64,000 nucleotides of DNA, taken from the NCBI GenBank assembly GCA_017744285.1, contig JAGIBP010000012.1, forward strand, positions 1 through 64,000, read 5' to 3'. A program made the translations under genes and the position numbers. The DNA is from Variovorax sp. GTDB taxonomy: Bacteria > Pseudomonadota > Gammaproteobacteria > Burkholderiales > Burkholderiaceae_C. Positions 1 through 64,000 of the stretch are shown here, piece by piece; position 1 is the stretch's first letter, and each line of letters begins with the position of its first letter. The notes beneath the pieces were generated by a model, which saw only the letters and a list, made by a program, of their open reading frames with translations, did not search any database and had not been told where the DNA came from.

Positions 1-2
1 GC

Positions 3-794
3 ATCGCACCGGCCATTGCGCAGATCGTCGGCGGATTCCTGTTCGTGCACCTGGGCTGGCACAGCATCTTCTGGTTCATGGTGGGGGTGGGGGTGGTGCT
101 GTGGGCAGCCAACTACAAGCTGCTGCCCGAGACGCTGCACGAGAGCCAGCGCCAGCCCTTCGAGTTGCGGCACCTGCTGCGCGGCTACTGGCGCCTGTGC
201 TCCGATCCGCGCTTCCTGCTGCTGGCGCTTGCGAGCGGGGTGCCGTTCAACGGCATGTTCCTCTACGTGCTGGCGGCACCGGCCTTCCTCGGCGAGCACC
301 TGGCGCTCGCGCCCACGCAGTTCTTCTGGTTCTTCATCCTCACCATCGGCGGGATCATGCTCGGCGCCTGGGCCAGCGGCCGCCTGGCCGGCCGGGTCGC
401 GCCGAAGCGGCAGATCCGCGACGGCTTCGTGATCATGCTGGCGACCTCGATCGTCAACGTGGTCGCGAACGCCCTCTTCACGCCGCATGCCGCCTGGGCG
501 CTGTGGCCGCTGGCGGTGTTCGCCTTCGGCTGGGCGCTGATGGTGCCGGTGGTGACGCTGCTGGTCCTCGACCTGCACCCGGAGCGCCGCGGCATGGCCT
601 CGTCGCTGCAGGCCGTGATCGGCTCGACCGCCAACGGCGTCGTGGCCGGCATGGTCGCGCCGCTGGTGATGCATTCCACGCTGGCGCTGGCCGGCACCTC
701 GATCCTCATGCTGGGCATCGGGCTGGTCGCCTGGGCCTGGCTGCACCGCCGCTGGCCCGAGATCGGGCGGCTGGCCGCCCGCGAAGCTGGCTGA
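3..794 (+). CDS. Bcr/CflA-type MFS efflux transporter, C-terminal part
   Basis: The 5' end lies outside the window; the frame is open from the first complete codon. About 263 residues remain, with roughly seven hydrophobic segments (for example FWFMVGVGVVLWAANY and FFWFFILTIGGIMLGAWASG). The segment around LPETL followed by a cytoplasmic loop and a second bundle of helices matches the C-terminal half of Bcr/CflA drug-resistance transporters of the major facilitator superfamily, which export small molecules by proton antiport in the inner membrane. The protein ends with a basic tail. The next gene starts 7 bases after the stop, so the two may be co-transcribed. The substrate cannot be read from the sequence. 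Confidence 0.8.
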   Translation: MAPAIAQIVGGFLFVHLGWHSIFWFMVGVGVVLWAANYKLLPETLHESQRQPFELRHLLRGYWRLCSDPRFLLLALASGVPFNGMFLYVLAAPAFLGEHLALAPTQFFWFFILTIGGIMLGAWASGRLAGRVAPKRQIRDGFVIMLATSIVNVVANALFTPHAAWALWPLAVFAFGWALMVPVVTLLVLDLHPERRGMASSLQAVIGSTANGVVAGMVAPLVMHSTLALAGTSILMLGIGLVAWAWLHRRWPEIGRLAAREAG

Positions 795-801
795 GGTCCC
801 C

Positions 802-1935
802 ATGCGCCTCGACGCTCTGGCCACCTTTGCGCGCGCCTGGATCCCGGGCCCCAGCGCCGTCAACACCCAGGAGCGCCTGCGAGCGACCTTGGGCGCGGCT
901 GTCGGGCTGCTCTTCACCGCACTGGTCTGCCACTGGGTGACCGGCTCGCCGTCGAACGCGGCGTGGCTCATCGCGCCGATGGGCGCCAGCGCGGTGCTCA
1001 TCTTCGCCCTGCCGGCGAGCCCGCTGGCGCAACCGTGGCCGGTGATCGGCGGCAACACCATCGCCGCGCTGGTCGGCATCGCCTGCGTCAGGTGGCTGCC
1101 GGACGGCATCTGGCTCGATGCCTTCGCCACGGCGCTGGCCATCGGCGTGATGTTCTGGCTGCGCTGCCTGCACCCGCCGGGCGGCGCGGCGGCGCTGCTC
1201 ATCGTGCTCACGCACACGACGCAGTTCTCGTTCGCCTTCTTCCCGACGATGGTGAACTCGCTGCTGCTGGTGCTGGCGGGCGTGGTCTACAACAGCCTCA
1301 CGGGCCGGCGCTACCCGCACGTCCAGGTCGCGCCGAAGCCCTCCGCGGCGGATATCCGTCTCACTTCGGCGGACATCGATGCGGTGCTGGCGCGCTACAA
1401 CCAGGTGCTCGACATCAGCCGCGACGACCTTGAATCGCTGATCCGCGGGGCCGAGGTCGAATCCTGGCACCGGCGCCTGGGCACCGTGCACTGCGCGGAC
1501 ATCATGTCGCGCGACCTGGCTTGCGTGGAGTTCGGCACCCCGCTGCAGGAGGCCTGGTCGCTGATGCACCAGCGGCGCATCAAGGCCCTGCCGGTGATCG
1601 ACCGCACGCGGCGCGTGGTCGGGATCATCACGCAGGCCGATTTCTTCCGGCAGATCGACCTGAAGCACCACGAGGGCATCGGCGGGCGGCTGCGCGACTT
1701 CATCCGCGCGACGCGCAGCGTGATGTCGAGCAAGCCCGAGGTGGTCGGGCAGATCATGACCCGGCAGGTGCGGGTGGCGAGCGAAGACCGGCCACTGGCG
1801 GAACTGGTGCCGCTCTTTTCCGAGGGCGGCCACCACCACATCCCGATCATCGACGCCGAGAAGCGGCTGGTCGGGATGATCACGCAGTCCGATTTCGTGC
1901 GCGCGCTGTATCGGGCCGTGGGTCCGCAGGCCTGA
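802..1935 (+). CDS. HPP family membrane protein with two CBS domains
   Basis: A 377-residue protein. Residues about 25-175 form four to five membrane helices of the HPP family, including the family signature LHPPGGAAAL near residue 130. Residues about 225-375 hold two CBS domains (starting near ADIMSRDLACV and GQIMTRQVRVA), which usually bind adenosine nucleotides and regulate the attached domain. Some HPP proteins have been linked to nitrite transport in plastids, but a bacterial substrate is not established. The start ATG follows a GAGGTCCCC stretch overlapping the end of the preceding gene. The last 56 bases overlap the 3' end of the convergent LysR gene. Confidence 0.85.
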   Translation: MRLDALATFARAWIPGPSAVNTQERLRATLGAAVGLLFTALVCHWVTGSPSNAAWLIAPMGASAVLIFALPASPLAQPWPVIGGNTIAALVGIACVRWLPDGIWLDAFATALAIGVMFWLRCLHPPGGAAALLIVLTHTTQFSFAFFPTMVNSLLLVLAGVVYNSLTGRRYPHVQVAPKPSAADIRLTSADIDAVLARYNQVLDISRDDLESLIRGAEVESWHRRLGTVHCADIMSRDLACVEFGTPLQEAWSLMHQRRIKALPVIDRTRRVVGIITQADFFRQIDLKHHEGIGGRLRDFIRATRSVMSSKPEVVGQIMTRQVRVASEDRPLAELVPLFSEGGHHHIPIIDAEKRLVGMITQSDFVRALYRAVGPQA

Positions 1936-2830
1936 CCGGCCAGCAGGCCGGGTCGGCGAAGCGCTCCACCAGCAGGTCGAGCAGCGCCCGCAGCGCCGCG
2001 GGCACCTGCCGCCTCGAGGCGTACAGCCCGTACACCCCGAGCGCCTGCGGCGCGGCCTCGGGCAGCAGCGCCATCAGCCGGCCTTCGGCGATCGCCCGGC
2101 TCACCGCATAGACCGGCTGCATCGTGATGCCCGCGCCCTCGATCGCCGCGGACAGCAGGACATGCGATTCGTTGGCGCTCAGCGTGCCGCCGACCGGCAC
2201 CGACACGCGCTCGCCTGCCAGATCGAACTCCCACAAGCTCTTGCCGAAGTACGAGTAGGTCAGGCAGTTGTGGGTCGCGAGGTCCTCGACCGCGCGGGGA
2301 TGGCCGTGGGCCGCGAGGTAGGCAGGTGCCGCGCAGATCACCGAATCGCAGCGGCCGAGGGGCCGCGCGATCAGTTGCGGGTCGAGGTCGTTGGTGATGC
2401 GGATCGCCAGGTCGATGCGCTCTTCCACCAGGTTCACCGACCGGCCGCCGATCTGGAGGTCGATGGCCGCGAGCGGATGGCGGCGCAGGAACTCGGTGAC
2501 GATGCCCGCCAGCACGTCCTGCGCGAGCGACTGGGAACTGGCGACGCGCAACAGGCCGCGCGGCGTGTCCGCTTCCGCGCCGGGCGCGACCGGCATTTCC
2601 GCAGCCAGTTCGAGCAGCCGGCGGCAGCGCGCCAGCGTCTCGCGCCCGGCCTCGGTGAGGCTGAGCCGCCGCGTGGTGCGGTGCAGCAGCCGCGCGCCGG
2701 CCCATTGCTCCATCTGCGAGAGGTAGCGCGTGACCATGGCGCGCGACATGCCCAGCACCTCGGCGGCGCCGGTCATGCTGCCTCTCTCCGCGATGACGAC
2801 GAAGACTTCGGAAGCGGTCAGGCGGTCCAT
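1880..2830 (-). CDS. LysR family transcriptional regulator
   Basis: A 316-residue protein with an N-terminal winged helix-turn-helix (residues about 1-60: ASEVFVVIAERGSMTGAAEV, then SRAMVTRYLSQME) and a C-terminal type-2 periplasmic-binding-like effector domain (about 90-295). It is most like the LysR subgroup often found beside small oxidoreductase genes. It diverges from the DsbA-like gene starting 68 bases away and probably controls that gene and the NAD(P)-binding gene after it. The intergenic region has two copies of TTCGATCGA. The C-terminal 18 codons overlap the convergent HPP/CBS gene, so the true stop may be earlier in an ancestral form. Inducer unknown. Confidence 0.85.
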   Translation of the reverse strand: MDRLTASEVFVVIAERGSMTGAAEVLGMSRAMVTRYLSQMEQWAGARLLHRTTRRLSLTEAGRETLARCRRLLELAAEMPVAPGAEADTPRGLLRVASSQSLAQDVLAGIVTEFLRRHPLAAIDLQIGGRSVNLVEERIDLAIRITNDLDPQLIARPLGRCDSVICAAPAYLAAHGHPRAVEDLATHNCLTYSYFGKSLWEFDLAGERVSVPVGGTLSANESHVLLSAAIEGAGITMQPVYAVSRAIAEGRLMALLPEAAPQALGVYGLYASRRQVPAALRALLDLLVERFADPACWPVRPADPRPDTARARNRTA

Positions 2831-2831
2831 A

Positions 2832-2883
2832 TTCGATCGAATTGAGCAACAAACCTGCCCATGCTAAGGGGTTTTTCGATCGA
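2832..2883. promoter_or_regulatory. Divergent LysR control region with repeated TTCGATCGA
   Basis: Two exact copies of TTCGATCGA (2832-2840 and 2875-2883), each containing the palindrome TCGATCGA, lie 43 bases apart between the divergent LysR gene and the DsbA-like gene. Spacing of about four helical turns fits two sites on one DNA face. That the LysR protein binds here is inference. Confidence 0.35.
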
Positions 2884-2898
2884 TAAAGGAAACATACG

Positions 2899-3582
2899 AT
2901 GGGCACCATGCCTGACAAGACCACGCGCCCGCGCGCCACGCTCCACTACATCTTCGACCCGCTGTGCGGCTGGTGTTATGCCGCGGCGCCGCTGGTGGGC
3001 GCGGCCCGCGCCATTCCCGGCCTGCAGGTGGAACTCCACGGCGGCGGGATGATGACCGGCACCAACCGCCGCACCATCACGCCCGAATGGCGCAGCCACG
3101 TGATTCCGCACGACCGCCGGATCGCCGAACTCAGCGGACAGCCCTTCGGCGCCGCCTACTTCGACGGGCTGCTCAACGATGGCGGTGCGGTGCTGGACTC
3201 CGCCCCGCCCCTGACCGCGATCCTGGCGGCGCAGGCGGTGGCGGACCGTGGTGTGGACATGCTCGACCGGGTACAGCGCGCCCACTACGTCGAAGGCCGC
3301 CGCATCGCCGAACCCGCCGTGCTGCACGAGCTCGCGCAGGACATCGGCCTGCCCGCCGCCGGTTTCGCCTCGGCCTTCCAGGAACTGGTGGGCGAATCGA
3401 CCTTCCGCCACATCGCCTTCAGCCGGCAATGGCTCGCCCGCGCGGACGGGCGGGGCTTTCCCACCTTCGCACTCGAAGCGCCCACCGCGCAGGTCACGCC
3501 GATCGATGCCGGCCGCTATCTCGGCCAGACCGCGGCATGGACCACGCAACTCGAACGGCTGATGGCCGAAGCGGGCCGCTAG
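2899..3582 (+). CDS. DsbA-like / FrnE-type thioredoxin-fold protein
   Basis: A 227-residue protein with a thioredoxin-fold CGWC motif near residue 26 (FDPLCGWCYAA) and no signal peptide, so it is probably cytoplasmic. This layout matches the DsbA/FrnE family of thiol-disulfide or dithiol-dependent isomerases, here with the cis-proline region FPTF near residue 190. ATG at 2899 follows GGAAACATACG, a usable ribosome site. It is the first gene of a pair with the NAD(P)-binding protein 36 bases downstream and is divergent from a LysR gene that probably regulates it. The substrate is unknown. Confidence 0.8.
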   Translation: MGTMPDKTTRPRATLHYIFDPLCGWCYAAAPLVGAARAIPGLQVELHGGGMMTGTNRRTITPEWRSHVIPHDRRIAELSGQPFGAAYFDGLLNDGGAVLDSAPPLTAILAAQAVADRGVDMLDRVQRAHYVEGRRIAEPAVLHELAQDIGLPAAGFASAFQELVGESTFRHIAFSRQWLARADGRGFPTFALEAPTAQVTPIDAGRYLGQTAAWTTQLERLMAEAGR

Positions 3583-3618
3583 ACCGCTTTTCCTTCAACT
3601 TCAGGACAGGACTTCATC

Positions 3619-4233
3619 ATGAACATCGCCCTCCTCGGCATCTCCGGCCGCGTCGGATCACGCATTGCCCACGAACTGCTCGCGCGCGGCCACGCGGTGA
3701 CCGGCATCGCACGCAAGATCGACGGCGTCGACGCGCGCGCCGGCCTCACGCTGAAGGCCGCGGACGCCCACTCGGCCGACGCGCTGGCGCCGCTGCTTCG
3801 CGGACACGACGCCGTCGTCAGCGCGATGCGCTTCGAGGGCGGAGCCGACGCCGCGACGCTGATCGCGGCAACGCGCGCGGCGGGTGTGCCGCGCCTGCTC
3901 GTCGTCGGCGGCGCCGGCAGCCTCGAGGTGGCGCCGGGCAGGGCCTTGCTCGACACCCCCGAGTTCCCGGAAGCCTACAAACCCGAAGCCCGGGCGGGCC
4001 AGGTGCTCCTGGAGGCCCTGCGGGCGGAAGAGAAGCTCGACTGGACCTTCCTGTCGCCCGCCGCGCTGTTCGTGCCGGGCGAACGCACCGGCACCTTCCG
4101 CACCGGCGGCGACGGCCTGCTCACCGACGCCAGCGGCAAGAGCTGGATCTCGATGGAGGACTACGCGATCGCGATGGCCAACGAAATCGAGGCGCCAAAG
4201 CACTCGCGCCAGCGCTTCACGGTCGGCTATTGA
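3619..4233 (+). CDS. NAD(P)-binding Rossmann oxidoreductase (NmrA/YwnB-like)
   Basis: A 204-residue single-domain protein beginning with a Rossmann nucleotide-binding loop, ALLGISGRVGSRI (residues 4-16). It keeps the VVGGAGSLEVAPG segment near residue 95 and the atypical-SDR C-terminus SWISMEDYAIAMANEIE. This matches the YwnB/NmrA-like group of small NAD(P)H-binding proteins that act as quinone or flavin reductases or redox sensors. A clear ribosome site (CAGGACAGGACTT) precedes the ATG. It follows the DsbA-like gene and may share its LysR control. Reaction not determined. Confidence 0.8.
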   Translation: MNIALLGISGRVGSRIAHELLARGHAVTGIARKIDGVDARAGLTLKAADAHSADALAPLLRGHDAVVSAMRFEGGADAATLIAATRAAGVPRLLVVGGAGSLEVAPGRALLDTPEFPEAYKPEARAGQVLLEALRAEEKLDWTFLSPAALFVPGERTGTFRTGGDGLLTDASGKSWISMEDYAIAMANEIEAPKHSRQRFTVGY

Positions 4234-4286
4234 AAGGAAGGGGGCGCAGGGGCGCGCGGCGTGCGGCCCCGGCCCCCGGCGGCGGC

Positions 4287-4991
4287 TCAGCGCGACACAC
4301 CGAGCAGGCGGTCCAGCACCTCGGGCTGCGTGCGCAGCGTCGCCGCATGGTCGGCATGCACCACCGTGCCATGGTCGAGCACCACCGCTTCGTCGGAGAT
4401 CGCGAGGATCGCCTGCGGGTGCTGCTCGACGATGATCGCCGCCAGCCCTTCGTCCCGCGTGATGCGGCGAATGGCGCGCAGCAGTTCTTCAACGATGATC
4501 GGCGCCAGCCCTTCCAGCGGCTCGTCCAGCAGCAGCAGCTTGGGGTTCACCACCAGCGCGCGGCCGACCGCGAGCATCTGCTGCTCGCCGCCCGAGAGCT
4601 GCGTGCCCAGGTTGCCCTTGCGCTCGGCCAGGCGCGGAAACATCTCGTAGACGCGCTCGGGCGTCCACTTGCCCGGCCGCGCGACCGCGGTCAGGTTCTC
4701 GTTCACCGTCAGCGACTTGAAGATGTTGCGCTCCTGCGGCACCCAGCCGATGCCGGCCGCGGCGCGCTGGTGCGAGGCCAGCGGGTTCAGCAGCACGCCG
4801 CCGAGCGAGATGCGGCCGCCGTGCTGTCGCGTCGCGCCCGCGAGCGTGTTCATCAGCGTGGTCTTGCCGGTGCCGTTGCGGCCCAGCAGCGCCAGCGTCT
4901 GGCCCTCGCCCAACGCGAGCGAAATGTCGTGCAGGACCACGGCCTCGCCGTAGCCCGCGCTCAGGTTCTCGATGCGCAACAGCTCAGACAT
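4287..4991 (-). CDS. livF: Branched-chain amino acid-type ABC transporter ATPase LivF (cluster 1)
   Basis: A 234-residue ATPase of the LivF subfamily, energising the LivH/LivM permease. Visible motifs are Walker A GRNGTGKTT (about 37-45), the signature LSGGEQQMLAVGRAL (about 130) and Walker B LLLLDEP (about 155). I chose the ATG at 4991, preceded by GGAGAAG; an in-frame ATG 12 bases upstream is also possible. It overlaps the 3' end of livG by 8 bases and is the last gene of the minus-strand liv operon. It ends in a GC-rich 53-base convergent gap with the oxidoreductase gene. Confidence 0.9.
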   Translation of the reverse strand: MSELLRIENLSAGYGEAVVLHDISLALGEGQTLALLGRNGTGKTTLMNTLAGATRQHGGRISLGGVLLNPLASHQRAAAGIGWVPQERNIFKSLTVNENLTAVARPGKWTPERVYEMFPRLAERKGNLGTQLSGGEQQMLAVGRALVVNPKLLLLDEPLEGLAPIIVEELLRAIRRITRDEGLAAIIVEQHPQAILAISDEAVVLDHGTVVHADHAATLRTQPEVLDRLLGVSR

Positions 4992-5766
4992 GCGCTTCTC
5001 CATGGCCCAGGTAGACCTCCTTCACCTTCGGGTCGTTCGCGATCGTGTCGGGGTCGCCCTCGGTCAGCAGCGTGCCGTTGACCAGCACGGTCATGCGATC
5101 GGCGAAGCTGAACACCAGGTCCATGTCGTGCTCGATCAGCAGCACGGACACATCGGCCGGCAGCGCGGCCACGGTCTCGAGCAGTTCCTCGCGTTCGCCC
5201 GCCGGCACGCCGGCCACGGGCTCGTCGAGCAGCAGCACGCGCGGCTCGCAAGCCAGCGCGATCGCGATCTCGAGCAGGCGGCGCTTGCCGTACGCCAGGT
5301 GCTTGGTCTGCTGGCCGGCAACGTCGGCGAGCCGGAACTGCTCCAGCAAGCGGCCCGCACGCTCGGTGACCTGCTTCGAGGCGCCCAGCGGACGCCACCA
5401 GTCCTTGCTGACGCCCAGGTGGTGCGAGACCACCAGCGCCAGCGTCTCCAGCGGCGTCATCGAATCGAACAGCTGGTTGATCTGGAAGGTGCGCACCATG
5501 CCGCGCGCCACCCGCTTGTGGGGCGCCAGGCGCGTGATGTCCTCGCCTTCGAGCACGATGCTGCCCTCGGTGGGCGTGAGCACGCCGGTCAGCAGGTTGA
5601 TCAGCGTGGTCTTGCCGGCGCCGTTCGGGCCGATCAGCGCGTGGCGCGCGCCGCGCCGCAGGTTCAGCGACACGTTGTTGGTCGCGGTGATGCCGCCGAA
5701 GCGCATCACCAGGCCGGTGGCCGAGAGGACGGTGTCGTTCACGTTGTTCTTGTTGTCATTGCTCAC
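4984..5766 (-). CDS. livG: Branched-chain amino acid-type ABC transporter ATPase LivG (cluster 1)
   Basis: A 260-residue ATPase with Walker A GPNGAGKTT (about 44-52), a signature-region LAYGKRRLLEIAIAL (about 155) and Walker B RVLLLDEPVAGVP (about 175). The LAYG signature and the EPVAG stretch are typical of LivG rather than LivF. The start is a GTG whose GTGA overlaps the livM stop by four bases, indicating translational coupling. The first 15 residues are asparagine-rich and precede the conserved domain. Together with LivF it should form the ATPase pair of an HAAT-family importer for amino acids, amides or related carboxylates. Confidence 0.9.
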   Translation of the reverse strand: MSNDNKNNVNDTVLSATGLVMRFGGITATNNVSLNLRRGARHALIGPNGAGKTTLINLLTGVLTPTEGSIVLEGEDITRLAPHKRVARGMVRTFQINQLFDSMTPLETLALVVSHHLGVSKDWWRPLGASKQVTERAGRLLEQFRLADVAGQQTKHLAYGKRRLLEIAIALACEPRVLLLDEPVAGVPAGEREELLETVAALPADVSVLLIEHDMDLVFSFADRMTVLVNGTLLTEGDPDTIANDPKVKEVYLGHGEAHV

Positions 5767-6743
5767 GGCTTGGCACTCCCCGCACTGCGCCGGGTGCCGA
5801 ACCAGGTCCAGGGCTTGAAGAGCCGGTCGCGGCCCACGAGCACCAGCAGCACCAGGATGAGGCCGATCCAGAACATCCAGTACTGCGGCGTGACCGCGGA
5901 GAGCGTGTCCTGCAGCACCTTGAAGACGATCGCGCCGATGACGCCGCCGTAGAGCCAGCCCACGCCGCCGATCACCAGCATGAGCATGACGTCGGCCGAG
6001 CGGTCGAAGGCCAGCACGTCGAGCGACGCGAATCCGGTGGTCTGCGCGAGCAGCGCGCCGGCCGTGCCGGCGATCGCCGCGGCCACCGTATAGATCACCG
6101 ACAGGCGCGAGATCACCGGGATGCCGATGGCCATCGCGCGCAGGCGGTTGTCGCGGATCGCCTTCAGCGTGGCGCCGAAGGGCGAATGCACGATGCGGCG
6201 CATCAGCAGGAAGAGCAGCAGCAGCACGGTGAGCGAATACCAGGCGGCCGTCTTGCCGAAGAGATCGAACTCGAACTTGCCGAGTACCGGACCCATGTTC
6301 ACGCCCTGCAGGCCGTCGGTGCCGCCGGTGAGCCAGTCGAGCTTGTTGGCCAGTTCAAGCAGCAGCAGCGCCGTGCCCAGCGTGACCATCAGCCGCGTGA
6401 GGTCGGTGCCGCGCAGGATCGTGATGCTCGCCACCGCGCCCACCACCGCCGAGACGAGCGTGGCGACCACGAGCCCGACCGTGGGGTCCGGCATGATGTG
6501 CTTGGCGAACAGCGCGGCCGTGTAGGCCCCAAGCCCGAAGAAAGCCGCATGCCCCAGCGACACGATCCCGGTGTAGCCGAGGATCAGGTCGAGCGACATC
6601 GCGAACAGCGCGACGATGGCGACCTCGCTGACCATGAGCGAGCGCGACGGGAAGATCAGCGGCAGCGCGAAGGCCAGCGCCCAGACCGCGAACTCCACGG
6701 GACGCCAGCGCGCCTTCGCGAGCAGAGGAGACTGGAAGTCCAT
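5763..6743 (-). CDS. livM: Branched-chain amino acid-type ABC transporter permease LivM (cluster 1)
   Basis: A 326-residue inner-membrane permease with about nine hydrophobic segments. Family motifs include LNLILGY-like SLDLILGYTGIVSLGHAAFFGLGAY (residues 51-75, shown here as its two halves SLDLILGYTG and SLGHAAFFG) and the cytoplasmic ATPase-coupling loop LKAIRDNRLRAMAIG near residue 205. The ATG at 6743 shares one base with the livH stop (TGATG), so the two permeases are coupled in translation. An open frame continues upstream over livH, but it has no membrane character there and is not part of the gene. Confidence 0.9.
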   Translation of the reverse strand: MDFQSPLLAKARWRPVEFAVWALAFALPLIFPSRSLMVSEVAIVALFAMSLDLILGYTGIVSLGHAAFFGLGAYTAALFAKHIMPDPTVGLVVATLVSAVVGAVASITILRGTDLTRLMVTLGTALLLLELANKLDWLTGGTDGLQGVNMGPVLGKFEFDLFGKTAAWYSLTVLLLLFLLMRRIVHSPFGATLKAIRDNRLRAMAIGIPVISRLSVIYTVAAAIAGTAGALLAQTTGFASLDVLAFDRSADVMLMLVIGGVGWLYGGVIGAIVFKVLQDTLSAVTPQYWMFWIGLILVLLVLVGRDRLFKPWTWFGTRRSAGSAKP

Positions 6744-7609
6744 CAACGGCCTCCCTTGCGCGTGAACAGGCCCTGCGGCCGCCACATCAGGATGATGATC
6801 ATCAGCAGGTAGACGGTGAAAGCGCCCATCTTCGGTATGTAGTATTTGCCCGCCACGTCGGCGATGCCCAGCAGCAGCGCCGCCAGCAGCGGGCCCGTGA
6901 TGGAGGTGGTGCCGCCCACGGCCACCACGATGAGGAAATAGATCATGTACTTGAGCGGGAAGACCGGCGTCATCCCGAGGATCTCCGCGCCCAGCGCGCC
7001 GCCCAGGCCCGCCAGGCCCGAGCCGACCGCGAAGGTCAGCAGGAACACCTTGTTCACGTTGATGCCCATGCCCGAGGCCACGCGCGGATCGTCGACCGCG
7101 GCGCGCAGCCGGCTGCCGAAGCGCGTGCGCGAAAGGATCAACTGCAGCGCCACCGCGAGCAGCACGCAGACCGCGATCACGAAGATGCGGTAGTGCCCCA
7201 TGCCGAGCACGCCGTCGCCGATCTCGGTGCGTCCGCGCAGCCAGTCGGGCAGCACGATGTTCTGCTGCGACGAGCCGACGATGAAGTCCACCGAGGCCAC
7301 CGCCATGAAGGCCAGGCCGATCGAGAACATCACCTGGTCGAGGTGGGTCTTGCCGTACATCGGCCGGTAGAGCGTGCGCTCGAGCAGCGCGCCCACGGCG
7401 CCGACGACGATGAACGAGAGCGGCAGGCAAAGGAGGAACGGCACGCCGAGCTTCTGCATGGCGAACACCGTGAGATAGCCGCCCGCCATGGCGAAGGCGC
7501 CGTGCGCGAGGTTGATGAAGTTCATCAACCCCATCGTCACCGCCAGCCCGACCGCCAGGACGAACAGCAGCATGCCGTAGGCAATGCCGTCAAAAAGTAT
7601 GGTCAACAT
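6743..7609 (-). CDS. livH: Branched-chain amino acid-type ABC transporter permease LivH (cluster 1)
   Basis: A 288-residue inner-membrane permease starting MLTILFDGIAYGMLLFVLAV. It has the LivH signature GLMNFINLAHGAFAMAGGY (about 27-45) and the coupling loop RAAVDDPRVASGMGINVNKV (about 165-184). It begins the permease/ATPase segment of the cluster and lies about 175 bases downstream of the binding-protein gene, beyond a strong terminator. The ORF length matches the family. Substrate specificity is set by the binding protein and cannot be assigned. Confidence 0.9.
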   Translation of the reverse strand: MLTILFDGIAYGMLLFVLAVGLAVTMGLMNFINLAHGAFAMAGGYLTVFAMQKLGVPFLLCLPLSFIVVGAVGALLERTLYRPMYGKTHLDQVMFSIGLAFMAVASVDFIVGSSQQNIVLPDWLRGRTEIGDGVLGMGHYRIFVIAVCVLLAVALQLILSRTRFGSRLRAAVDDPRVASGMGINVNKVFLLTFAVGSGLAGLGGALGAEILGMTPVFPLKYMIYFLIVVAVGGTTSITGPLLAALLLGIADVAGKYYIPKMGAFTVYLLMIIILMWRPQGLFTRKGGR

Positions 7610-7735
7610 GTCCGAGTCTTCATCAGATTGAAGTCAATCCGAGACGCAAGGGGCCGGCCGACGCGAGGCCCCTTCGTGAAACACCGCGGAACCAGCGCCG
7701 GGCCGGCCCGCGGATGCTATCCCTCTGTCGCAGGG

Positions 7736-7765
7736 AAAAAAAGCGCGCGGCCCCGGGCCGCGCGC
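7736..7765 (-). terminator. Rho-independent terminator after the cluster-1 binding protein gene
   Basis: On the minus strand an 11-bp GC-only stem (7743-7753 with 7755-7765) is followed by a run of seven U (7736-7742). It sits 19 bases after the stop of the binding-protein gene and before livH. It should cut most transcripts, so the binding protein is made in excess over the membrane components. Confidence 0.85.
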
Positions 7766-7784
7766 CGCTTGGAGGCTTCGGGAA

Positions 7785-8960
7785 TTACTTCTTGGCCTTG
7801 CCCGGGTCCTTGACCTGCTTGATGACGTCGAACTCGATGTTGTAGAGCTGGCCGTCCTTCTTCTCGACCTTGCGCAGGTAGATGTCCTGCGTGATGTCGC
7901 GCGTTTCCTTGTCGATCTCGACCGGGCCGCGCGGGCTGTCGAACTTCAGGCCCTTCATCGCGGCCAGCAGCGCGTCGCCGCCGCCCTCGCCCTTTGTCGC
8001 CTTGATGCCTTCGTAGATCATGTGCATGCCGTCATAGCCGCCGACGGCCATGAAGTTCGGGCGCATGTTGGGGTTGGCCTTGCGGAAGGCCTCGACGAAC
8101 TTCTTGTTCAGCTCTCCCGGGTGGGCCGCCGAGTAGTGGTGCGAGGTGACGATGCCGAGCATGCCGTCGCCCATGTTGTTGAGTTGTTCGTCATCCGTCA
8201 GGTCGCCGGTGCCGATGACCCGGATGCCGGCCTTGTCCAGGCCGCGCTCGAAGAACTGCTTCATCACGGCGGCGCCGTTGCCCGAGGGGACGAAGACGAA
8301 CAGCGCATCGGGCTTGGCATCGCGCACCTTCTGCAGGAACGGCGCGAAGTCGGGATCGCGCAGCGGCGCACGCAGCTTCTCGATCACCTTGCCGCCGTTG
8401 GCAGCGAAGCGCTCGCTGAAGTACTTCTCGGCGTCGTTGCCGGGGCCGTAGTCGGAGACCAGCGTCACGACCGACTTGATGCCGTTCTTGGGCGCCCAGT
8501 CCGCCAGCGCGACCGAAGCCTGCGGCAGCGTGAAGCTCGAGCGCAGCATGTAGGGCGACGCGTCGGTGATCGCGGAGGTGGCGGCGGCCATCGTGATGGC
8601 CGGCGTCTTGGCTTGCGTGGCCACCTGTGCCACCGCGAGGGCGATCGGCGTCAGGCCAAAACCGGCGAGCACGTTGACCTTGTCGCTCACCACCAGTTCC
8701 TGGGCGATGCGCTTGGCCACGTCGGGCAGGCCGGTGTCGTCCTTGACGATCAGTTCGACCTTCTTGCCGGCGACGGTGTCGCCGTGCTGCGCCATGTACA
8801 GGCGGGCAGCGGCTTCGATCTCTCGCCCCGTGGAGGCCTGCTGGCCCGTCATGGGCAGGATCAGGCCGATCTTGAACGTGTCCGCGGCATGGGCGGCCAA
8901 CGGCAGGGCCAGCGCCATGGCGGTCAAGCCGGCAGCCTGGACAAGTTGGCGACGAAGCAT
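7785..8960 (-). CDS. Periplasmic amino-acid-type binding protein of liv cluster 1
   Basis: A 391-residue protein. It has a Sec signal peptide (MLRRQLVQAAGLTAMALALP, cleavage after AHA about residue 25) and a type-1 periplasmic-binding fold beginning DTFKIGLILPMTGQQASTGR. It belongs to the Leu/Ile/Val-binding (Peripla_BP_6) family that feeds the LivHMGF transporter downstream. The ATG at 8960 has an AGGAGAATCTCT ribosome site; an open frame continues 33 codons further upstream, but without signal-peptide logic. In this family ligands include branched-chain amino acids, amides, urea and aromatic acids, so the ligand is open. Confidence 0.88.
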   Translation of the reverse strand: MLRRQLVQAAGLTAMALALPLAAHAADTFKIGLILPMTGQQASTGREIEAAARLYMAQHGDTVAGKKVELIVKDDTGLPDVAKRIAQELVVSDKVNVLAGFGLTPIALAVAQVATQAKTPAITMAAATSAITDASPYMLRSSFTLPQASVALADWAPKNGIKSVVTLVSDYGPGNDAEKYFSERFAANGGKVIEKLRAPLRDPDFAPFLQKVRDAKPDALFVFVPSGNGAAVMKQFFERGLDKAGIRVIGTGDLTDDEQLNNMGDGMLGIVTSHHYSAAHPGELNKKFVEAFRKANPNMRPNFMAVGGYDGMHMIYEGIKATKGEGGGDALLAAMKGLKFDSPRGPVEIDKETRDITQDIYLRKVEKKDGQLYNIEFDVIKQVKDPGKAKK

Positions 8961-9318
8961 AGAGATTCTCCTAATGTGATGGGATGCCGGAAGGCGAGAA
9001 ATCGAAACGAAAGAGCTCCGATTGTCAGTAAGTTCAGGAAGTTCAAGGGCTCTTGGCAACCCTTAGTGTTTTCTTCTTTGTTGGCGCGCAGATTATGGAC
9101 ATCTGGTTACCCGAATACGAATAGCAAAACGGTCTGGCAGCTATAACAAAACAGCATAATATTAACCCTGCTGGAAACCACGGGCATGGCTCGGGCTTAC
9201 TGCCATTTCATGACGCACCTCACCCGCGCGGTGAACAGGCCGGCGAGCAGGCGGTCCGGCCTGCCCGCCATGCGAATACGATATGGCCCTCTTTTTTCCA
9301 GCCATTCACGGAGCCAAC
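8961..9318. other. Divergent intergenic region, relatively AT-rich
   Basis: A 358-base gap between the minus-strand binding-protein gene and the plus-strand MetE-like gene. The segment 9080-9180 is clearly richer in A and T than its surroundings, as expected for promoters. A hairpin-forming stretch AGGCCGG...CCGGCCT lies about 9238-9265, with no U run beside it. I see no gene and no riboswitch that I can support. Confidence 0.4.
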
Positions 9319-10440
9319 ATGTCCGAACACGCCCGCCTGCCTGCCCGCTACGACCACGTCGGCAGCTTTCTGCGTCCCCAGTACCTGCTCGAAGCCCGCG
9401 AGCAGAAGGCCAAGGGTGAAATCACGCCCGAGCAGCTGCGCAAGGTCGAGGACAAGGCGATCACCGAGATCGTCAAGTTCCAGGAAGACGTGGGCCTCAA
9501 GAGCATCACCGACGGCGAGTTCCGCCGCACCTATTTCCACATCGACTTCCTCGAGCAGCTCGGCGGCGTGAAGACCGACATCCCGGTCACCATCCGCAAG
9601 CCCGACGGCACCGAGGAGCTGGCCCCGCCGGTGATCCGCGTGATCGACAAGGTGCGCCACGCCAAGAACATCCAGCTGGCCGACTTCGAGTACCTCAAGA
9701 GCCAGGTCTCGGCCGGCAACACGCCGAAGGTGACGATTCCCTCGCCCACCATGCTGCACTTCCGCGGCGGCCGCGCCGGCATCAGCAAGGACGCCTACCC
9801 CGAGCTCGATCCGACCTTCTACGACGACGTGGCCAAGGCCTACGGCGACGAGCTGCGCTCGCTGGCCGCCGCCGGCTGCACCTACGTGCAGATGGACGAC
9901 ACCAACCTCGCCTACCTGTGCGACGAGCGCATGCGCGAGGCCGCCCGCCAGCGCGGCGACGACCCCAACGAGCTGCCGCACCGCTACGCCCAGTTCGTCA
10001 ACAAGGTGGTGGCGCACAAGCCCGCCGGCATGACGCTGGCCATGCACCTGTGCCGCGGCAACTTCAAGAGCACGCACGCGGCGGCCGGCAACTACGAGCC
10101 GGTGGCCGAGGCGCTGCTCAAGGAGATGGACCTGGACGCCTACTTCCTCGAATACGACGACGCGCGTTCGGGCGACTTCCGCCCGCTGCGCTTCCTGCCG
10201 AAGGGCAAGACGGTGGTGCTCGGCCTCGTGACGACCAAGTTCGGCGAGATGGAGGACAAGGACGAGCTCAAGGCCCGCATCGAGGCCGCCGCCAAGTACG
10301 TCTCGCTCGACCAGCTCGCGCTGTCGCCGCAGTGCGGCTTCTCCAGCACGGTGCACGGCAACAACATCGCGGTCGAGGCCCAGCGCGCGAAGCTGCGTCT
10401 GGTCATCGAGACGGCCCAGGAGGTCTGGGGAAGCCTCTAA
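9319..10440 (+). CDS. MetE C-terminal-domain-like methyltransferase (cobalamin-independent methionine synthase family)
   Basis: A 373-residue TIM-barrel protein of the UROD/MetE-like superfamily. It corresponds to the catalytic C-terminal half of MetE without its N-terminal half, as in the short YxjG/YxjH type. The zinc-site residues of MetE appear conserved: His and Cys in AMHLCRGNF (about 238), Glu in FLEYDDARSG (about 275) and Cys in SPQCGFSS (about 337). The family moves a methyl group to a thiol such as homocysteine, but short members can use other donors or acceptors. The ATG at 9319 has GGAG at -9; an upstream in-frame start would add 12 residues of low plausibility. The phospholipase gene follows 6 bases later. 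Confidence 0.82.
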   Translation: MSEHARLPARYDHVGSFLRPQYLLEAREQKAKGEITPEQLRKVEDKAITEIVKFQEDVGLKSITDGEFRRTYFHIDFLEQLGGVKTDIPVTIRKPDGTEELAPPVIRVIDKVRHAKNIQLADFEYLKSQVSAGNTPKVTIPSPTMLHFRGGRAGISKDAYPELDPTFYDDVAKAYGDELRSLAAAGCTYVQMDDTNLAYLCDERMREAARQRGDDPNELPHRYAQFVNKVVAHKPAGMTLAMHLCRGNFKSTHAAAGNYEPVAEALLKEMDLDAYFLEYDDARSGDFRPLRFLPKGKTVVLGLVTTKFGEMEDKDELKARIEAAAKYVSLDQLALSPQCGFSSTVHGNNIAVEAQRAKLRLVIETAQEVWGSL

Positions 10441-10446
10441 CTTTCC

Positions 10447-11826
10447 ATGAACCGCATCGACGACTGGCTCGACTGGCTGCCCTCGCCGTCGCAGCATCTG
10501 CTGGTCGTCACGTTCGCGCTCCTGGTCTATGTGCTGACCAGCCGGGCCAAGCGCGAGCAGCGCGCGCCGTCCACCGCCATCGCCTGGGTGATGGGCCTCG
10601 CGCTGCTGCCCTATGTGATCCTCCCGATGTACCTGCTGTTCGGCCAGCGCAAGCTGCGGCCGGCAGGCTCGCCGCGGCCGCCGCGGACGGGTCCGGCCGG
10701 GCATTGGGCGGCCGACCTGATCGAGAGCTTCGGCCTGGCGCCGCCAGGGCCGTGCGCGGTGCGCTTCCATGCCGATGGCGCAGCGGCGCGCGACGCACTC
10801 GTGGAAGTGATCGAGGGCGCACGCAGCCGGCTCGACGTCTGCACCTTCATCATCGGCGACGATGCGCTCGGCCACGACGTGATCAACCGGCTCGCCCGGC
10901 GCGCGCGCGAAGGCGTGAAGGTGCGCGTGCTGCTCGACGGCTTCGGCGCGCTCTCGCTGCCGCGCTCGCACTTCGACACGCTGCGCGAGGCGGGCGCGCA
11001 GGTGGCGGTCTTCCGACCCATCTTCAGCCTGCGCCGCACCGGGCCCCGCAACCTTCGCAACCACCGCAAGTTCACCATCGCGGACGACCGCCGGCTCTGG
11101 TCGGGCGGCCGCAACCTCGCGGGCGAGTACTTCACCGGCAACGACGACCACCCGCAGCCGTGGCGGGACCTGTCGTTCGACCTCCAGGGCAGCGTGGCCA
11201 CGGCCGCGGCGCGGCAGTTCGACCATGACTGGTCCTCGGTGCGCGGGCACAGGCCGCGCGAGATGGCGGCCGATCCGGCGCATGCCGAAGGCGCGCTCGC
11301 GCAGTTGCTGCCGAGCGGGCCCGACCAGACCGAGGACACGGCGCAGGCGCTGCTGATCGACGCCTGCTTCCGCGCCGAGCACCGGGTGCTCGCGATCACG
11401 CCCTACTTCGTGCCCGGCGACGGCCTGCGCGATGCGCTGCGCCTGGCCGCGCGGCGCGGCGTGCAGGTCACGATCGCGATTCCCGAACGGTCGAACCACC
11501 CGCTCGCCGACTTCGTGCGCGCGCGGGCCATGCGCGACCTCACGCGCGCCGGCGCGGTCTTTCGCCTGCTGCCCTTCATGGCGCACGCGAAGGCCGTGGT
11601 GGTGGACGACGACCTGGCGCTGTGTGGCTCGATCAATCTCGACATGCGCAGCCTGCTCATCAACCACGAAGCCGCGGTGGTGTTCTACGGCCACGAACAG
11701 GTCGAATGGCTCGCGCAGTGGATCGAGACCACCGCCTCGGCCGGCGACACCTACCGGGCACGGCAGCCCGGGCTCTTGCGCGACGTGGCCGAAGGCTTGC
11801 TGCTGACCATCGCATTCCAGCTCTGA
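10447..11826 (+). CDS. cls: Cardiolipin synthase-like phospholipase D protein
   Basis: A 459-residue membrane protein. Two N-terminal hydrophobic helices (about 18-35 and 47-68) are followed by two phospholipase D domains with complete HKD motifs: NHRKFTIADDRRLWSGGRN (about 205) and HAKAVVVDDDLALCGSINLD (about 380). This is the bacterial cardiolipin synthase layout, in which two phosphatidylglycerols, or a PG and another phospholipid, are transesterified at the inner membrane. The start ATG is 6 bases after the MetE-like gene, so the two may be cotranscribed. It is shorter than E. coli ClsA (about 486 residues) but has the same order. Confidence 0.85.
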   Translation: MNRIDDWLDWLPSPSQHLLVVTFALLVYVLTSRAKREQRAPSTAIAWVMGLALLPYVILPMYLLFGQRKLRPAGSPRPPRTGPAGHWAADLIESFGLAPPGPCAVRFHADGAAARDALVEVIEGARSRLDVCTFIIGDDALGHDVINRLARRAREGVKVRVLLDGFGALSLPRSHFDTLREAGAQVAVFRPIFSLRRTGPRNLRNHRKFTIADDRRLWSGGRNLAGEYFTGNDDHPQPWRDLSFDLQGSVATAAARQFDHDWSSVRGHRPREMAADPAHAEGALAQLLPSGPDQTEDTAQALLIDACFRAEHRVLAITPYFVPGDGLRDALRLAARRGVQVTIAIPERSNHPLADFVRARAMRDLTRAGAVFRLLPFMAHAKAVVVDDDLALCGSINLDMRSLLINHEAAVVFYGHEQVEWLAQWIETTASAGDTYRARQPGLLRDVAEGLLLTIAFQL

Positions 11827-11881
11827 GGCGGGCTTTGGCCGATACTCGTGGGCCGATCGCAAACAACCTCAGGAGAGCACC

Positions 11882-12571
11882 ATGGGAAACACCGTTCAGT
11901 TCAAGCGCCCCGACGGCGGCAGCGTCAATGGCTATCTGGCCCAAGCCGAGAAGGCATTCGGCTCGGTCGTGGTGATCCAGGAATGGTGGGGCCTCAATGA
12001 CCAGATCCGCGGCGTGGCGGACCGCTTCGCCAAGGCGGGCTTCACCGCGCTGGTGCCCGATCTGTACCGCGGCAAGTCCACCGTCGAGGCCGAGGAAGCG
12101 CATCACCTCATGAGCGGCCTGAACTTCGGCGACGCGGCCTCGCAGGACGTGCATGGCGCGGTGCAGTACCTGAAGGCCCGCGGCGGCAAGGTCGGCGTCA
12201 CCGGCTACTGCATGGGCGGCGCGCTGACCGTGCTGAGCCTCGCCGCCTCGCCCGAGGTGGATGCCGGCGTGGTCTGGTATGGCTACCCGCCGCTCGAATA
12301 CGTCGACGCCTCGAAGATCAAGGCACCGGTCATGGCGCATTGGGCGACGCAGGACCAGGCCTTCGCCATCGCCGGCGTCGATGCGCTCGAGGAAAAGCTG
12401 CGCGGCGCGGGCGTGCGCTACGAAGGCCACCGCTACCAGGCGCACCACGCATTCGCCAACGAAACGGCCCAGGGGCCGGGCCGGATTCCGATCACGCAGT
12501 ACGACGCCGTCTGGGCCCAGCTCGCCTGGGACCGCACGCTGCGTTTCTTTGGCAAGGAGCTGGCGGGCTGA
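11882..12571 (+). CDS. Dienelactone hydrolase family protein
   Basis: A 229-residue alpha/beta-hydrolase-fold protein. The family nucleophile Cys is in GYCMGGAL (about residue 111), the Asp in the region HWATQDQAF (about 159) and the His in YQAHHAFAN (about 190), giving the Cys-Asp-His triad of dienelactone hydrolases. These open lactones such as 4-carboxymethylenebut-2-en-4-olide in chlorocatechol breakdown, but many family members are general esterases. A CAGGAGAGCACC ribosome site precedes the ATG. No chlorocatechol pathway genes are nearby, so a housekeeping esterase role is as likely. Confidence 0.85.
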   Translation: MGNTVQFKRPDGGSVNGYLAQAEKAFGSVVVIQEWWGLNDQIRGVADRFAKAGFTALVPDLYRGKSTVEAEEAHHLMSGLNFGDAASQDVHGAVQYLKARGGKVGVTGYCMGGALTVLSLAASPEVDAGVVWYGYPPLEYVDASKIKAPVMAHWATQDQAFAIAGVDALEEKLRGAGVRYEGHRYQAHHAFANETAQGPGRIPITQYDAVWAQLAWDRTLRFFGKELAG

Positions 12572-12572
12572 T

Positions 12573-13652
12573 TCAGGCCGCCTTGTTGCGGTAGCTGGCG
12601 TTGCCGAGCCCCGTGCCGATGGTCAGCACCGCCCAGCGCTTGACATCGTGCATGAAGGGAAGCTCGCTCAGGCCCTGCACCACGGCGTCGTTGTGCATGA
12701 GCACCACGGTCGGCTCGCCGCCGATCGAGGGGATCCGCTTGCACAGCGTGCTCGGCAGGTGGAAGTTCTCGCTCTCCCAGTCGCCCGGCAGGTTCTGCGC
12801 ACCGCGCGCGATCGATCCGTCCTTGCGGATCAGCCCCGGGCAGCCGATGCCGATGAACGGCGCGAGGCGGATGCCCTTCCTGCCGCAGTAGTGCATCTGG
12901 TCCTCGATCATTTCCACCAGCCGGTCGACCAGCGCCTTGCGGCTGGGGCCGTCGTCGGCGTGGCGCCACTTCTCGCGGTGGAGCACCTTGGCTCGCGACA
13001 GGTCGCGCGCACGCCGCCAGCGCGTCTTGACGATGCCGCAGCGCACGTTGGTGCCGCCGATGTCCAGCGCGATGATCGCGTCGTGCCCCTTGAGCAGCGG
13101 CGGCGGCAGCAGATGCACCCATCCGAGCAGGCCGCCGTCGTCCGTCTCGTGGCAGATGCGCCCGAGCTGCACGCGCACGCCCATGTCCTCCAGCAAGGCC
13201 GTCGTCTGCAGGACGGCGCGCTCGCCGACGTCGCTCTCGGGGAAGCCGCCCCCGATCACGATGCGCTCCACGCCCTTCCATGAAGGGTGGCGCATGAAGC
13301 GCTCGATGACCCAGGCCAGCTCCTCCGCGAACTCCTCGATGACGCCGTGGATCACGTCGGCGGCCTCCGAAGCCTTGCGGCCGAGCGCTTCGTCGAGCAC
13401 GCGCTTCGACAGTTCCTTCGAATGCAGGCGCCCGAGCGGGTCCCGGCCCTTCTTGCGTCGCCGTCGGCGCCAGCGCTCCAGCAGTTCCCTGAAGGCGGTC
13501 TGGCTGGCCTGGTCGCCGACGAAGAAGCCGTCCTTGTCCCGCAACTGCAGGCTGTAGCCCTCGACCACCACCGAGGGCAGTTCGCGCGCGCCATGTTCGT
13601 CGGGCAGCACGTGCTCCTGCTCCTTGCGCTTGCGGTGTCCGTGCTTCGCCAT
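12573..13652 (-). CDS. ROK/ASKHA-type kinase-like protein with circularly permuted motif order
   Basis: A 359-residue protein. Its second half carries the N-terminal motifs of ROK sugar kinases: phosphate-1 loop ALDIGGTNVRCG (195-206), GIGCPGLI (268-275), LMHNDAVVQGLSE with the expected catalytic Asp322, and phosphate-2 TIGTGLGN (344-351), after which the protein ends. The parts normally found after phosphate-2 lie in the first half: helices about 80-120, the adenosine-side motif VERIVIGGG (128-136) and ETDDGGLLGWVHLL (169-182), which ends ordinary ROK proteins. The ROK zinc motif is absent. The N-terminus and residues 61-70 are strongly basic. ATG 13652 has GAGGAA upstream. It follows an alpha/beta hydrolase gene by 13 bases. 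Sugar or other acceptor unknown. Confidence 0.72.
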   Translation of the reverse strand: MAKHGHRKRKEQEHVLPDEHGARELPSVVVEGYSLQLRDKDGFFVGDQASQTAFRELLERWRRRRRKKGRDPLGRLHSKELSKRVLDEALGRKASEAADVIHGVIEEFAEELAWVIERFMRHPSWKGVERIVIGGGFPESDVGERAVLQTTALLEDMGVRVQLGRICHETDDGGLLGWVHLLPPPLLKGHDAIIALDIGGTNVRCGIVKTRWRRARDLSRAKVLHREKWRHADDGPSRKALVDRLVEMIEDQMHYCGRKGIRLAPFIGIGCPGLIRKDGSIARGAQNLPGDWESENFHLPSTLCKRIPSIGGEPTVVLMHNDAVVQGLSELPFMHDVKRWAVLTIGTGLGNASYRNKAA

Positions 13653-13665
13653 CCGTTCCTCGGGC

Positions 13666-14463
13666 TCAGTCCGCGGTGGCCCGGAGGATGAGCCGCGTCG
13701 TCTCCTCCGGTGCATCCCAGTGCGGATAGTGGCCGCAGCGCTCGAACCAGTGCATGCGCGCGTCCGGAAAGAGCCGCTGCGCGCGCTCGGCCTGCCGCGG
13801 AAAGCAGATGCGGTCGAAGCGGCCCCAGCCGATCACCAGCCGGTGGCCCAGCGTGCCGGCGGCCGCCCCTTCGACCGGGCCGCTGTGCACCAGCCCGTCG
13901 AGCATCGCCCTGAACGAAGCGGCGGAGGCGCAGCTGCGCATCTCCTCCAGCACCTGCGGCGCGGACAGGCTCGCGGGTCGCGCGGACAGTTGCTTCACCA
14001 GCAGGCGCCGCGACCAGTCATGGGTCGTGATGGCCGGCATGGGTTGATTCAGCGCCTTCGCGAGCCGCCACCAGAAGCAGACGGAGGTCTGATAAGCCCG
14101 GCGCTCCCAACCGTTCCAGAAGCCCACCGGCCCCAGCGAAACGACCGCGCCCAGCATGCCTCGGCGCCGCGCGAGATCGAGCAGCAGCCGCGCGCCCACC
14201 GAACTGCCCACCGCATCGGTGCCGAGCAGTTCGTGCTCGCGCAGGAACTGCGCGATCGCGTCGGACATGGCGGGAACAGAGACCCGGCCGACGAGCGGCG
14301 GGCTCTTGCCGAAGCCCGGCAGATCGATCGCCGTGACGCTGCGCTGCGCGGCCAGCGGCTTCAGGATCGTCCGCCACGAGCGCCAATTGCTGCCGAGCCC
14401 GTGAACGAGCAGCAATGGCTTGCCTTCGCCGCAGCGAACGTAATTGATGAGCACATCGTTCAC
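13666..14463 (-). CDS. Alpha/beta hydrolase
   Basis: About 265 residues of an alpha/beta-hydrolase fold: oxyanion-side LLLVHGLGSNWRSW, nucleophile motif AVGSSVGARLL with Ser in G-S-S-V-G, an Asp candidate in VIGWGRFDRICFP and catalytic His in ERCGHYPHWDAPEE near the C-terminus. It resembles epoxide-hydrolase/esterase-type enzymes. The start is uncertain: I use a GTG at 14463 just before the first conserved strand (VNDVLINYVRCGEG). The frame is open to an ATG at 14544, which would add 27 arginine-rich residues. It is divergent from the betaine-type transporter gene and immediately upstream of the permuted ROK-like gene. Confidence 0.75.
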   Translation of the reverse strand: MNDVLINYVRCGEGKPLLLVHGLGSNWRSWRTILKPLAAQRSVTAIDLPGFGKSPPLVGRVSVPAMSDAIAQFLREHELLGTDAVGSSVGARLLLDLARRRGMLGAVVSLGPVGFWNGWERRAYQTSVCFWWRLAKALNQPMPAITTHDWSRRLLVKQLSARPASLSAPQVLEEMRSCASAASFRAMLDGLVHSGPVEGAAAGTLGHRLVIGWGRFDRICFPRQAERAQRLFPDARMHWFERCGHYPHWDAPEETTRLILRATAD

Positions 14464-14564
14464 TCTCCATTCATCCCGGCGCGCTTCGCATCGGTCCGGC
14501 GGACGAACCCGTGTAGGAGAACGCCGCTGTGGCCGCGCACGCACGGCCGATACACTGCAGCGCG

Positions 14565-16097
14565 ATGCACCCCCTGCGCCGGCTCTGGCTCGCCGCCCTG
14601 ACCTGCCTGGGCCTCCTTGCGGGGTCCGCGCCGGCGCCTGCGCAGCAGCAGGAAAGCCCGCGCATCGGCTCCAAGCGCTTCACCGAGTCCTACATCCTGG
14701 CCGAGGTGCTGGCGCAGACCGCCGCCCCCCACACCCCCTCCCCGCCCGTGGTGCGGCAGGGCCTGGGGAACACCGCCATCGTCTACGAAGCCTTGCGCTC
14801 CGGCGGCATCGACCTCTATGCCGAATACACCGGCACCGTCGCGCAGGAGATCCTCAAGCGGCCCGGATCGACGACGCTCCAGGAGATCGACGCCGGCCTT
14901 CGGCCGCTCGGCCTGGGCGCGGCGATCCCGCTGGGCTTCAATGACGGCTATGCGCTCGCCATGCGGGCCGCCGATGCCGACCGGCTCGGGGTGCGCAGCC
15001 TGAGCGATCTCGCGCTGCACCCGGAATTGAAGCTCGGCCTGTCGAACGAGTTCATCGGCCGCGCCGACGGATGGCGCGGGCTGGCCGAGCGCTACGGTTT
15101 GCGGCAGGCGCCGACCGGGCTCGACCATGGGCTCGCCTACGACGCGATCGCCGCGAAGCAGATCGACGTGATGGACATCTACACCACCGACGCCAAGATC
15201 GATCACCTGGGCCTGCGCGTGCTGGAGGACGACCGCCGCTATTTCCCCCGCTACGACGCGGTGGTGCTCTACCGCCTGGACGTGCCCGCGCGCTGGCCGG
15301 CCGCGTGGGCGGCGCTGCGCCGTCTCGAAGGCCGCATCGACGAGCGCGCCATGATCGCGATGAATGCGCGCGCCGAGCTGCAGAGCGTGCCCTTCGAGGT
15401 CATCGCACGCGACTTCCTCGCGCAGGCAGGAACGGGCCAGGGCGCACCGACGGGTGCCGGCGAGTCCGCGGGCCGGGGCTTCATGGCCAAGCTGTTCGGG
15501 CCGGACCTCGGCCGGCTCGCGCGCCAGCACCTGCTGCTGGTCGCGGTCTCGGTCGGGCTCGCCATCCTGGTCGCGGTGCCGCTGGGCATCCTCGTGTTCC
15601 CGCACCTGCGCGCCCGCGCGGTGGTGCTCGGGCTCACGGGGCTCTTGCAGACCGTGCCGTCGATCGCGCTGCTGGCGATCCTGATCTCGCTGGTCGGCGT
15701 GATCGGCACCGTGCCCGCGCTGATCGCGCTCACGCTGTACTCGCTGCTGCCGATCATGCGCAACACCGTCACGGGCCTGGCCGAAGTGCCGACCGGCCTG
15801 CGCCTGGCCGGTACCGCGCTGGGCATGACCTCGGCGCAGAGCCTTCGCGTGGTGCAACTGCCGCTCGCGCTGCCCACGATCCTCGCGGGCGTTCGCACGG
15901 CGACCACCATCGCCATCGGCACCGCGACCATCGCCGCCTTCATCGGCGCCGGCGGCTTCGGGGAGCGCATCGTCACCGGACTCGCACTCAACGACCGCCA
16001 ATTGCTCGCCGCCGGCGCCCTGCCGGCCGCCGCGCTGGCGCTGCTGAGCGAGGCGCTGTTCGAAATCGTCGAGTACTTCACGCGACGGCCGCGCTGA
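14565..16097 (+). CDS. Fused glycine betaine/choline-type substrate-binding protein and ABC permease
   Basis: A 510-residue protein. A signal sequence (about 1-24) is followed by an OpuAC/OsmF-like binding domain (about 30-290; RIGSKRFTESYILAEVL, DLYAEYTGT, AKQIDVMDIYTTDA). A permease domain with about five helices (315-500) follows, carrying the ABC coupling loop LAGTALGMTSAQSLRVVQLP and ending in AAFIGAGGFGERIVTG. In the well-known OpuABC and ProWX fusions the permease comes first, so the order here is reversed. The family imports quaternary amines for osmoprotection or as nutrients. No matching ATPase gene is adjacent; the next gene is a hypothetical, so the ATPase must be elsewhere or borrowed. 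Confidence 0.85.
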   Translation: MHPLRRLWLAALTCLGLLAGSAPAPAQQQESPRIGSKRFTESYILAEVLAQTAAPHTPSPPVVRQGLGNTAIVYEALRSGGIDLYAEYTGTVAQEILKRPGSTTLQEIDAGLRPLGLGAAIPLGFNDGYALAMRAADADRLGVRSLSDLALHPELKLGLSNEFIGRADGWRGLAERYGLRQAPTGLDHGLAYDAIAAKQIDVMDIYTTDAKIDHLGLRVLEDDRRYFPRYDAVVLYRLDVPARWPAAWAALRRLEGRIDERAMIAMNARAELQSVPFEVIARDFLAQAGTGQGAPTGAGESAGRGFMAKLFGPDLGRLARQHLLLVAVSVGLAILVAVPLGILVFPHLRARAVVLGLTGLLQTVPSIALLAILISLVGVIGTVPALIALTLYSLLPIMRNTVTGLAEVPTGLRLAGTALGMTSAQSLRVVQLPLALPTILAGVRTATTIAIGTATIAAFIGAGGFGERIVTGLALNDRQLLAAGALPAAALALLSEALFEIVEYFTRRPR

Positions 16098-16168
16098 GTC
16101 GCCGGCTTCACGACACTGTCACGCACCGGCCGGATGCTGCCGCCTTTGTTTCGAACCCGGCAGGTCCC

Positions 16169-16699
16169 ATGTTTCCGATCAAGACCGACAAGGCGCGCCA
16201 GGAACTCCAGCCCGGCCGCCGCACGCTCGGGCAGCGCGAACGCGCGCTGCTCCTGATGTCCGATGGACAACGTTCGCTCACCGACTTCGGCGAACTCTTC
16301 GGCGGCCGCGACGAAGCCGGCCGCATCGTGACGCAGCTGGTGCAGGCAGGTTACCTGCGCAGCCGTGGCGCCGAGGACGCGGCCGTGGAACGGCCCGAGC
16401 CGCCGCCCGCGCCCGAAGCCGCAATCGCTCCCGTCGCGGCGGATACCTTCGACGGCAAGCGTTCGCTCGCCACGACGCGCATGTTCCTCTTCGACCTCTG
16501 CGAGCGCATGTTCGTGCGGCGCGACCCGGCCATGGCCGAGCAGTTCCGCGAGATGCTGCGCGAAGCGCGCGATCGGGACGGCATGCTGCTCGTCGCCTCC
16601 GCCATGCTGGACGAGATCGAGAAGTCCGCGGGCAGCGACCGCGCGGCGTCCATCCGCGAGCGCATCGACAGGCTGCTGCCGGCGCCGCAGCTTCACTGA
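16169..16699 (+). CDS. Hypothetical protein, 176 residues, with proline-rich linker
   Basis: I do not recognise a named family. The N-terminal 65 residues (RTLGQRERALLLMSDGQRSL, DFGELFGG, IVTQLVQAGYLRS) read like a small winged-helix or two-component-output-like domain seen in proteobacterial hypotheticals. A Pro/Glu/Ala-rich linker (about 70-92) leads to an all-helical C-terminal half rich in Arg, Glu and Met (about 95-176). No signal peptide or membrane segment is visible, so it is probably cytoplasmic. CAGGT lies 5 bases before the ATG. It stands between the betaine-type transporter and the glycine riboswitch and has no clear operon partner. Confidence 0.65.
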   Translation: MFPIKTDKARQELQPGRRTLGQRERALLLMSDGQRSLTDFGELFGGRDEAGRIVTQLVQAGYLRSRGAEDAAVERPEPPPAPEAAIAPVAADTFDGKRSLATTRMFLFDLCERMFVRRDPAMAEQFREMLREARDRDGMLLVASAMLDEIEKSAGSDRAASIRERIDRLLPAPQLH

Positions 16700-16740
16700 A
16701 TCCGGCGCGAGCGGCCCGGCGATCCCTTACACTCGCCCAG

Positions 16741-16956
16741 GTCAGGAGAGAGCCTCGCCACGCCGGGGCCGCCGAAGGCGCAGGGCCCGTTGCGGGCCCG
16801 AACGCTCAGGCAAAAGGACTGACGAAGCGCCCGCTTATCGGGCGTTTCCTTGCTGGAGAGAGACGTCTCGCCCCCGCGCCCGCGGACTGGCGGCATCGTC
16901 CACCGAAGGAGCAAACCCCGATCGTGGGGTGAATCTCTCAGGTAAAGCGGACAGCA
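16741..16956 (+). ncRNA. Tandem glycine riboswitch
   Basis: Two consecutive aptamers of the gcvT-type glycine riboswitch. Aptamer 1 spans 16741-16823, closed by GTCAG (16741) pairing with CTGAC (16819), and contains GGAGAG and GCTCAGGCAAAAGGAC. Aptamer 2 spans 16851-16956, closed by TGCTG with CAGCA, and contains GGAGAG, CCGAAGGAGCAAACC and CTCTCAGGTAAAGCGGAC. These conserved blocks and the short linker are diagnostic. It lies directly before gcvT; in this class glycine binding generally turns on the glycine cleavage genes. Confidence 0.95.
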
Positions 16957-17006
16957 GGGGTGGCCCATGGCTTCGGTCATGGATCCGGACTGCCCCTTTT
17001 GGAGAG
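16956..17006 (+). promoter_or_regulatory. Riboswitch expression platform and gcvT ribosome site
   Basis: Just after aptamer 2, AGGGGTGG (16956-16963) can pair with CTGCCCCT (16990-16997) around an inner hairpin CCATGGC-UUCG-GTCATGG (16965-16982). The outer stem is followed by TTT and then the GGAGAG ribosome site (17001-17006). The stem touches aptamer 2 and could act as a short terminator or mask the ribosome site. Which of these it does is inference. Confidence 0.5.
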
Positions 17007-17010
17007 TGCC

Positions 17011-18186
17011 TTGGCCTCCGCATCGACCGACGACCTTCTGAAGACCCCGCTGCACAGCCTCCATGTGGAGCTCGGCGCGCGCATGGTGCCCTTTGCCGGC
17101 TATTCCATGCCGGTGCAGTACCCCGGCGGCCTCATCGCCGAACACCGGCACACGCGCGAGGCCGCGGGCCTCTTCGACATCTCCCACATGGGCCAGCTGC
17201 GGCTGGTCGGCCCCGACGCGGCGGCGGCCTTCGAGACCCTGATGCCGGTCGACGTGATCGGCCTCGCGCCCGGCAGGCAGCGCTACGGACTGCTGCTCAA
17301 TGAAGAGGGCGGCATCCTCGACGACCTGATGTTCTTCAACGAGGGCCACGATTCGTGGTTCGTGGTGGTGAACGGCGCCTGCAAGGAGGCCGACATCGCG
17401 CACATCCGCGCCAGGATCGGCAACCGCTGCCAGGTGCTGCCGATGCCCGACCAGGCGCTGCTCGCGCTGCAGGGCCCGCAGGCGGCATCGACGCTCGCGC
17501 GGCTGTCGCCGGGCGTCGAGCGATTCGTGTTCATGTCCGGCGGCGCGGTGCGCATCGGCGATGGCGCCAGCAGCGTGGCGGCCTTCGTCACGCGCAGCGG
17601 CTACACCGGCGAGGACGGCTTCGAGATCTCCGTGGCCGCCGCCGACGCCGAGGCGCTCGCGCGGCTGCTGCTCGCGCAGCCCGAGGTCAAGCCGATCGGC
17701 CTGGGCGCGCGCAACTCGCTGCGCCTCGAAGCGGGCCTGTGCCTGTACGGCAACGACATCGACGAGACGACCACGCCGGTCGAAGCGGCGCTCGGCTGGG
17801 CGATGCAGAAGGTGCGCCGCGCGGGCGGTGCGCGCGAAGGCGGCTTCCCGGGCGCGGCGAAGATCCTCGCGCAGCTCACCGCGGCGAACGGCACCGCCGG
17901 CCACCTCGACCACCACACCCTCAAGCGAAAGCGCGTGGGCCTGGTAGCGCTGGAGCGCATCCCGGTGCGCGACGGCACCGTGCTCGAATCGTTCGAAGGC
18001 GCCGCCATCGGCCAGGTGACGAGCGGACTGCTCGGCCCGACCGTCGACCGGCCGATCGCGATGGGCTACGTGGCGCTCGCCTATGCGGAACCGGGCACGC
18101 GCATCCAGGCCATCGTGCGCGGCAAGCCGGTGCCGATGGAGGTCAGCACCCTGCCCTTCGTGCCGGCGCACTACTACCGGGGCTGA
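17011..18186 (+). CDS. gcvT: Glycine cleavage system T protein (aminomethyltransferase)
   Basis: A 391-residue protein. GcvT transfers the methylene group from aminomethyl-lipoyl-GcvH to tetrahydrofolate, releasing ammonia. Visible are the folate-domain start TPLHSLHVELGARMVPFAGY, GLFDISHMGQ, GYTGEDGFEIS (about 196), RLEAGLCLYGNDI (about 238) with the conserved Asp, and the C-terminal barrel ending in PFVPAHYYRG. I take a TTG at 17011 as start because GGAGAG sits 4 bases before it and any in-frame start further upstream (GTG at 16960) would lie in the riboswitch platform. It is the first gene of the gcvT-gcvH-gcvP operon. Confidence 0.93.
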   Translation: MASASTDDLLKTPLHSLHVELGARMVPFAGYSMPVQYPGGLIAEHRHTREAAGLFDISHMGQLRLVGPDAAAAFETLMPVDVIGLAPGRQRYGLLLNEEGGILDDLMFFNEGHDSWFVVVNGACKEADIAHIRARIGNRCQVLPMPDQALLALQGPQAASTLARLSPGVERFVFMSGGAVRIGDGASSVAAFVTRSGYTGEDGFEISVAAADAEALARLLLAQPEVKPIGLGARNSLRLEAGLCLYGNDIDETTTPVEAALGWAMQKVRRAGGAREGGFPGAAKILAQLTAANGTAGHLDHHTLKRKRVGLVALERIPVRDGTVLESFEGAAIGQVTSGLLGPTVDRPIAMGYVALAYAEPGTRIQAIVRGKPVPMEVSTLPFVPAHYYRG

Positions 18187-18228
18187 CGCCGTCCGGTCCA
18201 CCGAATTTTTCAACCAGGAGCTTTGTTC

Positions 18229-18606
18229 ATGACCACCAAGTACACCAAGGACCACGAGTGGGTCCGCACCGAGGCGGAGGCCTCGCTCGTCACCGTCGGC
18301 ATCACGGTCCACGCGCAGGACGCCCTGGGCGACGTGGTCTTCGTCGATCTGCCGGAGGTGGGCAAGTCCTTCGCGCAGGGCGAGGTGGCCGGCGTGGTCG
18401 AGTCGGTGAAGGCGGCGGCGGACGTGTTCATGCCCGTCTCCGGCGAGATCACCGAAGTCAACGAGGCGCTGCGCGCCGACCCCTCGCTCGCCAACAGCGC
18501 GCCGACGGAAGCCGGCTGGTTCTTCAAGGTGCGCGTGAGCGACCCCGCACAGCTCGAAGCGCTGCTCGACGCGACCGCCTACGAGAAATTCTCGGCCGAG
18601 AGCTGA
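18229..18606 (+). CDS. gcvH: Glycine cleavage system H protein
   Basis: A 125-residue lipoyl carrier that shuttles the aminomethyl group from GcvP to GcvT and electrons to the L protein. The lipoylated lysine is in [11 protein letters not shown] (about residue 63), and the family start [10 protein letters not shown] and the end [14 protein letters not shown] are intact. AGGAG lies 12 bases before the ATG at 18229. The gene is 42 bases after gcvT and 30 bases before gcvP. Confidence 0.95.
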
Positions 18607-18636
18607 GCGCCCCCATCTTCTTCTTCCGATCCGCCC

Positions 18637-21558
18637 ATGTCGACGCCCGTCCTGCCCCACACCCCTTCGCTCGGCGACCTCGAGAACGCCGATGAATTCA
18701 TCGCACGCCACATCGGGATCGAAGCCCAGGACGAAGCGCGCATGCTGCCGGCCATCGGCTCGGCCACGCGCGCCGAGCTGATCGACGGCATCGTGCCGCC
18801 GGCCATCCGGCGCGCCCGCCCGATGCGCCTGCCCCCGGCCATCACCGAGGCGCAGGCGCTGGCCGAACTCAAGGCCATCGCGGCAAGGAACAAGGTGGCC
18901 CGGAGCTACATCGGCCAGGGCTACTACGGCACCCACACACCCGGCGTGATCCTGCGCAACGTGCTGGAGAACCCGGCCTGGTACACGGCCTACACGCCGT
19001 ACCAGGCCGAGATCTCGCAGGGGCGCATGGAGGCGCTCGTCAATTTCCAGACGATGGTGTGCGATCTCACGGGCATGGCGATCGCCAACGCCTCGATGCT
19101 CGACGAGGCGACCGCCGCGGCCGAAGCGATGACGCTCGCGCGCCGCAGCGTGAAGAGCAAGAGCAACGTGTTCCTGGTCTCGGGCGACTGCCACCCGCAG
19201 ACCATCGAGGTCATCAAGACGCGCGCCGCGCCGCTGGGCATCGAGGTGCGCGTGAGCACCGTTTCCGAAACGCTGCCGCACCTGATGGCGAGCTGCGAGT
19301 TCTTCGGCGTGCTCGCGCAGTACCCGGCCACGACCGGCCATGTGCACGACCTGCGTCCGCTCGCGGGCCATGCGCACCAGTTCGACGCCGCCTTCTGCGT
19401 CGCGGCCGACCTGCTGGCGCTCACGATGCTGACGCCGCCCGGCGAATGGGATGCCGACATCGTCTGCGGCACCACCCAGCGCTTCGGCATGCCGATGGGC
19501 AACGGCGGCCCGCACGCCGCCTACCTGGCCTGCCGCGACGAATTCAAGCGCTCGCTGCCGGGGCGCATCGTCGGCGTCAGCGTCGACACGCACGGCGCGC
19601 CGGCCTACCGCCTCGCGCTGCAGACGCGCGAGCAGCACATCCGCCGCGAGAAGGCCACCTCCAACATCTGCACCGCGCAGGTGCTGCCGGCGGTGGTCGC
19701 GAGCATGTACGCCGTCTATCACGGTCCCGAGGGCCTGCTGCGCATCGCGCGGCGCGTGGCCGCGCTGACTGCCGTGCTCGCGCAGGGGCTCGAACAGATG
19801 GGCCGCGAGCTCGTCAACGCGACGGCCTTCGACACGGTCACGGTCAAGACGGGCGAGGACACGGCGAAGATCGTCGAGCGCGCCGGGGCCGCCAGCATCA
19901 ATCTCGGCCAGCGCGTGCAGAACCACCTGGGCATCTCGCTCGACGAGACCACGACGCGCGCCGACATCGAGACACTGTGGGCGCTCTTCGTGCCCGCGGG
20001 CACGCCGATGCCGCGCTTCGAGGAGCTGTCGGCGCGCGTCGGCGCGCGCATTCCCGAGGACCTGCGCCGCACCTCGGCGTTCCTCACGCACCCGGTGTTC
20101 AACACGCACAAGAGCGAGACCGCGATGCTGCGCTACATCCGCAGCCTCGGCGACAAGGACCTCGCGCTCGACCGCAGCATGATTCCGCTCGGCAGCTGCA
20201 CGATGAAGCTCAACGCGACCAGCGAGATGATCCCGATCACCTGGCCCGAGTTCGCGAACATCCATCCCTTCGCGCCGGCCGAGCAGCGGCAGGGCTATGA
20301 CCAGCTCGACAAGCAGCTGCGCGCGTGGCTGTGCGAAGCCACGGGCTACGCCGGCATCAGCCTGCAGCCCAACGCCGGCTCGCAGGGCGAGTATGCGGGC
20401 CTGCTCGCGATCAAGGCCTACCACGAGGCCAAGGGCCAGGGGCATCGCAACGTGTGCCTGATCCCCTTCTCGGCGCACGGCACCAACCCCGCGAGCGCGC
20501 ACATGGTGGGGATGAAGGTCGTGGTCACGGCCTGCGACGCCGAAGGCAACGTCGACATCGACGACCTCAAGCGCGCCTGCGAGACGCACGGCGACAAGCT
20601 GGCGGCGGTGATGATCACCTACCCGAGCACGCACGGCGTGTTCGAGACCCGCGTGAAGGAGCTGTGCGAGATCGTGCATGCGCACGGCGGCCGCGTGTAC
20701 GTCGACGGCGCCAACATGAACGCGCTCGTGGGCATCGCGGCGCCGGGCGAGTTCGGCGGCGACGTGAGCCACCTGAACCTGCACAAGACCTTCTGCATTC
20801 CCCATGGCGGCGGCGGGCCGGGCGTGGGCCCGGTCTGCGTGGTCGAGGACCTCGTGCCCTATCTGCCGGGCCATGCGACCGGCGGCATCGCATCGAATGG
20901 CGTTGGCGCCGTGTCGGCGGCGCCGCTGGGCAACGCGGCGGTGCTGCCGATCAGCTGGATGTACTGCCGCATGATGGGCGCGGCCGGCCTCCAGGCGGCC
21001 ACGGAAACCGCGATCCTCAGCGCCAACTACATCAGCGCGCGCCTCAAGGACCACTACCCGACGCTCTATTCAAGCCCCAACGGCCACGTCGCGCACGAGT
21101 GCATCCTCGACCTGCGCCCGCTCAAGGACGCCAGCGGCGTGACCGCGGAGGACGTGGCCAAGCGCCTCATCGACTACGGCTTCCATGCGCCGACGCTGAG
21201 CTTCCCGGTGCCGGGCACGCTGATGGTGGAGCCGACCGAGAGCGAGCCGCTGGCCGAGCTCGACCGCTTCATCGACGCGATGGTCGCGATCCGCGGCGAG
21301 ATCCGCCGCGTGGAAGAAGGCGTCTGGCCCCGGGACGACAACCCGCTCAAGAACGCGCCGCACACGGCAGCGAGCCTGCTCTCCACCGAGTGGACGCGGC
21401 CCTACTCGCGCGAGCTGGCGGCCTTTCCGCTCGCGTCGCTCAAGACCGCGAAGTACTGGCCGCCGATCGGGCGGGTCGACAACGTCTACGGCGACCGCAA
21501 CCTGTTCTGCAGTTGCGTGCCGATCGGAGAGGGGGCAGCGGCCTCGTCGGGCGAATAG
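18637..21558 (+). CDS. gcvP: Glycine dehydrogenase (decarboxylating), P protein
   Basis: A 973-residue full-length, single-chain GcvP, the PLP enzyme that decarboxylates glycine and loads the aminomethyl group on GcvH. The PLP lysine is in [17 protein letters not shown] (about residue 715); [24 protein letters not shown] and [16 protein letters not shown] are other family motifs. It has both N- and C-halves, as in proteobacteria, unlike the split GcvPA/GcvPB. The ribosome site is weak. The gcvL lipoamide dehydrogenase is not in the operon. A 7-bp hairpin (21556-21573) begins at the stop codon and faces the convergent lipoprotein gene; without a U run I do not call it a terminator. Confidence 0.95.
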
Positions 21559-21570
21559 GCCCGCCCGGGC

Positions 21571-21813
21571 CTACCACCAGCGCTGCTGCTGCTGGCGGCC
21601 GTGGATGTTGCCGGCGACACCGCCGGCCACGCCGCCGATCGCCGCGCCCGTCCAGGCATCGCCCCCGGCAATGGCGGCGATGCCGGCGCCCGCGGCCGCG
21701 CCGATGGCCGCGCCACCCACCGTACTCTGCGCCTGGGGGCCCCCCATGTCCGCGCAGCCGGTTGCGAGGACCGCCGCCGCAGCGGCGGCAAGGAGCCAGT
21801 TCGTTCGTTTCAT
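21571..21813 (-). CDS. Small glycine-zipper lipoprotein
   Basis: An 80-residue protein with a lipoprotein signal (hydrophobic LLAAAAAAVLATGC, lipobox A-T-G-C, about residue 20), then GGAAIGAAAGAGIAAIAGG and GAAIGGVAGGVAGN, a glycine-zipper pattern like the OmpA-associated Gly-zipper lipoproteins. It ends in a Gln-rich QQQQRWW tail. Such proteins sit in the outer-membrane inner leaflet and are thought to stabilise the envelope, but no specific role is known for this one. It follows the next minus-strand gene by 13 bases and so is probably cotranscribed with it. Confidence 0.75.
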   Translation of the reverse strand: MKRTNWLLAAAAAAVLATGCADMGGPQAQSTVGGAAIGAAAGAGIAAIAGGDAWTGAAIGGVAGGVAGNIHGRQQQQRWW

Positions 21814-21826
21814 GATCGGCGTCCTT

Positions 21827-22207
21827 TCACTTCTTCTGCAGGCCGGGGACGGCCATCTCGAACCAGATGATGTCGAGCACCGGGCGCTTCAGGCCCTGGG
21901 GGTTCGCGGCGTACCACTTGTCCACGCCCTGGCGCACGCTGTCGAGCGACTGCCCCTGCATGCCTTTGGACAGGCGCGGCACGAAGCTCTGCGCATCGGT
22001 GGGCATGTTCTGGCCGTAATAGGCCATCTCGACCTGCACCATGTTGGCCATGCCGACGAGGTAGGCCTTCTTCACGGCTTCGCTCGACGTGGTCCACTGT
22101 TCGCCGTTCACGATCGGGACTTCGGCCGCGCGGGCCGGGGCGCAGGTCAGGGCGAGCGTCATGCACGCCGCCGACAGCGCGGTTCGCAATTGCAGTTGGG
22201 GTGACAT
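21827..22207 (-). CDS. Hypothetical secreted protein, 126 residues
   Basis: Signal peptide (RTALSAACMTLALTCAPARA, cleavage after ARA about residue 27), then a mostly helical domain of about 98 residues beginning EVPIVNGEQWTTSSEAVKKA and containing MVQVEMAYYGQNMP and VRQGVDKWYAANP. I do not recognise the family. The pattern, a short helical domain with a conserved W and two Tyr, resembles small periplasmic proteins often found in betaproteobacteria. It precedes the glycine-zipper lipoprotein in the same direction with 13 bases between them. No Cys remains in the mature part. Confidence 0.7.
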   Translation of the reverse strand: MSPQLQLRTALSAACMTLALTCAPARAAEVPIVNGEQWTTSSEAVKKAYLVGMANMVQVEMAYYGQNMPTDAQSFVPRLSKGMQGQSLDSVRQGVDKWYAANPQGLKRPVLDIIWFEMAVPGLQKK

Positions 22208-22334
22208 CGCGTTCTCCGCTGTGGTTGCGCGAGCGATCCTGCGCTGAGCCGTGGAGGCGTGTCAAGCGGCTCGAAGTCACGATCAACCACTGCGAGTGCG
22301 CGCTCTCTCCATCGCGGAGGACAATGGCGTTGCC

Positions 22335-22892
22335 ATGCGCGCACTGCTCGTTCTTGCGGCTGCCTTCGCGACGCTCGGCGCCCCGGCGGGCGCCGAGGTG
22401 GTCCGCTGCGCGGATGCGGCCGGCAACGTGAGCTATACCGACGGCGCGTGTCCGCACGGCGCCCGCAAGGTGGCGCGGGTGACGACCACGGACCCCGTGG
22501 CCGTTCTGGGCGGGCAGCAGCGGCCCGTCCCGGCCGGCCCGGCGGATCGCGAATCCCCCGCCGCCACGGCGCCGCCGCCCGCGCCAGCGGGGCCGATCAT
22601 CATCGACGGCAGCCGCACCGGCAACGGGCATGCCGGCCGCGCCGAGGACTCGCGCTGGAGCGATCGCGGCGAAGACCCGATGTGGATCGATGACGGCTAC
22701 TTCGGTCCGGGCGTGAACGCACCTGCTCGCCGTCCGCGCGACATGCGCCCGCGCATCGTGGGCTGCGAGGGCCGCACGTGCGTCGACAAGCAAGGCAACC
22801 ACTGGAACCGCAACACCGGCCAGCTCGACCGCTACCGCAGCATCGACGGCCGCACCTGCCAGCCGGTCGGCACGACCACGGTCTGCCGCTGA
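22335..22892 (+). CDS. DUF4124-type secreted protein
   Basis: A 185-residue protein with an N-terminal signal (MRALLVLAAAFATLGAPAGA). A DUF4124-like domain follows (VVRCADAAGNVSYTDGACP), the short motif family of periplasmic proteins with a conserved pattern ending in Y-T/S-D-x-x-C/P. The middle is Pro/Ala-rich and unstructured-looking. The last 55 residues have four Cys (GCEGRTCVD, GRTCQPV, VCR) that could form two disulfides in the periplasm. The start is a little uncertain because the nearest GGAGG is 14 bases upstream. Function of the family is not known. Confidence 0.72.
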   Translation: MRALLVLAAAFATLGAPAGAEVVRCADAAGNVSYTDGACPHGARKVARVTTTDPVAVLGGQQRPVPAGPADRESPAATAPPPAPAGPIIIDGSRTGNGHAGRAEDSRWSDRGEDPMWIDDGYFGPGVNAPARRPRDMRPRIVGCEGRTCVDKQGNHWNRNTGQLDRYRSIDGRTCQPVGTTTVCR

Positions 22893-23029
22893 TACATATT
22901 CCTACACAATCGCCGCGCGACGCTGTCGATGGCGCCGGTCCTCGTTCGACGTACAAAGAGAGGCTCGGAACAATGAGCCGGCCCACCCGGGCCGGTGCCG
23001 GCCTCGTCCACCCAACCAGGAGCAACGAC

Positions 23030-23455
23030 ATGCGATTCATGGTGATCGTGAAGGCCAACCAGGACAGCGAGGCGGGCGTGATGCCGACCGAGCAGATGCT
23101 GACCGCCATGGGCAAGTACAACGAGGAACTCGTGAAGGCCGGCGTGATGCTGGCGGGCGAAGGCCTGCAACCCAGTTCGAAGGGCGCGCGCGTGCGTTTT
23201 TCCGGCAAGCAGCGCACGGTGATCGACGGCCCGTTCAGCGAAACCAAGGAGCTGATCGCCGGCTACTGGCTCTGGCAGGTCCGCTCGCGCGATGAAGCCA
23301 TCGAGTGGCTCAAGCGCGCCCCCTTCGACCATGGCGAGGAAGTGGAACTGCGGCAGGTTTTCGAGCTGGAGGACTTCGGCGCAGAGATGACGCCGGAGCT
23401 GCGCGAACAGGAAAAGCGCCTGGTCGCCGAGATGGCGGCGAGAAAGAACGGCTGA
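23030..23455 (+). CDS. YCII-related (DGPF domain) protein
   Basis: A 141-residue protein with the YCII/DGPF fold. Strands MRFMVIVKANQDSEAG and a characteristic VIDGPFSETKELIAGYWLW (about residues 63-81) carry the DGPF sequence that names the group. The C-terminal helix is charged. ATG at 23030 has AGGAGCAACGAC upstream; a longer frame extends upstream without support. The next gene, an ECF42-like sigma factor, starts 28 bases after the stop. In that ECF group a DGPF protein is the standard neighbour, and may be its regulator or target. Enzymatic activity of DGPF proteins has not been settled. Confidence 0.88.
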   Translation: MRFMVIVKANQDSEAGVMPTEQMLTAMGKYNEELVKAGVMLAGEGLQPSSKGARVRFSGKQRTVIDGPFSETKELIAGYWLWQVRSRDEAIEWLKRAPFDHGEEVELRQVFELEDFGAEMTPELREQEKRLVAEMAARKNG

Positions 23456-23483
23456 TCCGGCGCGGCACGATCTGGCTGCCCCG

Positions 23484-24800
23484 ATGACGGCGACCGCAGG
23501 CGACATCCATCGCACGATCCAGGCCGTCTGGCGCATCGATTCCGCGCGGATCATCGGTGCGCTTGCGCGAAAGGTCCGCGACGTCGGCCTGGCCGAGGAC
23601 CTGGCGCAGGAGGCGCTGCTCGCGGCGATCGAGCAGTGGCCGCGCGAGGGCCTTCCCGACAATCCCGCGGCCTGGCTCACGACCACGGCCACGCGCCGCG
23701 CCATCGACCTGCTGCGCCAGCGCAACCTGCATGCCGGCAAGGAAGACGAGATCAGCCGCGAGCTCGATGCGCGGCACGCGATGGCCGCATCGGACTTCGC
23801 CGAGGCGGTGGACGCGGCTCTCGACGACGACATGGGCGACGACCTGCTGCGCCTCATCTTCACCGCGTGTCACCCGGTGCTTGCGCCCGAAGCGCGGGTG
23901 GCGTTGACGCTGCGGCTGCTGGGGGGCCTGGGCGTCGACGAGATCGCCCGGTCCTTCCTGGTGCCCGCAGCGACGATCGCGCAGCGCATCGTGCGCGCCA
24001 AGCGCACGCTGGCCGCGGCACGCGTGCCTTTCGAAGCACCACGCGCGCATGAACTCGCACCGAGGCTCGCATCGGTGCTGGAGGTCATCTACCTCGTGTT
24101 CAACGAAGGCTACTCGGCCACCGCGGGCGACGACTGGATGCGCCCCGCGCTTTGCGACGAGGCGCTGCGGCTCGGCCGCATCCTCGCCGGGCTGGTGCCC
24201 GACGAAGCGGAGGCGCACGGCCTCGTCGCGCTGATGGAGATCCAGGCCTCGCGTGCCGCGGCGCGCGTCGACGCGAACGGCGATCCGATCCTGCTGCTCG
24301 ACCAGAACCGCGCGCGCTGGGATCGGGTGCTGATCGGCCGCGGACTCGCGGCACTGGCGCGGGCCGAGGCGCTCGGCAGTGCGCTGGGGCCGTACGCGCT
24401 GCAGGCTGCCATCGCGGCCTGCCATGCGCACGCGCGGACCGCGGCGGAGACGGACTGGCCGCGCATCGCCGCGCTCTACGAAGCGCTGGCGCAGCTCGCG
24501 CCCTCGCCGGTGGTGGAGCTCAATCGCGCGGTCGCCCTGTCCATGGCCTTCGGTCCGGCGATCGGGCTCGAACGGGTGGATGCATTGCGCGACGAACCCC
24601 TGCTGCAGGCCTACCACCTGCTGCCGAGCGTACGCGGCGACCTGCTCGCCAGGCTCGGCCGCCGCCGCGAAGCGTGCGAGGAGTTCAAGCGCGCGGCCGG
24701 ACTCACCCGCAACGCGCGCGAGCGCAAGCTGCTGCTCGCGCGGGCGCTGGCCTGTTCCGCCAGCCCCGACGGATTGCCGGCTACTTCAGCAGATCGCTGA
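23484..24800 (+). CDS. ECF42-like RNA polymerase sigma factor with C-terminal extension
   Basis: A 438-residue sigma factor. Region 2 (about 10-80) contains AEDLAQEALLAAIEQWP and AAWLTTTATRRAIDLLRQ. Region 4 (about 115-170) contains LRLLGGLGVDEIARSFLVP and IAQRIVRAKRTL. About 260 residues of helical repeats follow (DUF6596-like, EVIYLVFNEGYSAT, then TPR-like pairs to residue 430). This matches ECF42, which lacks an anti-sigma factor and is usually next to a DGPF gene, as here. The extension is thought to regulate the sigma factor in that group. The final 20 bases overlap the convergent amino-acid-binding protein gene. Confidence 0.88.
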   Translation: MTATAGDIHRTIQAVWRIDSARIIGALARKVRDVGLAEDLAQEALLAAIEQWPREGLPDNPAAWLTTTATRRAIDLLRQRNLHAGKEDEISRELDARHAMAASDFAEAVDAALDDDMGDDLLRLIFTACHPVLAPEARVALTLRLLGGLGVDEIARSFLVPAATIAQRIVRAKRTLAAARVPFEAPRAHELAPRLASVLEVIYLVFNEGYSATAGDDWMRPALCDEALRLGRILAGLVPDEAEAHGLVALMEIQASRAAARVDANGDPILLLDQNRARWDRVLIGRGLAALARAEALGSALGPYALQAAIAACHAHARTAAETDWPRIAALYEALAQLAPSPVVELNRAVALSMAFGPAIGLERVDALRDEPLLQAYHLLPSVRGDLLARLGRRREACEEFKRAAGLTRNARERKLLLARALACSASPDGLPATSADR

Positions 24801-25965
24801 GGTTCACCGGCTTGATCTTGCCGCCCTCGACCGTCGCGACCAGCGGATCGACCACCGTGCCGCCGACGGCATCGACGCCCTTGAAGTTGCCGGCGTTCGC
24901 CTTCTCGGAGAGCTTGCCGATCGCCTCGCCCATCTTGGCGCGAATGGCGGTGGCGTCCGTGGTGCTGCCGGCGAGCTTCATCGCCCCCGCCACCGCGTGC
25001 GTCATCGCGTAGTTGTACGAGGACTCGGTGGTCGGGTCCTTGTCGGCGCCGTAGGCCGCGCGATAGGCCGCGGCGAAGGTCTTGGGGCCGACGCGGTCGT
25101 CATAGGACACCGGCAGCACCCCGATGGAACCTTCGAGCGGCGCCAGGCCGTCGGTGACCTTGGCCATCTCGTCGAGCTTGGCCTGGTCCATGATCAAGAA
25201 GCCGCCCTTGAAGCCCAGCTCGCGCGCCTGCTTGACCACCAGCGCGGTCGGCTCCGAAGGCCCGCCGACGAACAGCACGTCGGGCTTCTCGGCCAGCACG
25301 CGGCTCACGCCGCTGTAGAAGTCGGCCGAGCGGTTGTAGGACATCGGGTTGTTCGACACGATGGTGCCGCCCGCCTTCTCCCACGCGGGACCGAACAGCT
25401 GCGTCCAGTTCTTCGCGTACTCGTGATCGCCCGGCAGCATGCCGACCTTCTTGCCGAAGCGCTTCATCTCGTAGCGCGTGAACGGCTCGATGTAGGAGTT
25501 GAAGGTGGGCGGAATGCGGATCGTGAGCTTGTTGCCCGTCTCGGTGATCTTCGGCGTGCTGGAGTACGCCATCACGATGAATTTCTCTTGCTCGTTGAAG
25601 GCCTGCATCGCATAGATGCCGCCGGAGTGCGGCACGAACACCACCGGCGCCTGGTACTGCTGCACGAGGCGGCGCGCGTTGATCGCGGCGTCGGCCGGCG
25701 AGTACTTGTCGTCCAGCGCCACGAGCTCGAGCTTGACCTTCTTGCCGCCGACGTCGAGGCCGGCGGCGTTGATCTCCTTGATCGCCATCTCGATGCCGTT
25801 GACCACGTTCTTGCCATAGAGCGCCGCGCCGCCGCTCAAGGGCCCGGTGTAGCCGATCTTGACCGTGTCCTGCGCGAAGGCGGAGCCGGCGCCGAAGGCG
25901 CCCATGACCGCCAGCGCAGCGGGCAGCAGGTTGAAGCGGCGGCGGCTCGAAGAGTGTCTCGTCAT
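24781..25965 (-). CDS. Periplasmic amino-acid-type binding protein of liv cluster 2
   Basis: A 394-residue protein with a signal peptide (NLLPAALAVMGAFGAGSAFA, cleavage about residue 31) and a type-1 periplasmic-binding domain (DTVKIGYTGPLSGGAALYGKN). It belongs to the same broad Peripla_BP_6 family as the cluster-1 protein, but the two sequences differ substantially. CAGGAGACTTCCGC precedes the ATG. It is the last gene of the minus-strand cluster (livH-livM-livG-livF-binding protein), whereas in cluster 1 the binding protein comes first. Its 3' end overlaps the convergent sigma-factor gene by 20 bases. Ligand unknown. Confidence 0.88.
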   Translation of the reverse strand: MTRHSSSRRRFNLLPAALAVMGAFGAGSAFAQDTVKIGYTGPLSGGAALYGKNVVNGIEMAIKEINAAGLDVGGKKVKLELVALDDKYSPADAAINARRLVQQYQAPVVFVPHSGGIYAMQAFNEQEKFIVMAYSSTPKITETGNKLTIRIPPTFNSYIEPFTRYEMKRFGKKVGMLPGDHEYAKNWTQLFGPAWEKAGGTIVSNNPMSYNRSADFYSGVSRVLAEKPDVLFVGGPSEPTALVVKQARELGFKGGFLIMDQAKLDEMAKVTDGLAPLEGSIGVLPVSYDDRVGPKTFAAAYRAAYGADKDPTTESSYNYAMTHAVAGAMKLAGSTTDATAIRAKMGEAIGKLSEKANAGNFKGVDAVGGTVVDPLVATVEGGKIKPVNLSDLLK

Positions 25966-26002
25966 GCGGAAGTCTCCTGTGGATGAAAAGGGAAGAAGGG
26001 GC

Positions 26003-26710
26003 TCATCCGCCGATGTAGGCGGCGCGCACGGCTTCGTTGTTCAGCAACGAGTCGCGGTCGCCTTCGAGCGTGATGCGCCCACGCTCGATGACGTAGGCGC
26101 GGTGCGCGATCGCGAGCGCCGAATAGGCATTCTGTTCCGCCAGCAACACCGTGGTGCCGGCCTGGTTGATGCGCTGGATGACCTCGAACACCTGCTTGAC
26201 GATCAGCGGCGCGAGGCCGAGCGAAGGCTCGTCGAGCAGCAGCAGCTTGGGCCGCCCGAGCAGCGCACGGCCGATCGCGACCATCTGCTGCTGGCCGCCC
26301 GAGAGGGACCCCGCGGGATGGTCCTGCTTCTTCTCGAGGATGGGAAACAGGCTGAACACCTCGTCGATCGAGCGCTGGATGCCGGCCTTGTCGCGGCGGT
26401 GGACATACGCGCCCAGCGTGAGGTTCTTGCGCACCGACATCAGCGGGAACAGCTTGCGCCCCTCGGGGCAATGCACGAGGCCCGAGGCCACGATCTGCGC
26501 GGGGCGCTGGCCGACGAGTTCTCGGTCGCCGAAGCGGATGCTGCCGGCGCTCGGGCGGTGGATGCCGCTCGCGGCCATGAAGATCGAGGTCTTGCCCGCG
26601 CCGTTGGCGCCCAGCAGCACCACCAGCTCGCCGGGCGCGGCATGCAGTGACACGCCGCTCAACGCGCGGAAGCTGCCGTAATGCAGGTCGACATTCTCAA
26701 ACCGCAACAT
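26003..26710 (-). CDS. livF: Branched-chain amino acid-type ABC transporter ATPase LivF (cluster 2)
   Basis: A 235-residue ATPase with Walker A GANGAGKTSIF (about 35-44), signature SLSGGQQQMVAIGRAL (about 134) and Walker B LLLLDEPSLG (about 155). It drives the cluster-2 LivHM permease together with LivG. The start ATG at 26710 overlaps the livG end by 14 bases, and the binding-protein gene starts 37 bases downstream. The order LivG then LivF and the motif details match LivF rather than LivG. Confidence 0.9.
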   Translation of the reverse strand: MLRFENVDLHYGSFRALSGVSLHAAPGELVVLLGANGAGKTSIFMAASGIHRPSAGSIRFGDRELVGQRPAQIVASGLVHCPEGRKLFPLMSVRKNLTLGAYVHRRDKAGIQRSIDEVFSLFPILEKKQDHPAGSLSGGQQQMVAIGRALLGRPKLLLLDEPSLGLAPLIVKQVFEVIQRINQAGTTVLLAEQNAYSALAIAHRAYVIERGRITLEGDRDSLLNNEAVRAAYIGG

Positions 26711-27461
26711 GGTCCGTCCCCAGGTAGGCCTCGATCACGTGCGGGTCGCGGCGGATCTCGGCCGGCGTGCCCTCGGCGATCTTGGCGCCGTTGTTGAGCA
26801 CGACGATCCTGTCGGCCAGACGCATGATCATGTCCATCTTGTGCTCGATCAGGCACACGGTCTTGCCGTGGTCCACCAGCTTGCGGATGAGCGCGGCCAG
26901 GCCCACGGTCTCCTCGGGGTTCACGCCGCCCGCGGGCTCGTCGAGCAGGAGCAGCTCCGGATCGGTCGCCAGCGCCAGCGCGAAAGCCACGCGCTTGCGT
27001 TCTTCCTGCGTGATGTCGGCCGCGATGCGGTTCGCGATATGCGACAGGCCCACGAAGTCGAGCGCCTCGCGCGCCTTCTCGCGGCACAGGCGCTCCTCCT
27101 GCTGCAGCCGCTTCGAGTTGGCGAGCACGTCCCACAGGCCCGAGCGCGTGCGCAGGCGGTGGCCGACGATCAGGTTGTCGAGCACGCTCGCGTTGTCGAA
27201 GAGGTGCGTAGTCTGGAAGGTGCGCGCGATGCCCAGCCGCGCCACATGGTCGGGCCGCATGCCGGTGACGTCCTGCCCCTTGAAGAGAATGCGCCCCGAG
27301 CTCGGCTTGTGGGTGCCGGCCACGAGGTTGAAGAAGGTGGTCTTGCCCGCGCCGTTCGGCCCGATGATCGCGCTGACCTGCCCGCGCTCGAAACGCGTGC
27401 TGACGTGATCGACCGCGGTGAGCCCGAAGAACTGCTTCGTCAGGTCGATGGTCTCAAGCAT
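26697..27461 (-). CDS. livG: Branched-chain amino acid-type ABC transporter ATPase LivG (cluster 2)
   Basis: A 254-residue ATPase with Walker A GPNGAGKTTFFN (about 35-46), the LivG signature region ADITQEERKRVAFALAL (about 143) and Walker B LLLLDEPAGGVNPEE (about 167). The ATG at 27461 begins MLETIDLTKQFFGL and overlaps the livM end by 8 bases; an in-frame upstream extension of 23 Arg/Ala-rich residues is rejected. The usual LSGG signature is replaced by TQEE, a common LivG variation. Confidence 0.9.
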   Translation of the reverse strand: MLETIDLTKQFFGLTAVDHVSTRFERGQVSAIIGPNGAGKTTFFNLVAGTHKPSSGRILFKGQDVTGMRPDHVARLGIARTFQTTHLFDNASVLDNLIVGHRLRTRSGLWDVLANSKRLQQEERLCREKAREALDFVGLSHIANRIAADITQEERKRVAFALALATDPELLLLDEPAGGVNPEETVGLAALIRKLVDHGKTVCLIEHKMDMIMRLADRIVVLNNGAKIAEGTPAEIRRDPHVIEAYLGTDHVAV

Positions 27462-28455
27462 GGGACTCGGCCTCCGTCGAAGCGCCCTGCGGCTGGCTCG
27501 CGGACTGGTGCGCGCCCGCGCGCCGCGCACGGCGCTTGAGCCAGGTGCCCACGAGCCCGTCGGGCAGGAAGATGATCAGCGCAACCAGCACCGGGCCGAA
27601 CACGACCATGCGGTAGTCCTGCAGGAACTGCAGGCTCTGCGTGAGCGCGGTGACGAGGAAGGTGCCCACCAGCGGCCCCAGCAGCGTGCCCACGCCGCCG
27701 ACGAGCACGAACATGATGAGGTCGAAGGTCACGGCTTCGCTCGCGAGATCGGGCCCGAGAAAGCGCACCTGCCCCGCGTAGAGCGCGCCCGCGAAGCCGG
27801 CGTAGATCACCGACAGCACGAAGGACAGCGTCTTGGTGCGCATCAGGTCGATGCCCAGCGCCTCGGCGAGGTCGTCGCTGTTGCGAACCGCCATGAAGCT
27901 GCGGCCGACCAGCGAGCGCACGATGCGCGCCATGACCCAGATGCCGAGCGCCAGGAAGGCCAGCACCAGGTAGTACTGCGAAAGGGGCGTTCCGAACTGA
28001 ACCGGCCCGACGCCCGTCGGCGCGGGGATGCCCATGATGCCGACCGGTCCGTGCGTGAGGCTTTCCCACTTCTCGATGAGCAGGAACAGGATGTAGCTCA
28101 CGCACAGCGTGAAGATCGAGAAGTAGTGGCCGCGCAGGCGCAGCGACAGCAGGCCGATGAAGTAGCCGATCACGCCGGTCACCACGCCCGCGAGCGCGAA
28201 GGCGATCCAGAACGGCACCTGGTGATCGACCGTGAGGATGCCGACCGTGTACGCGCCGATGGCCATGAACGCGCCGTGCGCGAGGTTGAACTGGCCCGTG
28301 TAGCCGGTGATGAGGTTCAGCCCCAGCGCCGCGATGGCCATGATGAAGGCCTGCGTCGCCACCGAGATCAGGTAGTTGTTAGGCGCGGCGAGCGGGAACA
28401 GCAGCGCCAGCGCGGCGAGCAGCATCCAGCCGGTCTTTCCTTCGAAGAGGCGCAT
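27454..28455 (-). CDS. livM: Branched-chain amino acid-type ABC transporter permease LivM (cluster 2)
   Basis: A 333-residue inner-membrane protein with about ten hydrophobic segments. It has the LivM features ALGLNLITGYTGQFNLAHGAF (residues 42-62, seen as LNLITGYTG and NLAHGAF) and the ATPase-coupling loop MAVRNSDDLAEALGIDLMRT (about 190-209). The C-terminal cytoplasmic tail (after residue 300) is long and basic (KRRARRAGAHQSASQ). The start ATG shares one base with the livH stop (TGATG), as in cluster 1. Confidence 0.9.
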   Translation of the reverse strand: MRLFEGKTGWMLLAALALLFPLAAPNNYLISVATQAFIMAIAALGLNLITGYTGQFNLAHGAFMAIGAYTVGILTVDHQVPFWIAFALAGVVTGVIGYFIGLLSLRLRGHYFSIFTLCVSYILFLLIEKWESLTHGPVGIMGIPAPTGVGPVQFGTPLSQYYLVLAFLALGIWVMARIVRSLVGRSFMAVRNSDDLAEALGIDLMRTKTLSFVLSVIYAGFAGALYAGQVRFLGPDLASEAVTFDLIMFVLVGGVGTLLGPLVGTFLVTALTQSLQFLQDYRMVVFGPVLVALIIFLPDGLVGTWLKRRARRAGAHQSASQPQGASTEAESHA

Positions 28456-29321
28456 CAGCGGGCTCCCTTCATCGTGAACAGGCCCTGCGGACGCAAGGAC
28501 AGGATCACCACCAGCAGCACGAAGGCGATGATGTCCTTGTAGTCGGTGGAAACGTAGAAGCCGCCGAAGCTCTCGGCCATGCCGATGATCAGCCCGCCCA
28601 CGATCGCGCCCGGGAAGCTGCCCATGCCACCGAGGATGATGATCACGAAGGCCTTGGTGATCACGAGGTTGCCCATCGCCGGGTAGACCAGGTTGATCGG
28701 CGCGTAAAGCACCGCGGCGATCGCGGCGAGCGCGCCGGAGATGGCGAACACCAGCAGCGTCACGCGCGAGGCATCGATGCCCACCAGCGCCGCGCCTTCG
28801 CGGTTCTGGGCCATCGCGATGATGGTGGAGCCAATCACCGTGTGGTTCAGGAAGAGATGCAGCAGCACCATGAGCCCGAACGCGCCGGCGATGATCAGCA
28901 GCCGCTGCAGCGGCGCCGTCAGGCCGAACACCTGGACCACCTGGCCATAGGGCGTCGGCATGCGATGGAAGTCGGCGCCGAACAGCGCCTGCGCGCCGGC
29001 CTCGAGGAACAACAGGATGCCGATCGCGGCGATCATGTCGTGCAGCTCCGGCGCGTTGCGCAGGGGATGGAACACCAGCCGCTGCGCGAGCATCGAGATC
29101 ACCGCGACCACCACGGCGGCCCCCGCCATCGCGAGCCAGTAGTTCAGGCCGAGCTTCACCATGAGGTAGTACCCGGCGAAGGCACCCGACATGTAGAACG
29201 CGCCGTGCGCGAAGTTCGGCACGTGCAGGATGCCGTAGACGAGGGTCAGGCCCAGCGCCACGAGGCTGTAGACGCCGCCGATGGTGAGGCCGTTGAGAAG
29301 TTGCTGAAAAAACAGTTCCAC
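28455..29321 (-). CDS. livH: Branched-chain amino acid-type ABC transporter permease LivH (cluster 2)
   Basis: A 288-residue permease. I start it at a GTG at 29321 preceded by a strong AGGAGGT ribosome site, giving MELFFQQLLNGLTIGGVYSL, the usual LivH start; the frame is open 23 codons further upstream without support. The family stretch LVYGILHVPNFAHGAFYM (about 28-45) and coupling loop MAQNREGAALVGIDASRV (about 173-190) are present. It is the first gene of the cluster. The 139-base gap upstream separates it from the DUF3014 gene on the same strand and probably holds its promoter. Confidence 0.88.
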   Translation of the reverse strand: MELFFQQLLNGLTIGGVYSLVALGLTLVYGILHVPNFAHGAFYMSGAFAGYYLMVKLGLNYWLAMAGAAVVVAVISMLAQRLVFHPLRNAPELHDMIAAIGILLFLEAGAQALFGADFHRMPTPYGQVVQVFGLTAPLQRLLIIAGAFGLMVLLHLFLNHTVIGSTIIAMAQNREGAALVGIDASRVTLLVFAISGALAAIAAVLYAPINLVYPAMGNLVITKAFVIIILGGMGSFPGAIVGGLIIGMAESFGGFYVSTDYKDIIAFVLLVVILSLRPQGLFTMKGAR

Positions 29322-29460
29322 AAAGGACCTCCTGACCGCACCGCAGACCTGCTGCGCACCGGTTCGCGGTCCATTGTGAAAGCGCACCACGGCGCGCCGT
29401 CTAAGGTTTCTCCCGAGGCGGCGTCACCTTGGAGACTTGGGTTTCTACCGGTGGGTAGGT

Positions 29461-30351
29461 TTACTTCTTCGCCGCCGCGCCGGTGGCGACGAGGCGCCGG
29501 AATTCGGCCAAGCGGGCCTTCATGCGCCGTTCGTTCACCGGGCCCATGCGGATGAGGATCTTCTGCCCCGCCGAGAGCGCCTCCAGTTGCGGATCGGCGA
29601 ATTCGTAGCGCAGCCACGGGCTCTCCGACGGCGTCTCGCCCTTCACTTCGGTGAGCCTGACCTGGATCGGCCCGGCGGGCTCGGGCGTCTTCAGGAGGTG
29701 GTCGAGCACGGCCACCAGGCGGTCGTTGAAATACCGGTCGGGATAGCCGAGTTCCTGGTACGCCTCCTGGAAAAGCGGGTACAGCCGCGCATAGAGCGCC
29801 GCCGCGCGTGCGGCGTCGATCGACTCGACGAACAGCACGAAGGGCGTGTAGCGCGCGCCGTTGTCGGGGCTGATCGTCTTCACCTCGCCGGCGCCCTGGA
29901 CCGCGAAGCGCTGCGGCGTCGGCAGCACCGGCCACAGGCGGGCCGTCGCATGCTCGCGCGGCAGGTTATCCACGGTCGCGACCGCGCGCCGCACGAAGTT
30001 GTCGATCTGCAGGAAGGACGTGACCGCCTTGCGGCCCAGCAGTTCGTTGAGCGCGCTGGTCACGCGCGCGTCGGCATCGTTGAGCGGGGGCAGCGCCTTG
30101 TCGGGCTCCGCGAGGTTGTCCATGGGATTCTGCGGACCCGTTGCCACCGGTGGCGGCGCCGGCACGTCGGCGGGCGCGGGCTGGGGCTGCGGCGCGGCAG
30201 CGGTGGGGGGCGTCTCGGGCGGCACCTCCTTTTGCAGCGACCAGTGCCACCAGCCGAATGCGGCGGCCAGGATCGCCACGATGACGACCACCGGGATCCA
30301 CATCGAGGACTCGCGTGCTGGCCTGAATTCTGCTGGGTCGTTCCGAGGCAT
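29461..30351 (-). CDS. DUF3014 domain protein, membrane-anchored
   Basis: A 296-residue protein: short cytoplasmic N-terminus, one transmembrane helix (MWIPVVVIVAILAAAFGWW, about 17-35), a proline/alanine-rich spacer (about 45-75), then a periplasmic domain of about 215 residues ending in TGAAAKK. The domain (LPPLNDADARVTSALNELLG, DNFVRRAVATVDNLPR, GYPDRYFNDRLVAVLDHLL) matches DUF3014, an uncharacterised proteobacterial family. An ATG at 30351 is preferred over one 21 bases upstream because AAGGATC then serves as ribosome site. It is divergent from a flavin-reductase-like gene; function unknown. Confidence 0.8.
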   Translation of the reverse strand: MPRNDPAEFRPARESSMWIPVVVIVAILAAAFGWWHWSLQKEVPPETPPTAAAPQPQPAPADVPAPPPVATGPQNPMDNLAEPDKALPPLNDADARVTSALNELLGRKAVTSFLQIDNFVRRAVATVDNLPREHATARLWPVLPTPQRFAVQGAGEVKTISPDNGARYTPFVLFVESIDAARAAALYARLYPLFQEAYQELGYPDRYFNDRLVAVLDHLLKTPEPAGPIQVRLTEVKGETPSESPWLRYEFADPQLEALSAGQKILIRMGPVNERRMKARLAEFRRLVATGAAAKK

Positions 30352-30468
30352 GGTGGGATGATCCTTTCTCACATCGAATGGCGGGTGTCAGCGCCAGATT
30401 GGAAACCACGCGGGCGCGCCGTGCCGTAACGCCCTGTGACGCCATCACCCGCCGCATTGGAAAACATC

Positions 30469-31098
30469 ATGGACATCGACTTCTCGACGCTCACCGAGTA
30501 CCAGCGATACAAGCTCATGGCCAGCCTGATCGTGCCCCGGCCCATCGCGCTCGTGACGACGATCGGAGCCGGCGGCGTGGTCAATGCCGCGCCATTCAGC
30601 ATGTTCAACATGCTCGGCGAGGAGCCGCCCATCGTGATGATCAGCGTCAACCGCCTGCAGGACGGCGTGCTCAAGGACACGGCGGCCAACATCGTTCGCA
30701 CCGGCGAGTTCGTGGTGCACCTGGCCGACGAGGACATCGCCGAGCGGATGCACCGCTGCGGCGATCGCCATCCGCCCCATGTGAGCGAACTCGACGTCGT
30801 CGGCTTCACCGCCGTCCCCAGCCACGCGGTGAAGCCGCCCCGCATCGCCGAGGCGCCGGTGGCGTTCGAATGCACCTTGTGGGAAACGCTGGAGACCGAA
30901 AGCCGGCAGATCTTCATCGGCCGGGTGCGCTGGCTGCATGCGCGCGACGAACTGATCGACCCCGAGACCTGGCGCGTGCGCCTGCAGCACTACTTCCCGG
31001 TCGGCCGCTTCGGCGCCAGCTTCTACGTGAAGACGCGCGAGCGCTACGCGTTGCAGGCACAGCAGGGCACGCGCAGCACGCCCATCGACGAGATCTAG
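30469..31098 (+). CDS. Flavin reductase-like FMN-binding split-barrel protein
   Basis: A 209-residue protein of the flavin reductase-like family. It contains LIVPRPIALVTTIGAGGVVNAAPFS (about 19-43, seen as PRPIALVTT and VNAAPFSMFN), ISVNRLQDGVLKDTAANI and GEFVVHLADE, which form the FMN-binding split barrel. These proteins reduce flavins for a partner monooxygenase or act as FMN-dependent oxidoreductases. An in-frame GTG 33 bases upstream is possible; I prefer ATG 30469 because the family starts near it. No partner oxygenase lies next to it, so its role is open. Confidence 0.82.
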   Translation: MDIDFSTLTEYQRYKLMASLIVPRPIALVTTIGAGGVVNAAPFSMFNMLGEEPPIVMISVNRLQDGVLKDTAANIVRTGEFVVHLADEDIAERMHRCGDRHPPHVSELDVVGFTAVPSHAVKPPRIAEAPVAFECTLWETLETESRQIFIGRVRWLHARDELIDPETWRVRLQHYFPVGRFGASFYVKTRERYALQAQQGTRSTPIDEI

Positions 31099-31243
31099 GC
31101 CATCCCTCCAATCTAGCGCTTTCGCCACGGCCGAGTCATTGGCCGTGCGGCCTACGTCGATGGTGGGTGTCGGCTGACAAGCACGCGAGAGGCGAATGAC
31201 GTTAAAACTGGCGCCTTGCAGACTCGCGTGATCGGAGGACCCG

Positions 31244-31528
31244 ATGTTCAGCATCTTCCAGCCCAATCGCAACGGACATCTTCGTCGCATCATGACCCTG
31301 CTCGAGGAAGCGAATCTCGCGCGCATCGAGCACCAGGCCGCGGCGGAGCACCACGGCGCCCTCGCCCGCATGTATGCCGAGCGCGTCAAGCGGCTGGAAC
31401 GGGAGGTGTACGGGTCCGCACACGTGCCGCTGGGGGAAGGGACCACGACGACGCCGAAGGTGGGCGATGAGAAGCCGGTGGTCTATGCGCTGGGCGCCAA
31501 TCGGCGCGATGCGCAGTCCAAGGCGTGA
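31244..31528 (+). CDS. Small hypothetical protein, 94 residues
   Basis: No family recognised. The ATG at 31244 has a good CGGAGGACCCG ribosome site. The N-terminal 55 residues are helical and charged (RRIMTLLEEANLARIEHQ, RMYAERVKRLEREVYG) and could form a coiled coil. The last 30 residues are polar and rich in Thr, Gly and Lys. No signal peptide is present. It stands alone between the flavin reductase-like gene and tRNA-Gly and is followed 22 bases later by a bidirectional terminator. Confidence 0.6.
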   Translation: MFSIFQPNRNGHLRRIMTLLEEANLARIEHQAAAEHHGALARMYAERVKRLEREVYGSAHVPLGEGTTTTPKVGDEKPVVYALGANRRDAQSKA

Positions 31529-31550
31529 AGGGGCTTGCCGGACCGGGACG

Positions 31551-31580
31551 AAAAAAAGAGAGGCCGAAGCCTCTCTTTTT
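31551..31580. terminator. Bidirectional intrinsic terminator
   Basis: A stem AGAGAGGC / GCCTCTCT with CGAA loop (31557-31576) is flanked by seven A on the left and five T on the right. It therefore works for the small + gene and, read on the minus strand, for tRNA-Gly and any read-through. Confidence 0.85.
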
Positions 31581-31587
31581 CTTGAAC

Positions 31588-31663
<76 letters not shown>

Positions 31664-31772
31664 ATGTCTGCGTGGTCTCCGTGTTTAGCGGAGCCTCGCA
31701 GTATAGCGTGAATTCGAGGGCACCCCGGCACTGGCACCAAAGATTTTTTTCGATCGCGCGGCCTGCGTCCGC

Positions 31773-32294
31773 TCAGAAGCGGCGGTTGTACGTGAAGATC
31801 AGGCCGGCCGTTCCGAGCACGCCGATCTGGATCGCGTCGCGCGGCGTCATGCGGTACCCGACCGCCGGAATGATCGCCAGGCCGAAGCCGTTGTGATTGA
31901 ACGGCACCTTGTTCTCGTACTCGTCCTTGTAGCCGTAGATGATGCCGCCGCTCAGCTTGACGTAGATCGCCGGGTTGCTGAACAGGTTGTCCCAGCGATA
32001 GCCGTAGTACAAGTAGGCCGACGGCTGGCCGAATGAATTGTTGAAGGCCGAGAAGCCCCAGATGGTCGCGTCGCCCGCGGACCAGGTGGGTGCCCCCGGC
32101 AGGCTGCGCTCGATGCCCAGCAGATAGACGTGCTGGTGTTCGCTCTCGTTGCTCCAGTGCAGCGCGAAAGGACCGATCAACACTTCCCAATACGGCCTGC
32201 TCTGGAAGCTTTCCGGTGGCGCGTCCTGCGCATGCGCGCCCAGCGACGAGAGGATCAGGAGACAGGTGATTCCGACATGGGGGCGACGAATCAT
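31773..32294 (-). CDS. Small outer-membrane beta-barrel-like protein
   Basis: A 173-residue protein with signal peptide (GITCLLILSSLGAHA, cleavage before QDAPP about residue 22). Alternating aromatic/polar strands follow (YWEVLIGPFALHWSN, YLYYGYRWDNLF, YVKLSGGIIYGYKDEYENK, IQIGVLGTAGLIFTYNRRF) and the protein ends with Phe. The terminal Phe and beta-strand pattern indicate an outer-membrane barrel of about eight strands. I do not recognise a named family. It sits 42 bases beyond the selD stop on the same strand, so it may be transcribed with selD, but shows no functional link to selenium. ATG 32294 is preceded by AAAGGATTCAA. Confidence 0.62.
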   Translation of the reverse strand: MIRRPHVGITCLLILSSLGAHAQDAPPESFQSRPYWEVLIGPFALHWSNESEHQHVYLLGIERSLPGAPTWSAGDATIWGFSAFNNSFGQPSAYLYYGYRWDNLFSNPAIYVKLSGGIIYGYKDEYENKVPFNHNGFGLAIIPAVGYRMTPRDAIQIGVLGTAGLIFTYNRRF

Positions 32295-32335
32295 TTGAAT
32301 CCTTTTCGTTGAACGTTTCTGGTCTTCGTGCGCGG

Positions 32336-33400
32336 CTACGAACCGGGCGTGATGAATGCCAGGCGCGGGTCGCCGCCGGCATCGGGCGGCCGCAATGCGC
32401 CGATGGGTGCGGCCTGCGCGAATCCCGCGCCGCGAAAGCTCGCCAGCACCGCATCGACCGCAGCGGGGCGGCAGCTCACGAGCAGGCCTCCGCTGGTCTG
32501 GGGATCGGACACCAGTGCGCGCTGCCACGCCGCCGCGGACGCAGGCCATTCGACCTGCGCGCCGTAGCCGCTCCAGTTGCGTGCCGAGGCACCGGTCACG
32601 ATGCCCTCCTTGGCGAAGCGCACCGCGGCATCGATGGTCGGCAAGGCGTCCAGTTCCACCTGCGCCGACAGCCTGGCGCCACGGCAGATCTCGAGCAGAT
32701 GGCCGGCGAGGCCGAAACCGGTGACGTCGGTCATCGCGTGGACGCCGTCCAGTGCGGCGAGTTCGACGCCGACGCGATTGAGCTGGGTGGTATGCCGCAG
32801 CATCTCGGCATAGCCGGCCTCGTCGAGCTGGCCCTTCTTGAGCGCCGCGGAAAGGATCCCCACGCCGAGCGGCTTGCCGAGCACGAGCACGTCACCGGCC
32901 TTCGCATCGGAATTGCGGCGCACGCGATCGGGATGGACCAGCCCCAGGCCAACCAGCCCGTAGATCGGTTCGAGCACGTCGATGCTGTGGCCGCCCGCGA
33001 TCGGGATGCCCGCCTCGCGGCAGACGCTGGCGCCGCCTTCGAGCACGCGGCCGATCACCTCGGGCGGCAGCTTGGCGATGGGCATGCCCACGAGGGCCAG
33101 GGCCATGATCGGCGTGCCGCCCATGGCATAGATGTCCGACAGCGCATTGGTCGCCGCGATGCGCCCGAAGTCGAACGGGTCATCGACGATGGGCGTGAAG
33201 AAATCGGTGGTCGCGACCAGCGCCTGCGTGTCGTTGAGGCGATAGACGGCCGCGTCGTCGCTGGTCTCGATGCCGACCATCAATTGAGGCGGGACGATGC
33301 CTTGAGGTGCGCGTGCCAGAATCTCCGACAGCAGACCCGGCGCGATCTTGCAGCCGCAACCGCCGCCATGGGAAAACGTTGTGAGGTTGATTCGTTCCAT
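32336..33400 (-). CDS. selD: Selenide, water dikinase
   Basis: A 354-residue SelD, which makes selenophosphate from selenide and ATP. The glycine-rich loop near the N-terminus reads SHGGGCGCKIAPG, with cysteine at the position that is selenocysteine in some relatives and the conserved Lys right after it. VATTDFFTPIVDDPFDFGRIAATNALSDIYAMGG (residues 64-97) forms the ATP-binding core, seen as TTDFFTPIV and NALSDIYAMGG. A full C-terminal domain ends with DPRLAFITPG. It is divergent from mnmH with an 89-base gap, and selenophosphate is the substrate MnmH needs. Confidence 0.95.
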   Translation of the reverse strand: MERINLTTFSHGGGCGCKIAPGLLSEILARAPQGIVPPQLMVGIETSDDAAVYRLNDTQALVATTDFFTPIVDDPFDFGRIAATNALSDIYAMGGTPIMALALVGMPIAKLPPEVIGRVLEGGASVCREAGIPIAGGHSIDVLEPIYGLVGLGLVHPDRVRRNSDAKAGDVLVLGKPLGVGILSAALKKGQLDEAGYAEMLRHTTQLNRVGVELAALDGVHAMTDVTGFGLAGHLLEICRGARLSAQVELDALPTIDAAVRFAKEGIVTGASARNWSGYGAQVEWPASAAAWQRALVSDPQTSGGLLVSCRPAAVDAVLASFRGAGFAQAAPIGALRPPDAGGDPRLAFITPGS

Positions 33401-33489
33401 CGTGAGTAATTCTGTGGGCCACCGGAACTGCCCGGCATTGTGCCAGCGAGCGTGGCTCGCGTGCCGCCATCCATCAGTTTGAACAATCC

Positions 33490-34563
33490 ATGAACCGGCC
33501 CCTTGTGCGCGTGACCGACCGTCACGCCTTCGACACCCTCATCGACGCGCGCTCGCCCGCCGAGTTCGCGCTGGACCACATTCCCGGCGCCATCAACTGC
33601 CCCGTGCTCGACGACGAGGAGCGGCGCATCGTCGGCACGCTGTACAAGCAGACGGGCGCCTTCGAGGCACGCCGTGTCGGCGGCGCGATGGTGGCGGCGA
33701 ACCTAGCGCGGCATCTGCGCGAGCGCTTCGCCGACCGGCCTGCCAGCTGGAAGCCGCTCGTGTACTGCTGGCGCGGCGGCCTGCGCAGCGGCTCGATGGT
33801 GACCTGGCTGCGCCTGGTCGGCTGGGACGCGCAGCAACTGGCTGGCGGCTACAAGGGCTATCGCCGCCACGTGATCGACCAGATCGAAGCGCTCTGCCCT
33901 CGCCTGCCGCTGCGCGTCATCTGCGGCGCCACCGGCAGCGCCAAGACCCGCGTGCTGCAGGCCCTGGCCGCGCGGGGCGCGCAGGTGCTCGACCTGGAGG
34001 CATTTGCGCAGCACAAGGGCTCGCTGCTCGGCGCCCTGCCCGGCATGGCACAGCCGTCGCAGAAGCACTTCGAGACGCGCATCGCGCAGGTTCTCGACGA
34101 GGTGGACCTCGGCCGGCCCCTCTACGTCGAAGGCGAGAGCCCGCGCATCGGCCGCATCGCCCTGCCGCTACCGCTGGTGGCGCGCATGCGCGCGAGCCCG
34201 TGCATCGAGATCGCCGCCACGCCCGAAGCGCGGCTGGCCTATCTGCTGCGCGACTACGCCTACCTGGGCGACGACCGCGAGGCGCTCGCCACGCAGCTCG
34301 GCCTGCTCAAGGAACTGCAGGGCAAGGAAACGGTGCAGCGCTGGCAGGCGTGGGCACGCGCGGGGGAGTTGTCCCCGCTCTTCGCCGAGCTGATGGCGCT
34401 GCACTACGACCCGCACTACGGGCGCTCGCAGGCCAGCCATTTCGAGGATTGGCCGCACCGCAGGCGCATCGAGACGGCCGACCTCTCGGAGCAGGGGGTC
34501 GGGCGATTGGCTGACGCCGTGCTGGCGCTCGGGCGCGAGCACCACGAATCGGAAGTTCGTTGA
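33490..34563 (+). CDS. mnmH: tRNA 2-selenouridine synthase
   Basis: A 357-residue MnmH (SelU/YbbB). It has an N-terminal rhodanese domain with the active-site Cys in LVYCWRGGLRSGS (about residue 93). A P-loop follows (VICGATGSAKTRVL, about 138-151), then the helical C-terminal part with QPSQKHFETRI and HYDPHYGRS. It converts 2-thiouridine at the wobble base of Lys, Glu and Gln tRNAs to 2-selenouridine using selenophosphate from SelD, through a geranylated intermediate in known enzymes. A weak ribosome site precedes the ATG. The selA, selB and selC genes for selenoprotein synthesis are not in this window. Confidence 0.95.
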   Translation: MNRPLVRVTDRHAFDTLIDARSPAEFALDHIPGAINCPVLDDEERRIVGTLYKQTGAFEARRVGGAMVAANLARHLRERFADRPASWKPLVYCWRGGLRSGSMVTWLRLVGWDAQQLAGGYKGYRRHVIDQIEALCPRLPLRVICGATGSAKTRVLQALAARGAQVLDLEAFAQHKGSLLGALPGMAQPSQKHFETRIAQVLDEVDLGRPLYVEGESPRIGRIALPLPLVARMRASPCIEIAATPEARLAYLLRDYAYLGDDREALATQLGLLKELQGKETVQRWQAWARAGELSPLFAELMALHYDPHYGRSQASHFEDWPHRRRIETADLSEQGVGRLADAVLALGREHHESEVR

Positions 34564-34619
34564 CTCACGACACTCATGGCCGCGGCGCGGTCCGCAATCC
34601 GGCGGCCGTCCCGCGCGCT

Positions 34620-35636
34620 TTACTCCGGCACGATGCCCGAGCTGCGGATGTGCGCTGTCCATTTCGCCAGCTCGGCTTCCATGAATTGGCGCAACTCCTC
34701 TGAAGATCCGGCGTGTGCATCGATACCCGCTTGCACCAGCTTCTGCTTCACACCCGGCTGCCGTGCTGCCGCCACTACTTCGACCTGCAATCGTTGCGCA
34801 ATCGGCGCCGGTGTGCCGGCAGGCACCATCAGTGCATTCCATCCGAAGAGTTCATAGCCCGGCATCCCCGCCTCGCCCATCGTTGGCAGCTGCGGCACGA
34901 TGTCCGAACGCTGCCCGGTGGTGACCGCCAGCGCACGCACGCGCCCCGACACCATCAACGGCAGGCCAGGCCCCGGGTCGATCGCCATGCAGTGCGCCTC
35001 GCCGGCCACGACGGCCGTCAGCGCCAGCGGGTTGCTCTTGTACGGGACCAGCAGCACATCGGCGTTCGCGAGCTTGCGAAACAGCTCGGCCGTCACTTGC
35101 GCCGAGCCTGTGCCATACGCGAACACCAGCTTGCCGGGGTTGCTCCTGGCATGGGCAACCAATTCCTGCACGGTCTGCGCGGGGAGCGACGGGTGTGTGA
35201 CGAGGATGAGCGGAAAGGAGCCCAGCAGGCTCACCGGATCGAAGCTCCTGACCGGGTCGTATGGCAGCTTCTTGAACATGCCCGGGTTGGAGGCATGCGT
35301 CGATTGGCTGGCGAGAAAGAGTGTGTAGCCATCCGCCGGTGAGCGCGCCGCGAGGTCGGCGCCGATCGCGCCACTGGCGCCCGCCCGGTTGTCGATGACG
35401 ATCGGCTGCCCCAGGGCCGGGGCCATTGCGTTCCCGTAGACACGCGCCACGATGTCGGCGCCGCTGCCGGCACCGAAGGGCACGATCCATTTGATCGCTC
35501 GGTCGGGCCATGTCGGCTGCGCGAACAGGCCACGCCCGACGCCTGCTGAGACGATCGCAGCCGCCCCCTGGACCCAACTGCGCCGCGACATCGCCCGCAC
35601 GCGTGAACTTTGAACCGGCTCGGCTTTCCATTGCAT
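34620..35636 (-). CDS. Bug/TctC-type periplasmic binding protein 1
   Basis: A 338-residue protein with a long, twin-Arg-containing signal (MSRRSWVQGAAAIVSAGVGR, TAT-like). The TctC domain follows: WPDRAIKWIVPFGAGSGADI, QPIVIDNRAGASGAIGADLA, DGYTLFLASQSTH, VPYKSNP, YELFGWNALMVPAGTP. Bug proteins bind carboxylates or nicotinate-like molecules for TctAB transporters or sensing. AGGAG lies 8 bases before the ATG at 35636. It is divergent from binding protein 2 across an intergenic region holding a shared promoter-operator, and is closest in motif detail to binding protein 6 (VPYKSNP, PGPGLPLM versus PGPSLPLI). Confidence 0.88.
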   Translation of the reverse strand: MQWKAEPVQSSRVRAMSRRSWVQGAAAIVSAGVGRGLFAQPTWPDRAIKWIVPFGAGSGADIVARVYGNAMAPALGQPIVIDNRAGASGAIGADLAARSPADGYTLFLASQSTHASNPGMFKKLPYDPVRSFDPVSLLGSFPLILVTHPSLPAQTVQELVAHARSNPGKLVFAYGTGSAQVTAELFRKLANADVLLVPYKSNPLALTAVVAGEAHCMAIDPGPGLPLMVSGRVRALAVTTGQRSDIVPQLPTMGEAGMPGYELFGWNALMVPAGTPAPIAQRLQVEVVAAARQPGVKQKLVQAGIDAHAGSSEELRQFMEAELAKWTAHIRSSGIVPE

Positions 35637-35677
35637 TGAATGACTCCTCTCTGGGTCGATCGGTGGTGGTTTCCGCC

Positions 35678-35707
35678 TTGACGAGCGCGGGAACCCGAGC
35701 GTAGCAT
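35678..35707 (+). promoter_or_regulatory. Candidate sigma-70 promoter before binding protein 2
   Basis: TTGACG (35678) and TAGCAT (35702) are separated by 18 bases. The same arrangement, TTGACA-N18-TACCAT, occurs before the second operon of this island (39953-39982), each followed by an operator about 20 bases downstream. Confidence 0.5.
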
Positions 35708-35726
35708 TCCTTTATACAGAAGTTAT

Positions 35727-35741
35727 TTCCGCCAAACGGAA
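35727..35741. promoter_or_regulatory. Candidate IclR operator A (TTCCG-N5-CGGAA)
   Basis: An inverted repeat TTCCG-CCAAA-CGGAA lies in the divergent gap between binding proteins 1 and 2, about 20 bases after the predicted -10. It is repeated at 40003-40017 next to the IclR gene with similar flanks. Confidence 0.6.
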
Positions 35742-35770
35742 TTACGCAACCAGAGACGCCAGAGACAAAT

Positions 35771-36751
35771 ATGCAAAGACGGACTGTCGCGACCCTGCTG
35801 GCCGCCCTGCCCTTGTCGGGGTGGGCGCAAAGCTCTTCCGCCACGTCGGGCAGCTTCCCGACCCGACCGGTCAAGCTGATCAACCCCTTCGCGCCAGGAT
35901 CTCCGGTGGACGTGGTCGCACGCCCGCTGGCGCAAAAGCTCCAGGAGGCCTGGGGCCAAGGCGTGGTGATCGACAACAGGGCGGGGGCCGGCGGCGCCCT
36001 GGGCGCCGAACTCGTGGCGCACGCGCCGCCAGACGGCTACACGCTGTTGGTCACCTCGGCTTCCACGCACGTGATCGCACCGGTGCTGCGGGCGTCGCTG
36101 CCGTACGACGCCATCAAGGACTTCGCGCCCATCGCGCTGGTCGCGCACGGACCCACGGCCATCGTGGTCCACCCTTCGGTGCCGGCGCGCACGCTGGCCG
36201 AATTCGTGCAATACGCACGCGCCAATCCCGGCAAGATCGCCTATGCCTCGTCCGGTCCCGGCACCATCCTCCACTTGAACGGCGAACTGTTCGCCGCGCG
36301 CAACAACCTTCAGTTGCTGCATGTGCCCTACAAAGGCGCCGTGCCGGCGTCCACGGACCTGCTGGCAGGCCAGGTCCAGGCCATGTTCGACTCCATCGCC
36401 AATGCGGCACCACAGGTCAAGGCCGGCAAGCTGCGTGCCCTGGCCGTCTTGACGCCCGCGCGGTCACCGCTGATGCCCGAGGTGCCGACCGCCGCGGAAC
36501 AAGGTTTCGATGGCCTGGAATTCCCGGCCTGGATCGGACTCTTCGCGCCGGCCCGCACGCCGCCCGCAGTGCTGACACAGATCACGAAGACGGTGCGCGA
36601 GGTGACTGCTCAGCCCGATCTGCGAGAACGCTACGTACAGGCCGGCCTGTTGCCGTCGGACGTGAGCGGTTCCGACTTCGGCCGTCTCGTGGCCGCCAAC
36701 CAGAAGACCGTCGCCGATCTGGTGCGCACGGCAAGGATCGAAGTGCAATGA
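35771..36751 (+). CDS. Bug/TctC-type periplasmic binding protein 2
   Basis: A 326-residue protein with a short signal (TVATLLAALPLSGWAQ, about 4-19) and a TctC domain: FPTRPVKLINPFAPGSPVDVVAR, VVIDNRAGAGGALGAELVA, PDGYTLL, HVPYKGAVPAST, FPAWIGLFAPARTPP. It is the first gene after promoter A; it overlaps binding protein 3 by four bases (ATGA), so the pair is cotranslated. Two different binding proteins side by side suggest two ligands or a change of ligand by duplication. No TctA or TctB gene is near. Confidence 0.88.
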   Translation: MQRRTVATLLAALPLSGWAQSSSATSGSFPTRPVKLINPFAPGSPVDVVARPLAQKLQEAWGQGVVIDNRAGAGGALGAELVAHAPPDGYTLLVTSASTHVIAPVLRASLPYDAIKDFAPIALVAHGPTAIVVHPSVPARTLAEFVQYARANPGKIAYASSGPGTILHLNGELFAARNNLQLLHVPYKGAVPASTDLLAGQVQAMFDSIANAAPQVKAGKLRALAVLTPARSPLMPEVPTAAEQGFDGLEFPAWIGLFAPARTPPAVLTQITKTVREVTAQPDLRERYVQAGLLPSDVSGSDFGRLVAANQKTVADLVRTARIEVQ

Positions 36752-37761
36752 AAGGCCTGGACATGCATCGCCCCCCCGAGCGCCACACCCGCCGCCAGGT
36801 CGTGGCGGCCGCCCTGTCGCTGCCGCTCGCTGCGCTTGCGCCTCGCGCATGGGCGCAGGACACGTGGCCTTCGCGACCTGTCAAGCTGGTCGTTCCCTTC
36901 CCGCCGGGCGGCGGCACTGACGTTCTCGCGCGGCTGCTCGCCGAGCGCCTGCGGCCTCTGCTCGGACAACCCGTGGTCATCGACAACCGGCCCGGTGCGA
37001 CCGGCAATATCGGAAACGAGGTCGTGGCGAAGTCACCGCCCGATGGCTACACCCTCCTCATGCAGGGGACCATCATCGGCATGTTCCCGCACATCTTCCA
37101 GAAGCTGGGCTACGACCCGCTCAAGGACCTGACAGCGGTGGGCATGGTGGCCGAGTCGCCGTACGTCATCGTGGCCAACCTCGATAGCGCCTACAAGACC
37201 TTGCCGGACATCGTGAGCGCGGCCAAGGCCAACCCGTCGAAGCCGCTGCCGTACGCCACCGCCGGCGTCGGCTCGCCCTCGCATCTGGCGATGGAGCAGT
37301 TGGCGAACCTGGCCGGCATCCGGCTGGAGCACATCACCTATCGGGGCACGGCGCCGGCGCTGAACGACCTGCTCGCGGGCACGACGCAGTTCGGGTCGTA
37401 CTCGCTGAGCAGCCTTCTGGGACTCATCCAGAGCAACAAGGTTCGCGTGATCGCCGTCATGACCGCGAAGCGCTCGCCGCTGCTGCCGGAGACGCCCGGC
37501 ATGGCCGAACTCGGCTTTCCCGATGTCGATTCGAGCATCCGGTTCGGGCTGTTCACCGCGGCCGGGACGCCGCCCGACCTCATCGCCAAGCTGGCCGCCT
37601 TCAACGCCAGGGCCACCGCCGATCCCGCCCTCCGCGACGCGTTCGTCAAGGCCGGGTATGGCGTCGTGACCAGCACGCCAAAAGAGATGCAGGCGATGGT
37701 GCAGCAGGAGTACAAGGTCTGGGGGCCGATCGTGCAGCGCCTCGGCCTGAAGCCGGAATGA
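36748..37761 (+). CDS. Bug/TctC-type periplasmic binding protein 3
   Basis: A 337-residue protein with a twin-arginine-like signal (HTRRQVVAAALSLPLAALAP, cleavage at AWAQ about residue 30) and a TctC domain: WPSRPVKLVVPFPPGGGTDV, QPVVIDNRPGATGNIGNEVV, PDGYTLLMQGTI, ITYRGTAPALNDLLAGTTQ. Its ATG overlaps the preceding stop (ATGA) and its own stop overlaps the start of the PrpD-like gene in the same way. It therefore belongs to one translationally coupled unit with binding protein 2 and PrpD 1. Confidence 0.88.
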   Translation: MKGLDMHRPPERHTRRQVVAAALSLPLAALAPRAWAQDTWPSRPVKLVVPFPPGGGTDVLARLLAERLRPLLGQPVVIDNRPGATGNIGNEVVAKSPPDGYTLLMQGTIIGMFPHIFQKLGYDPLKDLTAVGMVAESPYVIVANLDSAYKTLPDIVSAAKANPSKPLPYATAGVGSPSHLAMEQLANLAGIRLEHITYRGTAPALNDLLAGTTQFGSYSLSSLLGLIQSNKVRVIAVMTAKRSPLLPETPGMAELGFPDVDSSIRFGLFTAAGTPPDLIAKLAAFNARATADPALRDAFVKAGYGVVTSTPKEMQAMVQQEYKVWGPIVQRLGLKPE

Positions 37762-39110
37762 CGGCCCCGCGCACCGGCCTCGCCGGCCTGCTGGCGCAGC
37801 GTTGCGCCACTGATTGGTCGACGCACTTCGCAGCGCAAGATCAAGATCGGATGCGCGGCGTCGTGCGGGCGGCGTTCGTCGATACCACGGCCTGCATGCT
37901 CGCCGGCCGCGACGAGCCGGTCACCACGCAGGTGGCCCAGTGGGCGGGCCTGCGATCCGATGGCGATGCCATGCCGCTGCCGGCACGCGCCGACGAGTCT
38001 GCGCTGGCGCCCGCCCTGGCCGCGCTGGTCAATGCCACGGCAGGCCATGCGCTCGACTATGACGACGTCGGCCTGGCAGGACATCCGAGCGTGGTGCTCG
38101 TGCCGGCGCTGCTCGCGGTGCATGAAGCCGATGGCGTGCGCGGCTTCGCGCTGGTGCAGGCCTATGCCAAGGGCTACGCGGTCTGGGCCGAATTGCAGTC
38201 GCGCATGACGGTGCACCTGCATGGGCGCGGCTGGCACCCGACAGCGGTCTTCGGCACGGTGGCCGCCGCGGCCGCCGTGGCCTCGGCGCGAGGCCTGCCC
38301 GCGTCGCAGGTGGCGCATGCCATCGGCATCGCCGCCAGTTCTGCGTCCGGCTTGATCGCCAATTTCGGCTCCATGACCAAGGCGCTGCAGGTCGGCCGCG
38401 CGGCGCGCGCCGGCCTCGAGGCGGCGGAGCTCGCCGCCTGCGGCGTGGACGCCTCATTCGATGCGCTCGACGGCCCCACGGGGCTGCTCGCCGCGCTGGC
38501 AGGGCCGGGCAACGCCAGGCTCGAGGCGGACGTCGAAGAAGGCTTCGAGTCCACGCTGCTGCGCATCCGGCCCGGCATCAAGAAATACCCGGTGTGCTAT
38601 GCGGCGCATCGGGTGGCCGACGGCGTCCTCGACCTCAAGGCGGAGCACAAGCTGATGCCGTCCGACGTGACGGCAGTCGACGCGACCATCAGCGCCACCA
38701 CGGCCGGGGTCCTGCGCCACCATGCGCCGGCCACCCTGTCCGAGGCGCGTTTCAGCCTGGAGTACGTCGTGGCGACGGCACTGGTGCATGGTGCGCTGGG
38801 CCTGCGCGAAGTCGATGAACGGAGCCTGGCCGATCCGGCGGTGCGCGCGCTCATGCCCTTGATTCGCACGCATATCACCGACACACGGTGCCCGCTGGAG
38901 CCCTCGTTCGCCTACGAGGACCGGGTCACGATCACCACCCGTGACGGCACCATACGGGACAGCGGGCCGATTCGCTTCGCGCGCGGACATGCGCAGTTGC
39001 CCTTGGACGAAGCGCAACTGCGCGACAAGCTGTGGGCCTGCGTGCGCGCGGACGAGGAAGCGCTCGCCATGGCCGCGCTCGACCGAATCGACGCCGCGCT
39101 GGCCGCCTGA
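37758..39110 (+). CDS. MmgE/PrpD family protein 1
   Basis: A 450-residue member of the MmgE/PrpD family, whose enzymes include 2-methylcitrate dehydratase, cis-aconitate decarboxylase and iminodisuccinate epimerase. Family features seen are AFVDTTACMLAGRDEP, NATAGHALDYDDVGLAGHPS (about 93-112), MTVHLHGRGWHPTAVFGTVAAAAAVA (about 152-177) and KKYPVCYAAHRVADGVLDL. It begins ATGA over the end of binding protein 3 and ends 6 bases before the convergent IclR gene. This type commonly acts on polycarboxylates or their imino/enol forms. The exact reaction cannot be inferred. Confidence 0.85.
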   Translation: MTAPRTGLAGLLAQRCATDWSTHFAAQDQDRMRGVVRAAFVDTTACMLAGRDEPVTTQVAQWAGLRSDGDAMPLPARADESALAPALAALVNATAGHALDYDDVGLAGHPSVVLVPALLAVHEADGVRGFALVQAYAKGYAVWAELQSRMTVHLHGRGWHPTAVFGTVAAAAAVASARGLPASQVAHAIGIAASSASGLIANFGSMTKALQVGRAARAGLEAAELAACGVDASFDALDGPTGLLAALAGPGNARLEADVEEGFESTLLRIRPGIKKYPVCYAAHRVADGVLDLKAEHKLMPSDVTAVDATISATTAGVLRHHAPATLSEARFSLEYVVATALVHGALGLREVDERSLADPAVRALMPLIRTHITDTRCPLEPSFAYEDRVTITTRDGTIRDSGPIRFARGHAQLPLDEAQLRDKLWACVRADEEALAMAALDRIDAALAA

Positions 39111-39116
39111 CCGGGG

Positions 39117-39926
39117 TCAGGCCGTCTTCGCCTGCCGCACCGGGCCGCGCCATCCCAGGCTGGCGCTGAAGAGATTGGCCTGGGTCATCAAGGTGCGGGC
39201 GAGTTGAACTTCCATGGACGCCTTGTAGCGGCTGTCCGGAAGCGTGATGCACAGCGCAGCGACCACGCCGTTGCTGTTGAAGACAGGCGCCGAGAACCCC
39301 TCGGCGCCCTTGATCTTCTGGCCTTTTGTATGGGCATAGCCCTGCTCGCGAATCCGGGCGAGTTCGCGCCGGACACTCTGCGGCTTGACCACCTTGGCGG
39401 GATCGACGGGCGAAGGCCCTTCGGCTTGCAGGACTTCGTCGATCGTCTCTTCCGGCAGGAAAGCCAGGATGCCCTGCCCCGTCGCGCCCCACACCAGGGA
39501 ACTCGGCACGTACAGCGCGGCTTCATAGCGCAGCGGATGGCTGCCGTGGATCGCCCGCACCACCATCGCGTGGCGCGTGCGCGGCACGTACAGCGAGAGC
39601 ATGCAGGTCTCGTCGCATGCGTCCACCACGGCCTGCATGAACCCATGCGCCAGGTTCGGCACGTCCGCGCGCGAGGCCAGCAGCCCGCCGACGCGATGGA
39701 ACTCGAGGCCCGCGCGGTAGGTGCGGCTGTCGGTGCCGCGATCGACGAAACCTTCGTCCAGCAGCAGATGCAGCAGGCGGTGCGTGCTGCTCGGCGGCAG
39801 GTTCATGCGCGCTGCGATCTCGCTCAGGCTCGATTCGCCCTCCGTCTCCGCGAGCACTTTCAAGAGAGCCGTGATCCGCCCGACGATGCCCGAGCCGCTG
39901 GCATCGCCAGTGCTGTCCTTTGCCAT
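39117..39926 (-). CDS. IclR family transcriptional regulator of the island
   Basis: A 269-residue regulator: N-terminal winged helix (GRITALLKVLAETEGESSLS, EIAARMNLPPSSTHRLLHLL) and C-terminal IclR effector domain (about 90-260) with GATGQGILAFLP, GYAHTKGQKIKGAEGFSAPVF and ALCITLP. ATG 39926 has GGAGAACATCGA upstream; an in-frame upstream ATG is not supported. It is divergent from the dehydrogenase-like operon and convergent with PrpD 1. The gap upstream holds operator B, matched by operator A before binding protein 2, so it probably controls the whole island. IclR proteins bind as dimers to palindromes and sense small carboxylates or aromatics. Confidence 0.88.
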   Translation of the reverse strand: MAKDSTGDASGSGIVGRITALLKVLAETEGESSLSEIAARMNLPPSSTHRLLHLLLDEGFVDRGTDSRTYRAGLEFHRVGGLLASRADVPNLAHGFMQAVVDACDETCMLSLYVPRTRHAMVVRAIHGSHPLRYEAALYVPSSLVWGATGQGILAFLPEETIDEVLQAEGPSPVDPAKVVKPQSVRRELARIREQGYAHTKGQKIKGAEGFSAPVFNSNGVVAALCITLPDSRYKASMEVQLARTLMTQANLFSASLGWRGPVRQAKTA

Positions 39927-39952
39927 TCGATGTTCTCCAGATTGCATACGCG

Positions 39953-39982
39953 TTGACAACCCGATTGTTGCCCAGGTACCAT
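39953..39982 (+). promoter_or_regulatory. Candidate sigma-70 promoter before the second operon
   Basis: TTGACA (39953) and TACCAT (39977) are separated by 18 bases; it is the counterpart of the promoter at 35678-35707. Confidence 0.5.
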
Positions 39983-40002
39983 TTCCTCAACATAGAAATA
40001 TA

Positions 40003-40017
40003 TTCCGTTGGACGGAA
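40003..40017. promoter_or_regulatory. Candidate IclR operator B (TTCCG-N5-CGGAA)
   Basis: TTCCG-TTGGA-CGGAA, extended to ATTCCGT-TGG-ACGGAAT, lies between the IclR gene and the divergent dehydrogenase-like operon. With operator A it shares flanks such as AGAA upstream and TTA...CAAC downstream at the same spacing. Confidence 0.65.
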
Positions 40018-40039
40018 TTATCAACAAGCGAGACACGAG

Positions 40040-40981
40040 ATGCAACCGCACGGAGACACCCTCGGATTCGTCGGGCTCGGCCACATGGGCGCAGCCATCG
40101 CGCAGCGGCTGGTGGCATCCGGCCATGCGCTCGTCGTGCATGACCTCGATGCAAGCGCTGTCGAACAGCTGGTCTCTGCCGGCGCGAAGCCTGCCGCGGA
40201 TGCGCGCGATGTGGCGCAGCGGTGCGCCACCGTGTTCATGTGCCTGCCCTCCCCCGACGCCAGCCACGCGGTCTGCCGCCAGATGCTCGGCGGCAGCGCC
40301 TTGCGCGTCGTGGTCGAGACATCCACCGTCGGCCCCGAGGCGATCCGCAGGCTCGCGGCCGAACTGGCGGCAGGCGATGTGGCGCTGCTCGATGCCCCCG
40401 TCAGCGGCGGACCCCGCGGGGCGCAAGCCGGCACGCTCTCGGTGATGTACGCCGGCGCGCCCGCTACCGTGCGTGCGGCACTCGCTCCCTTGCAGGCCGT
40501 GGCCGGCAAGCTCTTTCACGTCGGCGACGTGCCGGGCCTCGCGCAGGTGTGCAAGCTGGTCAACAACGCCATCTCGGCGGCGGGAATGATCGCGGCCTGC
40601 GAGGGCGCCGTCCTCGGGGTCAAGGCCGGGCTCGATGCACAGACGCTGCTCGACGCGATCAACGCCGGCTCGGGCCGCAACGCCGCCACGATGGACAAGT
40701 TCCCGCGCTCGATCCTGACCGGCAGCTTCGACTACGGCGGCCCGATGGGCCTGATGCTGAAGGACCTGTCGCTCTACATCGAGCAGGCATCCGCCGCAGG
40801 CGTACACAACACGATGGCACCGGCCACGCTGGCGGCATGGACCGAAGCGGTCCGCCGCAGCGGACCCGACGCCGACTACAGCGAAGTCATCCGCCACATG
40901 GAGGCCGATGCCGGCGCACAGGTCCGTGCGCGCGCCCCGCGGCAGGGCTCCGCATCCGATTCGAGAGGAAGCATCCCATGA
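40040..40981 (+). CDS. 3-hydroxyisobutyrate dehydrogenase-like enzyme 1
   Basis: A 313-residue beta-hydroxyacid dehydrogenase: NAD(P) loop [16 protein letters not shown] (about 9-24), substrate-side [18 protein letters not shown] (about 116-133) and catalytic-lysine region [14 protein letters not shown] (about 171-184). The family oxidises 3-hydroxy acids or reduces semialdehydes. The last 30 residues, past [12 protein letters not shown], look like a non-conserved tail. It is the first gene of the second operon, directly after operator B, and its stop overlaps the SDR gene start (ATGA). A second copy lies at 44875, with the same SFDYGGP and LYIE segments, so the two may act on related hydroxy acids. 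Confidence 0.85.
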
Positions 40982-41781
40982 ACCATGGAATCGAAGGCAA
41001 GGTTTGCCTCATCACCGGCGCCGCGCGCGGCATCGGCTCCGCGACGGCGCGCCTGTTCGCCGAGGCTGGCGCCGCCGTCGCGCTGTTCGACCGTGACGAG
41101 GCCGGCGTGACGGCGCTCGCCGGCCAGTTGAGGCAGCAAGGCACGCGCGCCTTCGGTGCCGCGCTGGATGTTCGCGACCTCGATGCCTACACGCAGGCCG
41201 TGGCCCGCGCAGAGCAAGCGTTCGACGGCGTCGACTTCATCGTCAACGTCGCCGGCGGCGGCTCGCGGCAGACGCTCGCGACCATGACATCGGAGGACTG
41301 GCACGCCATCGTCGACCTGAATCTCACGGGCCCCTTCAATTCGATCAAGGCCGGGGCGCCCGCGCTGCGCCGCCGCGGCGGCGGGGCGATCGTGACCGTC
41401 GCTTCGCTCGCGGCCCTGACCATGTCGATGAACAACGGGCTGAGCTACACGGCGTCGAAGGCCGGGGTGCTCGGCCTCACGCGCCACGCCGCCTTCGAAC
41501 TGGGCCGCGACAACATCCGCGTGAATGCTGTCCTGCCGGGGCCGGTGCTCACGCCACAGATGAAGGCGAAGCTCTCCGCCGAGAAGCTCGCCGCCGTGCC
41601 GCGCACCTTGCCGCTGGGCCGCTGGGTGCAGCCCGAGGAGGTCGCCGCGCCCATTCTTTTCTTCTGTTCACCGATGTCATCGGCCTGCACTGGCACGCAC
41701 GTCGTCATCGACTGCGGTCTGCATGTGGGCTCGCCCAACTCGCGCGACGAATACGACCGCACCCGCGACCTCGAAGCCTGA
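40978..41781 (+). CDS. Short-chain dehydrogenase/reductase
   Basis: A 267-residue classical SDR: TGAARGIGSATA (13-24) for the dinucleotide, the NVAGG motif (replacing NNAG) near 90, catalytic Ser in VASLAAL (about 142), and YTASKAG (about 158) with catalytic Tyr and Lys. It likely oxidises a secondary alcohol or reduces a ketone with NAD(P). The ATG overlaps the dehydrogenase-like stop by four bases, so it is coupled to enzyme 1. The C-terminal SPNSRDEYDRTRDLEA tail goes beyond the core. Substrate unknown. Confidence 0.87.
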   Translation: MNHGIEGKVCLITGAARGIGSATARLFAEAGAAVALFDRDEAGVTALAGQLRQQGTRAFGAALDVRDLDAYTQAVARAEQAFDGVDFIVNVAGGGSRQTLATMTSEDWHAIVDLNLTGPFNSIKAGAPALRRRGGGAIVTVASLAALTMSMNNGLSYTASKAGVLGLTRHAAFELGRDNIRVNAVLPGPVLTPQMKAKLSAEKLAAVPRTLPLGRWVQPEEVAAPILFFCSPMSSACTGTHVVIDCGLHVGSPNSRDEYDRTRDLEA

Positions 41782-41818
41782 ATACCCCTTCCTCTTCCAT
41801 CCCGCCACCGGAGACCCC

Positions 41819-42817
41819 ATGACCCAGCAACTGATCGAGATCGCCAAGGTCCTGCACACGCCCCTTCGCCTTAACAGCAAGGCCGGCGAGAAGATCCTCA
41901 TCATGACCGACACCCAGATGGACCCCCTGCTGTGGCAGGGCCTGACCATCGCCGCCAACTCGCTCGGCATGCATCCGGTGGTGACGATCATGCCGGCGCG
42001 CGATCGCCATGCGGCCGATCCGGACCCGGCCATCATCGCCGCCTCGCTCGACCCGTCGATCGACCTGGTGATCTACCTCACCAGCACCGCGATGGCCCAT
42101 GCCCCCTTCAACGAGGCCATGGTCGAGGCCGGCAAGAAGTTCCTGCTGATGGAGGAACTCACCCCCGCGATGCTCGCCCCCAATGGCCCCGCCTGGGCCG
42201 ACTATGGCGCCATCAACAAGCTGGGCCAGAAGATCGCCAAGGTCTTCACCGAAGGCGACAGCTGCACCGTGAAGTGCCCCAACGGCACCCACCTCACGGT
42301 CAGCATCAAGGGCCGGCCCGGCCGTTCCATCGCCGGCATTCCGCTGGCCCTGCATCCCGGCAAGGGGGGCGGCGCCGCGTTCCCGGACGGCGAGGCGCAT
42401 GTGTGCCCGGTCGAGGAAACCGGCGAGGGCATCGTCGTCTTCGACCTCACGGCGCACTCGGTCGGCGCGCTGAAGGAGCCGATCATCCTGACGGTCGAGA
42501 AGGGGTACGTGCGCAAGATCGAGGGCGGCCACCAGGCCAAGATCTGGTCGGACATCCTCAAGCGCATGGACGATCCGCTGAGCTACAACTGCCCGGCGGA
42601 AGTCTCCATCGGCCTCAACCCGAAGGTCGTTCCCACCGGCTCGATGCGCACCGACAAGAAGATGTACGGCACCTCGCACATCGGGGTGGGCGACACGGTC
42701 GTGCTGGGCGGAAACTGCCACGCCAAGCTGCGCCTCGAAGGCGTGATCCGGCACCCCGAGATCTCGGTGGACGGCCAGGTGCTCACGCGGGGCGGCCGCA
42801 TCCTGTTGGACGAGTGA
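41819..42817 (+). CDS. NicX/M29 peptidase superfamily protein with altered metal site
   Basis: A 332-residue protein related to the M29-type aminopeptidase/NicX family. NicX is the iron dioxygenase that opens 2,5-dihydroxypyridine in nicotinate breakdown. It has FTEGDSCTVKCPNGTHLTVS (about 143-162), the GGHQAK region, MYGTSHIGVGD (His287) and GNCHAKLRLEGV (His301). Comparing with NicX as I remember it, His265 and His318 correspond to His287 and His301. NicX Asp320, two residues after the second His, would be Lys303 here, so the known iron site is not complete. A GGAG precedes the ATG. It follows the SDR gene by 37 bases and is in the same operon. Confidence 0.68.
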   Translation: MTQQLIEIAKVLHTPLRLNSKAGEKILIMTDTQMDPLLWQGLTIAANSLGMHPVVTIMPARDRHAADPDPAIIAASLDPSIDLVIYLTSTAMAHAPFNEAMVEAGKKFLLMEELTPAMLAPNGPAWADYGAINKLGQKIAKVFTEGDSCTVKCPNGTHLTVSIKGRPGRSIAGIPLALHPGKGGGAAFPDGEAHVCPVEETGEGIVVFDLTAHSVGALKEPIILTVEKGYVRKIEGGHQAKIWSDILKRMDDPLSYNCPAEVSIGLNPKVVPTGSMRTDKKMYGTSHIGVGDTVVLGGNCHAKLRLEGVIRHPEISVDGQVLTRGGRILLDE

Positions 42818-42864
42818 TCGCGCCAGCGCGCGAATCGGCAGATCGAATCACCACGGAGGCCATC

Positions 42865-43875
42865 ATGGACAACGCTCCTGGACTCGCGCCGTACCGCGCG
42901 ATCGGTCGGCGCGGACTCTTCGCCGTCCTGCTCGGGCTCGCCGGCGCATTGGCCGGCAGCCTGGCCCACGCCGAATTTCCGGATGGCAAGCCCATTCGGA
43001 TCGTGGTCGGCTTCGGCCCCGGAACCGGCAGCGACTTGCAGGCACGCGCGGTGGCCGATGCGATGTCGCGCGAACTCGCCGCGCCGGTGATCGTCGACAA
43101 CCGTCCCGGCGCCGCCGGCATGATCGGAGCCATGGCGGTGACAACGGCCGCGCCCGACGGCTACACCTTGGCCTTCGGGACGACCACCTCCATGGTGACG
43201 CTGCCCCTGCTCAGCCGCAACGCGAAGTACGACGCGCTGCGCGACTTCACGCCCATCGCGACGCTGGGCAAGGCGCCCTTCCTGGTCATGGTGGCGAACA
43301 AGCCCGACGGGCCCGCCACCCTGCGTGACCTCCTGGCCCGCACCAAGGCGCGGTCACTCAGCTTCGGCTCCATCGGCAACGGCAGCTTCGGTCATCTCGC
43401 GACGGCGCGACTGCTGCAGGCGACCGGCAGCACCGCGATCCACGTGCCCTACAAATCGAGCCCGCAAGAGCTGCAGGATCTCGCCGCTGGCAGTCTGGAC
43501 TTCGCGATCGACAGCACGACCGCCGGGCTCCCCCTGGTACGCAACGGATTGCTGCGCGCGCTGGCCGTGACATCGGCGAGCCGGCTCGCCTCGATGCCCG
43601 ATGTGCCGACCGTTGCCGAAACCATCGGCCAGGACTTCGAGCACACGGTCTGGACCGGCCTGCTCGCACCGGCCCACACGCCCGATGCCGTGGTCGCCAA
43701 GCTCTCGAAGGCCGTCGCCGCAGCGCTGAAGAGCAGCGACCTGCAGGCCCGCACGGCCTCCATGGAACTGCAGCCGTTCGCGCTCGACGCGGCAGGCTTC
43801 GAGGCCTACCTGCGAACCGAGGTCCCCGCCTGGCGGGCCTTCCTCTTGCGCGCCGACATCCGCATCGACGAGTGA
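42865..43875 (+). CDS. Bug/TctC-type periplasmic binding protein 4
   Basis: A 336-residue protein with an N-terminal hydrophobic signal (RRGLFAVLLGLAGALAGSLA, cleavage at AHAE about residue 36) and a TctC domain: FPDGKPIRIVVGFGPGTGSD, VIVDNRPGAAGMIGAMAVT, DGYTLAFGTTTSM, VPYKSSPQELQDLAAGSLD. ATG 42865 follows GGAGG. It sits between the NicX-like gene and binding protein 5, 17 bases before the latter, so it is part of the operon. The N-terminal cytoplasmic part before the signal is longer than usual. Confidence 0.88.
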   Translation: MDNAPGLAPYRAIGRRGLFAVLLGLAGALAGSLAHAEFPDGKPIRIVVGFGPGTGSDLQARAVADAMSRELAAPVIVDNRPGAAGMIGAMAVTTAAPDGYTLAFGTTTSMVTLPLLSRNAKYDALRDFTPIATLGKAPFLVMVANKPDGPATLRDLLARTKARSLSFGSIGNGSFGHLATARLLQATGSTAIHVPYKSSPQELQDLAAGSLDFAIDSTTAGLPLVRNGLLRALAVTSASRLASMPDVPTVAETIGQDFEHTVWTGLLAPAHTPDAVVAKLSKAVAAALKSSDLQARTASMELQPFALDAAGFEAYLRTEVPAWRAFLLRADIRIDE

Positions 43876-43892
43876 GTTCACCGGAGACCACC

Positions 43893-44870
43893 ATGAAAAG
43901 ATTCCTTCATGCCGCACTGCCCGGCCTCCTGGCCATTGGCCTGCTCGCCGCGGACGCTGCGTTCGCGCAGTCGTATCCGAGCCGGCCCGTCCGCTGGATC
44001 GTTCCGTACGCCGCGGGCGGCGGCGCCGATGCATTGGCGCGCGTGATCATGCCGGCACTCTCGCGCGAGCTGGGCCAGCCCGTGGTCATCGAGAACAAGC
44101 CCGGGGCCGCATCGGCCATCGCCGCCGTCGAAGTGGCCCACGCGGCGCCCGACGGCTACACCATCTTCTCGGCCGACAACGGTACGCTGATCTACAACCC
44201 GGCCCTCTACAAGAAGCTGCCTTACGACCCCGCGAAGGACTTCGCGCCGGTGTCGCTGCTGGGCCGTCTGCCGACGATCCTGGTGGCCGGCCCCGCATCG
44301 AGCGCGAAAGACGTGAAGGACGTCGTGCAGCTCGCCAAGGCGGAACCCGGCAAGCACAGCTTCGCCTCCGCCGGCACCGGAAGTCCGCACGCGATGGCGA
44401 TGGAACTGTTCCGCACGCAGGCCGGCATCGACATGATCCACGTCCCCTATCGCGGCGGCGCGCTCAGCCTGCAGGACGTGGCGGCCGGCCAGGTCCCGAT
44501 CACCATGACCGACTTCGCCGGCGGCGGCGGAATGATCAAGAGCGGCAAGGTCCGCGCGCTGGCCGTCGCCAACGCCACGCGCCTGCCGCAACTGCCCGAC
44601 GTGCCGACCTTCGCCGAGCTGGGCTACAAGGACGTGCTGGCCGAGGCCTTCGGCGGGCTGGTCGTTCCCGCGCGCACGCCGCCCGCGGTCATCGCACGCC
44701 TTCAGGACGCGGCACAGAAGGCCGTCGCCGATCCCGAGGTGCACAAGAAGCTGATCGATATCGGCTATGAACCGGTCGGTGGCACGGCACAGCAGTTCCA
44801 GGCCATGCTGCAGAAGGACATCCCGCGCTGGCACAAGCTCATCCGGGACCTCAACATCTCCCTGGACTGA
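43893..44870 (+). CDS. Bug/TctC-type periplasmic binding protein 5
   Basis: A 325-residue protein: signal peptide (FLHAALPGLLAIGLLAADAA, cleavage before QSYPS about residue 25) and TctC domain with YPSRPVRWIVPYAAGGGADAL, VVIENKPGAASAIAAVEVA, DGYTIFSADNGTLIY, IHVPYRGGALSLQDVAAGQV, AEAFGGLVVPARTPP. The ATG at 43893 has GGAGACCACC upstream. It is followed 4 bases after its stop by dehydrogenase-like gene 2, with which it is surely cotranscribed. It is one of six such binding proteins here with no membrane partner. Confidence 0.88.
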   Translation: MKRFLHAALPGLLAIGLLAADAAFAQSYPSRPVRWIVPYAAGGGADALARVIMPALSRELGQPVVIENKPGAASAIAAVEVAHAAPDGYTIFSADNGTLIYNPALYKKLPYDPAKDFAPVSLLGRLPTILVAGPASSAKDVKDVVQLAKAEPGKHSFASAGTGSPHAMAMELFRTQAGIDMIHVPYRGGALSLQDVAAGQVPITMTDFAGGGGMIKSGKVRALAVANATRLPQLPDVPTFAELGYKDVLAEAFGGLVVPARTPPAVIARLQDAAQKAVADPEVHKKLIDIGYEPVGGTAQQFQAMLQKDIPRWHKLIRDLNISLD

Positions 44871-44874
44871 ACGC

Positions 44875-45774
44875 ATGGCATCCCGCACACCCCTCGGTTT
44901 CGTCGGCCTGGGCAGCATGGGCGGCGCCATGGCCCGCCGGCTCGCCGAAGCGGGCCATCCTCTGAGCGTCTTCGACACCAGCGACGAGGCATTGCGGCAG
45001 GCCGCTGCGCACGGCGCACACGCCGCCGCGTCGGCTCGCGAGGTCGGCGATCGCGCGGAGGTCGTGTTCTGCTGCCTGCCCTCCCCCGAGGTCAGCGAAG
45101 GGGTCGCAGCCGAGTTGAAGGGCAGCGACGCTTGCGAGGTGCTGGTGGAGATGTCTACCGTCGGGCGCGCCGCCATGCAACGCATCGCGCTGGCGGCCGG
45201 TCCCGGCATCGCATTGCTCGACTGCCCGATTAGCGGCGGCCGCCCGCGTGCCATGGACGGCACGCTGTCGGCCATCGTCGCCGGGCCGACCGCTCTGGTG
45301 GAGCGCGTTCGGCCCTTCCTCGACGCGTTGGCGAGCAAGGTGTTCGTCGTCGGTCCGCAATCCGGGCAGGCGCAGGTCTGCAAGATCGCCAACAACGCCA
45401 TCTCCATCAGCGGCATGGTCGTCGCTTGCGAAGCGGTGGTCATGGGCGCCAAGGCCGGCCTCGATCCAGCCGTGATGATCGATGTGATCAATGCCAGCAC
45501 CGGGCGCAACTCGGCCACGGTCGACAAGTTCCCGCGCGCCATCCTGCCGCGCAGCTTCGACTACGGCGGGCCCATCGCCATCGGTTCCAAGGATCTGGGC
45601 CTCTACATCGAGGAGGCGCGCGCGCAGCAGGTGTCGGCGCTGGCCGTGAGCAATGCCGCGCAACTCTGGTCGATGGCGGTGGACCGCTTCGGCGACAAGG
45701 CCGACATGACGATGTTCTTCCGCCTGCTCGAAGAGTGGGCGGGACTTGGCGAGGACGGCCGGCCATGCCCATGA
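44875..45774 (+). CDS. 3-hydroxyisobutyrate dehydrogenase-like enzyme 2
   Basis: A 299-residue beta-hydroxyacid dehydrogenase: GFVGLGSMGGAMARRLAEAG (about 8-27), LLDCPISGGRPRAMDGTLSA (about 115-134) and the catalytic-lysine segment QVCKIANNAISISGMVVACE (about 169-188). It shares INASTGRNSATVDKFPRAIL and SFDYGGP with enzyme 1, so the two are paralogues within the island. The cofactor loop Asp (VFDTSDEA) favours NAD. It starts 4 bases after binding protein 5 and overlaps the alpha/beta-hydrolase-fold gene. Confidence 0.85.
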   Translation: MASRTPLGFVGLGSMGGAMARRLAEAGHPLSVFDTSDEALRQAAAHGAHAAASAREVGDRAEVVFCCLPSPEVSEGVAAELKGSDACEVLVEMSTVGRAAMQRIALAAGPGIALLDCPISGGRPRAMDGTLSAIVAGPTALVERVRPFLDALASKVFVVGPQSGQAQVCKIANNAISISGMVVACEAVVMGAKAGLDPAVMIDVINASTGRNSATVDKFPRAILPRSFDYGGPIAIGSKDLGLYIEEARAQQVSALAVSNAAQLWSMAVDRFGDKADMTMFFRLLEEWAGLGEDGRPCP

Positions 45775-46598
45775 CGCGCACCGCGCCGGACCTGGAGACG
45801 TTCTGGCGCATCGACGACTTCACCGATCCGTGGCGCGATGCGCCCTGGATCGTCCTGATGCACGGCGTGGCCGAATCCAGCGACGCCTGGTATGGCTGGA
45901 TTCCCCATCTCGCCAGGCGCTACCGCGTGCTGCGCTTCGACGTGCGCGGCTACGGAAAGTCGACCGCGATGCCGCGCGACCATGCATGGTCGCTGGAACA
46001 GATCGGCGACGATCTGCTCACGCTCGTGGCGCGGCTGGAGATCGGCACGTTCCATCTCGTGGCCGCCAAGGTCGGCGGCACGATGGCGCTGCACTTCGCG
46101 AGCCGCAGGCCGGCGCAGCTCAAGTCGCTCGCCGTCCTGGGCACGCCCGTGGTCACGGCCAGCGCGGTCGACTCCGGCTACTCTTCGCGCGAGATCGACG
46201 AGCAGGGCGTGGGTCACTGGGCCCGCCGCACGATGCGCAACCGGCTCGGCACGTCGATGCCGGCCGAGGCGCAGGAATGGTGGGCGCGCATGATGGAGGC
46301 CACGCCTGCGTCCACGCAGGCCGGCTTCATGGACTTCCTGCCCACCATCGACGTCCGGCCCGTGCTGCCGCACATCGCCTGTCCCACGCTCGTGGTGACC
46401 ACGGGGGACCCGGCGAATCCGGCTCAGAACATCACCGGCCTCGAAGTCACCCGGGCCTGGCAACGTACCATCCCCGGGTCGGAACTGCTGGTGATCCCGG
46501 ACGACTCGTTTCACGTCGCGGCGACGCTGCCGGACACCGCGGCACTGGCGACGCTCGCGTTCATCGACCGTCACGAGTCCCGGGCCAGCCATGGCTGA
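45765..46598 (+). CDS. Alpha/beta-hydrolase-fold protein with Lys in place of the nucleophile
   Basis: A 277-residue protein (MPMTRTAP...; an ATG at 45771 overlapping the previous stop is equally likely). It has the fold: WIVLMHGVAESSDAWYGW (oxyanion side), VLRFDVRGYGKS (about 62-73), an Asp candidate in TTGDPANPA and the His in DDSFHVAATLP. The nucleophile elbow, normally G-H-S-M-G-G, reads HLVAAKVGGTMAL, so the position of the Ser is Lys. It may therefore not hydrolyse by the classic route, or may act as a lyase, deformylase-like or structural partner. Its neighbours are a dehydrogenase-like gene and PrpD 2, and it overlaps the latter by 8 bases. Confidence 0.72.
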   Translation: MPMTRTAPDLETFWRIDDFTDPWRDAPWIVLMHGVAESSDAWYGWIPHLARRYRVLRFDVRGYGKSTAMPRDHAWSLEQIGDDLLTLVARLEIGTFHLVAAKVGGTMALHFASRRPAQLKSLAVLGTPVVTASAVDSGYSSREIDEQGVGHWARRTMRNRLGTSMPAEAQEWWARMMEATPASTQAGFMDFLPTIDVRPVLPHIACPTLVVTTGDPANPAQNITGLEVTRAWQRTIPGSELLVIPDDSFHVAATLPDTAALATLAFIDRHESRASHG

Positions 46599-47961
46599 CA
46601 GCGGCGTCACTGCACGGCTGGCCGGCTACGCGCTGTCGGACGGCGCGCGCCTGCCGGCGCCGATCCTCGCGCAGGCCGCGCGTGCGTTCGTCAACCATGT
46701 CGGGTGCACCGTGGGCGCTGCCCGCGAGCCCGCGTGCGTGCTTGCACTGGCGCAGGCCGACCTCTTCTCGGGAGCGCGCTGCGCCACCGCGTTCGGCCAG
46801 CAGGTGCGGCTCGACGCGCCTCATGCAGCGCTGGTGAACGGCCTTCAATCCAGCATCCAGACTTTCGACGACACGCATCTCGCCAGCGTGGTGCACCCGA
46901 CCGGCCCCATCGCCGCCGCCGCGTTCGCGCTGCTCGAACACGAGCCCGCACGGGCGGTGTCCGGCACCGAATTCCTGGCCACGCTGTGCCTGGGCATCGA
47001 GATCGCCTGCCGCGTCGGCGCCGCGCTGACAGCGCCGGGTTCGGGCCTGCACCTCGGCGTCTTCACGACCGGCCTGGCGGGCGCGATCGGCGCGGCGGCG
47101 GCCTGCGGGCGCCTGCTGCGCCTGGATACGCAGCGCGTGGCCTGGGCGATCGGCATTGCCGCTGTGCAGACGGGCGGACTGCGCGTCTCGCATGCCAGCA
47201 TGTCGGGTGGGCTGCTCGCCGGCCTGGCTGCTCGCACTGGCCTGTCCGCCGCGCTGCTGGCGGCCAGCGGCTTCGATTGCGGCGCCGACCCGCTCGAAGG
47301 TCGCAACGGCCTGCTGGATGTCTTTGCGCCAGGCGCGCGCGCCGCCGACATGGCCGCCGACCTGCACGAGCGCTTCGAGATGGCGGAACTGGCATACAAG
47401 CCCTACCCTTGCGGCATCGTCATCCATCCGGCGATCGATGCCTGCCTGGCGCTGGCACCGCTGCTGCGCGGCGAATCGATCGAGCGCGTCGAGCTGCGCG
47501 TGAACCCGCTTGCATTGCAGCTCACGGGCACGCGGCATCCAAGGCACTCGATGGACTGCAAGGTGAGCCTCTTCCATTGGGCGGCAGGCGCGCTGCTGCG
47601 AGAGCGCGCGGGCCTGGCGGAGCAGACCGAGGATGCGGTGGCCGACCCGGCGATCGCCGCCTTGCGTGATCGCATCCATGCCGAGGCGCAAGCGGACCTG
47701 GCGCGCGACGAGGCCCGCGTGAGCATCCATCTCGCCTCGGGACGTGTGCTCGAGCATCACATCGCGCATGCCCGCGGCAGTCGCAGCCGGCCGATGACGG
47801 ACGAAGAACTCGACGCCAAGTTCGCCCAGCTGGCCGCGCCTGTGCTGGGCGATGCCGCTGCCGCGAACCTGCTCGCGGCCTGCCGCTCGCTGCCCGGCCT
47901 CGGCCCCGAAGGGCTGCTGCGCGTGGCCGAGCTGGCTCGCATCGATGGAAGAACCCCATGA
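46591..47961 (+). CDS. MmgE/PrpD family protein 2
   Basis: A 456-residue MmgE/PrpD protein: FVNHVGCTVGAAREPA, IQTFDDTHLASVVHPTGPIA (about 89-108, with the conserved DDTH-HPT site residues) and YKPYPCGIVIHPAIDACLAL (about 269-288). It differs strongly from PrpD 1 outside these motifs and so may handle another intermediate. It overlaps the hydrolase-fold gene by 8 bases and its stop overlaps the start of binding protein 6 (ATGA). The whole set from 40040 to 49732 looks like one operon. Confidence 0.85.
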   Translation: MADSGVTARLAGYALSDGARLPAPILAQAARAFVNHVGCTVGAAREPACVLALAQADLFSGARCATAFGQQVRLDAPHAALVNGLQSSIQTFDDTHLASVVHPTGPIAAAAFALLEHEPARAVSGTEFLATLCLGIEIACRVGAALTAPGSGLHLGVFTTGLAGAIGAAAACGRLLRLDTQRVAWAIGIAAVQTGGLRVSHASMSGGLLAGLAARTGLSAALLAASGFDCGADPLEGRNGLLDVFAPGARAADMAADLHERFEMAELAYKPYPCGIVIHPAIDACLALAPLLRGESIERVELRVNPLALQLTGTRHPRHSMDCKVSLFHWAAGALLRERAGLAEQTEDAVADPAIAALRDRIHAEAQADLARDEARVSIHLASGRVLEHHIAHARGSRSRPMTDEELDAKFAQLAAPVLGDAAAANLLAACRSLPGLGPEGLLRVAELARIDGRTP

Positions 47962-48947
47962 GCCGCACCTTCCCGCACCCCCTGCGTCGCGCAGTCCTGG
48001 CCGCCATCGTCGGCGCGCCGCTGCTGTCCTCGGTCGCTCCTGTCTTCGCGCAGGCATGGCCCGAGCGCCCCATCCGGTTCGTCGTGCCTTTCGCCGCGGG
48101 CAGCGGCACCGACATCGTGGCGCGGCTGGTCGGCGCCAAGTTGGCGGCCGCGCTGGGGCAGCCGGTGGTGGTGGAGAACAAAGTCGGCGCCAGCGGCGCC
48201 ATCGCCGCCTCGGCCGTCGCGCGTGCCGCGCCGGACGGCTACACGGTCTTCATGGCAACCCAGACCACGCAGGCATCGAACGCGGGCATGTACAAGAGGC
48301 TGCCCTACGAGCCGATCAAGGATTTCGAACCGGTGACGCTGCTGGGCACGATCCCGCTGCTCGTGGTCATCAACCCGTCCATCCCCGCCAACGACATGCA
48401 GCAACTCATCGCGTGGGCACGTTCCCATCCGGGAAAGCTGTCATGCGGCTTCGGCACCGGTGCCGCACAAGTCACCGGCGAACTCTTCAAGACACTGAGC
48501 AAGGCAGACATCCTCCTCGTGCCGTACAAGAGCAATCCGCAGGCACTCATGGCCGTCGTCGCCAACGAAGTCGGGATGATGGTCGTCGATCCGGGACCGT
48601 CGCTGCCGCTCATCGAGGCCGGCAAGGTGCGCGCGTTAGCCGTGACCACGGCGAAGCGCTCGCGCGTCGCGCCCGGGCTTCCGACCCTGGCCGAGGCCGG
48701 AATGCCTGGCTACGAGCTCTCGGCCTGGTACGCCGCGCTGCTGCCGGCCGGCACCCCCGCGCCGATCCGTGATCGGCTCCACGCCGAGCTGGCGAAGATC
48801 GTGGCCATGCCGGATGTGCGGAACACGTTGGGCGCGGCCGGCATCGAGGCCGCGAGCAGTTCGCCGCAGGAGCTTTCGGCCCTCATGTCGACCGAAATGC
48901 AGAAGTGGGCAGTCCTCATCCGCAACGCGGGCATCACGCCCGAATGA
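47958..48947 (+). CDS. Bug/TctC-type periplasmic binding protein 6
   Basis: A 329-residue protein: signal (AVLAAIVGAPLLSSVAPVFA, cleavage before QAWPE about residue 31) and TctC domain with WPERPIRFVVPFAAGSGTDI, VVVENKVGASGAIAASAVA, DGYTVFMATQTTQASN, LLVPYKSNPQALM and the ending LIRNAGITPE. Several stretches resemble binding protein 1 (KLPYDP/RLPYEP, VPYKSNP, GSG-D and the IVPE/ITPE end), suggesting a duplication inside the island. Its ATG overlaps the PrpD 2 stop. The cyclase-family gene follows after 32 bases. Confidence 0.88.
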   Translation: MSRTFPHPLRRAVLAAIVGAPLLSSVAPVFAQAWPERPIRFVVPFAAGSGTDIVARLVGAKLAAALGQPVVVENKVGASGAIAASAVARAAPDGYTVFMATQTTQASNAGMYKRLPYEPIKDFEPVTLLGTIPLLVVINPSIPANDMQQLIAWARSHPGKLSCGFGTGAAQVTGELFKTLSKADILLVPYKSNPQALMAVVANEVGMMVVDPGPSLPLIEAGKVRALAVTTAKRSRVAPGLPTLAEAGMPGYELSAWYAALLPAGTPAPIRDRLHAELAKIVAMPDVRNTLGAAGIEAASSSPQELSALMSTEMQKWAVLIRNAGITPE

Positions 48948-48979
48948 CGACCTGAACAACGAGCAGGAGGCAATACATC

Positions 48980-49732
48980 ATGTGCGACACCCCCGACACC
49001 CATCGGCCCCTGGTACGCGCCTGGCAAGGCTGGCTGGATCTCCCGCCGGCCAGCGGAGAAACCGGCACGGGCCCGTGGACCGACCTGACCCACACGCTGA
49101 CCGAAGATCTTTCGCGATCGCCTGCATTTCCCAAGCCGGTGTTCCGCAAGCTGCTGTCCATGAAGGAAGGCGGCAATGCCAACATCACCGAGATCCAGAT
49201 GGTGGCGCACCACGGCACGCACGTCGACGCGCCGAGTCACTTCATGATCGACGGACCCACCTTCGAACAGATCCCGGTCGAGCGGCTGTATGGTCCTGCC
49301 GTCATCTGGCGCATCGAGAAGGGTCCCTTCGGCGTCATCACGGCCGACGACCTCAAGGCGGCGCGGCCCAAGCTCAAGCGGGGCGACATGGTGCTGCTCG
49401 ACACCGGCTGGGCCCGGCACGTCAACACCGATCGATACGAAGACCATGCATCGCTGAGCATCGATGCCGCCGAGTGGCTGGTGGACCATCAGGTGAAGCT
49501 GCTCGGGGTGGACTTCAGCACGCCCGATCTCACCGCGCACAAGCGTCCGCAAGGCTTCACCTGGCCGGTTCACCAGATCCTGTTGTCGCGCGGCGTGCTC
49601 GTCGCGGAACATCTGGCGAACCTGCGAGCGCTCGCGAACTCCCGGGTCGAGGCGATGTTCCTCGCGATTCCGATCGCTGGGTCGGACGGCGCGCCCGTGC
49701 GGGCCCTTGCACGACCTTTGCCTGTCGCCTGA
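48980..49732 (+). CDS. Cyclase family hydrolase (kynurenine formamidase-like)
   Basis: A 250-residue metal hydrolase of the cyclase family, which includes bacterial kynurenine formamidase and isatin hydrolase. The metal motif MVAHHGTHVDAPSHF (about 74-88) carries the expected H-x-G-T-H-x-D-A-P-x-H. MVLLDTGWARH and LLGVDFSTPDLTAH follow the family. Such enzymes open cyclic amides or formamides, or close them in reverse. A strong AGGAGGCAATACATC ribosome site precedes the ATG. It is the last gene of the operon, 10 bases before the convergent ABC ATPase. Its reaction fits a ring-opening or amide step in the island's pathway. Confidence 0.85.
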   Translation: MCDTPDTHRPLVRAWQGWLDLPPASGETGTGPWTDLTHTLTEDLSRSPAFPKPVFRKLLSMKEGGNANITEIQMVAHHGTHVDAPSHFMIDGPTFEQIPVERLYGPAVIWRIEKGPFGVITADDLKAARPKLKRGDMVLLDTGWARHVNTDRYEDHASLSIDAAEWLVDHQVKLLGVDFSTPDLTAHKRPQGFTWPVHQILLSRGVLVAEHLANLRALANSRVEAMFLAIPIAGSDGAPVRALARPLPVA

Positions 49733-49742
49733 GTCCGATTCG

Positions 49743-51050
49743 CTAGATCTCCTCCTCCTCGCCCGCCGGCAGGTGGATGAGACCGGTCCGCAAGTCGTAC
49801 TCGAACACCTCGCCATAGCGGCCCCATTCGATCGCGGTGCGCAGCACGCGTTCGGCGGTGGGCGCATCGAGGCTTTCGTGCAGCAGTTCGAGGAAGGGCT
49901 CCTGAGGCAGCTCGCCCGAGGGCGCCTGTTCCAGGCTGTGGCGGATGTGCGCGGCCAGCGGCACGTTTGCCAGCAGTTGCTGCCCGAGCAACTGCTGGCG
50001 CAGCGTGTGCGCGCCGGCCACGTAGCGCCGCCCGAGTTCCGTGAGATGCAGGTCCGCGTCGGCAAGCTTCGCGAAGCCGAGCAGTTCCAGCGCCTGCGCG
50101 AGCGGCAGCAGGTCCTGGTCGGTGAGTTCGGTCTCTTCCGCAAGCTGGGGCAGATCAGCGCGGCCCTCGCGCCCGTCTTCGACGAGCATCTCCAGCAGCG
50201 CCTCCATGCGGCCGATGTCGGCGTCGGGCAGGCGATCGCCCAGGTGCATCCGCACCGGCTGCCCCGCCGCGCGGCCCGCGACGGGCGCGCCGGCAGTCAT
50301 CAGCGCGTAGGCCTCGTCGATCAGCGCGCGCACCACGAGGCTGTCGGCATCGCGCGGGTGCGGCAGGTGAATCGGCAGCTCGGCGCGCACGCGGCCCGGG
50401 TCGGCTGCGAAGACGAGGATGCGGTCGGCCATGAGCACCGCTTCCTCGATGTTGTGCGAGACGATGAGCATCGCCTTGGTCGGCAGTTCGCCGCTGCGCC
50501 AGAGTTGCAGGATGTCGTCTCGCAGGCGCTCGCCGGTGAGCACGTCGAGCGCGGAGAAGGCTTCGTCCATCAGCAGCACCTCGGGCTCCACCACCAGCGC
50601 GCGCGCGATGCCCACGCGCTGGCGCATGCCGCCCGAGAGCTCCCGCGGCAAGGCGCCCTCGAAGCCGGCAAGGCCGATCAGCTCGATCGCCGCGGTCGCG
50701 CGGCGCGCGCGCTCCGCCGCGGCCACGCCGCGCGCCTCGAGGCCCAACTCCACGTTCTGCTGCACCGTGAGCCACGGGAACAGCGCGAAGGACTGGAACA
50801 CCATCGCGATGCCGCGCGCCGGCCCGTACAGGGGCTGCCCGCGGTAGCGCACGCTGCCCGCATCGGCGCCCACCAGCCCGGCCAGGATGCGCAGCAGCGT
50901 CGACTTGCCCGAGCCCGAGGGCCCGAGCAGCGCGACGATCTCGCCCTCGGCCAGGCGGAAGTCGACGCCTTCCAGCACGGAACGCGCGGCGCCGTCCGCC
51001 GAGCGAAAGGACTTGCCGACGTCCTTGAGTTCAACGATGTCTTCGGCCAT
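49743..51050 (-). CDS. NitT/TauT-type ABC ATPase with C-terminal AAA-associated extension
   Basis: A 435-residue protein. The N-terminal 250 residues are a standard ABC ATPase: Walker A GPSGSGKSTLLR (about 43-54), signature LSGGMRQRVGIARAL (about 138-152), Walker B VLLMDEAFSALD (about 158-169) and HNIEEA. This is the nitrate/sulfonate/taurine class. The remaining 180 residues are an AAA-associated (DUF) extension: MEALLEMLVEDGREGRADLP, LTDQDLLPLAQALELLGFAK, ending in the acidic GEEEEI. The gene follows its permease by 17 bases. No binding protein is in the cluster. Substrate unknown. Confidence 0.88.
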   Translation of the reverse strand: MAEDIVELKDVGKSFRSADGAARSVLEGVDFRLAEGEIVALLGPSGSGKSTLLRILAGLVGADAGSVRYRGQPLYGPARGIAMVFQSFALFPWLTVQQNVELGLEARGVAAAERARRATAAIELIGLAGFEGALPRELSGGMRQRVGIARALVVEPEVLLMDEAFSALDVLTGERLRDDILQLWRSGELPTKAMLIVSHNIEEAVLMADRILVFAADPGRVRAELPIHLPHPRDADSLVVRALIDEAYALMTAGAPVAGRAAGQPVRMHLGDRLPDADIGRMEALLEMLVEDGREGRADLPQLAEETELTDQDLLPLAQALELLGFAKLADADLHLTELGRRYVAGAHTLRQQLLGQQLLANVPLAAHIRHSLEQAPSGELPQEPFLELLHESLDAPTAERVLRTAIEWGRYGEVFEYDLRTGLIHLPAGEEEEI

Positions 51051-51067
51051 GGTTTCCTCGCAACGGT

Positions 51068-52786
51068 CTATCGGTTCTCGGCCAGCTCATAGAGCCGCCG
51101 CCAGACGAAGTGGTTCATGCCCATCACGAACACGCACATCACGCCGATGCCCAGCGCGATGCGCGGAAAGTCGCCGATGGCCGTCATGTGCGCGATGTAG
51201 CTGCCCAGGCCCGCCGCCTGCAGCGTGGTGTCGCCCCAGGTCACGTACTCGGCCACGATGCTCGCGTTCCACGATCCGCCGCTGGCCGTGATCGCGCCGG
51301 TCACGAAGCTCGGGAACACGGCCGGCAGCAGGTAGCGCCGCCACTTCAGCCAGCCCGAGAGACCCAGGTTGCCGGCCGCGTAGCGCAGCTCCGTCGGCAC
51401 CGTCGATGCGCCGGCGATCACGTTGAAAAGCAAGTACCACTGCGTGCCCAGCACCATCAGCGGCGCCAGCCAGATGTTCGGATTGAGCTGCCAGCGCACG
51501 ATGAACAGCACCGCCACCGGGAACATCAGGTTCGCGGGAAACGCCGCCATGAACTGCGCGATGCCCTGCAGCCGCCCGGCCCAGCGCGGATTCATGCCGA
51601 TCCACACGCCCACGGGCACCCACACCAGCGCCGCCAGCGCGATCAGCACCAGAACGCGCAGCATGGTGTAGAAGCCCAGCACGAACACGTGGCCGACCTC
51701 GGACCAGCCCACCTCCGTGTGGATGAAGCGCATCAGCCATGCGGCGGCCAGCACCACCGCGGCCGCGAGCACCGCGTCCCAGACGCGCGTGGCGGCGGGG
51801 TTCGGCGGCCGCGGCCGCGCCTTGATGGAGGTCCCGTCGTGATCGCGCCGGAACCACACGAGCGAACCCTCGAGCCGCCCCGCGATACCGAGCAGCACGC
51901 CCTTGAGCCGATCGGTGCGGCGCAGCCAGGTCAACAGCCAGGAGCGCGGCGCGTCCTCGGCACTGCCTTCCTCGAAGCGGAACTTGTCGGCCCAGGCGAT
52001 CAGCGGGCGGAAGAAGAGCTGGTCATACAGCGCGATGCCGATCAGCATGCCGCCGATGGCCCAGCCGATCGCATGCAGATCGCGCGCCTCGATGGCCAGG
52101 GCGATGTACGAGCCGACGCCGGGCAGCTTGATGTCCTGGTTGGAGACCGAGATCGCCTCCGAGGCCACCACGAAGAACCAGCCGCCAGACATCGACATCA
52201 TCATGTTCCACAGCAGGCCCGGCATCGCGAACGGCAGTTCGAGCCGCCAGAAGCGGTGCCACGGCGACAGCTGGAAGACCGCGGCGGCTTCGCGCAATTC
52301 CGGCGGCACGGTGCGCAGCGACTGGTAGAGGCTGAACGCCATGTTCCAGGCCTGCGAGGTGAAGATCGCGAAGATCGCGGCGCACTCCACGCCGAGCAGG
52401 TTGCCCGGGAACAGCGCGATGAACCCCGTGACCGTGATCGACAGGAAGCCCAGGATCGGGATCGACTGCAGGATGTCGAGCACCGGCACCAGCACCTTCT
52501 CGGCGGCGCGGTAGCGCGTGGCGAGCACCGCGAAGACGCAGGCGAAGACCAGCGAGGCGCCCAGCGCGAGGAACATCCGCAGCGTCGTGCGCAGCAGGTA
52601 GTACGGCAGCATCCACGGGTCGAGGCTGATCGGCAGCGGCTGGCCGAGTTCGTAGGGCCGCGCCATCTGCGCGCCGCCATAGGCGAGCGCGAAAAGCGCC
52701 GCCAGCACCAGGGGCAGCAGGGCCCAGTCCCAGCGATTGCCCCCGGACGCGACGGCCAGGCGCGGAAAGAAGCGTTTGTCGAGCAT
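51068..52786 (-). CDS. ABC transporter permease with two fused membrane domains
   Basis: A 572-residue protein with two BPD-type permease domains. The first has the coupling loop PPELREAAAVFQLSPWHRF (about residue 190-208); a linker with charged residues is followed by a second domain with PTELRYAAGNLGLSGWLKW (about 460-478). Both have 5-6 membrane helices. It pairs with the ATPase gene 17 bases downstream to make a two-gene importer. I start it at ATG 52786 (MLDKRFFPRL), preceded by TGGAATCCGCAC; a frame upstream adds 37 poorly plausible residues. It is the closest gene upstream of the ATPase and has no nearby binding protein. Confidence 0.86.
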   Translation of the reverse strand: MLDKRFFPRLAVASGGNRWDWALLPLVLAALFALAYGGAQMARPYELGQPLPISLDPWMLPYYLLRTTLRMFLALGASLVFACVFAVLATRYRAAEKVLVPVLDILQSIPILGFLSITVTGFIALFPGNLLGVECAAIFAIFTSQAWNMAFSLYQSLRTVPPELREAAAVFQLSPWHRFWRLELPFAMPGLLWNMMMSMSGGWFFVVASEAISVSNQDIKLPGVGSYIALAIEARDLHAIGWAIGGMLIGIALYDQLFFRPLIAWADKFRFEEGSAEDAPRSWLLTWLRRTDRLKGVLLGIAGRLEGSLVWFRRDHDGTSIKARPRPPNPAATRVWDAVLAAAVVLAAAWLMRFIHTEVGWSEVGHVFVLGFYTMLRVLVLIALAALVWVPVGVWIGMNPRWAGRLQGIAQFMAAFPANLMFPVAVLFIVRWQLNPNIWLAPLMVLGTQWYLLFNVIAGASTVPTELRYAAGNLGLSGWLKWRRYLLPAVFPSFVTGAITASGGSWNASIVAEYVTWGDTTLQAAGLGSYIAHMTAIGDFPRIALGIGVMCVFVMGMNHFVWRRLYELAENR

Positions 52787-52911
52787 GTGCGGATTCCAGG
52801 GTCGTTTCACGGACCCTGTCCGCGGGCGGACGGGATTGTCTCGCCGAAACCGGCGCAAGGCTGACCTGAAGCTGAGCAATTTGCAAGCGCCGCGCACAGC
52901 GCAGCATGGCT

Positions 52912-54144
52912 TCAGGGCTCGACAGGCTCGAGCGGGTCGTGCGCGAGCGGCGTCGCTTGCGGCGCGAGAATCGCGAACGAACGCCGCAGGTGCTGCGGCG
53001 CCGCCATGACGAGGCTTCGCCCCGCGGCGATGACGGCCAGCAGGACCGCCGCCGCCGCCATGAAATGGAACAGGCCGTCGAGGCCGGTGCGCACCATGAT
53101 GCCGGTGCCCACGAGCGGACCGGCCACCGAACCGAGCCCGCTGACGAGGATGAGCTGCCCGCTGACCGCGACGACCCGATCCGCCGGCAAAAGGTCATGC
53201 GCATAGGCGACGCAGACCGGATAGAGGCTCGACATGAAGCCGCCCAGCAGGCCCGCGGCCGGCAGGATCACCGGCAGGGAATGCGGCAGCCGCACCACGG
53301 CCACCGCGGCGCCGGCGAACCCCGCCCCCAGCGCCGCCAGCACGACACGCCGATCGAAGCGGTCCGAAAGGCGTCCGACCGGCAGTTGGAACGCCAGCCC
53401 CCCGAGGACGGCCGCGAGCATGGCGAGCGCGATGGTCTCGCGTGCGATGCCCTCGTCCTGCATCCATGCCGGAACGAGCGCATAGAACGCGCTCGAGATC
53501 AATCCCTGCACCACGCAGCCGACGACCGCGATGGGCGCCCCGCGCAGAAGCTGGCCGTAGGGCAGCGGCTCGACCGCGGCCACGCGCGGCGGCTCGGCCC
53601 GCGTCGTGCTCACCATCACCAGCGCTACTGCGAACAGGGCGACGATGGCGCTGAACGGGCCTGTCCCCTCAAGTTCGACCCGGCCGATCAGGAACTGGCC
53701 CGCCGCCAGTGCCACGAAGACGCCGACCATGTAGGTCGCGAAGACCCGGCCCCGCTCCGACGGCGGGGCCTTGGCGTTGAGCCAGCTCTCCGTCGTGACG
53801 AAGACCCCCGCGCAGCCCAAGCCGACGGCCGCGCGCAGCACCAGCCAGGAGAAGGGCCCGGCCCACAGCGGCATCGCGGCGGTCGCCGCGACGACCAGGC
53901 CGGCGAATGCGGCATAGGCGCGGATGTGCCCGATGCGCTCGATGACCCCCCCGCAGCGCAGTGCTCCGAGCGTGAAGCCCGCGAAATAGCTGCTGAGCAC
54001 CAGGCCATTCAGCGTCGCGCCGAAACCCTGCGTCGCCAGCCTGAGCGAGAGGAAGGTGGTGAAGAAGCCGTTGGCAAGCTGGATGGCGCTCGTCGCAAGG
54101 ATGAGCGTTCCGATCTGCGCGCGCATCGAACTCACCGGGTGCAT
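52912..54144 (-). CDS. MFS transporter, YcaD-like
   Basis: A 410-residue inner-membrane MFS transporter with about twelve hydrophobic segments. Typical stretches are FTTFLSLRLATQGFGATLNG, GCAGVFVTTESWLNAKAPPSERGR (after helix 4, seen as TTESWLNAKAP and SERGRVFATYM) and GLAFQLPVGRLSDRFDRR (loop between helices 8 and 9). The ESWLN/SERGR pattern resembles the YcaD/YfkF-type group of unknown substrates. ATG 54144 has a strong AAGGAGAGCGG ribosome site; a long frame upstream of it is only read through the next gene. The C-terminus is cytoplasmic and polar. Confidence 0.85.
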   Translation of the reverse strand: MHPVSSMRAQIGTLILATSAIQLANGFFTTFLSLRLATQGFGATLNGLVLSSYFAGFTLGALRCGGVIERIGHIRAYAAFAGLVVAATAAMPLWAGPFSWLVLRAAVGLGCAGVFVTTESWLNAKAPPSERGRVFATYMVGVFVALAAGQFLIGRVELEGTGPFSAIVALFAVALVMVSTTRAEPPRVAAVEPLPYGQLLRGAPIAVVGCVVQGLISSAFYALVPAWMQDEGIARETIALAMLAAVLGGLAFQLPVGRLSDRFDRRVVLAALGAGFAGAAVAVVRLPHSLPVILPAAGLLGGFMSSLYPVCVAYAHDLLPADRVVAVSGQLILVSGLGSVAGPLVGTGIMVRTGLDGLFHFMAAAAVLLAVIAAGRSLVMAAPQHLRRSFAILAPQATPLAHDPLEPVEP

Positions 54145-54227
54145 CCGCTCTCCTTGTTCCCGCGCCGGGAACACCGCATTGCAGGTCGCCCCATCGTACA
54201 CACGCGGGGCCTGCCGAGCGGCCCGCG

Positions 54228-54836
54228 CTACAGCGGAAACGCGTCCAGCCCCGGCTGCCCCTCGGCCGGCTTCACCGGCGTGTGCGCCACGTTCATGACC
54301 CAGCACACCATCGCGAAGTAGCCCACGAGCGCGCTGAGCTCGACCACCGCCTGCCGGCCGAAGCGCGACTCGGCCGCGGCATAGGTCGGCTCGCTGACGC
54401 CATGGTGGTTCAGCAGCTCGATCGCGAAGTCGAGCGCAAGCTGTTCGTCGTCCGCGAGCGGCGTGGCGCGGCGGCCGAGCCGCAGGGCTTCGATCGCCTC
54501 CGCGCTCACGCCGGCCTTGAGCGCCGCCGTCGCATGCACCACCCATTCGAACTGGTTGCCGACGTGCCGCGCGACGGCGCAGGTCACCAGCTCGCGCACG
54601 CGCGCATCGAGCGCGCTGTCGAATCGCAGGTACTCGCCCAGGCTCCCGATGCGCTCCATGAGCACCGGGCTTTGCAGCAGCGGGATGAACGGCCCGACGA
54701 CCGCCTTTCGCGGCCCGTCGATCAGGGCCTGCGCGGCGGCGCGCTGCGCCTCGGACAGGGCCTCGGCCGCCGGCATCGGCAGGCGTTCGGACCAGGGTTC
54801 GGTGTGGCCTTGATGAAGCACGGGAAATCCTTTCAT
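54228..54836 (-). CDS. Carboxymuconolactone decarboxylase family protein
   Basis: A 202-residue, mostly helical protein of the carboxymuconolactone decarboxylase/AhpD superfamily: ALDARVRELVTCAVARHVGNQFEWVVHATAALKAGVS (residues 72-108, seen as RELVTCAVARH and FEWVVHATAALKAG). The AhpD C-x-x-C pair is not present; only one Cys remains at this site (TCAVARH), so it is more likely a decarboxylase-like or uncharacterised member than a peroxidase partner. ATG 54836 has GGAAAGGATTTC nearby. The MFS gene upstream of it (54845-56032) ends 8 bases before it, so they form an operon. Confidence 0.8.
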   Translation of the reverse strand: MKGFPVLHQGHTEPWSERLPMPAAEALSEAQRAAAQALIDGPRKAVVGPFIPLLQSPVLMERIGSLGEYLRFDSALDARVRELVTCAVARHVGNQFEWVVHATAALKAGVSAEAIEALRLGRRATPLADDEQLALDFAIELLNHHGVSEPTYAAAESRFGRQAVVELSALVGYFAMVCWVMNVAHTPVKPAEGQPGLDAFPL

Positions 54837-54844
54837 GGGTTCGT

Positions 54845-56032
54845 TCAGGCATTGGATGGGGGATCGCGCACCAGCCATGCGGCGCTGCCGAGCAGCGCCG
54901 CCGCGCTCACGCCCAGCGCGATGAAGAGGCCGCCGAATCCTTGCGCCGTACCGCTCAGGGCCGACGAGAGGATCGGCCCCGCCATCTGGCCGATCGCGAA
55001 GGCCGCCGTCATGCGGCCCAGCGCGCGTGTCGGGTCCCCGCTGGCGCGGGCCTTGGCCTCCTGCATGCCGGCCATGGTCGCGACCATGAAGGTGCCGCCC
55101 ACCAGCAGCGCCGCCGCCAGCACCGTGAGCGCCGACAGATGCACCACCGGAAGCAGGCAGCCCACCGCCATCAGCACGTGGCTGCCGGCGAGCACGCGCC
55201 GGCGCGAGACATGGCCCAGCACCGCCGCGGCGAGCAGCGTCGACGCAGCCGCCGCGGCACCGAAGACCGGCCACGCGGCGCCGAAGACCGAGGGGTCGTC
55301 GACCACCGCGCGGGCCAGCACCGGCAGGAAGGTCGCCGGCAGGATGTAGCCGAGCCCGAGCATGCCGTAGCTCAGCACCAGCCCCCAGGGCACCTCGCCC
55401 GAGGCCGCGGCGCCCTCCCCCGCATGCGGGCCGGGCGCGGCCTCCGCGGCGCTGTCTCGCGGCATCAGCACGGCGACCGCCGCGAGGCCCGCCAGCGCGA
55501 GCACACCGAGCTGGACCCAGAGGCTGCCGGGCGGCACCTGCGCCGCGCCTGCGCGCCAGCAGTAGAGGCCGGCGAGTGCGATGCCCGCGCCGACGCCTGC
55601 ATAGAGAATGCCGGCGCCGGCGGGCCGGCCGAGCCGCGCGAGCCACGCCAGGCACCACACGCTGGTGCTCACCAGCGCCCAGGCGCTCGCCACGCCCGCG
55701 ACGAAGCGCAGCACCAGCCACACCGCCACGGAGCCGGACCACCCCATCGCGGCCGTCGAGAGCACGATCGCCGCCAGCGCGACGAGCCCGACGCGCGAAG
55801 GCGACAGCGGCAGGCGCGCCGTGGTCAACGCGCCCAGCAGGTAGCCCGCGTAGTTGGCCGCCGCGAGCCAGCCGCCGGCGGCCACGTCGAGGCTGCCGGC
55901 GCGGATCATCAGGGGCAGCATCGGCGTGAAGGCGAAACGCCCGATGCCCATCGCGATCGCCAGCGCCAGCAGGCCGGCCACGCACACGGACAGGTAGGAC
56001 GGCCGGGCCACGGCCACAGACAGGTTCGACAT
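54845..56032 (-). CDS. MFS transporter, YbfB/YjiJ family
   Basis: A 395-residue protein with about twelve helices and the start of the YbfB/YjiJ family, AMGIGRFAFTPMLPLMIRAG (about 28-47). Other features are GWLAAANYAGYLLGAL and RFVAGVASAWALVSTSVWCL. A polar loop (about 205-225) divides the two halves. It is divergent from a LysR gene 66 bases away, probably its regulator, and cotranscribed with the carboxymuconolactone-decarboxylase-family gene downstream. The family has no firm substrate. Confidence 0.87.
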   Translation of the reverse strand: MSNLSVAVARPSYLSVCVAGLLALAIAMGIGRFAFTPMLPLMIRAGSLDVAAGGWLAAANYAGYLLGALTTARLPLSPSRVGLVALAAIVLSTAAMGWSGSVAVWLVLRFVAGVASAWALVSTSVWCLAWLARLGRPAGAGILYAGVGAGIALAGLYCWRAGAAQVPPGSLWVQLGVLALAGLAAVAVLMPRDSAAEAAPGPHAGEGAAASGEVPWGLVLSYGMLGLGYILPATFLPVLARAVVDDPSVFGAAWPVFGAAAAASTLLAAAVLGHVSRRRVLAGSHVLMAVGCLLPVVHLSALTVLAAALLVGGTFMVATMAGMQEAKARASGDPTRALGRMTAAFAIGQMAGPILSSALSGTAQGFGGLFIALGVSAAALLGSAAWLVRDPPSNA

Positions 56033-56098
56033 GGCCCGTGATTAGACGCAGAATGCGCCTGCGCCACAAATGAATTATTCAGAACGATCATTCTTTTA

Positions 56099-56974
56099 AT
56101 GAGAACCATCGATCTCGACTCCCTGGAGATCTTCCGCACCGTGGTGGCGGAAGGCGGCGTGATCCGCGCGGCGGACAAGCTCAACCGCGTGCAGTCGAAC
56201 GTCACCACGCGCATCCAGCAGCTGGAAGAGCGGCTGGGCCACAAGCTCTTCCACCGGCAGGGTCGCAGCCTCACCCTGGCACCGGCGGGCCACAAGCTGC
56301 TGCCCTATGCGGATCGCCTGCTGCGCCTGGCGGACGAAGCCGAGTCCGAACTGCGCAGCGACCTGCCGCTCGGCACCTTCCGGCTCGGCTCGCTCGAGAG
56401 CACGGCGGGCAGCCGGCTGGCGCCGGTGCTGTCGCGCTTTCACGGGCTGTATCCGGGCGTGGTGGTCGAACTGGTCAGCGGCACCACCGGCGCCTTGCTC
56501 AAGCGGGTGAACGGCTTCGAGATCGAGGCGGCCTTCGTCTCCGAGCCCTTCTCGGCCGCAGGGTTCGAGACGCTCGCGGTGTTCGAGGAAGAGCTCGTGC
56601 TCGTCACCGCGCGCAGCGTGACCAGCGTCACCCGGCCCGGCGATCTCGCCAACGCGACGCTGATCGCCTTCGCGCAGGGCTGCTCGTACCGCCGCCTGCT
56701 GGAGCAATGGCTCGGCAAGGGAGGTGTGTCGCCGTCACGCTCGCTGGAGTTCTCGTCCTACCAGGCGATGATCGCCTGCGTGGCCGCGGGCACCGGCTTC
56801 GCGATCGTGCCGGTGTCCGTGCTCAAGGCGCTGCGCGCCACGGCGGATGTGCGACAGCATCCCTTGCCGGAGAAGATGCGCAGCAACCGGACGCACCTCG
56901 TGTGGAAGGGCACGCCCTCGGTGGCGCTGGCGCGGCTGATCGAGATGCTGCGGGGCCTCAACCTATCGAGATGA
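56099..56974 (+). CDS. LysR family transcriptional regulator (divergent from MFS gene)
   Basis: A 291-residue LysR protein: helix-turn-helix (SLEIFRTVVAEGGVIRAADK, RVQSNVTTRIQQLEERLGHK, LFHRQGR) and a C-terminal binding domain (FRLGSLESTAGSRLAPVLSR through MIACVAAGTGFAIVPVSVL). ATG 56099 overlaps a short A/T-rich leader TTCTTTTA. It lies 66 bases from the divergent MFS start. The gap contains AATGA...TCATT arms (about 56070 and 56088), which could be its site. It probably controls the MFS and decarboxylase-family genes. Inducer unknown. Confidence 0.86.
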   Translation: MRTIDLDSLEIFRTVVAEGGVIRAADKLNRVQSNVTTRIQQLEERLGHKLFHRQGRSLTLAPAGHKLLPYADRLLRLADEAESELRSDLPLGTFRLGSLESTAGSRLAPVLSRFHGLYPGVVVELVSGTTGALLKRVNGFEIEAAFVSEPFSAAGFETLAVFEEELVLVTARSVTSVTRPGDLANATLIAFAQGCSYRRLLEQWLGKGGVSPSRSLEFSSYQAMIACVAAGTGFAIVPVSVLKALRATADVRQHPLPEKMRSNRTHLVWKGTPSVALARLIEMLRGLNLSR

Positions 56975-57119
56975 TCGAGTTGAGGCCTTCACAGGCGTCT
57001 TCGAACACCGCTGCCCGAATCTGCTTCCAGGGATGAGGACGTGCGCCCCGGTGCCGCCAGTCAAAGAACTTCGGCCGATGCGTCAGCACGTAGCCATGCG
57101 TGGACTGCTTGCGCACCCA
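56975..57119 (-). other. Non-coding stretch with a short unassigned reading frame
   Basis: Between the LysR gene and the antitoxin remnant. On the minus strand, in the same frame as the remnant's last part and just after its stop, about 50 codons are open (VRKQSTHGYVLTHRPKFFDW, then PHPWKQIRAAVFEDACEGLN). They have no ATG start and no match I know. It could be the decayed end of a second gene; I cannot support a function. Confidence 0.35.
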
Positions 57120-57375
57120 TCAGAAGACTTCGGCGCCGACGCGTCCGGCAGCCATCGCCTCGCCGCCATGCAGGACCGGGTCCAAAGCCTTGAGCTTCTG
57201 GGCCAGCGTGAGTCGCGGCTGCCCGCGCGTGCGCATAGCAAGCCACCTTCCATCACCTCCACGGTGACTGGGCTTCCGCGAGGCAGACGCGCCGCCCTGG
57301 CCAGCGGCGCCGTGATGCGGACCCCGGGCCGTCGCGCCACTCCTGCACGGTGATATTGGCTTTCACAGTTTCCAT
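57120..57375 (-). pseudogene. Broken MazE-like antitoxin gene (two frameshifts)
   Basis: Reading the minus strand from ATG 57375, one frame gives METVKANITVQEWRDGPG. A second frame, entered near 57322-57330, gives GVRITAPLARAARLPRGSP and VTVEVMEGGLL. A third, entered near 57231-57241, gives RGQPRLTLAQKLKALDP, VLHGGEAMAAGRVGAEVF and a stop at 57120-57122. In order these are the beginning, the AbrB/SpoVT-type DNA-binding core and the C-terminus of a MazE antitoxin. Each switch equals one missing base. No MazF toxin follows. The gene is therefore dead, or the switches are sequence errors. It lies immediately after the autotransporter stop. Confidence 0.7.
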
Positions 57376-57404
57376 CTTTGACTGCCTTTGCGCCGCAAGA
57401 CCTT

Positions 57405-60400
57405 TCACCACGCGACCTTGATACCGGCGCGCGCCCCCCACCCGTGCCCCTTCCCGCCGCCGAGCGACTGGCCGTAGTTCGCCGTCGCGAACGCAGAGAC
57501 GTTGCGGCTCACCTGCCCCGACACGCCCACGTCGATCTGCGCCCAGTTGCCGCCCAGGTCGGTCTTGAGCGTCGCCGGGTTCGCGCCCGCGAGGTTCGTG
57601 AAGGTCGTCTTGGCCTCCGACCCGAAGTCGCTCCACAGGCTCGCGCGCGCCCACAGCGCGGTCCTGGTGCCGTCCGCGTTCGTGAGTTCCTTCTGCAGCC
57701 GCCCGGCGACGCGGCCATAGACCGCGTTGCTGTTCTGGAAGGCCACGCCGCCGAAGGCATCCGCGCCGTCCTTGAAGTTCAGGCCCTGGTAGACCAGTTG
57801 CGCCTGCGGCTCGATCGCCCAGTCGTCGCCCAGCGCGATCGGGTAGCCGCCTTCCACCGAAGCCATGATGCCGCGCCCGCTGGTTTCCAGCGTCTGCGAC
57901 TGCACGGCGCTGGAAGTCGCCTTCACGTCCGAATAGCGCGTGCCCTGCAGCACCGTGTCGACGTACCAGCCGCTCGGCGCGATGTGGGTGTAGTAGCCGC
58001 CGAGGGTGTAGCTGTCCATCGACAGCGAGCCAGCGCGGCGGCCGTAGCCCAGGTCCATCACCGCGCCGACATCGCCGCTGGCCTGGGCGGAGCCGACGTA
58101 GAAGCCTGCGAGATCGCGCGAGCCGTCGCCGCCCTCGCTGCGCCAGAGGTCCTTGCCGGCCTGGAAGCCGCCGTACGAGAAGTCATAGGACGAACCATGG
58201 TTCTCAAAGGCCGCGTTGCGTTCGGCCACTCTGCCGCTGAAACCTTGGCCCACGGAGCCGGTCTGCCCGAACATGCGGGCCCAGCCGGCCATGGGCTGGC
58301 CGCTGGCGTCGAGCTCGTGGGCGGTGTATCGGCCGCTGGTGCGTTCGTGCCAGGTGCCGAGCATGCCCAGCTCCACGCGGCTCGCCAGCGCCGCGATGGC
58401 CGTGTCGACGACCACTTCGGGGCGGTAGATCGGGATGCCGCCGCCGCCATTGCCACCGCCGCCGCCATTGCCACCGTCGCCACCGTTGCCGCCGCCACCG
58501 TTGCCACCCCCGTTGCCACCACCGGCATCGCACTCCACGGCCGACGGATCTACCCCGCAATCGAGCGTGGAGCGCAGATACCAGTTCGGGTTGCCCGCAT
58601 CCGCGCCCAAGCCGCCCTGGTACAGCCGGTACTCGTAGGCCCCGCCGGCCACGCGGCTGCCGAGCGCGAACGCATCGGCCGTGGAGCCGCCGTTGGCCTG
58701 CACGAGCTGGATGCCGTTGCCCGTGGTCAGCGCGCCGACGCCGCCCGCATTGGTCACGGCGATCTTGCTCTGGCCGCTGATTGCGCCATCGACCACCAGC
58801 TTGTCGGTGGCGGAATCGTCCGCCGCCAGCAGCGTATTGAAGGCCACCGTGCCGCCGTTGCCCACGTAGTCGCCCGCGACCGTGAGCACGGTGCCCGGCG
58901 CGGTGCCGGTGCCCATGTTGACCATGCCGGCGTTCGTGAGGCCGGCCGCCGTCTGGCTGAAGCCATTGAGGTCCAGCGTGCCGGCCGCCGCGACGTTCAC
59001 CGCCGAACCCGGGCTGAAGGTGCCCGCCGCACCCGCCTTCAGCGTGCCGGCGTTGACGTTCGTCGCGCCGCTGTAGCTGTTGCTGGCGCCGCTGAGCTGC
59101 AGCGTGCCGGTGTTGGCCTTGGTCAGCGCACCCGTGCCGGAGATCTCGCCGCTCATGCCAAGCGTCGTGCCGTCCGCCACGTCGAAGGTGCCGCCAAGGG
59201 CGCCGAGGGTGGTGTCGCGCCCGGTCGCGAAACTGGCGGTGGTGGCCAGCGTGCCGCTGTCGATGCTCAGGGCCGTGCCGGCGGCGCCGAGGTTGGCGTC
59301 CTGGCCGATCTGCAGCGTGCCCGCCTCGATCGCGGTGCCGCCGGTGTAGGTGTTGGCGCCTTCGAGCACCAGCGTGCCCAGGTCGTGCTTGGCGAGTTGG
59401 GTGTCGCCTTGCAGCACGGCGCCGATGGTGGCTGCGTAGGCCGCGCCGCTCTCCGCGCCGTCGCCCACTCGGACGATGGTCCGGCCTGCGCCGGCCTCGG
59501 TCTCGACCAGCGAGATCGGCTCCCCGGTCACGCGATAGCCATCCACCGCGAACTGCATGCCCGAGGCCGTCACCTGGCCCTGGCTGTTGTCCACCGTCAC
59601 CGTGCCGGGGCTGCCCTGGAAGACGGCAAAGGCCGCAGGCGCCCACGGCGCGTTGACCGTCCCATGGGCGGTGGTCCAGTTGTTGTCCCTTCCCCCGTTG
59701 TGCCAGGTGCCGTCGCCGCCGTCCACGACACTGTTGTCCTTCGGCCCTGCCGTGCCGTCCCAGAAGTCGAGCAACGTGCCGCTGGCGTTGACGAGGTTGA
59801 CCTGCTTGTCCACGCTGGTCTGCACCGAGAAGCCGGGGGACGGCATGGTGCCGAGGTCCAGCGTGTTGTTGGTCAGCGTGCCGGTGTAGTTGATCACGCG
59901 GTACACGCCGGGGTCGAACGATCCGCCGGGCGTGGTGCTGACGTTGAGCGTGCCGTTCAGCGTCAGGTTGCCGTTGACCTGCGTGAGGTCGTTGAAGGGA
60001 CCGCCGACCACGTTGGCCTCGCCGAAACGGTAGTTCAGCGTGGTCGTATCGCCGCCGAGCGCGAGATTGCCGTTGATGGTGAGCGTGCCCACCGCCGATG
60101 CGCCGCCCGGGTTCAGGATGGCGCCATCGGCCAGCGTGGTGCCGCCGGTGACCGTGCCGTTGCCGGCGAGGACAGCGCCGGCCTGGACGTTCATGGTGCT
60201 GTTGGTCGCGCCATACACGGCGCCGTTGTCCACGCGGAAGGTCGTGCCGGCGCCATAGACGGTGGTGTCGGCCCGGATGCTGGACGTGCGGTCGGCGGCG
60301 TTGGTGTAGTTCGCGCCGTCGAACAGCACCGTGCCGCCGCCCGTGACGTTCACGGTCACCACCTGCGTTCCGTTGTTGGCGATCGGGTCGTAGAAGGCGA

Positions 60401-62468
60401 TGGTGTTGCCGGCAGCCGCGTTGAAGGCCGCCGTGCCCGCCGCGCCGAAGTAGATCGCATTTGCCCGCGCCGTCGTCGCAGTGTTCTGCCTGTTGCCCGA
60501 GAAGGTGACATCGCCGCCTGTCGCATTCAATGCCACGCCGCCGAGCGCATAGATCGCACCGCCCAGTTGATCCGCACTGTTGCCACTGACAGTCGCATTG
60601 GTCAGGGTGGCCGTGCCGCCGGCGTAGATCGCGCCGCCATTGCTGCTCGCGCTGCCCGTGGCGCGATTGTCCGTGATCGTAACAGCGCCATCCGCATTGC
60701 CGATCGTGACGTTCCCGATGGTGGCGGCCGCGGCACTGGCGGCATCGACCGCCCCGCCGTTGCCCGCGGCGGTGTTGTTGGTCAGCACGACATCACCGGT
60801 CGTGGTCGACAGGTCGACGGCGCCGGCCGCAGCGAAGATGGCACCGCCATGGCGGCTCGCCGTGTTGCCGCCGGCGGAAATGCCGCCATCGAGGTGGACC
60901 CCACCGGTCTCGACGTGAATCGCGCCGCCGTCGCTGATCGTGCCGAACGCAGCGTGGTTGCCGTTCATGGTCAGCGCACCGTTGATCTGAACGGCCTGAA
61001 TGGCATAGATGGCGCCGCCGCCGACGCCGCCAGAGAAGGTCGCGGCACCCCCCGTCGTCTCGTTGTTCGACAGCGAGATCGTGCGGCCCGTGATCGTCAC
61101 CCCGCCGCTGCTATGGATGGCGCCGCCCATGAGCACCGCCTCGTTGTCGTCGATGGCGACTTCGCGGCCCGCGATCGTCACCTCCTTCCCGTCGAGGGCG
61201 CCGCCGCTGCTCGCCGCGCCGCCCTTCGCGCTGTTGCCCGTGATGGCGACGGTGCCGTCCGCATTGCCGATCGCGATGGTGCCGGAGACGATCGCCCCGC
61301 CGTTGCCGCCTTCGGCCCGGTTATTGGTCAGTGAGACCGATCCCTCCCCCGGGGCCACGGCCAGGAAGACGTTGCCCCGCTCGGTGTAGATCGCGCCGCC
61401 GAAGGTGCTGGCCACGTTGCCGTCGGCAGACACGCTTCCATGGACGATGACGTTGGGGACGATGGCCACGTTGCCGTTCCCGGCGAAGATGCCTCCGCCC
61501 AAGCCGTGGCCGTTGCTCCGGGGGCTGGCCACGGAGTTGTTGTTCATGGTCAGCTCGCCGTTGATGATCACAGAGTTGTCGGCATTGATCGCCCCGCCGT
61601 CGGCGGCGGTGTTCACGCCGTTCGCGTCCTGGACCGCAGTCTGGTGATTGTTCGACAACTCGATGGCGCGGCCGGTGATCGTCGTCACGCCGCCGTGCGA
61701 GTAGATGGCACCGCCATGACTGGTGGACGTGGTGTTGCCGGTGATCGAGACGATGCCCTCCGCATTGCCGAGCGTGAGGCCACCGTTCACGTAGAGCGCC
61801 CCGCCGGTGCGGGCGGTGTTGCCCGTGAGGTAGATGTCTCCGCCTGTCGTCGCAAGGCTGAGGCCGCCGTTCGCGACCGTGATGGCGCCGCCCAGGTAGT
61901 TGCGCAGGTTGTCGGTGAAGCGCACGGTGCCGGATGTGTTGATCGTGAGGCCTCCGGTCGAGCCGGCCTCGAAGGCACCGCCCACCAGGGACTGGGAGTT
62001 CGCGCCCGTGATCGTGATGTCGGACAAGTTGACCGTGACCCGCGAGGCGGAGTTGCTCGTGAACCGCCCGTCAACGACGGTGGGCGGAGAAACGGCGCTG
62101 TTGTTCAGCGTGAGCGTGCGGCCGTTGCCGTTGATCGTCAGGCCCGCCGGCCCCGTCGGAAACTGGATGCTGTTGCCGGAGTGATAGATCCCATCACTGT
62201 TCAGGTTCCAGATGGCGCCGTCCGCCGGAGTGGTTCCTCCCGTTGCGGCGGTGAGGCTGCCGGGGACATTGATGTTGACCATCTGCGCCAGCACGGCGCC
62301 GGGGACACCAGCCAGGGCCGCCGCCAACAGCAGCACGCCGGCCACGCCGGCCATTGCACCGCGACTGTTTGCGTGCGGGCACTTGCCCTGGCTACCGACC
62401 GTCTCGGCGACGGCGACCCAAGCGCCCAGACGCCTGCTGAAAATCGTGCGATGGCAGTTCTTGTTCAC
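57405..62468 (-). CDS. Large autotransporter (type Va) with extended signal peptide and beta-helix passenger
   Basis: A 1687-residue type Va secretion protein. I start it at GTG 62468 (AAGGG upstream), giving an extended signal region: MNKNCHRTIFSRRLGAWVAVA, then hydrophobic AGVAGVLLLAAALAGVPGA, cleavage near residue 62. The passenger (about 65-1290) repeats GGAIYA-, NNTA- and GNADG-like units, typical of a right-handed beta-helix. An autotransporter-associated repeat (LVLEGANTYTGGTAIEAGTL) and PATR-like GALTKANTGTLQLSGASNSY follow. A Gly/Asn linker then leads to a C-terminal beta-barrel (about 1400-1687; YDFSYGGFQAGKDLW, ending GARAGIKVAW with terminal Trp). No protease or lipase motif is seen; an adhesin role is likely but unproven. 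Confidence 0.88.
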   Translation of the reverse strand: MNKNCHRTIFSRRLGAWVAVAETVGSQGKCPHANSRGAMAGVAGVLLLAAALAGVPGAVLAQMVNINVPGSLTAATGGTTPADGAIWNLNSDGIYHSGNSIQFPTGPAGLTINGNGRTLTLNNSAVSPPTVVDGRFTSNSASRVTVNLSDITITGANSQSLVGGAFEAGSTGGLTINTSGTVRFTDNLRNYLGGAITVANGGLSLATTGGDIYLTGNTARTGGALYVNGGLTLGNAEGIVSITGNTTSTSHGGAIYSHGGVTTITGRAIELSNNHQTAVQDANGVNTAADGGAINADNSVIINGELTMNNNSVASPRSNGHGLGGGIFAGNGNVAIVPNVIVHGSVSADGNVASTFGGAIYTERGNVFLAVAPGEGSVSLTNNRAEGGNGGAIVSGTIAIGNADGTVAITGNSAKGGAASSGGALDGKEVTIAGREVAIDDNEAVLMGGAIHSSGGVTITGRTISLSNNETTGGAATFSGGVGGGAIYAIQAVQINGALTMNGNHAAFGTISDGGAIHVETGGVHLDGGISAGGNTASRHGGAIFAAAGAVDLSTTTGDVVLTNNTAAGNGGAVDAASAAAATIGNVTIGNADGAVTITDNRATGSASSNGGAIYAGGTATLTNATVSGNSADQLGGAIYALGGVALNATGGDVTFSGNRQNTATTARANAIYFGAAGTAAFNAAAGNTIAFYDPIANNGTQVVTVNVTGGGTVLFDGANYTNAADRTSSIRADTTVYGAGTTFRVDNGAVYGATNSTMNVQAGAVLAGNGTVTGGTTLADGAILNPGGASAVGTLTINGNLALGGDTTTLNYRFGEANVVGGPFNDLTQVNGNLTLNGTLNVSTTPGGSFDPGVYRVINYTGTLTNNTLDLGTMPSPGFSVQTSVDKQVNLVNASGTLLDFWDGTAGPKDNSVVDGGDGTWHNGGRDNNWTTAHGTVNAPWAPAAFAVFQGSPGTVTVDNSQGQVTASGMQFAVDGYRVTGEPISLVETEAGAGRTIVRVGDGAESGAAYAATIGAVLQGDTQLAKHDLGTLVLEGANTYTGGTAIEAGTLQIGQDANLGAAGTALSIDSGTLATTASFATGRDTTLGALGGTFDVADGTTLGMSGEISGTGALTKANTGTLQLSGASNSYSGATNVNAGTLKAGAAGTFSPGSAVNVAAAGTLDLNGFSQTAAGLTNAGMVNMGTGTAPGTVLTVAGDYVGNGGTVAFNTLLAADDSATDKLVVDGAISGQSKIAVTNAGGVGALTTGNGIQLVQANGGSTADAFALGSRVAGGAYEYRLYQGGLGADAGNPNWYLRSTLDCGVDPSAVECDAGGGNGGGNGGGGNGGDGGNGGGGGNGGGGIPIYRPEVVVDTAIAALASRVELGMLGTWHERTSGRYTAHELDASGQPMAGWARMFGQTGSVGQGFSGRVAERNAAFENHGSSYDFSYGGFQAGKDLWRSEGGDGSRDLAGFYVGSAQASGDVGAVMDLGYGRRAGSLSMDSYTLGGYYTHIAPSGWYVDTVLQGTRYSDVKATSSAVQSQTLETSGRGIMASVEGGYPIALGDDWAIEPQAQLVYQGLNFKDGADAFGGVAFQNSNAVYGRVAGRLQKELTNADGTRTALWARASLWSDFGSEAKTTFTNLAGANPATLKTDLGGNWAQIDVGVSGQVSRNVSAFATANYGQSLGGGKGHGWGARAGIKVAW
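58436..58526 (-). repeat. Gly/Asn-rich coding repeat linker in the autotransporter
   Basis: About thirty codons alternate GGN and GGC for Gly and AAY for Asn in units such as GGGNGG and GGNGGGG. The linker separates the passenger from the beta-barrel. The tandem short repeats could change length by slippage, without a frame effect when multiples of three are involved. Confidence 0.75.
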
Positions 62469-62702
62469 TGCGAGAACCCTTCGAGCGTTGAGGGGGAAGA
62501 AAAAATGCCCGTCCAACGGGACGGGCTGTGTGCAGAAGCCCTGTGGGATCAGGACCAGCAAATTTTTCCCAACGCTGCTCTCGCGAGGAATAAGAAACGT
62601 CTGATATCAGTCAAAGATCAGTCTGCAACCGGCTCGTCTGCGAGCCGCAGTGCAGACCATCGGGCAAAGGGCCGCAGGGGCGGCAGTGGAAAGCGGACGC
62701 GC

Positions 62703-62736
62703 AAAAAAAAGCGGCTCGCGCCACGCGCGAGCCGCT
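62703..62736 (-). terminator. Rho-independent terminator of the acyl-CoA ligase gene
   Basis: On the minus strand an 11-bp stem (62710-62720 with 62726-62736, AGCGGCTCGCG arms, 5-base loop) is followed by a run of U (62703-62710). It lies 27 bases beyond the stop of the ligase gene. The region 62469-62700 between it and the autotransporter start shows no other feature that I can support. Confidence 0.88.
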
Positions 62737-62763
62737 GTCATCCAGGAAGAGGCCGGAGACGCT

Positions 62764-64000
62764 TCAGTCGCTCTTGCTCTCCGCCTCCTGCAGCAGCCGC
62801 CACATCACCTTGCCGCTGCCGCTCTTGGGTAGCGCATCGACGAACTGCACCGCGCGCGGGATCTTGTAGACCGCCATGTTCTCGCGGCACCAGTCGATGA
62901 TCTGCTGCTCGGTGGTGTCCTTGTGGGTCGGGCGCAGGACCACCACGGCCTTCACGGATTCGCCGCGGTAGGCGTCCTTGGTCGCGATCACGCAGGCCTC
63001 CTGGATCGCCGGGTTCTTGAACATCAGCAGCTCGACTTCGGCCGGCCAGACCTTGAAGCCGCTCGCGTTGATCATGCGCTTGAGGCGGTCGGTCATGAAG
63101 AAGTAGCCGTCTTCGTCCATGCGGCCCATGTCGCCGGTGCGGAAGAAGCGCTTGCCCTCGAACTCGACGAAGGCGGCGGCCGTGGCGTCGGGCCGCTTCC
63201 AGTAGCCCACGAAGACCTCGGGGCCGTGGGTGATGATCTCGCCGGATTCGCCGATCGGCATCTCCTGCAGCGTGTCGGGGTCGACCACGCGCGAGTCGGT
63301 GCTCATGTAGGGGATGCCCAGGCACTGCTGCTTGGGGTTCTCGAACGGGTTGGCGTGCGAGGGCGCGGAGGTTTCGGTGAGGCCGTAGCCTTCCTGGTAC
63401 TTGAGGCCGAACTGCTCGAGCAGCCGCTGCGCGACCGCCTGCGGCATGGCCGCGCCGCCGCCGCCGATGTAGCTCAGGCTGCTCAGGTCGTAGTTGGCGA
63501 AGTTCGGGCTGGCCATGAGGTCGATGACCATGGTGGGGATGTTGGTCCAGCTCGTGACCTTGCGCCGCGAGATGAGCCGGCCGGCAACGTCGCGGTCCCA
63601 GCGGGGCATGATGATCAGCGTGCCGCCGATCAGCACTGTGGTGTGCATCATGCTCACCACGCCGGTGATGTGGAACATGGGCACCACCGCCAGCACCACC
63701 GCCTCGGACGACCCGAGCCCCCAGATCTGGCTCGCGAACGCGTTGTGGTTCAGGCTCGAATGGTTGTGGATGCAGCCCTTGGGCAGGCCGGTGGTGCCGC
63801 TGGTGTAGGGCAGGAGCGCCATGTCGTTGGCGCCGACCACGTGCTCGGGCGGCGGATGGCCGGCGTTCATCGCGTCGGTCCAGCTCATGGTGGCGCCGTC
63901 CAGCAGCTCGGGCAGCGGATGGCGCGTGAGCAGCCAGTCGCGCCATGCGGGCGGCGGCGCCTCGTCGCCGGTCACCCCGGCGTCGAAGGTGTCGGTGAAC
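62764..64000 (-). CDS. Acyl-CoA/AMP-forming ligase, C-terminal part
   Basis: The gene runs off the right edge; at least 412 residues remain. It is an AMP-forming ligase (ANL superfamily): P-loop-like LPYTSGTTGLPKGCIHNHSS, core YQEGYGLTETSAPSHANPF, hinge TGDMGRMDEDGYFFMTDRLK and the C-terminal adenylation lysine in LPKSGSGKVMWRLLQ. The pattern matches long-chain fatty acid- or aromatic acid-CoA ligases, which adenylate a carboxylate and join it to CoA. The N-terminal third is missing, so the substrate class cannot be named. A strong terminator ends the gene at 62703. Confidence 0.88.
   Translation of the reverse strand, partial: FTDTFDAGVTGDEAPPPAWRDWLLTRHPLPELLDGATMSWTDAMNAGHPPPEHVVGANDMALLPYTSGTTGLPKGCIHNHSSLNHNAFASQIWGLGSSEAVVLAVVPMFHITGVVSMMHTTVLIGGTLIIMPRWDRDVAGRLISRRKVTSWTNIPTMVIDLMASPNFANYDLSSLSYIGGGGAAMPQAVAQRLLEQFGLKYQEGYGLTETSAPSHANPFENPKQQCLGIPYMSTDSRVVDPDTLQEMPIGESGEIITHGPEVFVGYWKRPDATAAAFVEFEGKRFFRTGDMGRMDEDGYFFMTDRLKRMINASGFKVWPAEVELLMFKNPAIQEACVIATKDAYRGESVKAVVVLRPTHKDTTEQQIIDWCRENMAVYKIPRAVQFVDALPKSGSGKVMWRLLQEAESKSD

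Follow-up and report, generated by a model that had tools for sequence, protein, structure and literature searches.

The locus raises the question of why a protein recognised by a ROK family model carries the beginning of that domain at its C-terminal end. The gene is located at 12576..13652 on the minus strand of the window, the 64,000-nucleotide stretch of Variovorax sp. DNA analysed here as a whole, and consists of 359 codons followed by a stop codon at 12573-12575. The start at 13652 is backed by the close relatives L002 and L003, in which the open frame begins 7 codons upstream. The Pfam ROK model (PF00480) scored above its curated cut-off (27.4 bits versus 22.9 bits) at residues 194-356 only, corresponding to model positions 2-141 of 294, which places the beginning of the domain at the C-terminal end of the protein. 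The initial annotation had interpreted the order of the ATPase motifs as a circular permutation of a ROK kinase. The open reading frame and the motifs were recovered at the residues that it gave: VERIVIGGG from residue 128 and ETDDGGLLGWVHLL ending at residue 182, followed by DIGGTNVRCG at 197-206, HND at 320-322 and TIGTGLGN at 344-351, with the stop codon soon afterwards. A match to the NCBIfam model XopAF (E 0.012; 15.6 bits, cut-off 200) was taken as chance.

Our results support the permutation, and the protein is very probably a naturally circularly permuted, active kinase of the ROK lineage with the ASKHA fold and an altered sugar pocket. The order of the two halves was examined by profile-profile comparison (hhalign), using an alignment of the window protein and 41 relatives (n = 42) from 53 relative stretches, which leaves out 12 close Variovorax/Pseudacidovorax copies and, from an earlier step, L012, L036 and the window's own copy L001. 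The comparison set consisted of 35 of 36 ordinary ROK proteins of the same order and phylum, with L066 left out beforehand. Each half matched the opposite end of the family: the C half (residues 186-359) aligned with ROK positions 4-147 (P 3.9e-15) and the N half (residues 17-188) with ROK positions 205-304 (P 1.5e-8). The best P values from 60 column shuffles per half were 0.0023 and 0.021, respectively, which shows that both matches are beyond chance. Against a single ROK copy, the alignment of the full profile was limited to residues 190-354. Against a doubled ROK profile, it ran unbroken from residue 80 to 354 (from ROK position 205, across the copy boundary, to 452) with a P value of 1e-20. 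An earlier run with 21 mostly fructokinase-like ROK proteins gave the same pattern (6.9e-14).

The HMM search of six-frame open reading frames agreed with the profile comparisons. The start of the ROK model (positions ~5-150) was located at the C-terminal end of the reading frame in 70 of 70 loci, and it was preceded by a second ROK domain match (~200-302) in 27 of these (i-E<0.05). The order was inverted in all 27 loci that scored for both parts, and the ordinary ROK order was seen in none of the 70. The first part alone scored in the remaining 43 loci, including the window's own reading frame. Thus, the family belongs to ROK by homology over both halves and by the presence of the ATPase motifs and the catalytic Asp, and the ordinary N-to-C order is absent.

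Full-length relatives with the same order were found in other Comamonadaceae, where the initial annotation had suggested looking, and beyond. They are present in 58 of 61 genomes from the window's own genus (Variovorax), 24 of 299 of its family, 2 of 321 of its class and 22 of 398 for the phylum as a whole (24 matches), all four counts including the window's own genome, and in 12 of 289 genomes of the class of G035. In another 18 genomes of the phylum, half matches were found at E values above 1e-5; the eight that were inspected were ordinary ROK proteins. In Alphaproteobacteria the full-length relatives are patchy, share approximately 50% identity and include a gene on pSymB of Sinorhizobium meliloti 1021 (477074-478129). 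Among plasmids, 206 records contained a relative, in 196 of which the match extended over 80% of the query or more, and Rhizobium (111) and Sinorhizobium (79) accounted for most of the records. The 50,697 phage records searched (E 1e-3) yielded no match. Since the genomes sampled are Pseudomonadota and relatives were sought by their likeness to the window protein, other permuted lineages may have been missed. The persistence of the exchanged order across many Variovorax and rhizobial genomes makes the gene look like a real rearrangement of a classic enzyme fold that arose and has been conserved in nature. In the window's genome (G000), ROK matches were found at three further places (contigs C78, C96 and C46), two of them covering nearly the whole model; the permuted gene is thus an extra and not a replacement.

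In a draft assembly of 107 contigs that is 69% complete, one might suspect that a contig was misjoined or that a tandem pair with a frameshift has been read as one permuted protein, but such an artefact has practically no probability and is refuted by the relatives, given that open, full-length genes with this arrangement are found in 41 other aligned sequences and in nearly all genomes of the genus, that some lie on complete plasmid records such as pSymB, and that the 70 loci contain no second ROK fragment except one reading frame in L130 and a remnant of the permuted gene in L109. In the flanks of these loci we recognised no intermediate of the permutation, either as a nearby tandem ROK gene or as a leftover fragment. 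The L130 match is a minus-strand reading frame covering model positions 7-56 only (E 9.6e-5), on or near the annotated glycosyl hydrolase/hydantoinase side, at a hydantoinase/oxoprolinase gene (locus 3322-5397). That name is one we take to be of ASKHA type, and given this position the frame was not counted as a ROK remnant. In L109, a 96-residue reading frame (minus strand, 12157-12444) resembles the N-terminal part of the permuted protein for approximately 73 residues and lies about 3.5 kb from the intact permuted gene; it is perhaps a decayed duplicate.

A second explanation is that half a ROK domain has been joined to an unrelated N-terminal domain, with the likeness of VERIVIGGG to the GGG strand arising by chance. 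In line with this, the Pfam match is confined to the C-terminal half, the N half of the window protein alone gave no match in Pfam, and residues 17-92 alone showed no likeness to the ROK profile (P 0.44). In addition, the baeRF_family10 model weakly matched the N halves of 6 of 42 members (E<=1). The strongest of these matches, to residues 37-84 of the L035 N half (1081-1593), had an E value of 8.8e-6, just under the cut-off and better than that of ROK; the best stretch was 48 residues in L035 and 36-81 in four others, and we regard these matches as probably reflecting a common helix/strand pattern. Against an unrelated domain stand the N-half profile match and its shuffles described above, and the N halves of other members, which matched ROK positions 177-293 or 191-292 in the HMM searches. 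The predicted structure points in the same direction. Both halves matched ASKHA folds with new termini, and all 50 rows listed for the N-half model (VIA-align) were ASKHA kinases and ROK repressors. Furthermore, the ATP site would not be closed if just half of an ASKHA domain were present. Based on the profile, HMM and fold matches, this explanation was ruled out, and we consider it highly improbable.

The top Foldseek matches were eukaryotic hexokinases, including the tandem hexokinases I/II. Their top rank probably reflects the fact that the C part of copy 1 followed by the N part of copy 2 reproduces the permuted order (VIA-align, 1dgk 291-701). In the model, two predicted RNase H-like domains would close on the nucleotide, as is characteristic of the ASKHA superfamily.

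The re-ordered alignment allowed the protein to be assigned segment by segment to the ROK fold, all coordinates being on the minus strand. Residues 1-18 (13599..13652) form a basic tail that is variable among the relatives, with pLDDT below 50 for residues 1-16. Residues 19-92 (13377..13598) lie opposite the ROK region that runs from ExGH via the zinc loop and GCxE into the following helix, and contain the invariant residues H20, G46-D47, R62 and K83 without a zinc motif. Thus, of the proposal that residues 1-80 are basic and new, the basic tail stands, whereas residues 19-80 need not be new. Here, H20-G21 is placed near ExGH and the invariant G46-D47 at the position of GC[IL]E. The Pfam ROK matches of two relatives start near the equivalent of G46-D47, in L056 (29-163 to model 179-292) and in L035 (29-167 to model 177-293). 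Residues 93-183 (13104..13376) correspond to the C-terminal part of ROK, with a long helix, the GGG strand and the DxxGLxG helix; in hhalign, residues 92-188 matched ROK positions 217-304 with a P value of 1.6e-8. This segment contains the adenosine-side motif VERIVIGGGF (residues 128-137; 13242..13271), with G134-G136 invariant in all 42 aligned sequences, and the D..GL.GA helix ETDDGGLLGWVHLL (residues 169-182; 13107..13148), with D171, G174, L175 and G177 equally invariant. The GGG strand is at the adenosine-side position assigned to it in the initial annotation, and an unpermuted core with an unrelated N-terminal domain was not what was obtained.

The doubled-ROK alignment crosses the linker PPPLLKGH (residues 183-190; 13083..13106), which bridges the two original chain ends. 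Beyond it lies the N-terminal part of ROK, now at the C-terminal end of the permuted protein (residues 191-359; 12576..13082). Phosphate-1 (DIGGTNVRCG, residues 197-206; 13035..13064) is invariant at D197, G199, G200, N202 and R204, the catalytic Asp motif HND (residues 320-322; 12687..12695) at all three positions, and phosphate-2 (TIGTGLGN, residues 344-351; 12600..12623) at T344, G346-G348, G350 and N351, each in 42 of 42 sequences. The same holds for N287 and W292. The chain had been proposed to be cut directly after phosphate-2; in the predicted structure, the phosphate-2 strand continues to residue 356, and the re-ordered alignment places the cut after the whole phosphate-2 hairpin and before the ExGH region of ROK. 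The motifs E.GH, C.CG (zinc motif) and GC.E were found in none of the 42 aligned sequences, which bears out the reported lack of the zinc motif.

These observations suggest how the permuted chain may work. The break in the ancestral ROK chain would lie after the phosphate-2 hairpin and ahead of the ExGH region, with the old C terminus of that chain (GLLGWVHLL) joined via the linker of approximately eight residues to the old N terminus (DIGGTN). The folded permuted chain would then rebuild the two-domain ATP clamp, with ATP held by phosphate-1 (D197-G206), phosphate-2 (T344-N351) and the GGG strand (134-136), and with D322, as general base, activating a sugar-like hydroxyl. On the sugar side, N287, N321 and D322 are kept, the invariant D47 occupies the position of the Glu of GCxE, H20-G21 lies close to where ROK has ExGH, and the zinc loop is gone. 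The roles of the individual residues are those that we assume from the ROK family literature, and the substrate is presumably a sugar or a similar polyol.

Comparison with known kinases underlines both the kinship and the difference. The permuted protein shares with the ROK kinases (PF00480; NagK, NanK/human GNE kinase domain, ROK glucokinase, fructokinase) the ASKHA fold, phosphate-1, phosphate-2, the catalytic Asp of the ND motif, the GGG strand and the D..GL.G C-terminal helix, but it differs from them in its swapped halves, its new termini and the lack of CxCGxxGC and ExGH. Unlike the permuted protein, the polyphosphate/ATP glucomannokinase (1woq) has the ordinary order, and L097 keeps ELGH. 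The eukaryotic hexokinase model PF00349 matched 17 of 42 permuted members at E<=0.01, whereas the tandem hexokinases I/II are tandem and not permuted, and more than twice as long. After computational re-ordering, identity to the 36 ordinary ROK proteins was at most approximately 25%, the value for the one nearest to the window protein. In the tree inferred after re-ordering, the family forms one clade apart from the 36 ordinary ROK proteins (midpoint rooting, support 0.78, long branch), as expected of one old permutation event.

The main rival to the kinase interpretation is that the permuted ROK fold has lost kinase activity and now senses sugars or nucleotides. ExGH and CxCGxxGC are missing from some accepted ROK proteins too. 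A sensor would fit the absence of ExGH and of the zinc motif in all 42 sequences as well as the basic N-terminal tail, and the ROK family is described as including repressors (PMC12696579). As for the gene neighbourhoods, the permuted gene of the window is preceded on its own strand by an alpha/beta hydrolase gene whose end is 13 bases away; a dienelactone hydrolase gene is convergent to it, and, at a greater distance, a fused glycine betaine-type substrate-binding and permease protein (OpuAC + BPD_transp_1) of an osmoprotectant-type ABC transporter is encoded at 14529-16097 on the plus strand. In the 35 regions compared, neighbours were common within genera or among close relatives and hardly across genera; given these differences between genera, no pathway indicates a substrate, which would also fit a sensor. 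On the other hand, HND, phosphate-1 and phosphate-2 keep their invariant residues throughout the alignment, whereas sensors tend to lose catalytic and phosphate-motif residues, and no helix-turn-helix family was found among the domain matches of the window protein. We therefore consider a sensor unlikely. A working kinase is suggested by the invariance of the ATP-side and catalytic residues across approximately 50% identity, together with the near fixation of the family in one genus.

The trehalose-phosphatase gene otsB adjoins the permuted gene in divergent orientation in three of five annotated plasmid loci and is not next to it in the other two. The three loci (L120, L131 and L132) are from two Shinella plasmids and a plasmid labelled Roseateles sp. 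XES5 (UNVERIFIED_ORG), a label that may be wrong.

The upstream regions were searched for a GGAAC-N16/17-CGTT-like motif, which we take to be the EcfG/RpoE2 consensus. The count excludes partial matches, identical upstream regions and stretches with fewer than 260 upstream bases, and its pattern was tightened once a looser version had been examined. Outside the beta group, 16 of 34 relatives carried GGAAC-N16/17-[CG][GAC]TT in the right orientation, with 0.87 expected from these loci, and 10 of 34 had the strict form with CGTT, with 0.36 expected, figures in which sister species are not independent and the background rate contains the sites themselves. The group of 34 includes L132, labelled Roseateles, and L055 from the window's own class. 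In the beta group, the two forms were found in 1 and 0 of 38 relatives, respectively; the motif was absent from all 11 relatives of genus g109 and from the region upstream of the window's own gene. The 16 carriers include L118 (S. meliloti pSymB), L119, L120, L122, L125, L130, L131 and L132; in 14 of them the motif precedes the H20 codon by approximately 98-134 bases. The strict form is present in S. meliloti 1021, S. medicae and Phyllobacterium. A total of 346 RpoE2 promoters have been predicted (PMC3616915). Judging from these upstream sequences, the permuted gene is perhaps under the control of the EcfG general-stress sigma factor in many alphaproteobacteria, and it is this motif that suggests a possible general-stress role there. 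Ku/LigD, otsB and an NAGGN peptidase are neighbours in some of these replicons, which fits a stress role anecdotally; these arguments do not extend to the window's own copy. Taken further, the family that is nearly fixed in Variovorax and scattered in rhizobia might be an active permutant, serving in alphaproteobacteria as a general-stress kinase for a substrate that ordinary ROK proteins refuse, as the rebuilt ExGH/GCxE side without zinc could imply; we put this forward tentatively and rate its chances at somewhat below even.

Among the matches listed in the open full-text literature, with subscription papers and preprints falling outside it, no permuted ROK or ASKHA kinase is described. In the portions of the papers considered, circular permutation appears in PMC1079889 only as a general criterion for fold groups, and PMC12696579 contains no word starting with "permut". 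In databases, the relatives are named "ROK family protein" or "hypothetical protein", and many of the listed plasmid rows are without a feature. Entries such as WP_262291255.1 and WP_064334556.1, named "ROK family protein", are full-length relatives of the same order, and the permutation is not evident from that product name.

A natural circular permutation is surprising within a two-domain kinase whose mechanism needs domain closure. It alters the free chain ends and shifts the hinge connections, and thus provides a natural test of how much the order of the chain matters for folding and clamp motion in ASKHA proteins. The case also shows how product names assigned automatically on the strength of half a domain conceal a conserved family in model organisms. 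One of these is Sinorhizobium meliloti, where a possible connection with the general stress response is open to immediate test.
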